A stretch of 64,000 bases of DNA. Source: Plicaturopsis crispa FD-325 SS-3. Taxonomy: Eukaryota > Basidiomycota > Agaricomycetes > Amylocorticiales > Amylocorticiaceae. Position 1 is the first letter of the stretch, and each line of letters begins with the position of its first letter. Under the pieces are notes generated by a model, which searched no databases, was not told the origin of the DNA, and was given only the letters and a program-made list of their open reading frames with translations. The stretch spans positions 1,461,849 through 1,525,848 of the forward strand of contig KN832556.1 of the NCBI GenBank assembly GCA_000827205.1, in the 5' to 3' direction. Made by a program: the position numbers and the translations under genes. Shown here one piece after another: positions 1 through 64,000 of the stretch.

Positions 1-1
1 G

Positions 2-1091
2 CCTTCGCCTTATGTAGAAATACCTCCAGGACCTCCACCACCACCCCGTCCCCGTGGTCGTCCCCCTGCTTCATCGAGCGCATCCGCATCCACGTCAAAC
101 GCTGCTGCCTCCTCATCAAACGCCGTCAACTGCTCCTGTGGTGTTGCGGCCGTGCGGAGAACGGTGACGTCCAACTCTGCAAGCAAGGGGCGCGCGTTCT
201 GGGGCTGCGGGAGCGATGTAGGATGCGGATTTTTCGAGTTCGTTGATGGGCCCGGTGCAGTCGCTGGACCAAGTCGACCTGCCCCAGCTCCACCGCCGAA
301 GACGGTACCCGCGAAGCGGCCGGTGTCGAGTCGCGTAAGTCCAAACTACTTTTTCATGCAATCATTGTTCTGAATGTGATGTTGTGTTGTGTTGTGTTAC
401 AGGGCCAGCCACCGGCGGCACAAGGTGGTGCCCAACGAATGTGCAAGTGCAATGTGGTGGCCGCCTCGTTGACTGTAGTGAAGGAAGGGGTCAACAAAGG
501 CAGACGGTTCCACAAGTGTTCGCAGGAGAAATGCGATTTTTGGGAGTGGGACGATGCGCCACCAGGTACCGGGGGTGCCCCTGCAGCAGCAGGAGGAGGA
601 GGTGCTGGGAAAGGTGAATGTTTCAAGGTACGTCTGCAGACGGTGTTCTATGTATGTGTAAGGACCTGATTTTGGTGGATGCAGTGCCATATGGATGGCC
701 ATTGGGCATCAGGTATGTTTACTAGCGAATCAGAGCCACCTAGCTTAATCGCATTCGATTTTTTGCCGCAGAATGCCCTAATGAGGGAGATGCTAGTGCG
801 TCGAAACGACCGCGGAGCTTTGCGGGAAACGCAGACAGCAGCGGCAGCAAACAGGGCGAGTGCTTCAAATGCCACCAGGTAGGCCACTGGAGCAATGGTA
901 AATCTACCCTCGTCTTTTGTATATCAATACCCGTATTGACGTTGCGCCCAGCATGCCCCAATGGCGACGGACCATCCGCACCTGCGCCAAAGACAGCGAG
1001 GAGCGCTAAGCGGGGCCGCGGAAGTCGAGGGGGGAGTACGCGAGGGAAAGGGAAACGGTCCTCAAAGAAAACAACCTACGATGATTACTGA
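2..1091 (+). CDS. TOP3: DNA topoisomerase III-like, C-terminal zinc-finger region (5' partial)
   Basis: Partial: the gene enters from the left edge in frame 2. Exons 2-334, 403-627, 685-712, 772-897 and 952-1091 encode 283 residues. After a proline/serine linker come two GRF-type zinc fingers: one opens with NCSCG and closes GCGFFEF, the other opens MCKC and closes KCDFWEW. Two CCHC zinc knuckles follow, CFKCHMDGHWASECPN and CFKCHQVGHWSNACPN, then a basic Gly/Arg/Lys tail ending YDDY. Twin GRF fingers plus knuckles after a low-complexity linker fit the DNA-binding tail of eukaryotic topoisomerase III alpha, which works with RecQ helicase and Rmi1 to dissolve recombination intermediates. The catalytic domain lies outside the window, so another GRF protein such as an APE2- or NEIL3-like enzyme remains possible. 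Confidence 0.6.
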
Positions 1092-2093
1092 GTGCTGTAC
1101 CTTTTCTGTACCTTTTTTTTGCTTTTCTTGGGAACGGAAGGCGATATGTATAGCGGTTCCTGTATTAATATGCTATATCTTCCTACGGGCGACGTGCTGT
1201 AGAGTGTAGGGTGATTCACTGTACTCTATTTCGATGAACAATTCAGCATGATAATTTGGTGGAGATAGTGCGCGCCCACCGTGTTGCTGCTTTCACGAGG
1301 CTTCAATTTAACTTGGCCAAATAAGGCGATTTGTATGCCTTTTTGGGAAGTCGAGGGCATGGGGCGCGCGTGGCGCGCCGCGCGGGGACAAGTCGCGACG
1401 GAACGGATGGCGAACGGGATCGCCGTGCCACGCTCATCTGGACATCGTTGGGCCCTCGCCGCTGACGGGTAATTGCACTGCCGCATGCTAGCCATCCGTC
1501 AAGGGACTCCGAAGAAACGGCACTGTGATCAATACAATGGATTCCTATGGAGTCTCGACTCTTGACGAGTCGACAACAGCAGGAGATCTCCAGCTGCGAC
1601 GGTTGGCAGTTGATCCTGAGTCTTGGCACCGGTGGATGGATAAATCGCAACGCACTCGAAGTTTGCGGTCGTGATTCATGAATGAAGACATAGTGACAAT
1701 GTCATATCACATGGTTCTTTTTTACCCCGCATTCCCCGCAAAATATCGAAGTTGCTTGTCGCTGACAATCAAATTGAACGTGCGCGGGGCAGCGAATCGC
1801 GAGCAAGCCACCGCGCTGCAGCGATGTTCCGACCGAGGAATCGATGATGGCGGTGCGAGAGAAAGTCAGAAAATGAACGGAAAGGAGGAGGAAACGGCGC
1901 AGCGCAGCGGGGAAAGCAGGAGAAACCGCATGTGATTCCGTCGGAATGACGTTCAGCGGATTTCGGATGCGGATTTCACGGAGGACCGCCCAACTACAAA
2001 ACCACATCCTCCTCGTCAAAGTCCTTTCCCATATCCCCTCCTCGCCCTCTCACACAGTTCTCAAAAATCTACAGAGCTCCTACACAAAAAAAT
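1092..2093. other. Intergenic region between TOP3-like gene and malate synthase
   Basis: About 1 kb without a supportable gene; the short open frames have no recognisable protein features. It holds the TOP3-like 3' end, a very GC-rich patch at about 1358-1386, and the malate synthase promoter with the paired CCCCGC motif listed separately. A pyrimidine-rich stretch precedes the malate synthase start. Confidence 0.6.
1724..1746 (-). promoter_or_regulatory. Paired Mig1/CreA-type carbon-repression motif upstream of malate synthase
   Basis: Two CCCCGC cores lie 3 bp apart at 1725-1730 and 1734-1739, about 355 bp before the malate synthase start codon. On the minus strand each reads GCGGGG, which fits the SYGGRG consensus of fungal Mig1/CreA zinc-finger repressors. 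The 3' core is flanked by a T-rich run (TATTTTGCGGGG), as Mig1 prefers. Glyoxylate-cycle genes are classic targets of glucose repression, so placement fits. Binding is inferred. Confidence 0.45.
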
Positions 2094-3985
2094 ATGGTCG
2101 CCGGCGTCGAAATTCACACCAAAGTCGCCCCAAAGGCGCAGGCGGAGATCCTCACAGACGGAGCTCTCGAGTTCCTCGCAGCCCTTCACAGGACCTTCGA
2201 GTCTACGCGCCAGGGACTGCTCGTCGCCCGCGAGGAGGCCCAGCGTCGATACGATGCAGGGGCTCAACTTGACTTTGCTCCGGAGACCGCACACATCCGT
2301 GCCGAGCCCTCATGGCACTGTGTCCCTCCTGGCCCCGGTCTCGAGGACCGCAGGGTCGAAATTACAGGCCCCACCGACCGCAAGATGGTCATCAACGCAC
2401 TGAACAGTGGCGCCAAGACTTTCATGGCTGATTTTGAAGGTGGGTCTCACGAGATGCTTCCTTTGGGAATGTTTCACTGAACAGCCATGTATAGACTCAA
2501 GCGCGCCGACTTTCTCGAACATGATCGAGGGACAGGTCAACTTGCGCGATGCTGTTTACCGCAAAATTGACTTCGAAGCAGGAGGGAAACAATACAAGCT
2601 TTCCCAGACCCCCGCAGTCCTCATCGTTCGGTCAGTATGGTTTATACACATCTCCGTTCATGTACTAAATATCTTTTAGTCCTCGGGGATGGCATTTAGA
2701 CGAGCCGCGTATCACTGTCGACAAGCAACCCATCTCAGGAGGCATTTTCGACTTTGCGTTGTTCTTCTACCATAATGCAAAGGAGCTCATCAAGACTGGG
2801 ACTGGTCCTTACTTCTATCTTCCCAAGATGGAGCACTACCTTGAGGCGCGTCTCTGGAACGATATCTTCCTGTTCGCCCAGTCGTACATCGGCATTCCGC
2901 ACAACACTATCAGGGCAACGGCTTTACTGGAGACCCTCCCGGCGGCGTTCCAAATGGAGGAGTTCCTGTTCGAACTCAGGAATCACTCTGCAGGACTTAA
3001 CTGTGGACGGTAAGGGGTAGTTTTATTTGTGATTTGTGCGGGTACTAACACGGCGACACTTAGGTGGGATTACATCTTCAGCTTCATCAAAAAGCGCAGG
3101 GCCGACAGGAGTGCTGTACTTCCGGACCGTAAAGACGTCACGATGACCGTCGGCTTCATGGACGCATATGTCCGTCTCCTTATACAGACATGCCATAGGT
3201 AAGCGCACTTCCAGATTCTGTGGCCGGGCAATTCTAATGCCTTCTACTATCAGACGCAAAGTCGCTGCCATGGGCGGTATGTCGGCCCAGATTCCCATCA
3301 AGGATGACCCCAAGGCAAACGAAGTCGCAATGGAGAAGGTTCGCGCCGACAAATTCCGCGAGGTGTCCTCCGGCCACGACGGCACCTGGATTGCGCACCC
3401 CCTCATCAACAAGATCGCGCTCCAAGTGTTCGACGAGCACATGCTCGGCCCCAACCAGGTAAGACCCGCTGCTCTGCTCTGCATCTTGCGTCGTTAATTC
3501 TGTACGACTTCTAGTACCACGTCCGTCGTGAGGACGTCCGGGTAGCCGCTGCAGACCTCTTGAACACAAAGGTGCCAGGCAGGGTCACCGATGCCGGCGT
3601 GCGCGAGAACGTGTCCACCGCACTGGCCTACACGACCGCCTGGATCGGCGGGAACGGCTGCATTCCGCTGAACTACCTCATGGAGGACGCCGCGACGGCG
3701 GAGATCACGCGCGTGCAGCTGTGGCAGTGGGTGAAGTACGGCGCGCGCATCGAGACAGGCGAGCCGATCACCGTGGAGTACGTCGACCGGCTCATCACGG
3801 AGCTCGCGCCCGGGACGAAGAAGCTGGTGCCGAGCATCAAGGAGAGCGACTTGAAGATCACGACGGAGTACCTGCGCGCGCAGATCAGGAAGCAGTGGCC
3901 GAGCGAGTTCTTGACGAGCGACCTGATGCCGTACTTGGCGATTGCGGATGGCGCGGAGCCCAAGCTGCAAAGGGCCGCACTCTGA
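2094..3985 (+). CDS. MLS1: Malate synthase (glyoxylate cycle)
   Basis: Condenses glyoxylate with acetyl-CoA to malate, the second specific step of the glyoxylate cycle, normally in peroxisomes. Exons 2094-2439, 2495-2630, 2680-3009, 3064-3198, 3254-3458 and 3515-3985 give 540 residues, the usual length of the malate synthase A family. Visible hallmarks are FMADFEDS spanning the first intron, [13 protein letters not shown], the family signature [24 protein letters not shown], and the catalytic segment [12 protein letters not shown]. The start is the first ATG after a pyrimidine-rich leader, with A at -3. The C-terminus is RAAL, not a canonical SKL-type peroxisomal signal. The paired CCCCGC motif upstream suggests carbon repression. 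Confidence 0.96.
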
Positions 3986-4269
3986 ATCAGAGCCCAGGGT
4001 GGAATTCTCCCCCGGGAGTTGGCATGCGTCGTCTTTCTTCTGTTCAATCCATGGTCTACCAATTTTTCGAACAGTTTTATCACACAACCTGTACTAGTAC
4101 TTTTATGTAAAGCATGTTTGTATACCTCGAAGATGCTACGCACATGTCACAACGACAATCTTTGGTGTGCTATAGAATAAAGTTACAAAAAACTGCAAGT
4201 CAGTAGATGAGATGGATGTCAGCGCTGAGCTGATCTCGCTCACCACCAACGACTACGTGTTCGATCGGA

Positions 4270-5463
4270 TCAGTCGCCCCCGATGCGAGGCCATTTGGAC
4301 CACTCTACTACCTCCAATATCCCTCGAGCATGGCAGTGGCTGAAACATTCCTTCCCCTCCTCCATCTGCGTCTCATAGACACCCCTGGGTGCCCGGAGGG
4401 GCAATGCCACCGCTATTACCACTTTTCTAAGATGCGCGAACTGTGCAAGGGCCAATGCGTCGTCTACAGGTCTCAGGGCGGAGAGGTGGCCATCCAGAAG
4501 CATTTCCAGAGGAACGGTAAGCCGTATCTCCTCCATGCGTGGAGAGGCCACACGGACGAGCATTTCATTGACGAAACGACCTTGCGCAGTCCAGTCGAGC
4601 CCATTCGACATAAACTTCAGTTCCAGAATGCGTAGATTGGTATTGTCCGATATGTCGAGATGACGAATGAGAGTGGTCGACCAGGGGTAATATATCACAC
4701 CGACAATGAGATGCTCCAGGACGGTGGTAAGGGAGCTTATGAACTCGCAAGTGCATCGTGCTAACTCGAAGTCACGCAGCTCCACGACGAGTTTGCGTAT
4801 ATGCTGCCTTGAAGCCATGCCGATAATGAGGCACAACATGGCTTTGGTGTCCGACGGTAGTCCCAAGGTGTGCAAAGTTGGAGGCAACGGATGTCTGGCC
4901 GCCGACGATGACACGGTGCCCCAATCTACGGTCTGTCCGCGACGCTCCGTGAAGAGGCGAATACGAAGAAGGTAGAGCTCTTCGAGCGCAGGAAATAATG
5001 AGAGAAAGTTGGCGAGATGGTTCAAGTCCTGGAATGCGGTGTGATCAAACTTGAGCACTCGCACGCTGCTGCCAATTTGTTGCATCGCTGCATGGGCATC
5101 AGCTAGAGGCCACCGCTTTGCAAATTGGTCGAATTGCAGGAATTGAACAGATTGGAGGATCGTGAGCTTGGGCAGGAGACGCCAAAACATGTCACTGTTA
5201 TTGTCCGGGACATGGAGAAAGGAGATGTATGGGGAGATCGTGCAGACGGGGGACTCAAGAAGGGCAGCAAGGGCTTCGATGCTACTGTCATGCAGTGTGC
5301 AGCAACGATGCGCGCCAGAAGGCACGTCCCTCTGGAAGAGCATACAGCGGCTCGCGGGTAGCCAGGCCTTGCAGACGGCAGCACAGCTAGTTAACGTCGT
5401 TTGGTCATCGTCGCTCACAGAACGTATAACTGCGTCCCAAAGTTCTGGCGGTAGTATTGCCAT
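4270..5463 (-). CDS. F-box domain protein
   Basis: A single coding exon of 397 residues. The N-terminus MAILPPELWDAVIRSV with a following AAVCKAW fits an F-box-like domain (residues about 1-45), the Skp1-binding part of SCF ubiquitin ligases. The rest is leucine-rich with LRR-like spacing (LEELYLLRIRLF, LRILELKFM) and probably forms the substrate-recognition solenoid. I start at 5463 because an upstream in-frame ATG lies inside a consensus 5'-leader intron (donor GTAAGC, acceptor CCCAG directly before the ATG, 5464-5523). Mushroom genomes carry large families of such genes and no substrate can be inferred. It converges on malate synthase. Confidence 0.8.
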   Translation of the reverse strand: MAILPPELWDAVIRSVSDDDQTTLTSCAAVCKAWLPASRCMLFQRDVPSGAHRCCTLHDSSIEALAALLESPVCTISPYISFLHVPDNNSDMFWRLLPKLTILQSVQFLQFDQFAKRWPLADAHAAMQQIGSSVRVLKFDHTAFQDLNHLANFLSLFPALEELYLLRIRLFTERRGQTVDWGTVSSSAARHPLPPTLHTLGLPSDTKAMLCLIIGMASRQHIRKLVVELRDFELARCTCEFISSLTTVLEHLIVGVIYYPWSTTLIRHLDISDNTNLRILELKFMSNGLDWTAQGRFVNEMLVRVASPRMEEIRLTVPLEMLLDGHLSALRPVDDALALAQFAHLRKVVIAVALPLRAPRGVYETQMEEGKECFSHCHARGILEVVEWSKWPRIGGD

Positions 5464-5732
5464 CTGGGACAGGATGAGATGAGACTGATCAATAGCAATC
5501 CACGATTGAAAATAAAGGCTTACCTGGTGCACTCAACATTCAAGTACTCGCACAGTCAGTCAGCCTAGACACGCTCTCAACGCCAGCAAGTACAAGTGAC
5601 GATCAGTACGAGCAGAGTACGAGGCCAAGCCGTAGTACAAGAGCTTCAACAAAGCCGCGGTCAAACATTTGTAATCGAGATCAGCCACCGGACAAATTTA
5701 AAAATGCTCAAGAAATCCTTGCAATATTATTA

Positions 5733-6245
5733 TCAGCTGGAAGCACGCACATTCGTAGCTGGATACGCCAGAATGGGATAATTACGGCCATCCCGTACGC
5801 GACCCGCAACCCATCGAGCAAAACTCTCTTCTGTGCATATATGCTCTGCCGCATCGAGTCCCGAAAGCAACGCCGGCGCAAAACCTATCTTCGCACTTGC
5901 ACGCTCCAGAAACGCGCCAAGGGTGATATCCTCGTCCACCTTGATGGCCCACAGTGGCTGATCGTGCGCAGAGTCGCTGGATGGCTGCACGACCTGGATT
6001 TTGATTTTGATCTTTCCGTCTGCCGGGGCATGGGGATTGTGGACGGCAGACGGTGCGCCCGAGGCAGTCTCTTGGGCGAACATGGTGGACTTGTCCGTGA
6101 GCGGCCCCCATTGACCTCCGTTGCGGCGGCTGCCTGCGTAGCTTGTTCGGCGGTCGTCGTCGTCGCCATCCACAATGGAAGGTAGTGGCGGGATGGGGCG
6201 GTTAGGAGGTGGGCGACGAGGACAGAACTGGGATGCCGAATACAT
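5733..6245 (-). CDS. Small protein with a PB1-like C-terminal domain
   Basis: Intronless, 170 residues, starting in a good context (CACACCATG). The first 70 residues are Pro/Gly/Asp-rich and probably disordered. From about residue 75 the pattern is a charged beta strand (GKIKIKIQVV), a second strand (LWAIKVDEDITLGAFL), a helix (RASAKIGF), and a C-terminal FARWVAGRVRDGRNYPILAY. This order resembles the PB1 domain at the C-terminus of fungal Bem1/Scd2 polarity scaffolds, but the SH3 and PX domains are absent. It could be a free-standing PB1 adaptor for a partner such as Cdc24. Domain assignment is by eye. Confidence 0.5.
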   Translation of the reverse strand: MYSASQFCPRRPPPNRPIPPLPSIVDGDDDDRRTSYAGSRRNGGQWGPLTDKSTMFAQETASGAPSAVHNPHAPADGKIKIKIQVVQPSSDSAHDQPLWAIKVDEDITLGAFLERASAKIGFAPALLSGLDAAEHICTEESFARWVAGRVRDGRNYPILAYPATNVRASS

Positions 6246-7490
6246 GGTGTGGATGGTTTAGGTGGAGTGGCAGCAGGTGCGAGTGCTCGAATGATGAGGG
6301 GAAACTAAGAAAGGCGCGTCAATTTGTACCATTGTCCGCGTACACGTGATCGCGCCCGCTTTGCCTTCAGCTCAAAGGCTGCGCGAATCAAAGGCCCAGC
6401 TGCAGAGGCAGTCGGTCCCTTTGGCTTCCACTATATCTGTAAGAATATACGATATCTGTTAGTACGCGACTTCAGATACGAAACTCCAAAGGGGGGACGT
6501 CTGGGTCAATCACCGGTCACCAGCAAACTGAGGTGTAAGCACTGACGGCGCCGTTCAGGAGGGGCAGCTGTCAAGATAGCGAGTCCTCCTCGACCTTGGA
6601 GATAGATCTGTTGGCAATTAAATACAAGGACGACCCGTCAAAATGTACCATAGGTCATATGCGCCGGTACTCACATAAAGTTCGTAGGCCCAAGTTTGAC
6701 ATTGGTCTTGACAACGCGTCCCAAACAGCATAGCATCGTCTAAGCCTTGTGGGGTCTTCGGATACGTTTCCCTCTCACTTTCAGTCCGGATGAATATTTA
6801 GCTAAATGAGATGCTCGATGACAGGAGACACCAACCTGTCCCCGCGTAATTGAATGCCAATACGAGATTGTTTTTCCGCGTTATTTCCGCGGTTGAGGCC
6901 TGAGGAGCACTATATATCTCCTTCAATACTCTTGAGGAGCCCGGACGCGTCGTGCGGGATCGTGTGCTGCGCGCAAACCTCGGGATGTAAAGCAAGCTTG
7001 GCTGACTGGCTGGGACCTCGTCGGAAAGGTGGAGTAGAACCAAAAAGCAGACCAAAGTGGGTATTTGGGTCGACTTTGGCCTTGTCATATTCGAGCATGC
7101 CACAGAGGGCGAATGAAAGTTGACCACGACTATCGAAAGCCCGATGCAAGCGAAGCAGAAGAAAGCATTCGGCGAAAATTGGGCGAAAATGAGGATTATT
7201 TATCGCCGCGTCCGATTCGCGATCGCAAGTTGATCGCAAGGCTTTCAAATTCACGGCGCCACTGCACTAAGTACAAGCCTCTTGCCTTTCTACCACCACT
7301 GGACCTGCAGCATCCTACTCGTCTGTGATTTCCCTCTTCCCTGTTTACCTGCCAGTGCTTAGGAGACAAGCGCTAACGAGTTTCATCAGCAGTCTACTGT
7401 CAGTGGCACGGGCTTCCTCAATCGCGACATTAGCCACAAGTCCATACGCGTCGACTTGCGCAACGATCGCGGTCTTGACGGGTGCTAATC
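6246..7490. other. Divergent intergenic region between PB1-like and F-box genes
   Basis: About 1.2 kb shared upstream region of two divergent genes. Short frames on both strands have no protein-like features. A CACGTG palindrome lies at about 6343. No repeat or RNA gene was recognised. Confidence 0.5.
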
Positions 7491-9184
7491 ATGATCGACA
7501 TTCTCTTAGCGAACGAGCTTTGGATGCAGATATTCGACTGCATAACCCGTCCATCCGATCTTACAGGCGCCCTCCTCGCGTCTAAAAAATTCTACGTCCT
7601 TACCATTCGCGCCCTACACAAACGCGTAATCTGGGTCAACCCTTACCATGTCGCAACAAGCCTCCCATTCTACCGCACCAATCCTACTTTCGCTTCCATT
7701 CCGCGTTCACTCGTCGTGGCAGTATCGCCAGTGCGTATCTCCAACCCAGATCACCGCGAGCGCAAACCGCGATCCATAATTGTAGCAGCGGATGGTCGCT
7801 CTCAGCGCTTGCCACGCCGCAGGGCCGCTTCTTTAGATCCCCTGGATCCGGACAGTGTTAGGGCCTATTTTCACCGCTTGCGACAGCTTGGCAGAACTCC
7901 CGACCTCCCGCCACACGTTGCCGCGGCCGCGTTGTACCGTGGCCTCACGGATCGCATGCGGAGCTTCACCATGCTAGAGGACTTAACGTTCAGAAACGCG
8001 TTCCTTCCCGATGATATACATCATATCATTCACGCCTTCCCGTACCTGAAGCGGCTCGAGATTTCGTCATGCGTACTGCCGCAGTGGTCGATGTCGAAGC
8101 GGGGTCTGCCGCCTGACCCCTCTCAGCTCAGTATCACGGATCTTACTCTGCTTGATTTGACCGGTTCCGCGACGCTCAGCAGCAGCAGCAGTGCAGCATG
8201 TTTCGCTGCGCTGGCGTCAGCACGGCGCCTTGAGAACCTTCGCATCGACTCGTCATGTCGCGTCATCGAGTTTTTCAACCCGACGTTGCATGCTGACTTC
8301 ACACATGCTCTCTCCCCCGCACTCCGTCGCCTGGACGTCACGCTACCTGTGAGCGAGCACTCACACACGGAACACTCGCTCAGGCTTGCCGCTTTCCTTG
8401 AACGGTGCCCCACGCTACTGCATTTCGAGCTGTGGGGTCTTAGCGACGGCTCGTTGCCATTGACGCTTACGGATGACATGATCCCTGCTCTGCGGTCTGT
8501 TAAGGGCTGCTTCACGGGCGTGGAAGCGGTCTTGCTGAGGGGAGACCGACGCAGGCCCATTGAACAAGTTGAGATAGTGGACAACATGACATGGCACCAA
8601 TTCCACCCTTTCTCCCTATCTCTAGCCAGTATGCATCCGAATTTGACGGTCCTAGATCTGAATACATTGGATGTATGGACCGACGAGCTCTTGTATGGAA
8701 TTACGCACGAATTCAAGAATCTCAGGAGGCTGTCTGTCGTGTACCGCTTTGGGGGACCATCAGAGGTGTGTGTTTGCAGACTGTATACTGTCCCGCCCTA
8801 CCTTGACATGTGCGCAACATCCAGCAACTACTGATCAGTCTGGGAAGTCAATTTCTCTTCCGCCTACCACAGCTGCGCGAATTAGTGCTCTACTCGTCCT
8901 CCGCGCCGTCTGTATCCCATCTCCTTGGCCCTCCGGTGCCCGACTACGTCCTGGACACCAACGGCGTTCCCCTCGCTATCGATTGGGGTTCTGATGACGA
9001 GTATGGAGACGCAGATCCCGAGGACGAGGTGCGGGAGCTCGTGGTGGCTTGGCGCAGGCATTGCCCGAACTTGAGGGAGGTGCAGCTTGTGAAGGATTTC
9101 ATCTGGCGGCGAGAAAATGACGGCGACGCATGGACTAAGCGCAGTTACGAATGGGAGGACGGCGAGCGAAATTTCATTCTTTGA
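7491..9184 (+). CDS. F-box domain protein with leucine-rich region
   Basis: Two exons, 7491-8765 and 8825-9184, 544 residues; the intron has a GTGTGT donor and CCAG acceptor. MIDILLANELWMQIFDCI followed by GALLASKKFY fits an F-box. Downstream are repeated leucine-rich segments (MLEDLTFRNAF, LKRLEISSC, LTVLDLNTLDVW, LRELVLYSS), typical of F-box/LRR substrate receptors of SCF ligases. The C-terminus is acidic (SDDEYGDADPEDEV). An open frame extends slightly upstream, but 7491 is the first ATG and places the F-box at the extreme N-terminus. It is not closely similar by eye to the F-box gene at 4.3-5.5 kb. Confidence 0.78.
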
Positions 9185-9313
9185 ATGGAGAGCGAGCGTA
9201 TCAATTTAAATACTTACATACATATGAGAGACGGTCAAGGGACATGCATGTATCCGTATAGCACTGTAGCACCTAAATAACCAATATTAATCGATCCATC
9301 CCTATTGTCCGTT

Positions 9314-10294
9314 TCATATCGCGATCCGCTCGACCTCCTCCAATTTCCAATATTTCTTCATGTTTTCACCGCTCAGGTCCTCCACCTATATCGGAAGGTA
9401 AGATCAAGGTATACACAATTACCATAGCACACACCTCTTCGTCCAAGTGTCGAAATAGTACATCCCTGAAGCTGTCCAAGCACTCCCGCATTTCCTTGGG
9501 CGAGTATGCGCTTGGCTCTTTGCTCCACTTGTCAATGAGCGCGCTCAGTTTATCTAAACCTGAGGCATGCAGCCGTTGAGCGCAAGAAACATCGAAAGGA
9601 GTCGGGCCCATACCTTCGTGGATTGCCTTATGCGATTTGATGTGTTCCCCGTTTCCATGCCCGCCCATTGCAAAATTGGGCATCCGCTTCGCAAGCGTCG
9701 GGAACAGGTGTGCTTCCTCTATTTGGTGGTGCACATTCAGATCTGACATAGGATCAAAGATATTTGAGGTCGTTTATCAGGGAGGATTTTTGTAACACGT
9801 ACGTGCGTATAGTTGTTTTGCTTCATTCAAGTATCGTGGAAGGGATAAGCCGCGTTTATTGAATGAGCCATCGGCAAGCTGTTCAAATTCTTGAGCGCAT
9901 GAACGACAGGAGTATTTGATCGATTGTACTGACCTCATATATGGAATTGACTGTTATGATCAAGTCCGTCCGAGTTATTAGCAGGCTCATGTATAGGTAG
10001 GCATCCAAGGACTACATACACTCCTGCTTAAACATTCCATGAAAGTATCCCATAGCATCGCCGAGCTAAAGATGCGCAATGCGTTAGACTAGATAGATTG
10101 ACATGGGGTATAGTACATACCCTGTTCCACTTTCTTTCCTCGCGCGCCGTGTATTTGCGATCTGGCTCTAAGTTCGTCTTGGATTGTGCATCCGTGGTCG
10201 CCATTGTCGTGTAAGAAAGCGGATTGAACCGTGGAACGGGGCGGGCAGAGTATTTGAACGTGGAGGCGGTTGCAAGACGGAAAGCGCTGCGCAT
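9314..10294 (-). CDS. Hemerythrin-like (HHE cation-binding) domain protein
   Basis: Seven exons on the minus strand: 10294-10121, 10065-10020, 9950-9934, 9878-9803, 9742-9614, 9559-9435 and 9385-9314, giving 212 residues. Iron-ligand type motifs are present: YFHGMFKQEF, HHQIEEAHLFP, HIKSHKAIHEGL and FRHLDEEV, the spaced His/Glu set of a four-helix hemerythrin fold. The C-terminus DLSGENMKKYWKLEEVERI resembles other fungal hemerythrin-like proteins as I recall them. The first 30 residues are Arg/Ser/Ala-rich without acidic residues, like a mitochondrial presequence; an internal Met31 could give a cytosolic form. The third exon is only 17 nt. Function (oxygen, iron or NO sensing) is unknown. 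Confidence 0.85.
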
Positions 10295-10573
10295 GTAGAG
10301 AAAACTGAAACTCGGAGCCGATTCTTATGCGCGCGCCTATAAACTTGAACAAGTCATCGAGGTCATGTCAAGAGAGTGAACAAGTTGATAATCAAATTAC
10401 AGAGCAGGCTTCCTAGTAACTGGTGTCTGTACAGACTGAGAAAGGACGGATCTACGATCCTGTCAATAACGAGAAATTAACGCTTTGTTCATCCAAGTAT
10501 CGAGGGTTGGGTGGGAAGCGTCCAAGGACACTCCATTCCAAGGACACTCAGAGCAGTGGTCGACGCTCATGGT

Positions 10574-11122
10574 GTACGTTCCACTCAGATGGTTATCCCT
10601 ATCGGCAGATGAAGTGGATTCGGCAGATTCGGCGGATAGAGTGATTCGGAGGTGCTCGACAAGTGCTCGATGGGGGCTTTCAGTGCATAGAGGGGTTCTC
10701 AAATGCCTCTATCGGGCGTAAAGGGCAACGGGAATGGAGTGACCCTCCATGGAGTGGATAAGGAGGAATAAATGTACCCGTGGTCCCTTTCTGCTCAGCT
10801 ACCACCCCCCCCCCCCCGGGGCCCAGTGCTCCCCGTGCATACGCGCGGCGATGCATTTCTGAACTTACACCGGCGCTTCAGAGCTTGCAGTGTCCCCTTT
10901 GCTTGGGCGCAGCCCAAGCGGCACATTTTCTTGGGACATGGAGGTGGGGATTAGTATGTTTTAGAGCAAAACACCCTATCGACACGATAGGGCGTTTCTG
11001 AAAATGAAAGGGCCCATCGGGCATGGAAAAAGCTGCTCCATAACTACCTATGGAGGACAAGGTAGAGAAGGCCCTATCCGCCCCATCGTGGCGAAAGGGA
11101 CATCCATCTGAGTAGAACCTAC
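10574..11122. repeat. Inverted-repeat pair bounding a possible small non-autonomous DNA element
   Basis: The 19-bp stretch at 10574-10592 is the imperfect reverse complement (17 of 19) of 11104-11122; shared core CCATCTGAGT.GAAC.TAC. Just inside each arm is a second matching block (CTCTATCCGCC against CCCTATCCGCC). The interior has no coding capacity and is full of CCCTATCG-like words. This could be a MITE-like element or a decayed one, but I see no clear target duplication. Confidence 0.35.
10969..10997. repeat. 13-bp-stem hairpin
   Basis: AAACACCCTATCG, loop ACA, CGATAGGGCGTTT: a 13-bp inverted repeat with one mismatch that would be a G-U pair in RNA. It lies in the middle of the inverted-repeat pair at 10574-11122. 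Confidence 0.6.
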
Positions 11123-11328
11123 TGCGCTCATGACGAGAGAGGAATCTGGTAATACAGCGCCACGTGGAAGACACGACGCCACAGAGCCAAACAGCTGTCA
11201 ACCGCAAACGCGCTCGACCCTCAAACCGAAAATGCCAATTTCGTTCAAGTCCAGTGCTCTCACAACCTGTTTTCCCTTTCGTTTGCTCTTCATTTCGCGG
11301 TCTTAACTGATTCGTGACACCGAGGACG

Positions 11329-14300
11329 ATGCATCTCTACAATCTCACTCTCCAGCCGCCAACAGCGACCACGCAAGCCATCGTCGGCAATTTTTCTGGG
11401 GCTAGGCAGCAAGAACTCATCGTCTCTCATGGAACACGGTTGGAACTCCTCCGACCGGACGTCCAGACGGGAAAAGTCTCCACTGTGATCGCAACAGATG
11501 TTTTTGGGTCTATTCGCTCGCTCGCCGCGTTCCGATTAACCGGTGGTACCAAGGGTGAGCCCTTGTGCGTATGCTCTCTTTTTGTCGCGTTGTATTCAAG
11601 CAAAGAGTCCTTTAGATTATGCTATAGTCGGGTCTGACTCCGGGCGGATTGTTATTCTGGACTATGATCCCAAAACGAGCAGCTTCGTTAAGCTGCACCA
11701 GGAAACATACGGCAAATCCGGTGCGCGCCGCATTGTACCCGGCCAATATCTCGCGACCGACCCCAAAGGCCGCAGTGTGATGGTCTCCGCTATGGAAAAG
11801 GCCAAACTAGTGTATATTCTCAATCGGGACGCCGCTGCGAACTTGACTATCTCATCACCTCTGGAGGCACATAAGAATGCAGCCATCATCCACCATATTG
11901 TTGGTTTAGATGTCGGCTTCGAAAATCCGATGTTTGCAGCGCTCGAGGTGGATTACACAGAGTCGGACCAGGATCCAACGGGAGAAGCTTTCAACAGCGC
12001 CGAAAAGGTGCTCCTGTTCCTTTCCAACTGCGAGAGAGGCACGCTGACAGTTCCGCGAAGATGTTGACGTACTACGAACTTGACCTCGGCCTCAATCACG
12101 TTGTCCGAAAATGGAGTGAACCTACAGATCCCCGCGCAAACCTACTAGTGCAAGTACCTGGTGGTCAAGTAGCATCTTCCGACCGCTTCGACGGGCCGTC
12201 CGGCGTTCTTGTTTGCTGCGAGGACCATATCATCTATCGACACATGGATGCTCCCCAGCACCGTGTACCCATTCCGCGACGACGACATCCATTGGAGGAT
12301 CCTGAACGAGGCTTAATCATCGTGGCCGCCGTCATGCACAAAATGAAGGTGCGCGAGACTCCACCAATGGCGTATCTTCAAAGACTGACTTTATTTAGGG
12401 TGCATTTTTCTTCTTGTTACAAAGCGAGGACGGCGATCTGTACAAGGTCACCATCGAGCATGAAGAAGAAACAGTGAAATCGTTAAAAATCAAGTATTTT
12501 GATACTGTACCTGTCGCGTCCAGTCTCTGTATTCTTAAATCTGGTTTCCTTTTTGTTGCGTCTGAGTTCGGTAATCAGTGAGTTTTTTATCGCTATCCAC
12601 CTGACAATTACTGACCATATTCCACAGCTACCTATACCAGTTCCAAAAGCTTGGCGACGATGACAATGAACCCGAGTTCAGCTCAACCTCTTATCCCGAG
12701 TTCGGGATGAGCCACCCCTCAATGCCGCTACCCCATGCCCATTTCCGTCCTCGCGGACTGGAGAACTTGGCACTTGCTGACGAGCTCGAGTCCTTGGACC
12801 CGATTCTTGATGCAAAGGTGATGAAACTACTGCCCAATTCGGACACGCCCCAGATATTCACGGCATGTGGCCGCGGTGCACGGAGTACCTTTAGGACACT
12901 GCGGCATGGTCTCGAGGTCGAGGAATCGGTCAGCTCAGAGTTGCCCGGTGTCCCTAATGCTGTATGGACAACAAAACGAAATGAGGACGGTGAGCACACC
13001 CTATATCCATCTCAGTCCTCTGTCCTGAAATGTAATCTACAGATGTCTTTGACTCGTACATCATTCTGTCGTTTGTGAATGGTACCCTCGTCCTTTCTAT
13101 CGGCGAAAACATTGAGGAAGTCCAAGACACTGGTTTCCTCTCGTCTGCCCCGACACTCGCAGTCCAACAGATCGGTGCCGACGGCCTCCTTCAAGTCCAC
13201 CCTCATGGCATCCGGCATGTCTTGGCTGATCGTCGCGTTAACGAGTGGCGTGTCCCTGACGGGAAGGCCATCGTAAGCGCTACGACGAACAAACGGCAGG
13301 TTGTTGTTGCCTTGAGCTCTGCCGAGCTCGTATACTTTGAGCTTGATCTGGACGGCCAACTCAACGAATACCAAGATCGGAAGGCTATGGGTAGTACAGT
13401 CTTGGCTCTTAGTGTCGGAGAAGTTCCCGAAGGACGCCAACGGACACCTTACCTCGTCGGTGTTCTCGTCACTCCGTGAATTCTTAGAGTCTCACATTTT
13501 TTTTCGCCCAGGCCGTTGGTTGCGAAGACCAGACTGTTCGAATCATCTCGCTCGACCCGGAAAGCACCCTCGAAACCATCAGTTTGCAGGCCTTGACTGC
13601 GCCTCCTTCGTCCATCTGCATTGCGGACATGTTAGATGCTAGCATCAACAAAACACAACCCACGATGTTTGTCAACATTGGCTTGCAAAATGGTGTCCTC
13701 CTTCGGACAGTCCTCGATCCCATCAACGGCCAGCTGACGGATACCCGAACACGGTAAGCACTATTGTCCGTCTAAGGGGGTTGTATACTGACCATAATTT
13801 TCCTAGATTTTTGGGGACGCGGCCCGTCCGCCTTGTGCGCGTGCAAATACAGCGGAATCCCGCCATTCTCGCACTTTCGTCGCGGTCATGGCTCAACTAT
13901 ACACACCAAAATCTGATGCACTTCACGCCTCTCATCTCCGAGAACTTCGACTATGCGTGGAGTTTCTCTGCGGAAGTCAGTCCGGAGGGGCTGATAGGCA
14001 TTGCTGGGAACATCCTTCGGTGAGTCTTGTCTTACAAGTTCATGATCATTTTCTGCGACGATGCGAAAAAGGGATCGGAAAGTTCTCATCGAGAACATGC
14101 CGAAGTTTTTTACAATACAATTGTTCCTACTGAGCAACTTCCAGCTTACGTCGACATTTCTTGATCTACCGATTGTTGACGCGTCTCCGTGTTTTCTTTC
14201 AGGATATTCCAGATACCAAAACTAGGCACGAAATTGAAACAAGACTCCATCCCCCTCTCCTACACGCCGAGGAAATTCATTTCGCATCCTGCAAATGGGT

Positions 14301-15750
14301 ATTTCTACCTGATCGAGGGTGACCACCGGGTCATGGGCGAGGGCGTTGCAGCACAAAAATTGGATGCGCTGGTAATGCTCTCCACAGTATGGTTACTCCG
14401 GGCTAAGCTGACACGGTGCATTTCTAGCGTCAGCAAGGCAAGAATATCGATGACGAAGTCGTTGATCTACCCCCCGAGCTCTTTGGCCGTCCGAAAGCGC
14501 CGGCAGGCAACTGGGCGTCCTGCATTCGTATCATCGATCCCGTCGAGGTGAGCGCATCGTTGCATCAATATTGGCATATCAGTTGTTTACATTATGACGT
14601 TAGGCCAAGACGGTCGCCCTCATCCATCTAGACAACAACGAATCAGCTTTCTCGTTGGCCATTGTCCCTTGGGCTGCTCGCGGCGGGGAACTACATCTGG
14701 TTGTCGGAACGGCAGCAAATACTTTCATCTCTCCACGGTCATGTTCAAGTGGCTACCTGCGGACGTACACATTCACTGACGGTGGTGCAGGCCTAGAGCT
14801 GCAACACAAGGTTTGTGGACGGCGCGTCCTTGTAATATAACGATACTTACTGTTGCTATCACAGACCGAGACGGATGACGTCCCGCTAGCGTTGATGGCG
14901 TTCCAGGGAAGACTCGTTGCCGGTGTAGGCAAGGCTCTACGGATATACGACATCGGTAAGAAGAAATTGCTACGGAAAGTCGAGAATAAGGTGCGTTCAG
15001 TATTAGGCACCCAGTTGCTGATGCTGAGGCGTATCTCCTCTCCAGACTTTCGGTTCCGCCGTTGTCAGTCTCAATACGCAGGGCTCCCGGATCATCGTCG
15101 GTGACATGCAAGAATCTATATCCTATGCCGTGTACAAATCCCCCGAAAACCGTCTCCTCGTCTTCGCCGATGACAGCCAGCCACGCTGGGTCACGACGGC
15201 GACCATGGTGGACTACACGACTGTCGCGGCGGCCGACCGCTTTGGCAACATCTTCGTGAACCGCCTGGACCAGAAGATCTCGGACCAGGTCGACGACGAC
15301 CCCACCGGTGCCGGTATCCTGCACGAAAAGGGCGTGCTCATGGGCGCACCGCACAAGACGCAGATGCTCGCGCATTTCCACGTCGGCGACCTCGTGACGT
15401 CGATACACAAGGTGTCGCTCGTGGCGGGCGGCCGCGAGGTGCTTCTGTACACCGGCCTGCACGGGACGATCGGCATCCTGGTGCCGTTCGTGTCGAAGGA
15501 GGACGTGGACTTCATATCGACCCTCGAGCAGCACATGCGCACGGAGCAGAGCAGTCTCGTCGGCCGGGATCAGCTGAGCTGGCGAGGGTACTATACTCCC
15601 GTGAAGGGCGTTGTGGATGGCGACTTGTGCGAGACGTTTGCGAGGTTGCCGGGTGGTAAGCAGAGTGCTATCGCTGGCGAGTTAGATCGGACTGTTGGGG
15701 AGGTGCTGAAGAAGTTGGAGCAGTTGAGGGTGACTACCTCTGGGTTCTAA
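11329..15750 (+). CDS. RSE1: Splicing factor 3b subunit 3 (U2 snRNP; SAP130/Rse1)
   Basis: Thirteen exons: 11329-11554, 11616-12007, 12061-12348, 12399-12577, 12628-12989, 13043-13455, 13512-13753, 13807-14019, 14203-14371, 14428-14547, 14604-14810, 14865-14990 and 15046-15750. They encode 1,213 residues, matching the 1,217 of human SF3B3. Recognisable blocks include [67 protein letters not shown] and [15 protein letters not shown]. The family folds as three beta-propellers (CPSF-A/DDB1 type) and scaffolds SF3b at the branch site in the nucleus. Intron 6 uses the donor GTCGGT. Intron 8 is 183 bp against about 50 for the others. Confidence 0.97.
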
Positions 15751-15954
15751 GTGTTGTCAGCTAACCGTCGTCGTCGTACTAAGTTGTATTTTATATCTTG
15801 TTTTCCGCTAATCTTACTGCTGGTTCTACGCTGCGCGTTCTCGGTGTATCCTTCAATCACGACCAGCCACCGACCAAACACTACACAAACCCATGATGTC
15901 GTACACCTGGAGGGTTCTCTTCGTTATTCCCTTACCTTCTAATCAAGTCTAGCA

Positions 15955-16645
15955 ATGCTATCACTCGCATCCCGCATATCTGTCCGCAACTGTGTCGCTC
16001 GTGTACCCCGGGTTCCTAGTGTAAGCGTTGCGGCTCAAAGACGCACTCTCGTCACTTTGAAGGACCATAAAGTGAGATGCACATTCCATTTTTCTAGACA
16101 GCGTCACTAAGTACAGATCTAGTACACCGCGAGTGCCACGGCGCGGGGTCAAGGCCGGAATGGCGAAGTCGAAAGCACCGAGCCTGCAGGACTGAAATTC
16201 CACCTCGCGACTCCCAAGTCATTGGGAGGGAAGGGGGACGGCGAGAACCCAGAGCAACTGTTCGCCATGGGATACGCATGTACGTCGCTCCCTCTGGTAC
16301 TCTCGGAACGGTGTGCAGATACTCAGTCATTGGTTTACTAGCTTGCCTGCTGGGGGCTACTCAAATGATGGCCCGCAAGCTAGGCAAAGCGGACGCAGTT
16401 AAGGACGCGAAGATAAATGTCAGCGTACACCTTGGGGAGCCCGAGGGTCTCGGTGGATTTGGAATCGCTGTCGATATTAAAGTTGAGGGTATTGAGGACC
16501 AGGAGGTCATTGATGCTGGTCATGAGGTGAGCACCTGTTCTTGTAGGTTGTTTGCATCCCAACTTCATAACGCGCCGTTTCGCAGGCATGCCCGTATAGC
16601 CGTGCTTTGAAGCATGGTGCCGTCGTAAATATCTCCAAGGCATGA
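15955..16645 (+). CDS. OsmC/Ohr family peroxiredoxin, intact paralogue
   Basis: Four exons, 15955-16071, 16123-16279, 16342-16526 and 16586-16645, giving 172 residues. The family reduces organic hydroperoxides through two cysteines. Both are present: C93 in MGYASCLLGA and C155 in ACPYSRALKHGA. YTASATARGQGRNG and GGKGDGENPEQLFAMG fit the OsmC fold. The first 40 residues are Arg/Ser/Val-rich without acidic residues, suggesting a mitochondrial presequence. A second OsmC gene with matching intron positions follows downstream, so the pair is a tandem duplication. Confidence 0.9.
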
Positions 16646-17293
16646 TCTCACGGGGCATACAGCCACTGGTGCCATACTCAGTGGCCTGTAATTCTTGTCA
16701 GTGTGGTTGCTATCTTCTCACTGAATCTCACGTATTTTTATTCGATTTTTCGGGCCAGTTTTGAGAGACGCTTGGAATTCGTACTAATTGGTGTCATGAA
16801 GAGCGTTCTACGAAGCAAAATTGACGACTTTGATGCATTGGGTGCACATCGAACTATCACTTGTGCTTTGTACTTACCGACATATCCGGAACGCACAGTA
16901 CGGACAGCAGCTGACTGCTCGACCGCCACCAAGTCCCGCGGAATGCTCACGGGTGAAACGTGCACACGTCTCCGGTTTCGAAAAATGTTTCGCCGACAGG
17001 AACATGTCCGAGCAGTTCATCATAGATGACGTCGTGTCTGCCTCTGTCTGCCTGCTCTTCGGTGGAATCCGTCAACCCAGCAATACGATGATGAAATCCG
17101 TGAGTCCACCACTTTCGTCGCTGATCGACAACGCGTTACATTTTTAACAGTGCCTTCAGCTTGCAGCGTGTGTGGGGCTTGGCGCTCAAGACCGGAGCGC
17201 TGGCAACGGTGGTTTACGACGCCGCAGCGGTGCCTTATATAAGGCCTTATAGCAATGCACGTAACATGCTCCCCCAAGAAAACCCCCCACACC
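16646..17293. other. Intergenic region between OsmC paralogues
   Basis: About 650 bp; no open frame with protein-like features, no repeat or RNA recognised. It holds the 3' end of the first OsmC gene and the promoter of the second. Confidence 0.5.
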
Positions 17294-17696
17294 ATGGCCC
17301 CTTTGATACGTTCTTCGTTATTCCGACCAGTCTTCCGTCCCAGTTTGTATCGCAGCTTGCCCCCGGTGGCATCTACGAGACGATGGATGCAGAACCCCGT
17401 GCGGGAGGAATTTGTGAGTGCAACCCTCAAATCAGCCATGCATGACACTTGACGCGCACCGTGATACAGTATAACAATATTGCCAGTGCTGAGGGCGTAG
17501 GGCGCTGCGGACCCGTCACGTCTCTTGGAGACACTCCGCTCACTCTGCGTCTGACGAGGCCAAAGTCGATCGGCGGCACCGGCACGGGGCAGACGCCAGA
17601 ACAGCTGCTCGCGATGGGCTTCTCATGTGCGTTTTGTCCCTCACGCGAAGACGCCAGACGTCTGCTAATTCTGCTTTACAGCGTGTTTCTTACATG

Positions 17697-17700
17697 CCAT
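17697..17700. repeat. Target-site duplication, left copy (CCAT)
   Basis: CCAT directly before the 5' LTR, repeated at 19181-19184 directly after the 3' LTR. Most LTR elements make 5-bp duplications; only 4 bp match here. Confidence 0.75.
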
Positions 17701-17901
17701 TGTAGGGTTCGGTAAGCGTCTACACGAGGATTCCGTGCGGCGCGACGCGTCTTGCTTTGTCTCGCAGCCTATATAGTCCTTGCTGTATTTCTTTGTATCT
17801 TTAGCTCACTCCTTGACCTCAAGAGGTACGACGCAAGTATCGTTTCCATTATAAGGCCCTACTCGAGAGGCTACATTGACCACAGAATACGTCCCCCTAC
17901 A
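17701..17901 (+). repeat. 5' LTR, 201 bp
   Basis: Starts TGTAGGG and ends CCCTACA (7-bp terminal inverted repeat). It contains a TATATAG stretch that could be a promoter and shows no difference from the 3' copy on direct reading. Confidence 0.85.
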
Positions 17902-18118
17902 CATTGGAGCCCAACGCTCGGTGAACACATAAGTCCTTCACCCTGCCTTTCAACACCACTCCACCACATCTACATGCCACTCACCCACCCAACTTTTCAC
18001 CCGTATCCGCGTTAGCCAAGTTTCTCGTTTCGCCCGTCTCGTCTCGTTCGCAATCGTCTCGTCTCGCCTCGTCTCGCGTCGCGTCAAGTTCTCGTTTTCC
18101 CCATCGCGCCTTTCTCGT

Positions 18119-18937
18119 ATGTTTTCCATTCGTATCGCCTATCGTTTTCGTCGGCCTTTTCGGTCGTCCAGGATTAGGAGGAGGAGAGAAGAAGGAGACG
18201 GTTGGCAGCCGCAGGGTGTAGGAGAGGTGCCGCGCGCAAGAGAGGAGTTAGTGGAGGTTGTCGAGGTCCGTCGAGGCGATCATACGCAGCGCATATGGTT
18301 TTCGCGTCGCACGTTACGCGCCATCTTCGAACGCGCAAAGAACGGAGCTCCGCTCGATGTCTGTAACGAGACTAGCACGCGCGCTATCGAGCGACTACTC
18401 GGCGAGCGCTATATTCACGCCTTTCACGCCGCCTTGACGCGCCTCAACCACGGATTTGCACCGTCCGCATCGTTCCCCGCCCACGAACTCTTTCAGAACT
18501 TACCGGAGCGTCTCGACGCCGCCGTCCAACAAGCCCGCGCCGATGCGTTGTACCGCTACGAAGAGCTCGTTGCCGCGACGTACCAGTCCATCCCGCTCGG
18601 CTTACGCGCTAAGCTTGTCGCTCAAGATTCGGAGGTATCGCGCTTTTCGCTCGACGGCTCGCCCGCAGGCTTGGAATATGATATTCGCACAGACGCCTCG
18701 TTCCACGCTACTCCGCCGCCAACACTTCCCAGTCTTCCGCCGCCGCTTCCGAGCCTCTCGCAACCACGTTCGACGTCTACGCCATCGACGCACGTACCCC
18801 TCACATCATTCTTTGTGCCGTCTTTGTTGCCGCCGCCGCCGCGTTCATCTTTGTCGCATTGTTCGCTATCACCATCGTCCTTCGCGCCCGTCACGCTCCC
18901 GAATCGACCAGGTCTTTTGCAGTCAGATTTAGGTTAG
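18119..18937 (+). CDS. Unrecognised 272-residue ORF carried by the LTR element
   Basis: Open from an ATG 217 bp after the 5' LTR to a stop 42 bp before the 3' LTR, nearly filling the element. The first 75 residues are strongly basic (RRRREEGDGWQPQ; many Arg). The centre (about 80-190) is helical with aromatic and charged residues (IWFSRRTLRAIFERAKNG, ALYRYEELVAATYQS). The last 80 residues are Ser/Pro-rich. No zinc knuckle, protease, polymerase or integrase motif is visible. A basic N-terminus plus a helical core could suit a nucleic-acid-binding or capsid-like protein, but that is speculation. An intact frame of this length in a short element argues it is, or recently was, under selection. 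Confidence 0.5.
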   Translation: MFSIRIAYRFRRPFRSSRIRRRREEGDGWQPQGVGEVPRAREELVEVVEVRRGDHTQRIWFSRRTLRAIFERAKNGAPLDVCNETSTRAIERLLGERYIHAFHAALTRLNHGFAPSASFPAHELFQNLPERLDAAVQQARADALYRYEELVAATYQSIPLGLRAKLVAQDSEVSRFSLDGSPAGLEYDIRTDASFHATPPPTLPSLPPPLPSLSQPRSTSTPSTHVPLTSFFVPSLLPPPPRSSLSHCSLSPSSFAPVTLPNRPGLLQSDLG

Positions 18938-18979
18938 AGGATCAACCAGGGATGGTTGATATTCAAAGTGGGGAGCGGA

Positions 18980-19180
18980 TGTAGGGTTCGGTAAGCGTCT
19001 ACACGAGGATTCCGTGCGGCGCGACGCGTCTTGCTTTGTCTCGCAGCCTATATAGTCCTTGCTGTATTTCTTTGTATCTTTAGCTCACTCCTTGACCTCA
19101 AGAGGTACGACGCAAGTATCGTTTCCATTATAAGGCCCTACTCGAGAGGCTACATTGACCACAGAATACGTCCCCCTACA
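18980..19180 (+). repeat. 3' LTR, 201 bp
   Basis: Direct repeat of 17701-17901, same ends and no visible difference, preceded by a purine-rich tract and followed by the CCAT duplication. Confidence 0.85.
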
Positions 19181-19496
19181 CCATCCAGCTCGCCGCGTCG
19201 AAGGCAGGCAAGAACGACCTCGGGCACGATACGCGTGTGCACACGAATGTCATCTTCGGTCCACCCGATACTGGTTTCGGCCCAGGGGATGGCTTCACGC
19301 TGTCGGTTGAAGTGACTGTGGAGGGCGTCGACGACGACGATGTTATCCTAGCCGCGCACGATGTAAGTGCTTCCTATGTACCTTTGAAAAACCGACCTAA
19401 CACAGATGTTCGGTTCGTTCCCAGCTATCGCCGTTCAGCAAAGCCCTAACAGATGGAATCCCTATCAAGATACGGAAGATGGAAAGCTCATCGTAA

Positions 19497-20010
19497 TAAG
19501 GCGCGTTTAGCGTTGACGTATGTCTCTTTGCGTCACCTCGTGCTCATCTTTTGATTCTAAGACAGATTGGATAATAACGCTACCTCCGCGAAGTGCAATA
19601 CCAATATACCTCGTACTTACTATCATCGTAACTAGTGTACCTTTACACTGGCAGCCACCTGCTGCTCTTTCGTATCATTATAATGTCTCGCTTCCTATGG
19701 AATACACGCTGATTTGGACAATTGTATCTTCAATCTTACTGCTTAGCATGTCGCGTTGGGTTAAAGAAGTTTGTCCCTTCCATCGACCAATTTGTACCAG
19801 AAGCTTCAGCTGCTGTACAGACGGATAGAGGGCATCGATATTGACAAGTTGCAGGCTAAAACACGACGGGACCAGGATATATTCAGTTATTACGGAGTAC
19901 ACTAACATGCGACTGAAAACATCCGAAAGCAAAGTACACGAGAATCGACGGCATTATCGTAGAAGTAAGTAGGACGTAGCATATGTAGAGATAAGTAAGC
20001 ACAACAGAGA
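19497..20010. other. Convergent intergenic region between OsmC paralogue and CSF1
   Basis: About 510 bp containing the 3' ends of two converging genes. AT-richer than its surroundings. No gene, RNA or repeat recognised. Confidence 0.5.
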
Positions 20011-23000
20011 TCAAACGTCTAGTTCGCTGTCAAGCAGCTGCTTGGAGTAGAGTTTCAGGAGGGCCTCCATGATTTCCTCCAGCGGCACAGATGCATACTC
20101 ATGCACATACTGCGGCAGCGAGTCCTCTAGGTTGAAACCCGCCTTCTTCATAAAGAAAGGGTGCATGACATCTGGCGTAGCCTCCCCGAGCTGGCGCATA
20201 GTCAGCCTCTCGATCTGCCGATGGCGTGGCTGGTAGACGATCCCGGTCGCTTTCGGCGCGTCCCCGACAGCCGGCGGCGGCGACAGCAGTTTGTCAGGAG
20301 CCGCAGGCACGCTGCGCGGGAAGGGCGTCTTGGAGGAGCCGGGGGATGTGGAGAGGGGCGGCGATTCCAATGCAATCGATGCAGACGACGCGGGGGGAGT
20401 AGGGCCGGAAGATGCTGATTTCGAGATGCCCATCGCAGGTGCTACGAGGGCCGAGTTCGGGGGTGACGCGGAGGCTGCTGACCGAGGCGCTGATTCCGTA
20501 CCAGAGGGCATGGAGCGGGAGATCTGCAGTGGCTCAGGAGCCTTCCTCCGAGAAGGCACAACAGGTGCGCCAGCCGCAGGCGCCGTCGCTGCCAGAGCCT
20601 GGTCCATCTCCCGGGTCAGGTTCTTCTTGAGGACGGTGAGCCAAGAGTACAGCGACATGTTCAGAGTTATGTAGATATCCTCGATATCTTGCTGGCCATC
20701 GCGGCGGACGAATTTGCTGTCGAAGTCGTAGATAAGTTTCCGGGCGAGGCCCTCCGTGCTTTCTTCGCTTCGCATGCGCATGTCCATCGATGGTAAGCCC
20801 ACTATATTAGCCTCCGGTGCGTCCTTGAGTAGTTCCGACAGTCGAGTCGCATCATCTGGGGCATTGGCGGCGAGAATGTGGTTAAGCTGGCTGAACTTGG
20901 AAATAGTCATGGACGAAAACGCTAGATTCAGGTCGCGCTCCGACGGAATAGTATGCGCCTCGACAACGCGGTCCAATCGTGCATGCACATCGCGGCCTAT
21001 GAACTGTGCAACCTCCATGTCTGCCATCGTGCGAGGGAAGACGACCAGTCGCAGGAGATTCAGGCGAAGACTCATGTGCTGTCGGATGACATATGAGATC
21101 CCTGTTTCGGCCTCCTTAAAACGAGTGCGTGCCGAGTTTATCATCGCATTTGCTACAGCCGATAGTGGGTTGTCTGGCTTGGGCATGCGCGTGATACGGA
21201 AGGCGCTTGACTCGCGAGCGGCACCGTCTCGTTGGGCATTCAAGTTACTCCTGAACTTGTTGGCATATGTGAGCAGCTTGGGTATTGTTCCGACGGTGCC
21301 CACTACCACTATCTCCGACCCAGAAACAGTGAAAGCAAGGCGGAGGGGTCGCTCGGCCTCGTGTACATGTGGGGTGATCATGGACCAGTCGTCGTATATC
21401 TCTACCTCCAGTGGCTCAGCCCTGTCAAATGTCAGTGTCAAAACTCGGATAGCGTGAGTTGCAGACATACCGGTATTGCAAGAGCTTCTGGTGATCAGAC
21501 TCGAGAGATATGTCCAGCGCACCGCTGGTCAGGCTTAACTCAAGCATATTTGCCGTCCCGTGGCCGTCAAGCGTACCATTCTCCTTCCTGCGAATTGTCT
21601 TGAAGACGCAATCCGGCACATTCGCGTGCCCAGATATATTGCCTTTGGCCAGGATTGCGACGACCGCCACAGATAAGGACACCTCGTACAGGCTATCTGT
21701 AAGCTTAGTGCGAATGATGGCGTCCTTCAGGTCCAGGGTCACCGCACTGATGGACTGCCCAAGATCGACCTGGAGGCGGATCTGCCTGACCCGAACGAGC
21801 AAAGCCGTCGTGAATTCCTGTTTCACGCCCGATATCGATGGCACAACGGGCTTCGCAGATTTCGGTAAAGCTGCGTTTTGTGAGTTGAATACGGGAATCC
21901 GGTCCAGCCATACGGCCTTGAAGCACAAGACGTCCTGCAGTCGTGAAAAGCGCACTCCTCCGGAGAATTCAGTGTCAAGCACGACAGAAATGGAACTGAC
22001 GGAGTTTCCGTTGCCAAGCTCCAATCTTGCAAAAGTTGCCGAAAATGCCAGGTTGCGAGCATCCAGGCTAACACAATCCTCACTCAGGAAACCGTGTTTG
22101 AGCCCAGCCGTCAGTCCACCGACGCTACCGGTGAACGTGACCTTCCGCGCGCCTGGAGCAATGTTAACAATGAAGCCTCCACTGTCCCAATGCAAGCCCG
22201 CTATGACATTCACGTCGGGCTGGCACGTCAATTCCAGTTTGGATTGGTCGATCCGGAGACTGAAGCTGATTTGCATGCTGGATGCCGAATTGGGGGGAGG
22301 CTCAGCTTGTTTGCGGATAGAGGTGGTCGATGGATTATCCCGGATAGCCATGGAGGGTGGTCGCGCACTACGCGAGCTGATCTTACGCATGCGGCCCTCG
22401 ACATGATTAACGACTTCGGTGAGGAACGGAAGGAGGGTAGGGCGCAGGGTATTTTGACTGGAATGGACGGTGCCTTTGAACATCAAGGACGAAGGATCCA
22501 CCTGTCCTGAGGCACCCAGTTTATGTGAAGCCGGAGTTGCACGGTACTCAACCCACACAGAAACGACTGGCAGCCGGAAAATTTCGGCACCATATTCAAG
22601 AAATTGTTCGTCGGTGGGTTCATGGCTACTGTGGCCCGACAGTACCCTGGACCTTGAAAGTCGTGAGGCGGAGCCGCTGTGAAGACGGACTTTGCCGCTT
22701 CGGAACTGCAAGGAGGCGGAGATGTGAGAAGTTGGAACGGCTGTGTACTTGGTTTCAAGGTCCACCGCCATAAGGAGAGGTTCTGTTTCCTGAGCAGGCG
22801 AGCTGCGAGGGATGCTAGCCGACAGGCGTGCCATACGCTCCGTCCCTTGGCGATAGACATCGACCAAGGAGAAAACATAGTCCGGGATCGACGAGTCTAT
22901 ATCGAGGATGAAGCCACTGACATCAGCACCTATGCGAATTTGTCGCGAGGCAGCAGAATGGTCTGATCGTAGCTGGGCCCTCATCTCGGGATAAAGCAGT

Positions 23001-26000
23001 CGATTTCGAGTTTGATGATTTTCGCCCGAAAAATCCGCATCGTTTGACTGCGTGAAGCTGAAACAGACATCAGACAACCGCCCACGAAGTCTATGGTAGC
23101 ACTTGCCTCGGGACAAACTGGAACGAGAAGTTTTCCATATTTGCTTCGCCTGTCTCGCCGCGCTGCGTAGCGAATGTAATGGACTTAATGGACAGCAAGA
23201 ATGCGCGCACTGCGTTGAAGTCACCGCTGCCTTTGTGTCCAAGTTCCATATCCTGGTCAAGGGCGAGAGGGAAGGCAGCCCCGACGTTCTTGACAACCAC
23301 GTTGATGGTATACTGTTCCAGCCAAGAGGGCGTCTTGTCGACGGGTTCCTTCACCTCGAAGGTCTTCATTACGCTTTTGGTCTTCTCCTTGAACGCCTGG
23401 AGTTGGAGTGCCCTCTGCTCTTTGCGTTCAAGCATGTCAGCCTAAAACGATGAACCAATAAGATCATTGAAAGCTCAGAAAACAAGAAAAGGCCCACCTG
23501 AAGGTGGTCAATGAAATCGCCAATTTCACCGATGGAGCTTGGCTGCATTACCGCGTGTATTTTGGTGATATTGATTTCAAGTAACCTGTTCTTGGTCCCT
23601 CGAGTCTTGTCACCACCACCGCCAACCCGGAAGTCAATTTTCACGAATGCCGAGGGATGCTGTCCGCCCGCACGAGATGCTAGGGAAAGGGCAAGGTTGG
23701 TTAATTGAATGTGCGATACTAATCCAAACTCGTTGTTGATGGCTCCCCCTATATCTTCGCATTCCAAAAACATCACAGACGTTAAGCCTTCCAGTCCCAC
23801 TTTGAAGCCTCCCATCTTCAGTGTGCCGTTATATCTCAAGGAAGACGTGGAAGGCTTTGGGCTAGATCGTTTCGTCAAAAGCGCATTTCTGCGTCGCTGG
23901 GTTTCTTCAACGAGAACAACGAGATCATTGAAGTCTTGGCCGAACTTCTGTTGGACCGCGAGAAGAGTATCCCAATGTGAGGGCTTGACCATGAAGTGGA
24001 AAAACTTCACGGAAGCTAGGGCGTCGACTTTTTTCCCGTCGTACGCGCCGGTAAGCGACAATGTTGGAAGCTCTAGATTGAAGGCGGCATCTGACGCAAA
24101 AGCACTCCCTGATTTCGACGCGATGCTGAACACTTGTGAAGCGATCTGTAGGCCGAAAAATTGAGATGCGCGGCGAGTAGTTGGCGTCGACTTCATGTAT
24201 AGAATAGATCGATGGACGCTCCACGATAGCCAAGTACCATGCATGACTTGCAGTGATATACCAAGGAGATGGATATAGCCTTGAATATGGACCAAGGGGA
24301 ACTTGTTTGGGGCAGGCCGGTTGGGTCGAGGGGAAGCAGGCCTGGCAGGAGCCTTCTCGAGCTCCGACAAAAGTTCTTGTATCATGGCCTCGATACCAGG
24401 TAAGAAGTCAGCCCTCCATTCTTCGACGACGCGGTAGAGGCGGATGGCACTTCGTGGAACGCTGAGCTGCAGACCTCGAGCCGACCATGCCATCCTGATT
24501 ATCGTATTCGCTGTCGGCTCCTGACGTAAAACAGCATTGATTTTGCAGTCCGTAAAGGCTAACGACGCAAGTATGTCGGAGTCCATCTCCTGAGATTTGG
24601 AATTGGGCGACCGTGCACGGAGAGACAAGTCACGGAAAAGTAAACTGTGGTTCATTGCTTGGTCTGATGAGTTTGGTGAGGACCGGATAAGCACAGAGGA
24701 AGCGAGGTTGACGCCCGACGTCCCCAGCTCGAATGTCAAGTTCTCAGCGATAGCCCGAAGACGGACGCGTTGGAGAGACAACGTGAAAGTGCCACTGAAA
24801 TCTGACCGGGTTGGTGAAAGCACGGATGGTTTTGGTGATGCGTCAACGACTTCCGGACTACAGTAGTGCCGCCTAACGCGTAGCACGCGCTGAACGAAGC
24901 TCATCAACGGAGGTAGAACGCTCAACGTTATGTCGCCCAGGCACAGCGAGACGGTGAGCCGATGTAAAGTGCGCGGCCCTTTATCTCTTAGTGACACTTG
25001 GGAGAAGCTGATGGGATCGAGCGGATGCTGCATGAGCTCCGGCATTTGGAGACGGGCGGTGACAGTGGAATGGGATACGGAGAGTTCGCTGGAAGCCATG
25101 TCTTTCCGATCGCGAATGACGACGGTGACGTGGTCGACTGCCAAGGATGCCAGAGACAGTGGCACCCGGTCCTCGTCGCCTGGGTGCGATTTCGGGTCAG
25201 ACTTTGTTGCGGACGGGAATAAAAATTCCATTGCCGATGACTCCGCGTCCTTGGAGACGTCGGCATCCAACGCAAGGCTGGCAAGTCTGGAGTCCACAAG
25301 CCTTTGCAGTTCTGCTGGATCGACTTCGTTGTTATAGCCGGAGCGCATTGCGTCACGGGCACTGTGGTTAACGTGCCACAAGCATACACGAAGATGTATC
25401 AGGAATTTGAACGTAGGGTCCGTGCGAAGCTCGTGGGGATGCCCACTTTGTACGAGGTATGAAGGTTGCGTCGTCGACAGAGGATCGATGATGGACTTGT
25501 CATCAGAGTGTTTGAGGATGCCGAGGACGATGCTCTGCGTTAGATTCAATCCGCGGTTGCTCCATTTTCGTTGCAGATGCAAGAATTCTTGTACGGTAGG
25601 CATAGAAGCCATAGCAGTCGCTGCCATATACTCCGGACCTGCGTAGCTCATGTCTAGAGAGACAGTATGCAGTGAGAGCTGATGACGCCCGGAAGCCGAA
25701 TATCCCTGTACTCCTGCGAAAGACAGCCCAAATGCCTTGGATACACAGGCATCATTGGAGCCGACATCCTTGTTATGTCTACCCCTGCTAGAGATAGTGC
25801 TGAGCGCAAGAGATGAGTCGCCGTTGGAGAAAGAGAAGCCGGTCCTTGAAGGACCAAAGGAGGACTGGGTGATGTTGGCCTTAACCTGCCACCCAGTGGA
25901 GTACACTTCCAACACCATATTGAGCGTTTTGGGTGTTCCAGGATGCCCATTGTGATCTGTCAGCACAACGGTACCATCTTCCTCGGTGATAGGAACGCGC

Positions 26001-29000
26001 TGCAGAAGCTGGATGCGGGCTGACGACAGTTCAATATCGAGAGTAAGGGTTTGCTCCGGTTTCTCGGCACGCGACATATACTGGGCAATCAACGAGTCGA
26101 CACGGATCTCCGGGCTAGACACCTACAAGTAATTCGAATATTAGCGGCATTACTACCTGGGGCGAACAGGCTCACATTCATTTCCATCGCCTCTTCAAGT
26201 CGAGCGATGGCTAGAACGACGATAGGAAGTACTTTCACTTCGAGGCCCTTCGAACAGCGGATACGATATACCGTGATATCAAGATCTTCTTGTGAGTCGA
26301 TTGCTAGTGGAGGAGGAGATAATCCCGTGTCCGACTTCACGATATTCGTTCGCCATCGTTTTCTGGTGACGGGAGGCCTATGGTCCTATCATTGGGAGCG
26401 TCAGTGATCCGAGTGAAGCTGTGAATAAGATATCCACGCACATGGGCAAGAACGAAAGGTGACTCTGCCCACGAAGAGAGATCTTTCATAGATCGTGCAG
26501 AATAGTGCCGTGTCCAACGACGGTAATGTTCTAAATGAGGGAGACTCGACTGGCTAGGGGGATCTAGTTTTCACGAAGTCAGAAAATGATGCCTTACTCG
26601 CACAGAAATTTGTTTACCTGGCTCAGCATCAGACCAGTCACCGTCAGAGGTATCCGGATCCGTCAGGTCTTCGTTATCAGATTCATCACCACTGCTGAGA
26701 TTCTGTTCGTAGTCGTTTGAAGGTCTCGCTGCGCGCTGAACAGAAGACTTTGAATTCCTGCGCAACCCTAATGAGAAGATTGCATTATGGTGATAGTTGA
26801 CGAGCTTACGCAAGACGAGCGTCACGATCTGCCTCTGACATGCCATTTTCCTCTTCCGAGGCGGATGAGACAGACACCCGTGACCAGCGCCATGGAACAT
26901 TAGGTTTGGGTTCATCCTTATGCTCTGCGACACTCGGCTTTTTGGAGGCAAGAGGGTCTGATAGCCTAGGAAGAGGTAGATACAGCCCATTCTTGTGCAA
27001 TTCCCTGCCTGGTAACGTGTTAGTTGGTTAAGACTGATGAAAGTTTTTGATAATCTTACCCGAAAGACGGCTATCCGATCGGGCAAAGGCGTCAAACATG
27101 TGTTGTACTCGACCAGTCAAGATATCCTGAGCCTGGACAAACTCCGTTTGTGCACGAGCAGCAGTTTTCCAGTCACGGGGAGCTGAGTAGATATCGAGGT
27201 TCGCATCCGTGACAAGATCAGCAGCTTCCAGCCAAGTGTCGCGGTCCTTGAGCAGTATTTGCAGTGAAAACTGAGGAACGCGAACGCTTGAAACTTTCCG
27301 ATGCAATTCGGCAGCCAAGTCGTTATTGTCGAACCGCAAGCCCTGCGGAAGAGACAGTTGCACGGCAGCAGCTTCAGCTAGCCAGGTCGTCTCCACAGAA
27401 TCCAGAGTGAATTTGAAGAAGGTGACTTTGAAATATTAGACGTAGAGGCATTGCTAGCAGAGCGTAAGGACTTACTATCAGGATCCACAGGTAACATGTA
27501 CTCGGCAGCGGGTGCATTTAAAGAGTCCGCGAACCCGAACCTGAACGCATTTCCAGCAGCTAGAAGAACTTGCCCCTCCGCTGCCGACAGTAGGGCTTTG
27601 ATACTTCCAACGTGGATTTCCCAGATACACAGGTAAGTCGAAGTACGTGGTTGTGGCCCAAACAGTCTGTTGGCCGTGATATCGATGCCTGGCACTATGG
27701 TCAGTAAGGTTCCCGAGGTGGAAATCAGTCGGATTTACCGTCAATCAGGATTGTTTCCTTCGGGTTACGATGAATGCGACGGCCACCAAAGAACAACTTC
27801 TCCGAGCAATCATTTTCCACACAGCCTGACACGGTGTCGATATTGACTGACATTTCTGAGAGGGAAATATCAGCTATCCGTCTCAACATAGACAAGCGCC
27901 GAATAATACCCATGTAGAAATCATGCATTCTAAAATGCACTTGCAGTCCAGGAAATGTAAGCATGACGCATGCCCCGACTGGTAAATCGTCTAGATCGGG
28001 CTTCTCTGTATAGTTTCGGGATTCGTAGCCTGGTATACCGCCAGGCATCATCATTATCGAGTCGACTAGATCGAGCTCCAGCTCGACATGAAGAACATTA
28101 GACTTCCAGGGAGTCAGTCAGTCGTTCGAGTCGCTACATCAATGAGAAAAACCGCTTACCTGGCCCTCACGATATTTGAGCAAGACTGGGTCACCGACCG
28201 GTATTCCACGCTTACGCTTGTCCAGATATTCGAACAACGTAGAGAAATGAGTGAAAGATCCGAGGTAGTTGTCTCGCAACACCATGAAGTGACGCAAAGA
28301 CCAGCCCACGGCATTATAAGCTACCTCCCGTGTCTAGCTCAGTCCAATTCAGCACTCGTCTTCACGAAACACAAACATGACGCTCGTACCGCGATAGTAA
28401 TTTGGAGTTGCTCAACATTTTCCTCGCTAACATCGCTGTAATAACGATATGAGCCGTCTAGGCGAAACATCCGAGCCTTGCCGATAGTGCATCCACGAGC
28501 GTTGTTCATCAACGAATGTGTGTTCCAGCGCGGGAGAGACAGCGACAGCGTTACATCTGGGACTAAAAGTGTGAAAGGGATAGATGTTGACTCTGGGCGA
28601 AAAGTGTCCGACGGGATTTGCGCGTCCGTTCGGAAGCTACCCCCACGAAGTGTGAATATGGCTGAAAGCAGAAGTTAGTGCCGACCACATAACAGCGTAG
28701 GAACAAAGGACAGCCACCATTCTCTTCCTTCACGAGTGGCTTGTCGATGATGTTGTGGTCGTTGACATATAGATTGATTTCGTAGTGATGTAACTCGAAT
28801 TGAACGACGTATACGACGGGCACGAATCGATACCAGTCCGTTGGAGGACCCGCGCTCCAATCTTTGCCCAAGTCCGTGAACATATTAATGTGGTCGCGGA
28901 GAAGATACACGACAGGCTGTCGCAGTGAGATCGCAAAGGTCCAATCCCTGGGAGCGTCCCAATTCAGTGGCGAGGGCAGTTCTCCTCGGATTCGGCATGA

Positions 29001-30869
29001 CTCCGCGTTTAGTAGCCGTATATCGTTCAGGCTGCTTGTCACCTTGACGTCGTCTAGATGCACTTCGAGACGCGATTCGTAGCCAGTTGCACTGGCGACC
29101 ATGGGTATGAAATAGCTAATCGAGGAAGAGTCACCTGCGGTAAGGTGAATGGACGCAGATTCTCGCTTTCGTGGGCGCTGCGAGGCATGATCATGGCCGT
29201 CCCACTGCCAGTTCTTAGAGGCCTCCCGGAACGGTATGTAGAAAGTCGTGTCGTCGCGTAGCTCAACGAAGATCTTCATTGAAGTCCACATGCGCTCGTC
29301 ACCAGGTTCCAGGTGAGCAGTCGGCTCCACGTCTTGAAACGTCGGCGGAAAGAATGCGCGCTGTAGCTCGGTCCTAAACGAGTGTTGAAATTGTCTTAGT
29401 GTCTGGGTTGTCTTAGTGTCCGGGTCTCTATTGGACTGACCTCTGCCTGTCCGCCCATGGCCCATAGCGAATGAAGCCGCTTCTGATGACGAGGTCGATC
29501 CCCCACTCCGGTGGAAAATCGCCGTTTCCAACGTCAAGGGGGTCTAGTCCTTGCGCTGTCGGAAGTCCCGTACGAGGCGGCACGACGCCCACAACATCCG
29601 CGTAATACGATAATTCCAGCAATGGCGCCTCCAGGATTTTGCGCTCGATGGCATACTCCACCGGAATAGGGTCGTTGTCTACGCCCTTCCCTTTTGGTTT
29701 GGTTTGCTTCTCGCTTGGCAAAGCACGACGTTTGGGGAAAAGAGTCGAATAGAGTCGGAGGTGGCGCCACACCTTTGCAAACGGACTAAACAACAATCGC
29801 AGGGTTCCTGCATATCTAGGGGGAGGATATTAAACTGAGCCCCGTGGAATCATGACTAGGACAGTGTCTTACTTGGACTTCTCGACATTCTCGTGCACGC
29901 GGGCACCAGTAGCTGTCATGGGTTCCGCAAAGTCGGGATTTTCTCCCAAGCGCATGAGAACACCCTCGAAAGTCAGCCCTAGTATCTGTTTATACAGGTC
30001 AAACTTTGACCGCGACTATTATGCCATTAGTATCCACAAGATTTCATGAATGAGGAAGACTAGATACCGGTACAATGCCAAAAGTTCCCTCTGTACGTTG
30101 AAAATCAGCGATGAGCAGGCTCGGGGTCGACGGATTGCCCAATATAATGGCCCCCTTCTCCACAGAAATACCGAGGGGGAGGAGGGCCTTCGGGTCCAGT
30201 CGAGGAGCCTGCTTCTTCAACCAATTTACCGCCCGCCTCAGAGAACGGGGAGTGCGGAGAAACGGCGGACTAGAGCGAAGGGAATTTCCCTGCGCGTCTG
30301 ACATGTGCGATGGCGTTGGCTCTCGAGACACTGGTCTGGATGGCGTAGGTAATGGGCCTGAAAACAGTTTGGACGCGATACTGTCGTACGCGGCTGTGCG
30401 GTTATAGAGAAACCATTCGAATCCCTCGCATGAAACTTGCACGCGGCAGGATGGTGGTCCAAACTCGGCGTCGCGGTAATGCTGAGCAATGTCGGCGGAA
30501 TGAGCTGGACGGCGGAGCCAGTAGCGCCATGAAATCTGGGCCTTTACTATGCGTATGGATTGGTTGGACGAATGGTAGCGGAAGTCTTTGAGGAGTATGC
30601 GTCCGGCGAGAAGCGAAAAATGGATGGAACCTGCATGCGGAAAAGACAATACGGTCAGAGTTCAAAGCCAACCATGATGAACTCGAGAAAACGGTTGAGC
30701 TGCACATACCGATATGTACCCACACGCCGGAAGCGCGCCTGCCATTCCAATTCGCAAGTCGAAATGCGAACCCAAGCAGCGCGCCGACAACGCGGTTCCA
30801 GTAGAAGTGGTACGCGAGTAGTGCGGTCCCTATGCACACAGTCGCCACGAGTAGTATTGGGTTCCACAT
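20011..30869 (-). CDS. CSF1: Csf1 / BLTP1 family bridge-like lipid transfer protein
   Basis: Eighteen exons: 30869-30710, 30630-30068, 30015-29873, 29815-29441, 29373-28718, 28661-28390, 28333-28160, 28102-27739, 27694-27476, 27425-27060, 27008-26810, 26757-26618, 26563-26442, 26385-26176, 26122-23498, 23441-23107, 23057-21471 and 21421-20011. They total 9,921 nt, 3,306 residues (yeast Csf1 is about 2,960). The protein opens with one membrane helix (ILLVATVCIGTALLAYHFYW), then GSIHFSLLAGRILLKDFRYH, the chorein-like start of repeating-beta-groove proteins that carry lipid between ER and other membranes. VVYVVQFELHHYEINLYVND and WYRFVPVV are strong family matches. A Ser/Pro-rich insert lies near the C-terminus. 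Intron 23058-23106 best fits a GC-AG type. Confidence 0.9.
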
Positions 30870-31222
30870 CGTGAATGATGATTTAGAGAATGCCTCGAAG
30901 CGAAGCGCGATGTACGAGACACCGTTAACACGAGGAACGCGGTAGGTGCGTGTGCTGGATGCTCGATTATGAAGTTCAGCACCCGAGTACTGAGCTGCAG
31001 ACTGTATGCATCTGCAATGATAGGACTGTCCGACACGCAGGCAGAGTCCAGCGGTCCGTAGCTGTTCAAGTCAAGCGGGAGGCAGGACGGAGGTAAACAC
31101 TTAACGGAAACGCTGACGGCAAGAAGGTACAACCTAATCAGAACGTGGCATCCGATTACCGATGGACGCAACTTTATGCCTCCGACGTCCGTCGCTCGTC
31201 CCACTTGTACTGTAAACGAACG
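30870..31222. promoter_or_regulatory. Short bidirectional promoter region, CSF1 / CX9C gene
   Basis: 353 bp between two divergent start codons, so both genes must share regulatory DNA. No specific operator was recognised. Confidence 0.5.
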
Positions 31223-31475
31223 ATGAACACACCGACAGAACAAGTTACGCGTCCTCTACGACGCCTGGCGCAAGCCTCTGTAACTACCTGCGCGACTCCA
31301 GCATCGGCGTACGGCCGCTGCATCCTCGCGACGTACACGGACGTGAAGAAGGACATCTGCGCGGACGAATTCAAGCAGTTCAAGGACTGCCTCTCGAAAA
31401 CCGTAAGCAAGCGAAGGAGTAGATGCCATCTGCCCGTCTGACCAGCTACACCTGCAGATGAAGCGCAAATGGTGA
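31223..31475 (+). CDS. Twin CX9C mitochondrial protein, NDUFAF8-like complex I assembly factor
   Basis: Two exons, 31223-31402 and 31458-31475, 65 residues; the last exon is 18 nt and encodes MKRKW plus stop. Two CX9C motifs are exact: CATPASAYGRC and CADEFKQFKDC. The block AYGRC...K-DIC-EF---C matches human NDUFAF8 (AAAYGRCVQA...KDFCAREF), as I recall it. Such proteins fold in the intermembrane space via Mia40 or act with NDUFAF5 in complex I arginine hydroxylation. The short length fits the family. The gene is compact, divergent from CSF1 and convergent with the DUF1746 gene 82 bp away. Confidence 0.8.
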
Positions 31476-31557
31476 CCTCATCATATGGTGCGGGTATACG
31501 AGTGCGCAGAATTACAAAACAATCCAATGAAGGGAATAGAAATTATATCCATTGGCA

Positions 31558-32450
31558 TTATCCAGCCTCCATAGCCCCAGGCACCCGTCCATCTCCTCCA
31601 GCCTCTCGTGTAGCATTACCTCCCTGGTCAGCTCGTCTACGCATCTCGGCTCGTGCTCGCGCAAGCATCCGCAACCCAGTGGGAAATGCAAACGCAGTAT
31701 TAGGCAATGGAAGTGACATATCTGTCCCAGGTGGTTGCTGTAGTTCTGGTGGTGAGCGTATGCGGGCTAGCAGGGCGGGGAGCCGCAGATCAATAATGTA
31801 TGGAGGGTCTTCCCCGAGCTCTGGCTTGTTAGGGAGCATGGGCGTAGATGGTGGCGAGAGCCGCGGAGAGGATGTCGGAAGAAGAGGGGAGGGCATTGGC
31901 GACGCTGTGAGGAGTTCCTCCGGGAAAGGGTCCAGGATGGAAGGTGTTCCCGGGGGGAGCGATGATTCAAAGGCGATCGTCGTGAGCAGCCATTGTAGTA
32001 TGACAATGAATCCGTCCAGCGCAAGCAAATGCGCTTTCGACGGTGCATGTGCTGCAGCTCTCCTTCAGTGTCCTTCAATGTCTTCAGTAAGTGACGGGAG
32101 CGCACCGAGTCCCACGAAGTCCAGCACAACCGCTCGTCCCTCATCCGCCCCTCCCATTGTCGCATGGTTCCAGAGCGCTCCGAAATTGAAAAAGAGCACG
32201 AGTCCGAACCAGAAGCGCAGCGTGCGCTTGGTGTCGAGGGCCCGGGGACTCGGGAGGTGGAACTGCACACAGAGGCGCGCGATGAGGACCCATACGGAAG
32301 GCGAGAGGAGGAAGGAGAGGGTGTGCAACTGGTACAGGAGGGTATCGAGCTGTGGCTGCGGTCAGAATAGACGAAACGAGTCGTGAGACGGCATGCGCAA
32401 CATACGGAAGAGATAATGTGCTGGCGCTGGGCATGGTGCCGCTTGTGCAT
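31558..32450 (-). CDS. DUF1746 membrane protein, Dsc4-like
   Basis: Three exons, 32450-32406, 32355-32106 and 32051-31558, 262 residues. It begins MHKRHHAQRQHIISSPQLDT, followed by LLYQLHTLSFLLSPSVWVL, RFWFGLVLFFNFGALWNHA, VVLDFVGLAHAPSKAHLL and LDGFIVILQWLLTTIAF, which together are the DUF1746 pattern: a short soluble lead, then three or four membrane helices. S. pombe Dsc4, a subunit of the Golgi Dsc ubiquitin ligase that activates SREBP, has this domain. The C-terminal half is Pro/Ser-rich and probably disordered. The role in this organism is inferred from family membership only. Confidence 0.78.
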
Positions 32451-32841
32451 GTCATGTACAGCGGTAGGCCAGAAGAATGATAGCAAAGCTTCAGCTCCGT
32501 TGTCTTCAGTTCGATCCTATAAATTCTGGCACGACTTCGGGCGCCCAGCGTATGGTGGTGGGACAGACAAGTATTGACCGGTATTTATCGCCACGTGCTA
32601 GTACTCAAATACTGGCAATATTTACTGAGGCGTGTCTGGCTGCGAACGGGGCCTGCAATGTTTTCAACTTTAACAGACGTTTGCATTGTTCTGATTGACC
32701 ATTGCACGCCATGCAGTGTGTAATGGAGTTATAGCTACAGAGTCCATGGGTACAGTCAACAAAGCTTGATTCGTCAATGCACCAAAGTCCAAATGTATGA
32801 ATCGAAAAAAAAAAAATCCAAACCTCTAGTAGTAGTAGATT
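32451..32841. other. Intergenic region
   Basis: 391 bp: promoter of the DUF1746 gene and 3' end of the next minus-strand gene. An A-run lies at about 32807-32817. Nothing else recognised. Confidence 0.5.
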
Positions 32842-33943
32842 CTATGCGGGAGCTGTAGGTTTCTCCTTCCAGTTGGCGTGTTCATCCTCGTATGAAGGCG
32901 GGTCCCCCAGCTCACTCGAGCTCCCGACATGACCTGTTCCGGCCTCGAGGTCTTTCGAGTGCGACAGCGCTAGCAGTGAGGGTTGCCGCTCAGACCAAGC
33001 ATATCCCGAAGGCTTTGCGTCCACGGGCGCGACGTCCGTGTGCGAAGGCTCGTGTTGGAAGGCGGGGGCGTATGCTTCAGGGACGTACGCGTGGCTGTCC
33101 TCGGGCTGTGCCTCGTACGTGCTGTACGGGTCGAACTCCTCCGCAGCATATGGCGAGTGGTCCAGCAACCCGACGCTTTGGCCCGCAGACACACCACGAG
33201 AGTGACGGTTGAAGGCACTGGCCGTCATGAGCCGTGACTGGCGGTCGATGCGCTTCTCGTTCCGCAGAAGGCGGAAGTACCGGGTGGCGATGAACGCGCC
33301 ATCTATTGTCACACGGTCAAAGATAGCAGTGATAATAATGGACGGACGCGTACATAGTTCAATAAGGATTGAGAGCCCAGCGACGCCGGCGAATACGCCT
33401 TGGACTATCTGGATGAGGTCGCTGCACTGGTCCTGTGCACCGGCATCCTTGACACCCTTTTGACATGCGGCCAGGATGTCGTTATGTGCGGCATGGTTGA
33501 TCATCCACGCGACATAGCCCAGCACGCCGACATTGACGAGGAGATGGAAGTAGAGGAATATGGCGTAGATGTGGACGAAAAGCTGTTTGCGCGCAATGGC
33601 CCCTGCAAACCTGCGATAACATCTAAACAAAACCATCGATGCGCTAGCATGTCGCGACGTACCCGAGGATGGACACGAGAAAGAGGAGGGACTCGACAAC
33701 GCCAGCCAATATGAATATGGCGCGATACTGCTCCGTCAAGTTGGAGTCTGGGTTGTCGAGATTGAGTACTTGCCATCCACAGTAATTCTCGTACGCACCT
33801 CCGGTCTCGAACCAAAACAAAATGGACCCAGCTCCTGCGAGAAGGATGGTGAACAGCGACATGAGGACGACACCTAGCCGGACAGGCAGGCAGCAACAGA
33901 ACGTCCTGCCGCCTATGAAAAACTCTTTGCAGCTGAATGCCAT
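32842..33943 (-). CDS. Four-helix (tetraspan) membrane protein, function unknown
   Basis: Three exons, 33943-33663, 33610-33354 and 33302-32842, 332 residues. The N-terminus is Cys-rich (FCCCLP), a likely palmitoylation patch, followed by hydrophobic segments at about 20-45 (LGVVLMSLFTILLAGAGSIL), 75-95 (IFILAGVVESLLFLVSILG), 105-130 (IYAIFLYFHLLVNVGVLGYV) and 165-185 (GVFAGVAGLSILIEL). Then a conserved-looking RYFRLLRNEKR and a 130-residue cytosolic tail rich in Ser/Pro/Tyr. The topology recalls tetraspanin- or MARVEL-type proteins, but no diagnostic CCG motif was found. I do not recognise the family. Confidence 0.7.
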
Positions 33944-34994
33944 GACGTTCGGATGTCAGACCGCGACAGATAGTCTTTTTTCTTGTGCAAGTATTTGAAG
34001 CAGGAGGAAAGCGATGTAACTCCGGGGGCGGTGCTTTGTGAGCGTGTTTGTAGAAGACAATAAGATCCATCAGGGGCCAGGGCTTGACAGCCTGCCAAGA
34101 TTATCGCCGCCGCCCAAAAAGCCGTGTAGACCAGTCGACCAAGTGGCAGGCTTGCCACCATCGCTGAGCACTTTGCAGTATCGATGTCGGCAGTGCCCAG
34201 CTACGAGGAGAATCTGAGGAAAATATGTCGGGGATAGAACTCGACTGGGATGTGGCATGCCATGGCAGCCATGCTGTTGTGCCACGTGTCGGACTTCTGC
34301 GCACTACGACCGAAGTTGCGGGCTTCGTGTCTCAATCGTGTCTCAATCCTTCATTGGCTCATTATCAACAAGCGAGGTCGAGCACCTTGAAGCTTGAGCA
34401 TTCCTCTATACAGTGCTTGCAGACTAGACAATGTAAATACCAGAGTAGTACGACCCCAATCACTGCGGGGAATTTTTCATTCAGCTCTTATCTTTCGATC
34501 AAGAAAAAGTGTTGAGTTCCAGCGCCGTGAACAGCAGAAATCTTGTCGTTCGACACTTTGTCCTCACTGTGGATGCCTATGCTTGCTTACTCCTAAACGT
34601 AGCGCAAATAAACAATGCTGTATTGTGACAAGACCAGACAATGACGAACGTACTCAACTGCCATATTTGGAACGAAGACGATGGTGGAGCAATCCCGGTT
34701 TCCGATCCCGATATCCTGACGACAAGCGACAGTGCGGGGACAGCAATCCAGGCTTGACTCTTGCTACCACCTTCTCCCTCCCTTTCTCTTTCTCTTTTCC
34801 TCGTACCATAGGCAGGGCCATCCAAATCGACAGGCTCGATCCAGTTTACATTCTCTTATCGACCTTGTTCAACCTGGTTGTTGAGCATTGTTTCTTAGCT
34901 GGCAAAGTCTCCAATTCAGTGAGCCACGAGTCTCACGATATTCCGCGAGAGGCGCTGACATTACCTGCTGCAGCACTTTTGAAAACTTGAGAAG
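33944..34994. other. Divergent intergenic region between two membrane-protein genes
   Basis: About 1.05 kb. It contains long pyrimidine tracts near 34770-34803, common in basidiomycete leaders, but no supportable gene. Confidence 0.5.
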
Positions 34995-36068
34995 ATGGCG
35001 TTCCCTTACTATGGCCCGCAGCGGACTTCCAACCAAATCATGCTCGTATGTCCAGATAATCTTGTCTGGCGAAGGATACAGCGACGTGTTAACCCAAACC
35101 TCATTAGTATCTGTCGCCTAAACAGCCTGCACCGGAGGCCCCACCTCTTGAGCTTCAAGGCTATGTATGTTTCTCTCAAAAACCTTATACCTATTCTCAT
35201 TCTGACATATACACGCGCGCTAGATCTCTAAGGATGTCTGGAACATGCGCATTCCCGCTATCACTCGTCTAGCGTCGCGCTACTTCAAGCCCACGCTTGA
35301 GCGCATTTGGATGATCATCGCTCTCATGTATGTCCTGCTTCATTCTAATATTCATCTCAGTTGCTCATGCGTAAATGAACAGCGCAATTGTCGTTCTGCC
35401 CATCGCGGTGTACCCAATTGTTCTGCACACTACTCCCAGAGAGAACGACGGTTTCAATGACGGGTTCGACGATAGATTTGACGACCGCTTTGACGATCAT
35501 GCCTACTTCTTGGCACGTGCCGTCAGCTTTGGTGTCTTTGTTGGCTCTTTGCTTCTTTTCTACGTCCCAATGGGAATCTGGAAATACGTTGGCCACAAGC
35601 GCGTCAATCGTATGGTACAGGGCTGGATGAAGGAGGATCAAAATACCAGCGGTGGAGCCTCCGTTCCCTCGTGGAGGGTTCGCACACCGGGTGTCTGGAA
35701 CAGTCGCATTGTAAGTTGGCTTTCATACTCATAAATTTTGACGATATCATCAATATTTTCTACAGTCGCTAGCGATAACAATTCCCCTCGATCGCCCACC
35801 GACTACATTCCACCCGGATGCTTATCTTCCGTCGTACATCAATGGTCCCATGGACGCTGATGCCCCCGCGTTCAGAGGACCGATGGGACCGTCTGGCTAC
35901 GGCTACCAGAACTCGTATGGAAATGTTCCGCTCTATGGTAACGAGAAGGCTGGGTATGGATATCCTGCTGCCGCCCCGCCAGCACACGGGCAAGGTGACA
36001 ATCCTTTCGGGGACGAGAAAGCTGCCAGTAAGGGAGGGTCGACGCCTTTTGAGGACGTGAAGGTGTAA
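34995..36068 (+). CDS. Two-helix membrane protein with DDRF repeats, function unknown
   Basis: Five exons, 34995-35045, 35126-35164, 35224-35327, 35383-35710 and 35766-36068, 274 residues; the first two exons are only 51 and 39 nt. Segments: a polar start (MAFPYYGPQRTSNQIML), then DVWNMRIPAITRLASRYFKP, a membrane helix near 65-85 (IIALIAIVVLPIAVYPIVL), an acidic loop with FDDRFDDRFDD repeats, a second helix (AVSFGVFVGSLLLFYVPMGI), then a Gly/Pro/Tyr-rich tail ending GDEKAASKGGSTPFEDVKV. Both termini are probably cytosolic. The family is not recognised. Confidence 0.72.
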
Positions 36069-36381
36069 TTGAAGAGGTCGCTTGCTTGTAAGTTAGTGTA
36101 GAGTCTCACAGATACATTGTTGCATGTTTGGAACATCAATAAATATCTGGACTGGATACAAACTAGACGCGGTGTGTACTCGAGGAGGCGCGTCAGTGTG
36201 CGCCACTTGCGCGGTCAGTATTGGATCTTTCGCATCCGAGTCCATCTGCCTGCTATTTGTCCGAGGCTGTCTGTATCAACGGCACTCTGTATCCTCCAGT
36301 TATAGCCTCGAAGACTCATATGTGAGTGACTTGAGCTTGACACCGGTCCTGTGTGCTGACATGGAATGATAGACGCAGACC
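36069..36381. other. Intergenic region
   Basis: 313 bp between two tandem plus-strand genes: 3' region of the two-helix gene and promoter of the TRAPPC1 gene. Nothing else recognised. Confidence 0.5.
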
Positions 36382-37159
36382 ATGACGATTTATAGCTTGT
36401 ATATCTACGATAGGCGCGCATCTACACCTTCCTATGGCATTGTGCACCCGTTTATAATGTTCCTCGGCCCTGCAGACACTGCGCCTGCGTCTACTATCAA
36501 GACTGGCACCGCACAAGACGACCAAAAGCTGCTGTCGAAGGCGGCATCCTGCCCGCGGTATCGCGCGCCGTTTCCCCTCGCCCATCGTTGGCAGACGTGA
36601 ACACACCTACATCATCCGAGTTCGGCAGCCCACGGAACACCCTGTCGTCCAACACAGGAGTCGTTGTCGCGCTCGGAGATGCATCATCGGCAAGCACCTC
36701 ACCAGGACTGCTTCAGATGCCTTCACAACCACCCGCGTCCCAGTTCTCATCGACGGGTTTGCCTTTCGACGAAGAGGCAAAGCTTGTGTATGGAGTTATA
36801 TTATCGCTACGGAATATGATTAGGAAGCTTTCTGGGAGGTACGCTGCTCTTTGGTAGTTGTGGTCTTTCATCCGTCCTCATCTTGGCGTTACAGGGACGA
36901 GCAGTTCGTCGCGTACCGGACTTCTGCATACAAACTTCATCTTCACGAAACAACTACGGGGTATAAATTCGTCATGCTCAGCGATCCTAACGCCGAGTCT
37001 TTGCGTTTTATCCTGCGCCAGATCTACATGGGTCCGTTCCTCGAATACGTAGTGCGCAACCCTCTGGTAAGCATGGACTCGCGGGAACACGGACTGGACA
37101 ACGACTATTTTCGCACTAGTGTTGATCGTCTTGTCAGAGGGCTTTCCGTTTTCCAGTAG
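36382..37159 (+). CDS. BET5: TRAPP complex subunit 1 (Bet5)
   Basis: Three exons, 36382-36413, 36476-36839 and 36896-37159, 219 residues. MTIYSLYIYDR joins HCACVYYQDWHR, the opening of the Bet5/TRAPPC1 longin fold. Then EEAKLVYGVILSLRNMIRKL, YRTSAYKLHLHETTTGYKFV and IYMGPFLEYVVRNPLV follow. The complex tethers vesicles and is the GEF for Ypt1/Rab1 at the Golgi. A Ser/Pro-rich insert of about 85 residues lies between the first strand pair and helix, so the protein is longer than human TRAPPC1 (145). Joining the conserved YDR and HC requires an intron starting GC at 36414 (GCGCGC); see findings. Confidence 0.9.
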
Positions 37160-37291
37160 TCTGCACCCGGTAATACACAGCTTAGCCATAGCGCAAAAAA
37201 GACCAGTGATACAGTGTCGTCGCTGGGACGTTGCAGATGATATATAAGATATGAGAATATATACAAAGTAGGTCTATCCTGCCTCGAACCA

Positions 37292-40200
37292 TCAGCTATC
37301 GTCCATTGCCTCGCCCGCATCCTGCTGTTCCTCAAACTGCTTGCGCAATACGTTCATCAGCGATGTCTTCATCTCCTGCTCTGGCGCGCTCTCTCCTGCG
37401 TCCTCGGTGTCCCCGGCTACGGCCTCGTCGAGCGCCAGTTTGGTTTCGCCGAGTTTCAGCATATCTTCCTCAATTGTCCCGCGAGTGATAAGTTTCACAA
37501 CCTCGACATCCCGCTTCTGACCTATTCGATATGCCCGGTCCTGGGCTTGTCTGTCGTTATGCGGATTGAAGTCTTGGTCGAACCTGAAGGACACATCATC
37601 AGCGACTGGCATGAGGTGATGCACGAGATGTACTTGCATGATGACTACACTCGCTGCGGTCAGATTGATACCCATGCCGCCAGCCTTGGTAGAAAGAAGG
37701 AAAACAGGTATTGAGTCGTCCTCTGTGAATTCATCCACTAAACTTTGCCGAACATCCACCGGAGTAGAGCCCGTTAGCATCAGATAGTTGATCTCCTTCT
37801 GTGCCAAGACTGCCTTGAGAATATCGAGTATTTGGGTGAACTTTTGCTCGCGGTCAGCACGGCGGACGAGGAAACGGCGAAGAAGCGCACCTGAGAGAAT
37901 ATCAAAACCTTCCGGCCTGCGTCCCCATACTCTTTGAGAAGCCTTAGGAGCGCCGTGACCTTGCCAGCTTCCCGGTAGCAGCTCTCATCTTGTAGGTATT
38001 TTCGCGTGGACTGACGGGCAAGTGAGAACAGCTCGAAGCGGCCATGACGAGCAGGGGATCATACCTTGTATGTAGACGCAAACAATTGTAGTTCGGCGTC
38101 CGTCATAACCTCCATGTCTTCCTTGACATAAGAGTAAACAGCGCCACGCTTCTTGAAATCAGGCTCTTTGAGGAGTAGCTTCGCCATGCCGCTCAGAGCT
38201 TGATCGTTGAATCGCGTGCGGAAGAGCATGGGGTGGGCGGCGGCTTTGCGTAGGTCCATCAGGACATTGGAGCTGTTTTCGAGATACATCTTGTCTTTCG
38301 GTCGGGCATTTGCGCGGGTCTTCTTCTTCGGCGCCTTACCGCGAGCCGTGGACGGTTTATCCGCAGGTGGCTCAGTAGCGTTGGCTTCCTCGTCAAAAAC
38401 GGTCTTTCTCGAACGTCGAAGGGCGTCGCTGTAGATGGAGCGTTGCAGGTCCGTCATCTCACACCATTCAATGCGCTCGGTCTTGTTAGGCAAGTCTTTG
38501 AGGACCTATACAAGTAGGTGAGAATTGTGCATGGTAATGGCCTGAATCGGTATTACCTGATCCTTCCGCCGTCTGAGCACGAACGGTGTCATCATTTTCT
38601 TGGCTCTTGAGACTCGCTCTTGGGCGAGCAAAGTGATCTTCGAATCGCCTTTTGCCTTGAAGATCGCACGCAGGTCTTCCAACGAGTCGGCGAAGTGATT
38701 GGGGAGAATGAAGTTCATCAACGACTGCGGGAGTCGCCATGAGTGGAATTGCAGACAAGGGTCATTGACGCCGTATACGTACCACCAGCTCTTGCAAGTT
38801 GTTCTGCAGCGGAGTGCCAGTCAAAAGGAGGCGCCACTTGGATCCGAACTTCAACAAAGCTTGGTAACGTTGAGACTGGTAGTTCTTGAGTACATGCCCT
38901 TCGTCAAAGACGCATGTCTGTGAAAAAGAACGTCAAGCATTGGAATGGCAAAATAGACATTATACTCACATCCCACTCGACTCGTCGAAAGAATTTTCGA
39001 TCACGATCGTCGCCTTGAGCCAGATTGTAAGTGGTGATGAGAACCTCCCACCCCTCGCCGTCTTTGCTTGTGCTTCGTTGTGTATCAAGGAGAGTTTGCC
39101 TCAGCATTGGCCGTTCCTCTTTACCAGCATAGTACGTCTGGACTGATATAGAGGGCGCAAACTTTGCAAATTCACGGCACCAATTTTCGAGCGTCGACGA
39201 CCTACAGGATAGGATTGGTTAGCGAACCATGTCACATCGAACATGGGTGCGTACGGGACGACAACGAGATGAGGGCCTTTATTGCCCTGCTCCTTCAAGT
39301 GGGCAAAGAAGCTGATAACCTGGATTGTCTTCCCAAGCCCTACATCGCCTAGCTGTTAGCATCGATCGAAACAAGTTGAACGAGGACAAGTACCCATTTC
39401 ATCTGCCAGTATACCGCTTAGCTTTCTCCGGTGAAGCAGCTGTAGCCAATTGACGCCCAGTAACTGATAGTCTTTGAGGGTGACGCCTTCCGCGAGCAGA
39501 CCCGGCTGGGTCGTAAGATAGTCTTTGGGCTGCTTGACCTTCAGACCATCCAACGACCGAAGACTGAGAGCGCCATCCTCAATCTCATCCGACACAGGAG
39601 GCGAGCCAGGAACCTCCTTTTGTTTCCCCTTCTTGCTGCCGTCAATGGTCGTCCATGATGCAATAGCAGCTCGGAGATCGGCGCCAATCTCTTCACATTC
39701 TTGTAAGATGCTATCGACGGCACCATATCCCTTGAAGATTGTCGTGCAGTCCTCGAACATCCGTGGGCTAATGCCCCCAGGCCCAGCTTTCTTCTTCCCT
39801 TGACCGAGTTTGGTATTCAGGTCGTCGACGGAGCTGAAAGGACGGAGGTCTATGATTTTCTTGGCTTGGTCGGGGGTACAACCTGGGGAAACAGATGAGA
39901 ACGCAAACGACCCATGAATCAATAGATCTCACCGGTCAACTCTTGCAAGCTGTCCGACTCAGATTTGTTGAAGTAGTCTAAAGCACGGCCCTCGTTTGAG
40001 GTCTCCTGCCGAGCGCGTTTCGCATATTTCCGGTCATCTTCACTATCGGTAGCTTCCGAGTCAGATATGACCACCTTCTTGATGCGCTTGCGACGAGGAG
40101 CAACAATGGGGGAGTCTGCGGTAAGGTCGATGGCAGACCTTGTGGCCGGTTGTGGCAGTGGCGGGGGTGTAGCAGCTCGGGGTTTGGAGATGGGGGGTCG

Positions 40201-41280
40201 ATTTGCGTAGATCATAGATTTCTTCCCCTTCTCCCTCACAGCGGCACGCTGAGCTCTGTTCATTTCTTCCACCTCTTCAACACGGCCCGTGACCTCAGCG
40301 GAGGAGGATGCGGTGGCACGAGGTTTCGCAAGCCAAATCGGATCGGAGAGCAGAGCAGTCGCCTTCTGTACGTCCCCGTTCGTTTGATCCCAAGCAGCAC
40401 GAACATCGTCGTACGAGTTCATGGGCATGGTCATCTTGAAGCGCGTAAATCTTGCCTCGGAATCGGACTTGGGTCCAGTAGAGGGAGGGGGATCTGGAGA
40501 CTCCGGACGACGTCCACGGATAATCCGTTTGGAGCCGAGGCTTACAGCGTCGGGCAACGAGTCATCGGAGGACATGGACATGCCGCTCGTGCTGGCAGCT
40601 GGCCGTCGCTTTTGACCAGGGAGAGCGACGTCCGGGGACCCGGGTGAGTTGAGGAGGTCAAGCTGATCGCGTGAAGGGGGGCCACGGTTGACCTTCTTAC
40701 GCGGAGGCTCATGTTCCTCGCCTACCCCATCCATCCCTGATGCCCGCTTCCCATCCCGCACTGAAGGGCGCTGAAATGACGCGTGAGACGCGCTGCTGTG
40801 GTTCGAGAAAGCACTTGGTGCAGATAGCGTGTCGAGGTCAGCGGACATCCTGCTCGACTGGCCCCAGGGATTGGAGGAGTTGGAATGCACTAGGCCAGGT
40901 ATCGCCGACGTGTCATTGTCTATGGGCAAACCATACGGTGGATAGGCTTGAAATCTTGAATCGGGGTTCAGAGGGCTTGAGTTCGGCACTAGGACGGTGC
41001 CATAAGAGCTGGGAGTCGTTGGAAAATAGCGCGATGGCACAGTGCCATCTCGCGACTGTGACGGCGGTGGGGGCTGCTGAAACTGGTCCCTAGGTGTTGT
41101 AGACGACGATGCGTCGGTAGAAGATGCTTTGGCAGGTCGCTTGCTGAATTTGAGGTTGTCGAGCGCCGTTTTCTGTGAAATGAGAAGACAAGCGCCGTGA
41201 GATACGACGACGACGAACGTCAACTCGCCCTATTATTTAGCACTAACCCTGGCAGCTGCAGCCTCTGTGTCTAAAGACAT
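37292..41280 (-). CDS. FUN30: Fun30/SMARCAD1-type SNF2 chromatin remodelling ATPase
   Basis: Eleven exons: 41280-41248, 41172-39933, 39882-39394, 39339-39255, 39201-38970, 38917-38783, 38724-38557, 38505-38065, 38010-37891, 37840-37638 and 37583-37292; 1,145 residues. The N-terminal 400 residues are disordered, with a CUE-like stretch ([20 protein letters not shown]) and basic nuclear patches. The ATPase has [12 protein letters not shown], Walker [58 protein letters not shown] and [11 protein letters not shown]. The DEGH Walker B and the order [21 protein letters not shown] favour the Fun30/Etl1 branch, which acts in heterochromatin and DNA-end resection. Intron 37584-37637 best fits GC-AG. 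Confidence 0.93.
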
Positions 41281-43516
41281 CGACGACCTCAAGAATAATC
41301 TTGTTCTATGGTCGAAAGGGTTGCGTGAAGGTCTTACTCGTATTCGCCGTAGACGAAAGATGACAGAGTCGAACAAGGCGAGAGACGGGATTCTCGCGGC
41401 ACCTCAGTCGGAGCGTCAAAATATGTGGCAAAAAAACTATATTATGTAGAGATATACAATGCGGGAGATACGTCTAGAAGATGATGGAAAAAAGGACCCC
41501 AAGACCCAACAAACATACTGCAGAAATGGTTGGCGGAAGCACAGACAATGTGTCCCAGGATGTCGAGATGGAAAGACCAGCGTATCGCCCATGGGCCAGC
41601 CCAACGAATGCAATGCACGGGATGGAGACCAGACGCCGACATCCGTGGTACGAAGCAGATGAGGGCTGTCGGCCAAGAGTATTTGATCGTGGACACCGCG
41701 GGATAGCGAGGAGGGCACCGGGGCCACCGCGCAGTGCCGGACGCCATACGTCCGCAAGCCTAGCGTTGTCCACACACCAGACGGCCAGCACATTTGCGAT
41801 TGGAACCAAGATGGCAGCCTGAGAATCAGCGTCATGATTTCCTCAAGGTTACAGAAGCACCAGGACCCGCAGACGCCCTGATTCGTACAGGATGACATAG
41901 GCGACGAGCAATATTGAAGAAGTGATGAGGCTGGAGCACATGCGCGCCGTGGAGGGAAGCGGAACCCTCAGGTTCCTTCAGTGCGATAGCACAATAGTGG
42001 CGAGGAAGGTCATGCATTGCCCTGTACGACGCGATTGTCCCGGGCATTTAGAAAGCACCTCTCCCGAGCTGCAATATTGCAAGAGGGGATTAGCTACGTC
42101 TGCATCAATAAGCTGCACGCCAACAAGCTGCTGGTCGGCGACGTACGGGTTTCTTTGCCAACAATGTAGGCGTGTCAAGCTCAAAGGCCTAGTCCTTCAT
42201 GCCTACTCATAAGAGCCTGGCGGACGCCCGTAAGCATCGTCGATGACAGCAGGAAAGTAAAGTAAATCTTGAACATGTCATACTGTGTGGAACGTGTCAG
42301 TACAACCATGACGGAAAAGCAATGCGACAGCCAGAATCTACTTGCCTGCCCTCCCACATCCATCTGCTTCGTCTGCGCCTTTCACGCTGCAGGAGACAAG
42401 TGATACCAGTCCGGCAGAGGCACCTGGACCGGGTTTTCGAGTACGAACAGCAAGGAGCATAACGAAAGCTGCACACCAAGGAATATACCGAACTAGACAC
42501 CATGCATAGTGATAAAAATGCGAGCCACATAATGGAGACCAAGGACGAACGAAAAGAATCGTAAGACCTATCCGCAAAAAATAATCGTTGACTGCATTAC
42601 GAATTGTACGACAGCAATGGTAAAAATTGCGATTGCGGAAGATCGCAAGGTAAAATTCCAGACAAAAGCAGCCCTCAATGGTGAATCATGACCACGCACG
42701 GAAGTGACAGTAGTCCATGGCTACTGCCATTGACTACTAGAGGAAAACCCAAAGTCGACTCAGGTAGTCCCGCAAGAGTCCGAGTGATGGTCTGAACGAA
42801 TTCTGGGTGGGAATAAGACATCCAACGCTCTGAGGAATGGAAATTGGACCTATGGGAATTTTTTTGTTGTTGTTAGTCAGTTTCACTGCGGTGATGAAAA
42901 AAACACTCACGGTGTCAAGATAACTTACCACTAACTTGAAAAAGCAAAACGGCAAATGTGCTACCTTGTACCAACGGATAGGCCTGGCTAGGGAAGCCTC
43001 AGAAAGGTTGTGTCAGACAAGAAAAGCATGGTTCCCGAGCCGAGAACAAGTAGAAAGCATGCCCTCGACACAAGAAGTGAAACACCACTAGCTTTAGTGC
43101 CATGACCCTCCTTCAGGCAAAGGGCCTAGCGGCAACCACACTCATCCCATGTAGATGGTTGGGTACTTTGAAAACCGAGCTCCACCATCCTGACGCGATA
43201 CAGCAGAGCCACATGCATCGATCAGTATGAATAGACGAGCGGAACGACCAAAGATGCGTGAAAAAAAGCTACAGCGAGAGCGTCGCCATGATGGTCGGAA
43301 GGAAAGGGGGAAAGTCGTTGTGTGAGCGCGAATCGCCGGTGATCAGACATATTCCCACGGTACACCCAGATGCGGCTGGGGGACACCCCTGTCGCAACCG
43401 CAGCGGACAGGCCGAGGCGGGCGACGCCGCGTACCTCCTCTTGACCAGAGCAGTATACATACTGCGCATTTCTTCGCTACCGTCCCCACACGTCCTCGCA
43501 GACAACAGCCAACAGA
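41281..43516. other. 2.2 kb without a resolved gene
   Basis: Between Fun30 (minus) and the carrier-like gene (plus). The minus strand from about 42577 to 41474 contains membrane-helix-like open segments separated by plausible introns (listed separately). The remainder, 42600-43516, holds leader sequence of the carrier-like gene and nothing recognisable. Confidence 0.5.
41474..42577 (-). CDS. Possible multi-exon membrane protein gene, unresolved
   Basis: I could not finish this model. Suggestive pieces in order on the minus strand: FVMLLAVRTRKPGPGAS, then RRSRWMWEGRQ followed by a splice-like boundary, YDMFKIYFTFLLSSTMLTGV, NPYVADQQLVGVQLIDADV, and a hydrophobic SILLVAYVILYES, then AAILVPIANVLAVW. 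The hydrophobic segments suggest several membrane helices. No complete frame joins them with confidence. It may be a real short-exon membrane protein or a decaying gene. Confidence 0.35.
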
Positions 43517-44796
43517 ATGCTGGGCCTCACAGATATCCTTGCGTTCTCTGTCTCTCTAGCGCTCTCTCTAGCTATTCTAGTTCCATTGACCGGCGCCCTC
43601 ATCCGGTTTCGAGCAAACTACAATCCAAAGGGGCTTCAGCTAGATGCCGAGGGAGGTGCCCAACCGCATACAGGGCCAGTAGTCTCAACATTTTTCGGGA
43701 TGCTGTTTCGGGTCAAGAAGATTGAAGGATGGTCGGGCCTTTACAAGGGACTCAGTAAGTTCGGATTTCGATCGAGGCAACTGGATACGATGGAATGCTG
43801 ACCGGCTACGCAGTGCCCACATTTCTATCAACCTTGTTCCTCGTGAGTCTCTGCAAAGCCTGCACGGTTACTTCAATGTGCTTTCGGTAGACGTCTAAAA
43901 CGGTGTGCATTGGATGCAGGGAATGGTCATGATGGCCTTCGATGTCTCTGACCCTCGCCATGGCGCGTACAACGCGCCAGCCGTCGGAATTCTCGGAAGG
44001 CTTGGTTATAGCTTCCTCAAGATGCTGATAGGTGTGTTCTGCAATCCAAATGTCTACCTTCATATTCACGACGCCGTAACGCTGTATCAGCGCTTCCTGC
44101 TGTGATCATCACATATCGGTCAGTTAGTTCCAAGGTGTCCATACGGACGTTCAATCTTACCCGGCGAATGGTTCTAGTGCTATTACTACGCCACACAAAC
44201 TACCGTACTTCGCTCCCAGATTGTCGCTTCGCGTCCTTCTGACGCCGACCGAGCGTCGCCGCCCTTGGATTCTCTACCTTACCCCCGGCCTACTCGCATC
44301 GCAGGTTCTTCATATTGAATATGTCATTCTCGGCCTTCATACCCTCCGCTCGTGGCTCCTTCCTGCACTCTCGAAGGGGAGCATCCCGCGACCGGAGGAC
44401 ATCTCTCCCGTCCGTCTGAGCATATACTTCACGGTAGTCATCCTCAGCACGGTCATCCTCACGCCTTTGGAGGTGATCGGGACGAGACTGGCTATCCAGC
44501 GCAACCACGCTGCCCCGGAATACAACTCCGTCGCGCAGGAGGAAGAGGGCGACGCTGAAGAGCTTGCCGAATATTCAGGTGCCGAGGAGGATGTCATCGG
44601 GTATGTGCCGTCTGCAGTCCTCTGCTCATGTAAATGTAAACTAACCTATTTTGACTCCAGACTGCGTAATGAGGGCGACCCTTACCTTGGGTTAGTAGAC
44701 TGTGCCAAGAGCATCATTCACGAGGAAGGATACAGCGCTCTGTACCGAGCATGGTGGTTGACATTGCTGGGAGGACTGGTCGGCGCATTCTCATGA
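43517..44796 (+). CDS. Mitochondrial carrier-like protein, divergent
   Basis: Six exons, 43517-43754, 43814-43842, 43920-44031, 44091-44118, 44220-44600 and 44661-44796, 307 residues; two exons are 28-29 nt. Carrier-family hallmarks are in repeats one and three: EGWSGLYKGLMPTFLSTLFL and EEGYSALYRAWWLTLLGG. The P-x-[DE]-x-x-[KR] signature is degenerate (VPLTGALIRF; TPLEVIGTRLAIQR), and the middle repeat is hard to see. It resembles uncharacterised fungal members rather than a known nucleotide or metabolite carrier. An acidic loop (EEEGDAEELAEYSGAEED) interrupts the last third. Localisation and substrate are not inferable. Confidence 0.65.
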
Positions 44797-46721
44797 ACGC
44801 CCTTCTTCGGTTCCCTCAGCGCCATCCACGTCTGAATATGACCATCACTCACGGAATCCCTGTAACATCGTCTCTGTCGTATGTCATTGCGCGCGCCAAT
44901 GCCAATTCATTCGAATTCTTTGATGAAATAGGCGTGCCGTTCATATCGTAAGGATCCGTATCCAGTGCCAGCAGTACTGCAACTGGCTGGCGACGCTTCC
45001 CTGTGCGACACAGCACGCATCTGCTTCCATCGCAAAATTCGCGTTGGACCTTCGGTAGAGGTCTTGGCTGAAGCCTCGCGGAGGTCGGCGGTGGTCCCCG
45101 AAAGCCAGTGACATGATGTCATGACCGAGACGTCGAATCACCGCCGTCCTATCCAGCATGCGTATCTGCCTGTGCTCCCTCGTGCATGCTCGTGCATACG
45201 CTCGTGCGTGATGGACAGGTTTGCTCTTCAATCGAAAGACGTAGGCAAGATGTGCCTTGTGCGTCTACTCCATTGTAATCGATGAGACGTTCCCCAAATG
45301 GAAGTATAGACCACTCACTCAGATGGATTTCGTGAACGACTTGCTGAGCCTGCGGTAAAAAAAATACACTGGTGGGACGACATGGTGAACGTTAAATTCA
45401 CTGAACACAGGTCGAGGTCACTCTGGCAGGACCAAATTTCGTCAAATAGCGGTAGCAGTCGGGGAAATATCACTTTCTAGTAGGGAGTCGACATAGCCGA
45501 CAAAACGCCGTTAGACCATGTGTATTGAAAATTGAGCGTGGGCCCGTCCCTCTCGAGGGGTCGTGCAGCGTGCATTGCAGGGGGAGAGGTGAGGGCTGTG
45601 CAGGACGCGAGGATCAGCGCGTAAGATCTTCGGGTGCTAAGCCACGGTAGCGTCAGAGCAAACACCTCCCAAGCTTTTGCCCAAGATAAAGCCAAGCACA
45701 CGCACCTACATGAGTCACTGAAGGACAACGGTAAACGTACCAAAAGTCGCTCAGTCTTCAACAAGTTGAGCACGGGGAGTTATACTTTGCCTCGACGCAC
45801 CGACGTGCTCGGACTCGTAGCGGCGCATGCCCTGTGAGACCGTTTATATCTTGGTCTCCCTTGGCGAAATCGAGGAGGGTATGTCATGCCATCCTCCAGA
45901 ACGCGACCGTGACTGGCGTGCCACCGACCGTTGATGCAGCCCAATTTTCGTCGGTATGATATTCAGCGGAACACGGAGGCAGTACGGAGGGATCACCCGC
46001 AGAGAATGAACTCAATAATGTCTCGGAGATGAAATGAGACGGTTGTTAATTGTGGCGGATACTCCGGGAGCTGAGATGCTCTTGGCCTGCTTTGATGAAG
46101 ATTTTTATCCACGAGTCTCCAGGCCTGCCGCTACTCACTGTGAAATTGTGACGGGCGTCAGGGCATGCGAATGACAGATATTGGATGCGATGGGTAGCTA
46201 CCCTATCCTCGGGATATAAAAGCTGATAGAACCCCTTGGTGTATAGAATCGGAGCCACGGTGGAAAAAGCACTTTTGTGGAATAGTCGGTTCTGGCCTTG
46301 TCATATCTTTCTTCTCTCCGTTGGTTTTGTGAGAATAAAGTCGAGTCGGTATTCAAACCTTCATAGAGCAAATCCGAAGATCGTCTTAGATTCTGAGAGC
46401 AGGAGAGCAAAATCCACGTGGACCTACAGCGGCCAGCTAAACCGCTTCCGAGTCCGATTGCCGTTGGATCTTGCTAATACCCTGTCAAGCGCTCCAGTGT
46501 GAATTCTGCGCGATGGAGAGTAGTCTGACGGTGCAGTCCTATCTCGTCGCTTGCCCTGTCTTCTTTGTTGGGCGAACCTGTTTCTCAAATCTCTATAAGA
46601 TTGCTCACTTTCCGCTTTCTCAGGATGCTTCTTAGTGCCAAGCCCCCGTTGACCTGGGGTGGTACATAAACATTGTTTCCTCGCGCTCGCAGGACTTCGC
46701 TCCCCCCACAGATTTCTCATC
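44797..46721. other. 1.9 kb without a supportable gene
   Basis: Several short open frames on the minus strand (for example 45477-45773, with ALILASCTALTSPPAMHAAR) have no recognisable family and no convincing splice partners. A small tandem GCTCGTGCAT repeat lies at about 45181-45212. The end nearest 46722 is the promoter and leader of the zinc-cluster gene. Confidence 0.45.
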
Positions 46722-48384
46722 ATGTCCACCGAGTCGAAAAAGCGAACAGCATCGACAAGTACGAGTAACCCCACCTCCGAAGGAGATCACCGCAAGAGAA
46801 GGCGGAATCGGACTACCCAGTCTTGCTTAAATTGCCACACGTCGAAGCGTATGGTAAGTTCTGTACCGATAAATTTACGAAACCTTTACCCAAATTTTGC
46901 ATTTTGTAGTGCGACCGGAAACGTCCCTGCGGGTGAATTTTTCTTTACATTTTGCCTTTTGTTAGACATCGATCTGACTATTGTGTTCCGCAGTCGTTGC
47001 ACACAACTCGGCTTGGTAGGACTATTTGCGAAATACACGATCCAATTCTGATTCAATTATCGTCCCGTAGACTGGACTGTGCGTGTACGAGGTGGACGAT
47101 CCAACTGAACGGTGAGAAACGACGACGCGTGGCGTTTCATGTGCTTTCTGATGCTTACCGGTGTGCCTATTCTTTAGTGAGCCGGAGGATGAAAGTTCCC
47201 GACTAATTAAACGTGTCGCTGAACTGGAGAGTGTGATACGGGAGGTGCGAGCACTTTCACCGTTTATCAAGGACGCCGTTCCAGTATACTGACCTTGTCC
47301 TTGTTTTAGCTGAAGAACAAGCCTCACCCGAAATGGTCGAAAGAGGGCACATCCTCTGGCGGAAAGAAAATCAAACCGTCCTCCCGCAAGCTCCCTACCA
47401 TCATTGTGAGCGAGGCCGCGAGCTCTTCGCCCGACGAGATCCCTCCGGCTTCCCCTACGAGCGAGTCGGTTGACTCTTCAGACAATGGCTGCCTAAGTCC
47501 ACACGCACGGCGCGATATCGGTTCTCTATCCCCGTCCATTCCAGCGAGTCTTTCACCGTCAGTCTACGGCGACCAATCCTCTGACAATGTCGTCGATTGG
47601 CCTTCGCCTTACTTCGGTGCCGAGTCTCCTTTTAGCACGCCATCTCCTGCTATCCTGACGCCGGTGGATGAACAACCTCCGTCGCACGTATCCGTATCTG
47701 CACACAGCCCAAACGCGCTCTCGCAGAGCCTCGACCTCGCCGCTCTTTTCTCGTCGTACCAAAGTGCCATCGAATATGACATGGAGATCTCCAATCACGT
47801 AGACCAACCTATTCAGTCTGCATCCGCGAAATCGTTTCCCCCTCACGCCATGGGTGCTCATCAGATGGACACCGGACATTGCGGGTGCCTCCACGATACC
47901 ACGAACTACAATATCCTCCTGGAACTATCTCTCCGGCTCCGCAAAGCCGCTGATATTTTGGGCCGCTCAGTGAATCATCGGATGGGATCGAGCTGCCTCT
48001 TGAACCAGAGGGTAGCCGAACTTGATGCCTTTGCAACGTACGTCCTCTACTTTCTTTATCTATGTTCCTATCATGACGATCTGCGTGTGCAGAACTGCTT
48101 TAGGAAACATCGCCGATACGCCACTGGAGAGTTCCGCTGCGTCGTCGTCCATGCACGAGTGCGGTCCGTCGTGCTTTATGGCCCACACCGCTAGACAGGA
48201 TCAGTTATCACCAATGGTGCTAGCGCGCCCACCGCAGCGAGCTCATGCCTCTCTCACCCCCGCGATTCCTCTGCCTCACACTACACCATCTGACTCTTGG
48301 GATTTCGTCCCACCGGTCTCCAATGCTTTCCCTACCCACGATGACACACTTCTACCTTGGGAACTGCCTGGTAATTCACACTAG
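46722..48384 (+). CDS. Zn2Cys6 zinc-cluster transcription factor
   Basis: Seven exons, 46722-46853, 46910-46932, 46994-47015, 47071-47111, 47178-47244, 47310-48037 and 48093-48384, 434 residues. The zinc cluster is complete after splicing: CLNCHTSKRMCDRKRPC then GRCTQLGLTGLC, i.e. C-x2-C-x6-C-x5-C-x2-C-x8-C, preceded by a basic stretch (RKRRRNRTTQ). A short coiled coil follows (RLIKRVAELESVIRE), then long Ser/Pro-rich regions. A late CGCLHDTTNYNILLELSLRL block may be a regulatory domain. Fungus-specific DNA-binding regulator acting in the nucleus; target pathway unknown. The DNA-binding domain is spread over four small exons. Confidence 0.9.
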
Positions 48385-50267
48385 ATGGAGCTTTGTGCGT
48401 TGAACGTAACCCCAGGGTGCGGTAATGCACAGCCTTTGTACAACTATTCCCGGAGGTTCTGTAGCATGCCTCCATTCGAGATAGATCTTTTATTGAGTAT
48501 ATATGTTGTACTGTTTACGACGTGGGTATCTATGCGCTGTACAAGTTGTGTTTGCGGACCTAGTCCAAGTACTTAGATTTGTTCATTGATGACATTACTA
48601 CTGTGTCCGTCAACATGTTTGACAATCTAGGAGAGTCTATTCTTCTATCTCAACGCCTTCGATCTTATCTTCCTCCGGCAAATAGATCCATAATAATGCT
48701 ACAGCTACCGTTGAGTGCGCGCCGTCCTGCCGTTTGCTCGCAGTGAACGGGCCTCGGTCAGGACTCGGTGATCAGTCCTGCCTCGTTGAATGCGATAGTG
48801 TCGAGCAAGTCGTACGCCAGTACGAGTGTATTCATCAGTGCCCACTGTGGAAGGACCCGCAATCACCAGTGTTCCAGCAAACGTACACACATCTGCGTGA
48901 GAGTTGATGATAGACCGACCATTCAACGCTGCACGCCAAGACATGTCGGGCCCGTTCTCGGCCAGAACATAGCGGAACAGAAAGAGGCGTGCACGGGCTT
49001 GGCAGCACACTTATGGAACAATTTGGACAGGTGCAAAGCCCCTCAACCGACCCTGCTTGGGGCCCTTTCACGCGGTTCGTACCCACTGTCGGGTGCCAGC
49101 TACCTGAGAAGGACACACATTGTGTGATCAGAAACCTCAGCCAAAAGAATCACGACTCACTGGCGAGCAGGGCACCGGAGTTGGCGGAGCGGGCCTCCAA
49201 TATTCCGCATTGAAATTGACTTTCGAGGGGGCTGTCATTAGGAGATATCGAGGAGCTTGAGCAGTGAATGTCACACGCTCGGGATTCCACAGCGATCCGA
49301 TCATGGGCGGGCCGTCGCGTCTCTGGAGTAAGTTGCATCCAAGATCAGGATGAGCAGCGGGCACCCTCACGTTAGAGGTACGCTCAGGCATGATCCCAGG
49401 GACTCGAGAGTCTCTGTGGAGTCAAGTAGGATGAGAAGAACTGTGCGAGTGCTTGAGATACAAATGCCACCAGCCAATTATCTGAGCAGGAGCATCAGAT
49501 GCGTTCTGCTAATGGAAAAATGGTTTAGAATTCAATAACGGAACCGCGACGAAGCGTCCCATAAATCAGTACTCACGGAGGACAAAGCAATGCGCGCATC
49601 AATGGTACGGACCGCAAGTAGATGGCTTCCTTCGTGATAGAATTTGAGATGATTGGCTAGTACAATGTGCGGACACGATGCTCGCATGTCTTCTTCGAAC
49701 GTTGCAGCAGGTTGCAGCTGCAGCGAATGCGATGGCGGCGGGCGCGAGCAGTCCCCGAGTCCGCAGACGTCTAGCGGCCAACCGCGTAAATTGAATCTGT
49801 GCAGATGTTGATCACCCTATGCGGGTACCCGTGTTAATAGACGATTATTTTCTTGCATACCTAGTGTACTTATATCACCGGCGAATCCGTCTTCAAGTTG
49901 ACTCGGATTTTTCCGACCATTGTACTGGCCTGCCGCGGGGAGCCCGAAAACTGTACACATTTAAAATAGACCGCTTGCCTGAAGATGTGCAAAAGGATTT
50001 TAAAGGAAAAAGAGAGCATGCATTGCGAGATGCATGAGATCAACGATGGTGCGCGTTCGCGTCAAAACCTCAAAATCGCGGGCGCGCCAGGTGTCACAAT
50101 GCGTCACGAGAAGTCACATCGTGACGCTGACTCAGCCGCTTTTTGCGAGAACAGTCGCGAACGGCGAACACGACGGGGAGACAGCGCTCGAAGTGCTCTC
50201 GGCTCTTTCGTCTCTACCACCATCTACTTATCGCTCGCTCGAAGGCTAGCGCGTCAACGACTCTAAT
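48385..50267. other. 1.9 kb between zinc-cluster and U2AF1 genes, one partly resolved locus
   Basis: Contains the 3' region of the zinc-cluster gene, a minus-strand candidate gene (48758-49790, listed separately), and the U2AF1 promoter. No repeat or RNA gene was recognised. Confidence 0.45.
48758..49790 (-). CDS. Possible spliced gene of unknown family, partly resolved
   Basis: Three segments look like genuine exons. The first, ending at 49577 with a GTGAGT donor, reads FEEDMRASCPHIVLANHLKF then YHEGSHLLAVRTIDARIALS. A later one contains RARLFLFRYVLAENGPDMSW and ends at 48892 with donor GTGTGT. The last, 48845-48758, reads WALMNTLVLAYDLLDTIAFN, then EAGLITES and stop. The middle exons could not be joined in one frame, so the model is incomplete. 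I do not recognise the family. A short-exon real gene is likelier than chance because two GT-AG junctions agree with frame. Confidence 0.4.
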
Positions 50268-51205
50268 ATGGCTTCACATTTGGTATGTTGGAACTTATAA
50301 CACTTGACTGCCAGGTTGCTCATTTCACAACTTTCAGGCAAACATCTTCGGTACTGAGCAGGACCGCGTTAACTGCTCTTTCTACTACAAGGTATGCTTC
50401 GTAGATGCGAAAAGCTTGTCAATAGGAGCTAACCACTCTTTGTACCCTAGATCGGAGCTTGCCGCCACGGCGATCGCTGTTCTCGAAAGCACATAAAACC
50501 TCCATTCTCGCAAACGATACTTTTGCCCAACGTCTACCACAATCCGTCTCATGACCCTGTCTGCAAGCTCACCGAACAAGAGCTGCAAGAAGGATTTGAT
50601 GCGGTATACGAGGATTTGTACTGCGAATTGTCGAAGTTTGGGCATCTTCTGGAACTGCACGTACGTGAAACCTTCTTTTCCGTTTGCTGCTCCATCGCCT
50701 GACCTTTCATATTCTATAAGGTGTGCGACAATGTCGGCGACCATCTAATTGGAAACGTATATGCGCGGTACGAGTGGGAAACTGAGGCCCAAGCTGCGGT
50801 AGACAATTTGAACGACCGCTGGTACGCCGGTGAGCATGAATCATTGTTTTTTATTTTCTTGCCTTCGCAATACTCACCATCAACATCTCGATCTCTGTAG
50901 GCCGACCCCTGTACGCCGAACTATCACCCGTAACGGACTTCCGTGAAGCTTGTTGTCGTCAAAACGAAAACGGTGAATGTAACCGGGGCGGCTTCTGCAA
51001 CTTTATGCATCTTCGGCTAGCATCCCCGCCGCTCGTCTCGTCGCTGCGTGCCGGTCAGCGCTTAGAGAGGAGGCTCAACCCCCAGAAAGTCGAAGGCGGT
51101 GGCGGAGGGTGGGAACCTTCGAAGAGAGATGCAGGGCGCGGACGTAGCGCCAGTCCCCCTCGGCGAGGCGGGAATAGTGGTGAAGATCGTTGGACTAGGA
51201 AGTGA
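50268..51205 (+). CDS. U2AF1: U2 auxiliary factor small subunit (U2AF35)
   Basis: Five exons, 50268-50282, 50338-50391, 50451-50660, 50721-50829 and 50901-51205, 230 residues; the first coding exon is 15 nt. It begins [20 protein letters not shown], then CCCH finger 1 ([17 protein letters not shown]), a UHM-type RRM ([43 protein letters not shown]), and CCCH finger 2 ([19 protein letters not shown]). The tail is Gly/Arg with SASPPRRG in place of a long RS domain. The protein reads the 3' splice-site AG in the nucleus. All key zinc ligands are present. Confidence 0.97.
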
Positions 51206-51740
51206 GGTTATGGATGACCTTCCGGGCTCTTAGCGTGGAGAGGTATGCTGAGATCAAAATGTACAATTTTTTTTCCTCATGAGTGTTGTCTTCCTCTAGC
51301 TAGGTTGGCTATTGATCCATATCTTGCAATAATCTATTCCATATCTTGGCCACATCAGATCAGGCAGGACCCAGAGGCTCGATTGACGCTCTCGGCCATG
51401 CCGGACGTGTCCACGACAAGTTTGCCCATACTGTTAGCGGTGTTGGCCGCAAGGAGTCGAAAACGATTGTCGTTGGAGTCGGTCTCTGTGGGAGGGCACA
51501 TTGCCGGATAAGTTGTATGTCCGATTCGGAATGGAAGGGGGAGTTTCCGTGTCGAGACAACCGTGTGGAACTGCTCTGTCAGGCAATAACAGGCTCTATC
51601 ACGATGTATAGAAGAGAGGAGCGAATGGTACTTGGTAGCCGAACAAACATCTGGGAGCTGAAGGCCGTTCCCTGGTTTCTGGAACGCTGTAAGACACCTA
51701 CCGCCGTAAAGAAAAATTGTTCTTATTTCCAAGATGCCTG
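51206..51740. other. Convergent intergenic region U2AF1 / ALG14
   Basis: About 535 bp of 3' regions. An open frame on the minus strand reads on from the ALG14 3' end but lies beyond its stop in other frames and lacks protein features. Confidence 0.5.
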
Positions 51741-52683
51741 TCAAACGAGCCATCCATAACATTCTCCCCTGCCGCCATCCTTGATGGTCTGGGGCCATTG
51801 AACGATAAATCTTTGTATAGAAGGTCTCGTCGACGGGTGTCAATCAGTAAAAAGGCAATGTATTCGGCTCACCGATCAACAAAAGGCCGGAGCAGCTTGC
51901 CTGAAAGGGACAGCGACCGTACGCGGGCAAACGACTCAATGTATATGAGTTTTGGCGAAGGAAGCCCAAGGACCTGTATGCGATTGCGGATAAGCAAGGC
52001 AGTGCACGGAGCTCCGAAACAACGAGAGTGGTGTAATCGATACGCACTCTGTTCACAAAAACGGCCGCACAGAGAACGAAGCAGGTACCAGGTCCATTGA
52101 GTATCAGGACATCCACAAATGGGGACCTCCAGGACTGGGGCGACATGAGAGGCGCGAAGGTGACGTGATATAAGCACGACAACAAGGAGAGCAGTGCGGT
52201 CGGCGGCGTGGTGACAAGGGATTGATGTACCCGCCGAGCTCGCGGTATCGTCAATATCCTGTAGCCATTGGACGTCTAAAGCACGATAGTATATTGAGAG
52301 CTACCGTTCCGACTGGCAGCCGACGTGTACACACCGTATGATTTTTTTCGCCGGCTGATTTTTGGGACTCAAGCTCCAAGGCCTTTTGCGCACTCAGTTT
52401 GTCCCCTTCGCTGACAACGTACGTCCGTGGGGAGTAACGCGCAAAATCAAGGGTCGACAGCAGTGTCAAGGCCTCACTTGTGTGCCCACCTAGAAACACG
52501 TCATCAGAGATATGCGTGTAACCTTTCGAAGGAGTGGTATTTACCTGAGCCCAAGAAGACGCCGAGACTGCATGCCTCCGACTTCGATCGCTTCGACCGG
52601 TGCGCAGAGGGACGCCGGAGAATTGAATAAATCCGACAGGCTGAGAGGGCGCAGAGCAGGACAACCAGAAAAAGATAGGACAT
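51741..52683 (-). CDS. ALG14: UDP-GlcNAc transferase membrane subunit ALG14
   Basis: Five exons, 52683-52545, 52489-52333, 52258-52048, 51973-51873 and 51810-51741, 225 residues. ALG14 anchors catalytic ALG13 to the ER membrane for the second step of lipid-linked oligosaccharide synthesis. An N-terminal membrane helix (YLFLVVLLCALSACRIY) is followed by LGSGGHTSEALTLLSTLDFA, RYSPRTYVVSEGD, TIPRARRVHQS, DVLILNGPGTCFVLC, LPSPKLIYIESFARVRSLSL and a C-terminal DRFIVQWP, all family hallmarks. The start at 52683 puts the helix first. The exon 2/3 junction uses a GTGTAC donor with two competing GT sites immediately upstream and downstream; only this one preserves frame. Confidence 0.95.
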
Positions 52684-53259
52684 ATCTTCATCTGGCGAAT
52701 GGTATAATTATTCTGGATGAGCAAGGGGAACTGGGTTCGGAGCGGAGCCAGACAGTTACGCGCCCGGTGCCAAGACGATTACCTGGGAAGAATCAGCTGG
52801 GACTGGACTATCAAGTCCCCTCTTTTACGCACCAATGGTGTACACAGCCAACGACGCCCAAATGTGAGGAGACGACGCGATGCTTAGGCTATGGTGTTGG
52901 CACGACGGTATGTTGCAGCAGCCAAATAGCAGCCTCCATTTCACGATCCATTACACAGCCCATATATGGTCGATGCGTGGGAACATTTCGAACGCCCACC
53001 TAATTCGGAGACCACAGTCGCTCAGGTGGCGGTGGCTTTCAGACCGCGACGGTGAACTTGCATTCGTTTCTCGCAGGAGGTTTCTTGCTCATTGTCTAGC
53101 CTAGGAATCGAACAATTATCGTGTCGTTTGCTCAGAAAAGACATCTGCGACTGAAATCTACCTCGACGGCTTCAAGGGACATCGCGTACGCGCTTGCGAA
53201 GGACACGCGCAAGAAGTTGCCATTTCGATATCCTATCTTAAAAATCAGGATCTCCGAAA
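52684..53259. promoter_or_regulatory. Divergent promoter region ALG14 / CDC23
   Basis: 576 bp between divergent start codons. Open frames here are short and show no family features. No specific operator recognised. Confidence 0.45.
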
Positions 53260-55733
53260 ATGAGCACACCCGTAACATCTGTGGACGCGGAGATGGTGGC
53301 AGACTTGCGGCGGACGGTCAAGGGCTGCTCAGAGAGGGGGCTTTCGGTCGCATCGAAATGGTATGTTTTGAAGCAATCCACGTCCATCCATACAGAAGAC
53401 GAAGGATGTTCATTAGGGCATCAGAGTTACTTTTGTCTATCCCTCCGGCAAAGCGAAATATGCAGCCCCTGCCAGGAAACGCGTCGACATCCACCTTCTC
53501 TACATCCACGCCAGCCCGTTCGCACTCACGATCTCCCCGACCTTCCCTATCATTTGCTCCAAATTCGCCCCAAGTTCCCTCAGCTTCGAATATCGCTTTA
53601 GTGAGCCGTCATCCACACGCCCCACCACTGCATGCCCAGCCCGACGAGGTGACCGCCTGGGAACTTGGCTGGGAAGCCCGTGAAGAGGACTTACTTGCGG
53701 CTGCAAAGTCCTACTTTGACGCGCGGGAGTTTTTACGAGCTGTGCACGTACTTCAAGGATGCAACAGCTCAAAGGCGCGGTTTATCTCTCTTTATAGTCA
53801 ATTCATGGTGCGTTATACACCTCGAAATAATTTCCAACGGCCCAACTAAGGTCGACAACAGGCCAGTGAAAAGAAAGCGCTCAGAGAATGGCATAAACTT
53901 GATAGTATGCCCTCCGAATCCACGTAGGCTCCCAATATCTGACATTTATATCAAGGCAATCGAAACCAACCACCTGTACCCATGAACGCATCGCTCTTGG
54001 ATCTCCTTGAAATGGTTCGGAATGTCACAGATCCATGGCTCCTCTTCTTGTGCGTTCGAACCCGCTTATCTCTCCCCATTGGTATCACTCATTGTCAACA
54101 TAGGAGAGCACTATTTTGCTCGCGCCTGTCTCGGAGAGAAGAGGCTATAGAAAGTGCAATATTATCTATCGCCGGTTGTCCGTGGAATTGGTCCACATGG
54201 ATTTTGTTATCCGACTGTATTGGAGACGGTGACGAGGTGAGTGGCAGTTGCCTTCGCATTGTCTTGCACTTTCTCAGTCCCGTCGCGTAACAGCTATTAG
54301 CGCTTTTGCCTCTGATGCCGATACCCCCAACACACCCACTGGTCCAGATGTTGCAAATCAAGATCCTGAACGAGCTTCACAGTCCCTCAGAGAATGAGGT
54401 AGCACTCTGTGACCGGCTTCTCAGCGAAGACTTTTTCCCCGGCAGTCTATGGATAATGAGCCTCCGTGCCTGTTCTCTTTACCACCTTCACGGTCAGCAT
54501 GATATGTTCATTTTTTGACATGCCCCTCATTTGCAATCCTCCCTGTACAGACTATACGCCAGCAGTTTCGCAGTTCGAGAAGGTTCTGGCGAAGGACCCA
54601 TACCGCATTGACGACATCGATGTTTTCTCGAACATACTTTATGTTACCGAAAACAGGTTGAGACTCTCGAAGCTAGCCCACGAATTTCTTGCGTTGGACA
54701 AAGACCGTCCAGAAGTGTGCTGCCTAGTCGGTTCGTCCTCTTCCTGTTTGGAATCATCGTAATGCATCTTCTAATGGCGACCGGCATGCGCAGGCAATCA
54801 CTACTCTCTGCGCGCCGAGCATGAAAAGGCCGTGAAATACTTCAGGCGGGCGACACAGCTCGACCGAACATATCTTTCTGCCTGGACTCTCATGGGCCAC
54901 GAATACGTAGAGATGAAGAACTCTCATGCTGCAATAGAAGCATACCGTAGGGCGATTGGTACGTCTGTTGGGTACATTGGTGTTGCCAACAACCCCTCAT
55001 CCGCTCCGGCGTTAGATGTGAATCGGAAAGATTACCGAGCATGGTATGGCTTAGGTCAAGCATACGAGCTGTTGAACATGCAGCACTATGCATTACACTA
55101 TTACCAGCATGCGACTGCATTACGGTACAATTTCCATATGCATGTCATCCATCAGCCTCTTTACTAAATCCTTTCGCAACAGACCATATGATGTGCGGAT
55201 ATGGCAGGCGCAAGGAATGTGCTACGAAGAAATTGGCCGGTAAGTGCACAGGTCCACGTATGTTCTGCCGTATCTCAGACATGGCTATAGACCTCGAGAA
55301 GCCATAGAATGCCTGAAGCGGGCATTGCTTGGAGCGGACCCTCACGAAGTTCATATCAACACCAAAATCGCTAAATTGTATAACGACCTCAACGAGGTCG
55401 CGGAAGCAGCCGCCTACCATCGCCGGGTGGTGGAAGTCGCACGGGCTGACAGTGAGTGTCTTCATTTCGAACCGTAAAATCCATGCTAATCCCTACTCCG
55501 CGACAGTGCGCCCTGTTCAAGATTATGCCAAGTCCAGCATCTACGTTGCACGCTATCATATGGCAGCCCCTGAGGGTGACCTTGAGCTGGCCAGAGAGTA
55601 TCTCCAACGCGTTGCGACTAGCAACTCGGAAGAAGTGACGACGGCCACGGAGATGCTGAAGAGATGCAAAGCGTTGATCACTGCACGAGCCCAGGCTGCA
55701 GCGGCGAAAGCCCAAGCAGATGCATCTATATGA
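53260..55733 (+). CDS. CDC23: Anaphase-promoting complex subunit 8 (Cdc23)
   Basis: Twelve exons: 53260-53360, 53417-53807, 53862-53904, 53956-54049, 54104-54236, 54294-54492, 54551-54730, 54794-54958, 55016-55124, 55183-55239, 55291-55451 and 55507-55733; 619 residues. The N-terminal [20 protein letters not shown] and a central [18 protein letters not shown] lead into tetratricopeptide repeats ([76 protein letters not shown]). These match APC8/Cdc23, a TPR scaffold of the cyclosome ubiquitin ligase that drives mitotic exit. A Ser/Pro-rich insert lies near residues 50-95. Confidence 0.94.
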
Positions 55734-55902
55734 TCCTCTTGTATCCATCTTGTTAGACTCGCAATTATTTCTGTATCACTATCAAGCAAGCTGAAGACGG
55801 GCAATATTTCCTGGCTAAGTGCACGGCTAGCAAGAAAACACCGGCCCTTAAGGGCAGGCGGTCACGGGGAGGCAAGACGCTCAAGATAACAAAGTCCAAG
55901 AA

Positions 55903-57343
55903 ATGTCGAATTCGCGAAATTCATCGTTTCCTCCCTCTGCGTCCAACGGCTCCGCTTCGCAGTGGTCTCAGCATAGGTTCAAGCTCTCCGACGCATCGTC
56001 TTATCACAATTTGAGTCCAGTTCAGACACAACATACCCCCATCGCAGGCCCATCAGCCTCTCGCCCCCCAGCCCCAGGCATCGATGCCAGCACAAATCAT
56101 GTTACCGCTTTACCCGCTAAAAAGGCCAAGAAAAGGACTGTAGAGGAGGAGGAGATCACCAGAGAAACCGCAGCCAGGTGTGTACACACAAAGCTGTCGC
56201 CACAGTAGATCGAATTAACTTGAGTATCGCAGATTTGCTTCGACCCTCGCTGTTGACCAATTTTTGGCAACATTTCCGGATGTCGACACTCCGTTCACAG
56301 ACCCTGTAGATGTCGTCCAGCGGCTGCTGCCCTACCATATCTTTCAGCAGCCGAAAGAAGACTTGGATGCTATCACAAAGCAAGACGACAAGGGCAAAGG
56401 CAAAGCCACTGAAAACGATCTTGCTCAAGAAATTGCCGGTGAGACAAATATGTGTCGTTCTGCCTACACTCGCAATGCTCATTTCCTTTTCAGAGACCAA
56501 ATTCGCGCTGCAATGCCAGAAACGTAAGGCAAACCTTGAGAAAAGGTTTAGAAATGCGAGGTTGAATTCCGGCAAGGTAATGAAAACTGCTGCCGCTATA
56601 TCTACTCGCTCACTGATCGTGTCATGTAGCGACCCGTACCATCCGGTCAAGCCTATATCCTTGCTCAAATGGTCTTAGAGGCGGACCGGACCGAAACCGC
56701 TGCGTTGAGCAACGAGCTTCGTACCGCGCGCACAGAGCTCGATAGAGTTGAGCGCGAAAAGCGCTTAGCCGCAGCACCTCCGCGAGCGCCATACTATACT
56801 CATCTCTCAGCCCCGCAAACACAATATTACCCGAGATATCCTTACGCGTACGCTCAACCGTACAGCCCCAGCGCTCAACCCTACAACGCTAGTGCCCAAC
56901 CCTACAGCCCCAGTGCGCAATCCGCTACACCAGCTGCGCACCCGCACGCAAATTATTCGGTCCCTTCCACGCCAGCTTCCACCTCCACCTCCCCGTCGGT
57001 GGCATCGACTCCTCAGATGAACCATTATTCTCCCCTTCCCCAAGGAGAGCCTGTCAATGTCGAGCTTCCCATCGCGTCTCTTCCCGCTCTACAGGCGCTC
57101 GGGATAGAGCCCGTTGCCGCGGCATCCCTTCCGCCAGCCGGTCAGCCACAACCGGCAGCTGTTCTTCGCGGATCCACTGCAAACGGCACCATGCTCAATC
57201 TAGAGTTTACCCCTTCGTTGCTGCAGCAGGGACAGAAGAATGGCCTCGGGCTAATTTTGAACTCGTTGATGTCGAGGGGCGTTGCCCATAACGGTACAGG
57301 AACGAATGGCGCTGCATCTCAAAACGCGAGTCAGCCGAGTTGA
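55903..57343 (+). CDS. GLTSCR1-domain protein, probable SWI/SNF-type complex subunit
   Basis: Four exons, 55903-56177, 56233-56438, 56494-56576 and 56630-57343, 425 residues. The centre (about residues 80-200) has ITRETAARFASTLAVDQFLA, DVVQRLLPYHIFQQPKEDL and a helical ETKFALQCQKRKANLEKRF, the pattern of the GLTSCR1 (BICRA) conserved region. In animals this region anchors BICRA in the non-canonical GBAF/ncBAF remodeller; fungal members are poorly studied. The N-terminus is Ser/Pro-rich, and the C-terminal half has SAQPY/SPSAQ repeats and low complexity typical of an activation domain. Family assignment by pattern; complex membership is inference. Confidence 0.75.
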
Positions 57344-57625
57344 GGCTTATCGTGCCCTGCAGGAGAACGTGAGGTAGAGCAGGGAATATTCTACACGGAC
57401 TGCGACTGTATCTTTATACGTACTACTACTTGTGTTAACTTCCCTCGCTGCTGGCCCATATGGGCGACAACATCGGCTGCATACAACTGAAGACTTCAAG
57501 GTCCCACTTCAATTGGGTCAATGAAGAAATTACGATAAAACGAGCGTACGGGTAATACTAAGTAATAGAAATGCACATAACGATAACGCGACCTAAATGC
57601 CTGCACCTGCTACAGCATGCCAGGA

Positions 57626-59540
57626 TCAATATCTCTCTGCCCCTTCAATCCGTCGCCCTCTAACATCAATCTTTTTCGCGTCCCGTTTCCCATCCTCGAA
57701 CACCTGGCGGGCATCATAGTCTTTGAGTTCCAAGGGCTTCGACTTCCGGCCTTTTCTCAGCTTCAGGCCCGTCGACTTAAGATACTCGTCGCCGATAGCC
57801 ACGGATGCCTCCCGAAAGGCGACGAGCTGATTGACAGAGTTCCACTTTACTTCCTCGGCGTCCTCGTCGACCTTCGCAGGCGGTGCCGGGGGCGGCATGC
57901 TGGCGGAGGGAGCCATATCGGGAAGTGGCCCTTCGTCGCCACTGGAATCGTCCAGACAGTCCTCGCGGGACGGGCCATCTTCATCGAAGTCGGCAGCCGC
58001 AAAGAGGCCCGGAATGAAGTCCCCACGGTCAGGATCCTCGGGTGGATCATCGAGGTCCATTGAGGCGTGTGGAGATCCGGCTTCCCGTTTGTACGAAGGC
58101 CCTGGGTGCGGATCCGCTTTGAGTGGCCGGGAAACCTCGTCCTCGTCCTCGACTTCCTCGATTTTGACCTTCGTCCGTTCATCTATCTGTTCTTCCTTCA
58201 CTTTCCGGGATCCGGGCCCGCTCTCTTCCTTTGCGTCAACATCCGATGTATTAGGAGGGTCCTGGAGCCGGGCGATGCGTTTCTGATCTTCAGCCCGCTC
58301 CTCCTCCACCTTCTTTTGCAGGAGGTTCTGCTCCCTTGTAATAGCCTTCTTCCGCTCGTCTTTCTTCTCCTTATTCGCCAGGTCCTCAAGGCCGTGCGCT
58401 ACGCCCATTCGATATGCGCTGTCGCACACACGATGATTAGCACACACGATGTCACGTCGCGGATAAAGAACGGGTGCATACTGTTTTCTGTGCCGACCCA
58501 CGGCAGCTGCGTTCTGCAGGCTCCATGTCATGACCAGGTTGTAGACCTTTCAGAAGGTCAGAAAGGTACCATAACGCCATGCAACTAAGACTAACCATCT
58601 CGAACGCGTAAGCTGCCGCGACAGTCTGCTCTGCAAGACCTACGTGCGGCGTTAATCAGTAGATGTCCGGTGAAATATATCGCGTAGGATGGCTACCATA
58701 AAAGCAGAACTGCACGCGCCCAATATCATAGTCATCCCCTATTCTCTCCGTGTACACTTGGCAATCGAAGAATGTGGTGATGGCGTGAGCGACGCCCATT
58801 GCCCACGTTTCCAAGTTCACTGAGTTGCTCTTGGTACTCTTGATCGCGACCACAGACGTCCCGGCACTGGTAAGAAAGAACGGATTTTTTGTCAGGACCT
58901 GGGTCGTCGCTAATTAAGATAGAGACGCTACGGTACCGCTTGAGTTTCTCGGCGTCGGTCTCCTGCGAAAGTATGTCGGCTTGCGTAACGCTTCCCGTAA
59001 AAGCAATGAGTATGGGCGACGTTCCTCGACGCTTAATGAGCGCACCTGTACTGCGCCATGAGCTTTGAAGCCATTCTGGAGCGAAGTTGTTAGGCGGCGC
59101 TCATGGTGGTATGAAGGCAGGCTCGATTCACCTCAGTGCTGCCTTAGCTTCCTGTTCACCTGTACCCTCATGACTCGCCAGTGCCAATGCCTTCTTGATT
59201 CTGCCCAGGACCGCAGCATCTATCTTCTCCACTGCATATGCACAATTCATTTAACCTACACCTCTTGCCAATTATGGATACAAACAAAGCTCACGTCGTT
59301 CGTGTACGTCCATCTTGTCCGGAGAGACGTCTGTCGCCAGTATCATGATGGACGCCTTGGTAGGCGGCGTAGGCGCTTTCACATTTCGCTTCTGTTTCTG
59401 TTTCTGCTCGAGCGCCGAGCAGTCCAATAATTAGCAGCAGCACTGACGGTTTCTGTGCCTATGTACTGTACCTTCACTGGGCTGTACTCAGCCTCTGATT
59501 CATCCGAATCCAGTGCTTCTGAACGCTTTCGACGACCCAT
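57626..59540 (-). CDS. DUF2786/DUF7168 domain protein
   Basis: Eight exons, 59540-59472, 59403-59295, 59231-59132, 59075-59046, 58990-58937, 58866-58697, 58639-58596 and 58546-57626, 498 residues. After a basic N-terminus (MGRRKRSEALDSDESEAEYS) comes LGRIKKALALASHEGTGEQE joined to MASKLMAQYSVTQADIL, the DUF2786 pattern. Then AMGVAHAITTFFDCQVYTER, AEQTVAAAYAFEMVYNLV and SAYRMGVAHGLEDL fit the DUF7168 partner common in basidiomycetes. The C-terminal 250 residues are acidic and charged, probably a coiled coil followed by disordered sequence. Biochemical function is unknown. Exon 4 is 30 nt. Confidence 0.85.
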
Positions 59541-60070
59541 TTCAACGCAATATGAAGCAGTACTGGGATGACAACGAAATAAAGTGGAACCGAAATTACT
59601 TTCATTCAAAGTCTCGGTGGTAATATTGCATTTATGAAATCATTTGTAGCATTCAAAGGATGGTGCCAAACAACCGCCTCGCTTACGCGGTGGCGAAAAC
59701 GATTTGGCGTCTCAATTTTTTTCGTTGTGTTAGCCCATGCCTTAGCGAAGCCCTGAGAAACAAACTGGCTAGGAAGGAAAGGGGAAGGGATTGCCCTCAA
59801 CGCCTGATGAACTGTAGTAACAGATTCACCGCTACAAAGCGTGTGGGTAGAGAGCAGATGTGCAGAGATATCAACGACTTTCTGAAGCAATCTGGAAAAC
59901 TCACAAGTTCAAGGACAATCTCATTTGTAGCGCTACACGAGAATACTCCACAATCGGTGGTCATCACAATGGTTACTCACATTTGGTGTTGCAAATTTTG
60001 ATTATGGTTCTACAAGATGGAAAACAAGCAGGCGGCAGAGAGGAAATGATAGTGGTGTCCATGGCACAAA
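59541..60070. other. Intergenic region
   Basis: About 530 bp: promoter of the DUF2786 gene and 3' region of the SmD3 gene. Short frames only. Confidence 0.5.
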
Positions 60071-60696
60071 TCATCGCCTGATACCCCTTGCAGCTGGCAC
60101 ACCACGGCCACGACGAGCTGGAAAGAAAAGCAGTGGGTCAGTAATGTGCGGCAGTGGATATAACCAATCATAATTGTATGCATACCGTTCGCTGGAGGAA
60201 TAGACATCGTCAGCAAGACGCCAATATGAGAGAGTGAAGAAGACGTACCGCGCATAATCGTAGCCCTTCCACGGGCTGTGCCGATACCCCGTCCCCTCAT
60301 CGCATTGGGACCCACACGTTTGAACCTGTGTATCAAGCGTCAGTTCCGCGTGTAAAACAAGACTGACAGCGACTGATCTACTCACATCGGTGCGTTCTGC
60401 AACATATCAGGTACGATGAAAAACCTGACCATACTTCCCCTTATGTACACCTGATCGAGCTGCGATACGCGTCCATCACGGCCGGTAACGGTGATATCTT
60501 TCAGCGATATGTTCAAGTTATCTTCAGCTGTAGGAACCGGACGATCAGCTGAATGAACGAGGATGAGAAAAAAGGGAAACGTACCCTCGGCCAATTTTCC
60601 TCGGTAGAGTTGACCAGTTTTGAGTTCGACTGTTATTATGTGTCCGAGGGATTCATGGAGCAGTTTTACGGGGACACCGAGTCCTACGGCGGCCAT
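60071..60696 (-). CDS. SMD3: Small nuclear ribonucleoprotein SmD3
   Basis: Five exons, 60696-60585, 60527-60386, 60325-60249, 60191-60186 and 60117-60071, 127 residues (human 126). Sm motif 1 is [20 protein letters not shown] with GQLYRGKL; motif 2 is [20 protein letters not shown]. The tail [20 protein letters not shown] then [12 protein letters not shown] is the Arg/Gly-rich end that is symmetrically dimethylated in the family. SmD3 is part of the heptameric ring on U1, U2, U4 and U5 snRNA. The fourth exon is only 6 nt (CGAACG), flanked by CTCCAG and GTATGC; without it the RG tail is lost. Confidence 0.93.
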
Positions 60697-61238
60697 TGCG
60701 AGATATTGTACGAGGAACACTGGAGGAAATACAGGAGGAAGGAGAAATTGTGGAGGAGGGATTGCAAGGAGGCGCGTTTAGCACTCTTCCCACGCTACTA
60801 ATTGGGCGGAAAGACGTCGCGTGGCTGTTCCGCGACGCCAACAACTTGAAGCGCGGTCTCTGAAGAAAAGCGAATTTAAAGGCATCCGCAGAAACATGGG
60901 AAGAACAAATCATAAAGTCCTCTGCATTAACCATACAGACTTCGGGCAGCTCACCTAGTTTTCGTTGTGTCCTTCCGACTTGATTGTAGAAGAACGTCGA
61001 AAGCGATCGTTCCGACACCAGTCCACCGTCACAAGACGGATCAGGCCCTCTTTGTGCCGGTGCCCTCCGCCAAGTAATATCTCTTGGCCTCCTCCTCCTC
61101 GTTAATCGTCTTTCTTTACCTATTTTTCTGCCACTTGGCTGGTCATTTCTATTTTTGCTGCACGTCGTAGTGGGTCGTGGGCAGCGTTACGGAATACGAA
61201 GGCCCCACGAGCTGACGCGAACAGAGCAAGCGCCCGTT
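60697..61238. promoter_or_regulatory. Divergent promoter region SmD3 / ClC
   Basis: 542 bp between divergent starts; pyrimidine-rich towards the ClC gene (TCCTCCTCCTCG near 61088). No specific site recognised. Confidence 0.45.
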
Positions 61239-64000
61239 ATGGTCAACGAAGCCGAACAAGAACTTGGTCCTGGCCCCTCGGGTCCCTTCAGCCCACCAGC
61301 TTCTACAGCGTGGCGTCGACAACGTCTTTTACGCCTGGGAAGTAGCAATACAACAGCTACTGTCGCTGGACTGCCCGTTGGACACAGCGACGACGACTCT
61401 GTCGCGCCGCTGCGGCCACATAGATCGTCCGCTTCGTTGCGTCCGAACAAATCGTCGTCTTCGCTGCCGGCGGATGAAACCGCGCCTCTGCGTGGAGGTC
61501 AAGGCAATTCGTACGGCACACTTCCGCACCCACGAGCACGATCCAAACCGCCCAAAGGCGCCAAGTCGGACTTCCGCTCTCGACATGGCCTCCCCTCTCT
61601 TCCCTCACTTGATGTCCCGAGAGGATACCTATCCAATCCTACATCACCTCGAATACACTCACCGGTCCTCACGCGCGATCGCTCCTACTTCAATATCATC
61701 AAGGCGCAGCGCCCGATTTCGGCGTACGATGCGCCATTAGTCTCTGGCGCTAAAGTCGACGACGATGCAGAAGTAGACGCGAAAACGAACGGGGTCCGCG
61801 TGTGGTACGCGTCCTACAGCTCTATTGACTGGCTGCACGACGCAATCAAAGACTCCGTCCGCCACTCCCGTCTCCGAAGACGGAAATCCATACGCTCGCG
61901 CATTCGTTTGATCATCGACAAGAGCATGGGATGGATTATCGTCACAATTGTTGGTTTCCTGACGGCCGTAGTTGCCTACCTTGTCGTACGCACAGAGCAA
62001 TGGATGTTCCACGCCAAGGAAGGTTACTGCGGCACGGGATGGTGGAAGAGGATGAATTACTGCTGTCCAGTCGAGGAAATCAACGGACAGTTGATTTCGG
62101 GAGGGAGTGAGAGTGAGCCTTGCGACGATTGGAAATCGTGGGGAGAGGTCCTGGGGCCAGGAGACGGAACAGGTTTCGAAAGCGAAATTATAAAGTATGT
62201 TATGTATGGAGCTATCGCGGTGAGCCGGCATTCATACACCCCACAGAGCCGTGCTTGCTGATACACCGTCTCTTTAGATCCTACTAGCTGTTGTATCTGG
62301 TCTACTCACCATCCATTTGACTGCTTCCTCGTCTTTCCTCACTCGCAAGGAATCTGGCGTCCTTGCTCCTGGATTTAACGATAACAATAAGGACGAGGAG
62401 TCCACTGTTGCTAGTGAGCCGAAACGCAAGATAAGCTACTACGTATGCCTTACACGTATATCCTCGGACAATGCACTGATATAAGCCCTTGCATAGGCTG
62501 CTGGAAGTGGAATACCGGAGATCAAAACGATCCTTTCAGGTTAGCCACGCTCTCAAGGCTTGTCTACGGTGGCCTCATATCCTCATTCGCAGGCTTCGTT
62601 ATCCACGGCTACCTCGGTGGTAGGGTGCTGTTCACAAAGTCTTTAGGACTGGCGCTGTCTGTAGCGTCGGGGCTCTCATTGGGTACGCCCGACATATGTT
62701 GCGTTGATACTTGGTCTGTTAATGCATACTTCAGGGAAGGAAGGACCGTTTGTGCATATCGCCAGTTGCATAGGCAACATCATCAGTCGTTACGTTGGTA
62801 AATACGAGAATAACGAAGGTAAATTGCTACTTCTTTCTCTGCCTTTGTCGATCATCTGTTGAACACTTTACCAGCCAAACGCAGAGAAATACTGAGTGCG
62901 GCTTGTGCTGCTGGTGTCGCCGTGGCTTTCGGAGCACCCATCGGAGGAACCCTTTTCAGCTTGGAGGAAGTTTCCTACTTCTTCCCGCCGAAAGTTATGT
63001 GGCGGAGGTATGCATGATCCTGTTTCCACCTTGTGATGGGGTCTGAGACAGAGTGTGTTTGGAACGTAGCTTTTTCTGTGCGATGATTGCTGCCATCACA
63101 CTACGGTTCCTAAATCCGTTCGGGACGGGCAAGCTTGTTCTTTTCCAGGTTACATATGACAAAGTGTGGCGCATAGTTGCATGGATGTCTTGATAACTCT
63201 GACGTGGTTATCAACAGGATTGGCATGCTTACGAGCTTATCTTCTTCCTGCTGCTTGGCGTGTTCGGGGTAAGACATTTGCTGTTCCTTGTCATATGCAA
63301 CGACTCATCGTTATGTAGGGTGTGTATGGCGCATACTTCTCCAAACTCAACTACCGCTGGAGTAGGCACGTGCGGAACAAGACATGGATGAAGAACCACC
63401 CGATAGCCGAGATCGTTCTCGTACGCAGTGACACACTTCCTTGTACCCTAACTCTCGCTCACAAGCCCTCAATCCTTAGATCACTGTAGCCACCACAGCG
63501 CTTTGCTTCGTCAACACCTACACGAGCATCGGCGGCACCGAGCTCGTCTACAAGCTCTTCGCGGAATGCCGCACGGGCAGCGGCAACACGCACTCCGGCC
63601 TATGCGTGCTCGATCCCGGCTCCGTCGCGGCCATATGGCCGGTTGTGCGTGCCATCCTCGTCGCGATGGTCATCAAGGCCGCCCTCACTGTCGTGACGTT
63701 CGGTATCAAGGTGCCCGCGGGCATCTTCATACCGACGCTCGGCGTGGGTGCGTGCGCCGGGCGGATCATGGGCATCGGCATGCAGTGGCTGCAGTATCGG
63801 TATCCCGACAACCGCGTGTTCGAAGTCTGCGGAGGGGACATGGACTGTGTCATCCCTGGATTGTATGCCATGGTCGGCGCCGCTGCCGCATTGTCAGGTG
63901 TCACGGTGCGCCCGGGTTGCTGGCGGCTTGTTTTGTGCTTTGACTGATGTGATACGTAGCGCACAACGGTATCGTTGGCTGTGATTATGTTTGAGCTGAC
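61239..64000 (+). CDS. ClC-type chloride/proton antiporter (3' partial)
   Basis: Eleven exons seen, cut by the right edge: 61239-62219, 62278-62442, 62497-62539, 62593-62682, 62735-62818, 62875-63007, 63070-63163, 63218-63268, 63319-63420, 63480-63905 and 63960-. A disordered Ser/Pro N-terminus of about 180 residues precedes [11 protein letters not shown] and the first membrane helix ([20 protein letters not shown]). The three anion-pathway motifs are intact: [14 protein letters not shown] and [16 protein letters not shown]. The gating Glu (GKEGP) and the proton Glu ([10 protein letters not shown]) are both present, so this is an exchanger of the Gef1/CLC-3-5 group, expected on Golgi or endosomes. 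C-terminal CBS domains would lie outside the window. Confidence 0.93.

Follow-up and report, generated by a model that had tools for sequence, protein, structure and literature searches.

The 1480-bp element at positions 17701–19180 of the window (the 64,000-nucleotide stretch analysed here, C3:1461849–1525848 in our contig numbering) is, in our view, probably a satellite of a Ty3/gypsy-type element: a non-autonomous LTR retrotransposon of ~1.5 kb that carries one gene, kept under selection and serving the element itself. Non-autonomous LTR elements are usually regarded as passengers, and according to the available text of a 2015 paper on TRIMs, none that could mobilize these elements had been found (PMC4558846). 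In the 33-Mb genome studied here, a small element whose gene appears to be under selection occurs together with a candidate partner that has a near-identical 3′ boundary. If confirmed, this arrangement would make it directly testable whether retrotransposon parasites of parasites evolve genes of their own.

The element is complete, and all the hallmarks of an LTR retrotransposon are present: paired TG...CA LTRs, a target-site duplication, a primer binding site (PBS) and a polypurine tract (PPT). As an earlier note on this DNA had described, the 5′ LTR (17701–17901) and the 3′ LTR (18980–19180) are identical at 201 of 201 positions, their ends carry TGTAGGG/CCCTACA, and the insertion is flanked on both sides by CCAT (17697–17700 and 19181–19184). 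A TATA-like box, TATATA, is found at position 70 of the 5′ LTR. The leader that follows (17902–18118) contains TCTCG-type repeats and is readable in all four copies of the element that have two LTRs. It includes the PBS, TGGAGCCCAACGC (17905–17917), which starts 3 bases past the 5′ LTR, is identical in the four copies and forms a perfect 13-nt complement to the 3′ end of tRNA-Lys(CUU), pairing with the last 10 bases of the tRNA plus CCA. Next comes the ORF of 272 codons (18119–18937, ATG to TAG, the stop included in the coordinates), which is on the plus strand, like all the features given here. It is intact and fills three quarters of the interior, as the earlier note had claimed, and it lies inside a stop-free frame of 334 codons.

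The PPT region, AAAGTGGGGAGCGGA (18965–18979), ends at the 3′ LTR, and immediately 5′ of it stands a perfect 8-bp stem-loop, ATCAACCA/TGGTTGAT (18941–18960; fold z −3.3), whose folding was matched by 1 of 200 shuffled sequences. The 41 bases preceding the 3′ LTR are identical in the four copies. The stem-loop, beside the purine tract, occurs in all four small copies as well as in the larger gypsy-type element described below, and is a possible shared recognition signal. A second open frame, of 100 codons, overlaps the ORF at the 3′ end (18682–18981); by eye, it resembles a hydrophobic segment.

The genome searched comprised 33.2 Mb in 49 contigs. With the LTR as the query, we obtained at least 11 matches (such counts are lower bounds), which correspond to four two-LTR elements and three single LTRs (86, 80 and 78%). 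The copy at C5:94348–95846 is 91% identical to the window copy over its full length and has an intact ORF of 273 codons. The copies on C17 and C21 match the window copy at both ends, and their middles read N; an intact ORF can thus be read in two of the four two-LTR copies (window and C5). DNA searches had hinted that C17 and C21 share just their ends with the window copy, which raised the idea of gene capture by cargo swapping, and this idea was dropped because N runs lie between the shared ends. Duplications of 4 bp were read at five of the seven family sites: CCAT on C3, ATAC on C5, ACAG on C17, GAGC on C21 and GTGG at the single LTR on C4. At the C19 site, three of the four bases are duplicated, and the C1 site is ambiguous. 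The family includes two subfamilies that have the same short form and LTRs 12% apart. Over the interior, the window copy aligns colinearly with the C5 copy and shows no indel longer than 9 nt, indicating that the short form predates the split between these two copies.

The element had been described earlier as very young. In relative terms this holds; in absolute terms, 0 differences in 201 bases give a bound of no better than less than about 7 My at 1.05 × 10⁻⁹ per site per year, a rate applied in the available text of two fungal papers (PMC5689174, PMC4905642). The LTR pairs are identical in the C3, C5 and C17 copies, and the C21 pair differs by one 1-base indel. When the four LTR pairs are pooled, with no substitution over 813 bp and that one indel, the bound falls to less than about 1.8 My.

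From where could such an element obtain its enzymes? A Pfam search of the long ORF, the frame covered, matched 0 families at E ≤ 10, so that no integrase, protease, reverse transcriptase or RNase H was recognized there, in line with the earlier note. We searched the genome with a 25-nt pattern of the purine tract/LTR boundary, allowing up to 3 mismatches, and used the backward pattern as a control. The pattern was matched at five places, each time without a mismatch; the backward control gave 0 matches. Four of these places are the small copies. The fifth, C3:1143892–1143916 (minus strand), belongs to an element of ~9 kb on the same contig as the window. Across the purine tract/LTR boundary, 55 of 57 bases match between the larger element and the window element, and the match begins in the larger element just past the stop codon of a Pol-like frame. 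The second LTR of the larger element is at C3:1151849–1152307 (459 aligned bases, 99.8%), with the LTR starts about 8.4 kb apart; the LTR is 625 bp long if its end is set by a 4-bp ATTG duplication.

The readable interior of the larger element consists of its last few hundred bases, and its Gag and PBS regions read N. The 55-aa tail before its stop codon has no Pfam match by itself. In the genome search, this tail matched the C-terminal part of one C5 frame (39%, E 1.7e-4), and comparison of the two sequences alone gave 21 of 56 identical residues (38%, E 2e-9). Domains of the RVT_1, RNase H and Integrase_H2C2 families are present in the C5 frame, and this homology assigns the larger element to the Ty3/gypsy type. 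Judging from these sequences, the larger element probably supplies the enzymes to the small one. Against this partnership weigh the short readable interior of the larger element and the LTRs of the two elements, which are alike over about their first nine bases only. The reliance on a partner element suggested earlier is thus plausible, as an enzyme-bearing candidate with the same 3′ signals is present in the same genome. With respect to other partners, nine places with RVT_2 were considered as copia candidates and rejected, none having the boundary or PBS motif within 1.5 kb of the match. These motifs were also absent around 30 of the 42 RVT_1 matches in a scan to 1.5 kb beyond each, a distance that leaves room for partners whose ends lie further out.

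The 3′ signals held in common with the larger gypsy-type element would also be consistent with an ordinary gypsy copy that has undergone internal deletion and become a dead-end relic. On the other hand, the family has several young copies whose ends are intact and whose duplications differ, which represent multiple independent insertions, the LTRs of the larger and small elements agree over about the first nine bases only, and the same short form is found in both subfamilies despite their 12% LTR divergence. Consequently, we regard a relic as highly improbable.

A tRNA-like 3′ end complementary to TGGAGCCCAACGC is present, with the same sequence, at five sites in the genome. A tRNA-shaped pattern with up to one mismatch gave 78 matches compared with 46 for the backward control; seven matches were without mismatch, and five of these seven are one sequence, which belongs to the tRNA-Lys family. 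One of the five sites (L079), taken at full length, was identified by ARAGORN as tRNA-Lys(ctt) with a 26-nt intron; an intron in this tRNA gene speaks for a eukaryotic host. It is likely, from this complementarity, that the mature 3′ end of tRNA-Lys(CUU) is the primer of the element. Three additional sites complementary to the PBS, outside the element family, were not called tRNA genes.

Could the ORF be fortuitous, a product of a stop-poor interior? In Markov models of the same interior (2000 simulations each), an ATG ORF of 272 codons arose in 0.2% of the order-1 and 1.8% of the order-2 sequences. With a chance probability of 0.002–0.018, the length of the ORF alone is modest evidence. The absence of stops is weak evidence as well (P of no stop 0.31 by permutation), codon usage barely prefers the ORF frame (0.095 vs. 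0.088 for the best other frame), and a second frame in the same region also runs without a stop for 164 codons. In two of the four copies (C3 and C5), another ATG lies upstream of the ORF start. In the last 35 codons there is no silent excess between the window and C5 copies (3 of 13 substitutions silent, 3.7 expected), and the C17 copy has a 1-base insertion in this stretch relative to the other three copies. If the ORF were fortuitous, the constraint signal described next would reflect sampling, or selection in an autonomous ancestor.

The substitutions between the window and C5 copies argue against a fortuitous ORF. In codons 1–128 (18119–18502), they follow a purifying-selection pattern: 19 of 35 are silent compared with 9.6 expected (p 0.0002, 5000 permutations), in a single pairwise comparison for which the division into codons 1–128 and the last 35 codons was chosen after the positions of the differences had been seen. 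The excess is specific to the frame, as the same stretch read in frames +1 and +2 shows none (p 0.74 and 0.98). Over the whole ORF, 22 of 48 substitutions are silent vs. 14.4 expected (p 0.012, 1000 permutations), and dN/dS is 0.40 (NG86), 0.45 (YN00) or 0.32 (LWL85). Similarly, the ORF has one indel, of 3 nt, compared with five in 412 bases of the 5′ LTR and leader. Because the two copies share the short layout, this constraint postdates the origin of the short form, unless recombination with an autonomous relative renewed the ORF again and again. On this substitution pattern, the ORF seems to have been preserved by natural selection, and we consider a fortuitous ORF unlikely. The earlier note had expected a living family to show several copies with shared LTRs and a constrained ORF, and it had named a lone copy or an unconstrained frame as grounds against its reading. 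A multi-copy family with frame-specific constraint is what we found, so neither of these grounds applies.

The ORF may also have a mosaic history. In codons 129–237 (18503–18829), there are zero substitutions between the window and C5 copies; these 327 bases are fully identical, compared with about 91% elsewhere. Given 48 substitutions, the probability of this would be about 2e-11 for a block fixed in advance, and the block was defined post hoc. Since chance is unlikely to produce such identity, recombination, gene conversion or an assembly effect must have joined the copies. Furthermore, the C5 copy resembles the C17 copy in part of its 3′ end, and its LTR belongs to another subfamily. A mosaic of this kind fits template switching between co-packaged RNAs.

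What the ORF encodes was addressed by several searches. In Pfam, nothing matched the protein at E ≤ 10. The two matches in PDB (E 1 and 1.7) and the one in NCBIfam, to an IS6 transposase model (E 0.12; 12.1 bits vs. a cut-off of 125), were judged to be chance. The structure model was of low confidence (mean pLDDT 42.6). The 272 residues include two cysteines, with no CCHC zinc knuckle and no C..C spacing. A protein search of the readable genome (E ≤ 10) gave 3 matches, all within the element family, and no relative was confirmed among 9 pattern matches in viral contigs or among 57 in bacterial and archaeal contigs. The lack of a recognized retroelement domain, which is negative evidence, would be consistent with a captured fragment of a host gene carried as cargo. 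Such an origin appears improbable to us, as the search of the same genome at E ≤ 10 returned no host parent, and there is no Pfam or convincing PDB relative.

A much stronger contender, to which we give somewhat less than even weight, is that the ORF is a diverged or truncated Gag, inherited from an autonomous Ty3/gypsy ancestor that lost pol, and that the element is a fungal TR-GAG. For the movement of the element, this is a sub-case of the satellite explanation; it is a true rival only with regard to the identity of the protein. The position and size of the ORF would fit a Gag remnant, as would the layout, in which a single long ORF follows the PBS. The bases in common with the larger element, moreover, start right after its Pol-like stop codon. 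In addition, fungal gag is described in the available text of one study as variable and difficult to recognize with profiles (PMC3248453). On the other hand, Pfam gave no match even at E ≤ 10, the protein has no CCHC knuckle, and the search of the readable genome with the same threshold found no similar frame outside the family. The distinct family proposed earlier is borne out in part: it is multi-copy with shared LTRs, but it may belong with TR-GAG-like elements, since the protein could be a Gag that has diverged or been truncated.

How might the satellite element move? The TATA-bearing LTR would direct a Pol II transcript of the small element, from which the ORF would be translated. The RNA would be packaged in the particles of the larger element, where tRNA-Lys(CUU) would prime the first strand and the purine tract, beside the stem-loop common to both elements, would prime the second. 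The integrase of the partner would then insert the small element, yielding the 4-bp duplication. The ORF protein would most likely act on the RNA that encodes it, at packaging or at entry into the particle, and may be a diverged Gag. In general, elements mobilized entirely in trans would not be expected to retain genes. Constraint on the gene of a trans-mobilized element requires a benefit in cis, and the ORF protein would therefore act in cis. We infer, as the simplest account, that the gene benefits its own RNA, most likely when this is packaged or enters the particle. A bolder proposal is that the satellite encodes a private, non-Gag protein, maintained by selection while the two subfamilies diverged, with which its own RNA gains packaging or entry into particles. 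This we regard as rather doubtful; if true, the element would be the retrotransposon counterpart of a satellite virus that depends on a helper and has a gene of its own.

The insertion also appears, from the flanking frames, to interrupt a gene for organic hydroperoxide resistance (Ohr). Upstream of the element, the frame at 17464–17625 matches the Ohr family TIGR03561 with E 3.9e-8 over profile positions 2–51 of 134 (33.7 bits vs. a cut-off of 88.85), and its best PDB match is an Ohr protein (E 6.7e-6); Pfam gave no match at E ≤ 1. The downstream frame (19183–19362) has no match alone and was assigned to the same gene by eye. By eye, too, the insertion is in an exon, near what we take to be the expected active-site cysteine motif of Ohr. 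The interrupted copy is probably a fresh null allele.

Among known systems, the closest working analogue is the plant TR-GAG, which likewise has two LTRs, a single ORF and no enzymes, and of which one Arabidopsis copy has been shown to transpose, according to the available text (PMC8704663). The TR-GAG ORF is described there as a recognizable full Gag of 562 aa, similar to that of an autonomous ATCOPIA63 member. Here, in contrast, no Gag similarity was found, the host appears to be a fungus and the partner is of the gypsy type, with a Gag region that reads N. The candidate for a related autonomous element is this Ty3/gypsy-type element, which has its 3′ boundary in common with the small one and whose coding region is mostly N.

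Similarly, the element resembles TRIM/SMART elements in being a short non-autonomous LTR element with a PBS and a PPT. As far as the available texts define them, TRIMs are smaller than 1 kb and encode no mobilization proteins (PMC10886601) or, more loosely, are smaller than 4 kb with most or all of the coding sequence absent (PMC4558846). At 1480 bp, the element exceeds the strict size limit and falls within the loose one, whereas its constrained 272-codon ORF, filling most of the interior, departs from both with respect to coding. The TRIMs of Boletales are classed as non-coding in the available part of one study (PMC5689174). Helenus (TRIMp3) of rust fungi is, like the present element, a small non-autonomous LTR element of Basidiomycota; it is described, in the text available, as having tRNA-like LTRs and, in fungi, 5-bp duplications and a likely dependence on copia (PMC10886601). 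In contrast, the element described here has a TATA-like box, 4-bp duplications and a gypsy-type partner, and a search of window positions 17601–19300 for tRNA-derived sequence gave no Rfam match at E ≤ 1. With LARDs and the Dasheng–RIRE2 pair, it shares the combination of a non-autonomous element and a candidate autonomous partner, but LARDs are given as over 4 kb (PMC4558846) and are grouped with TRIMs as non-coding (PMC5689174) in the parts of these sources available.

Judged by title and the opening of the abstract, none of the literature matches listed, with Repbase and most subscription papers outside the coverage, described a fungal LTR element that is non-autonomous and has a conserved ORF for something other than an enzyme. 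The element does not call for a new category; it is set apart from the known kinds by the combination of its constrained ORF, its 4-bp duplications and its gypsy-type partner.
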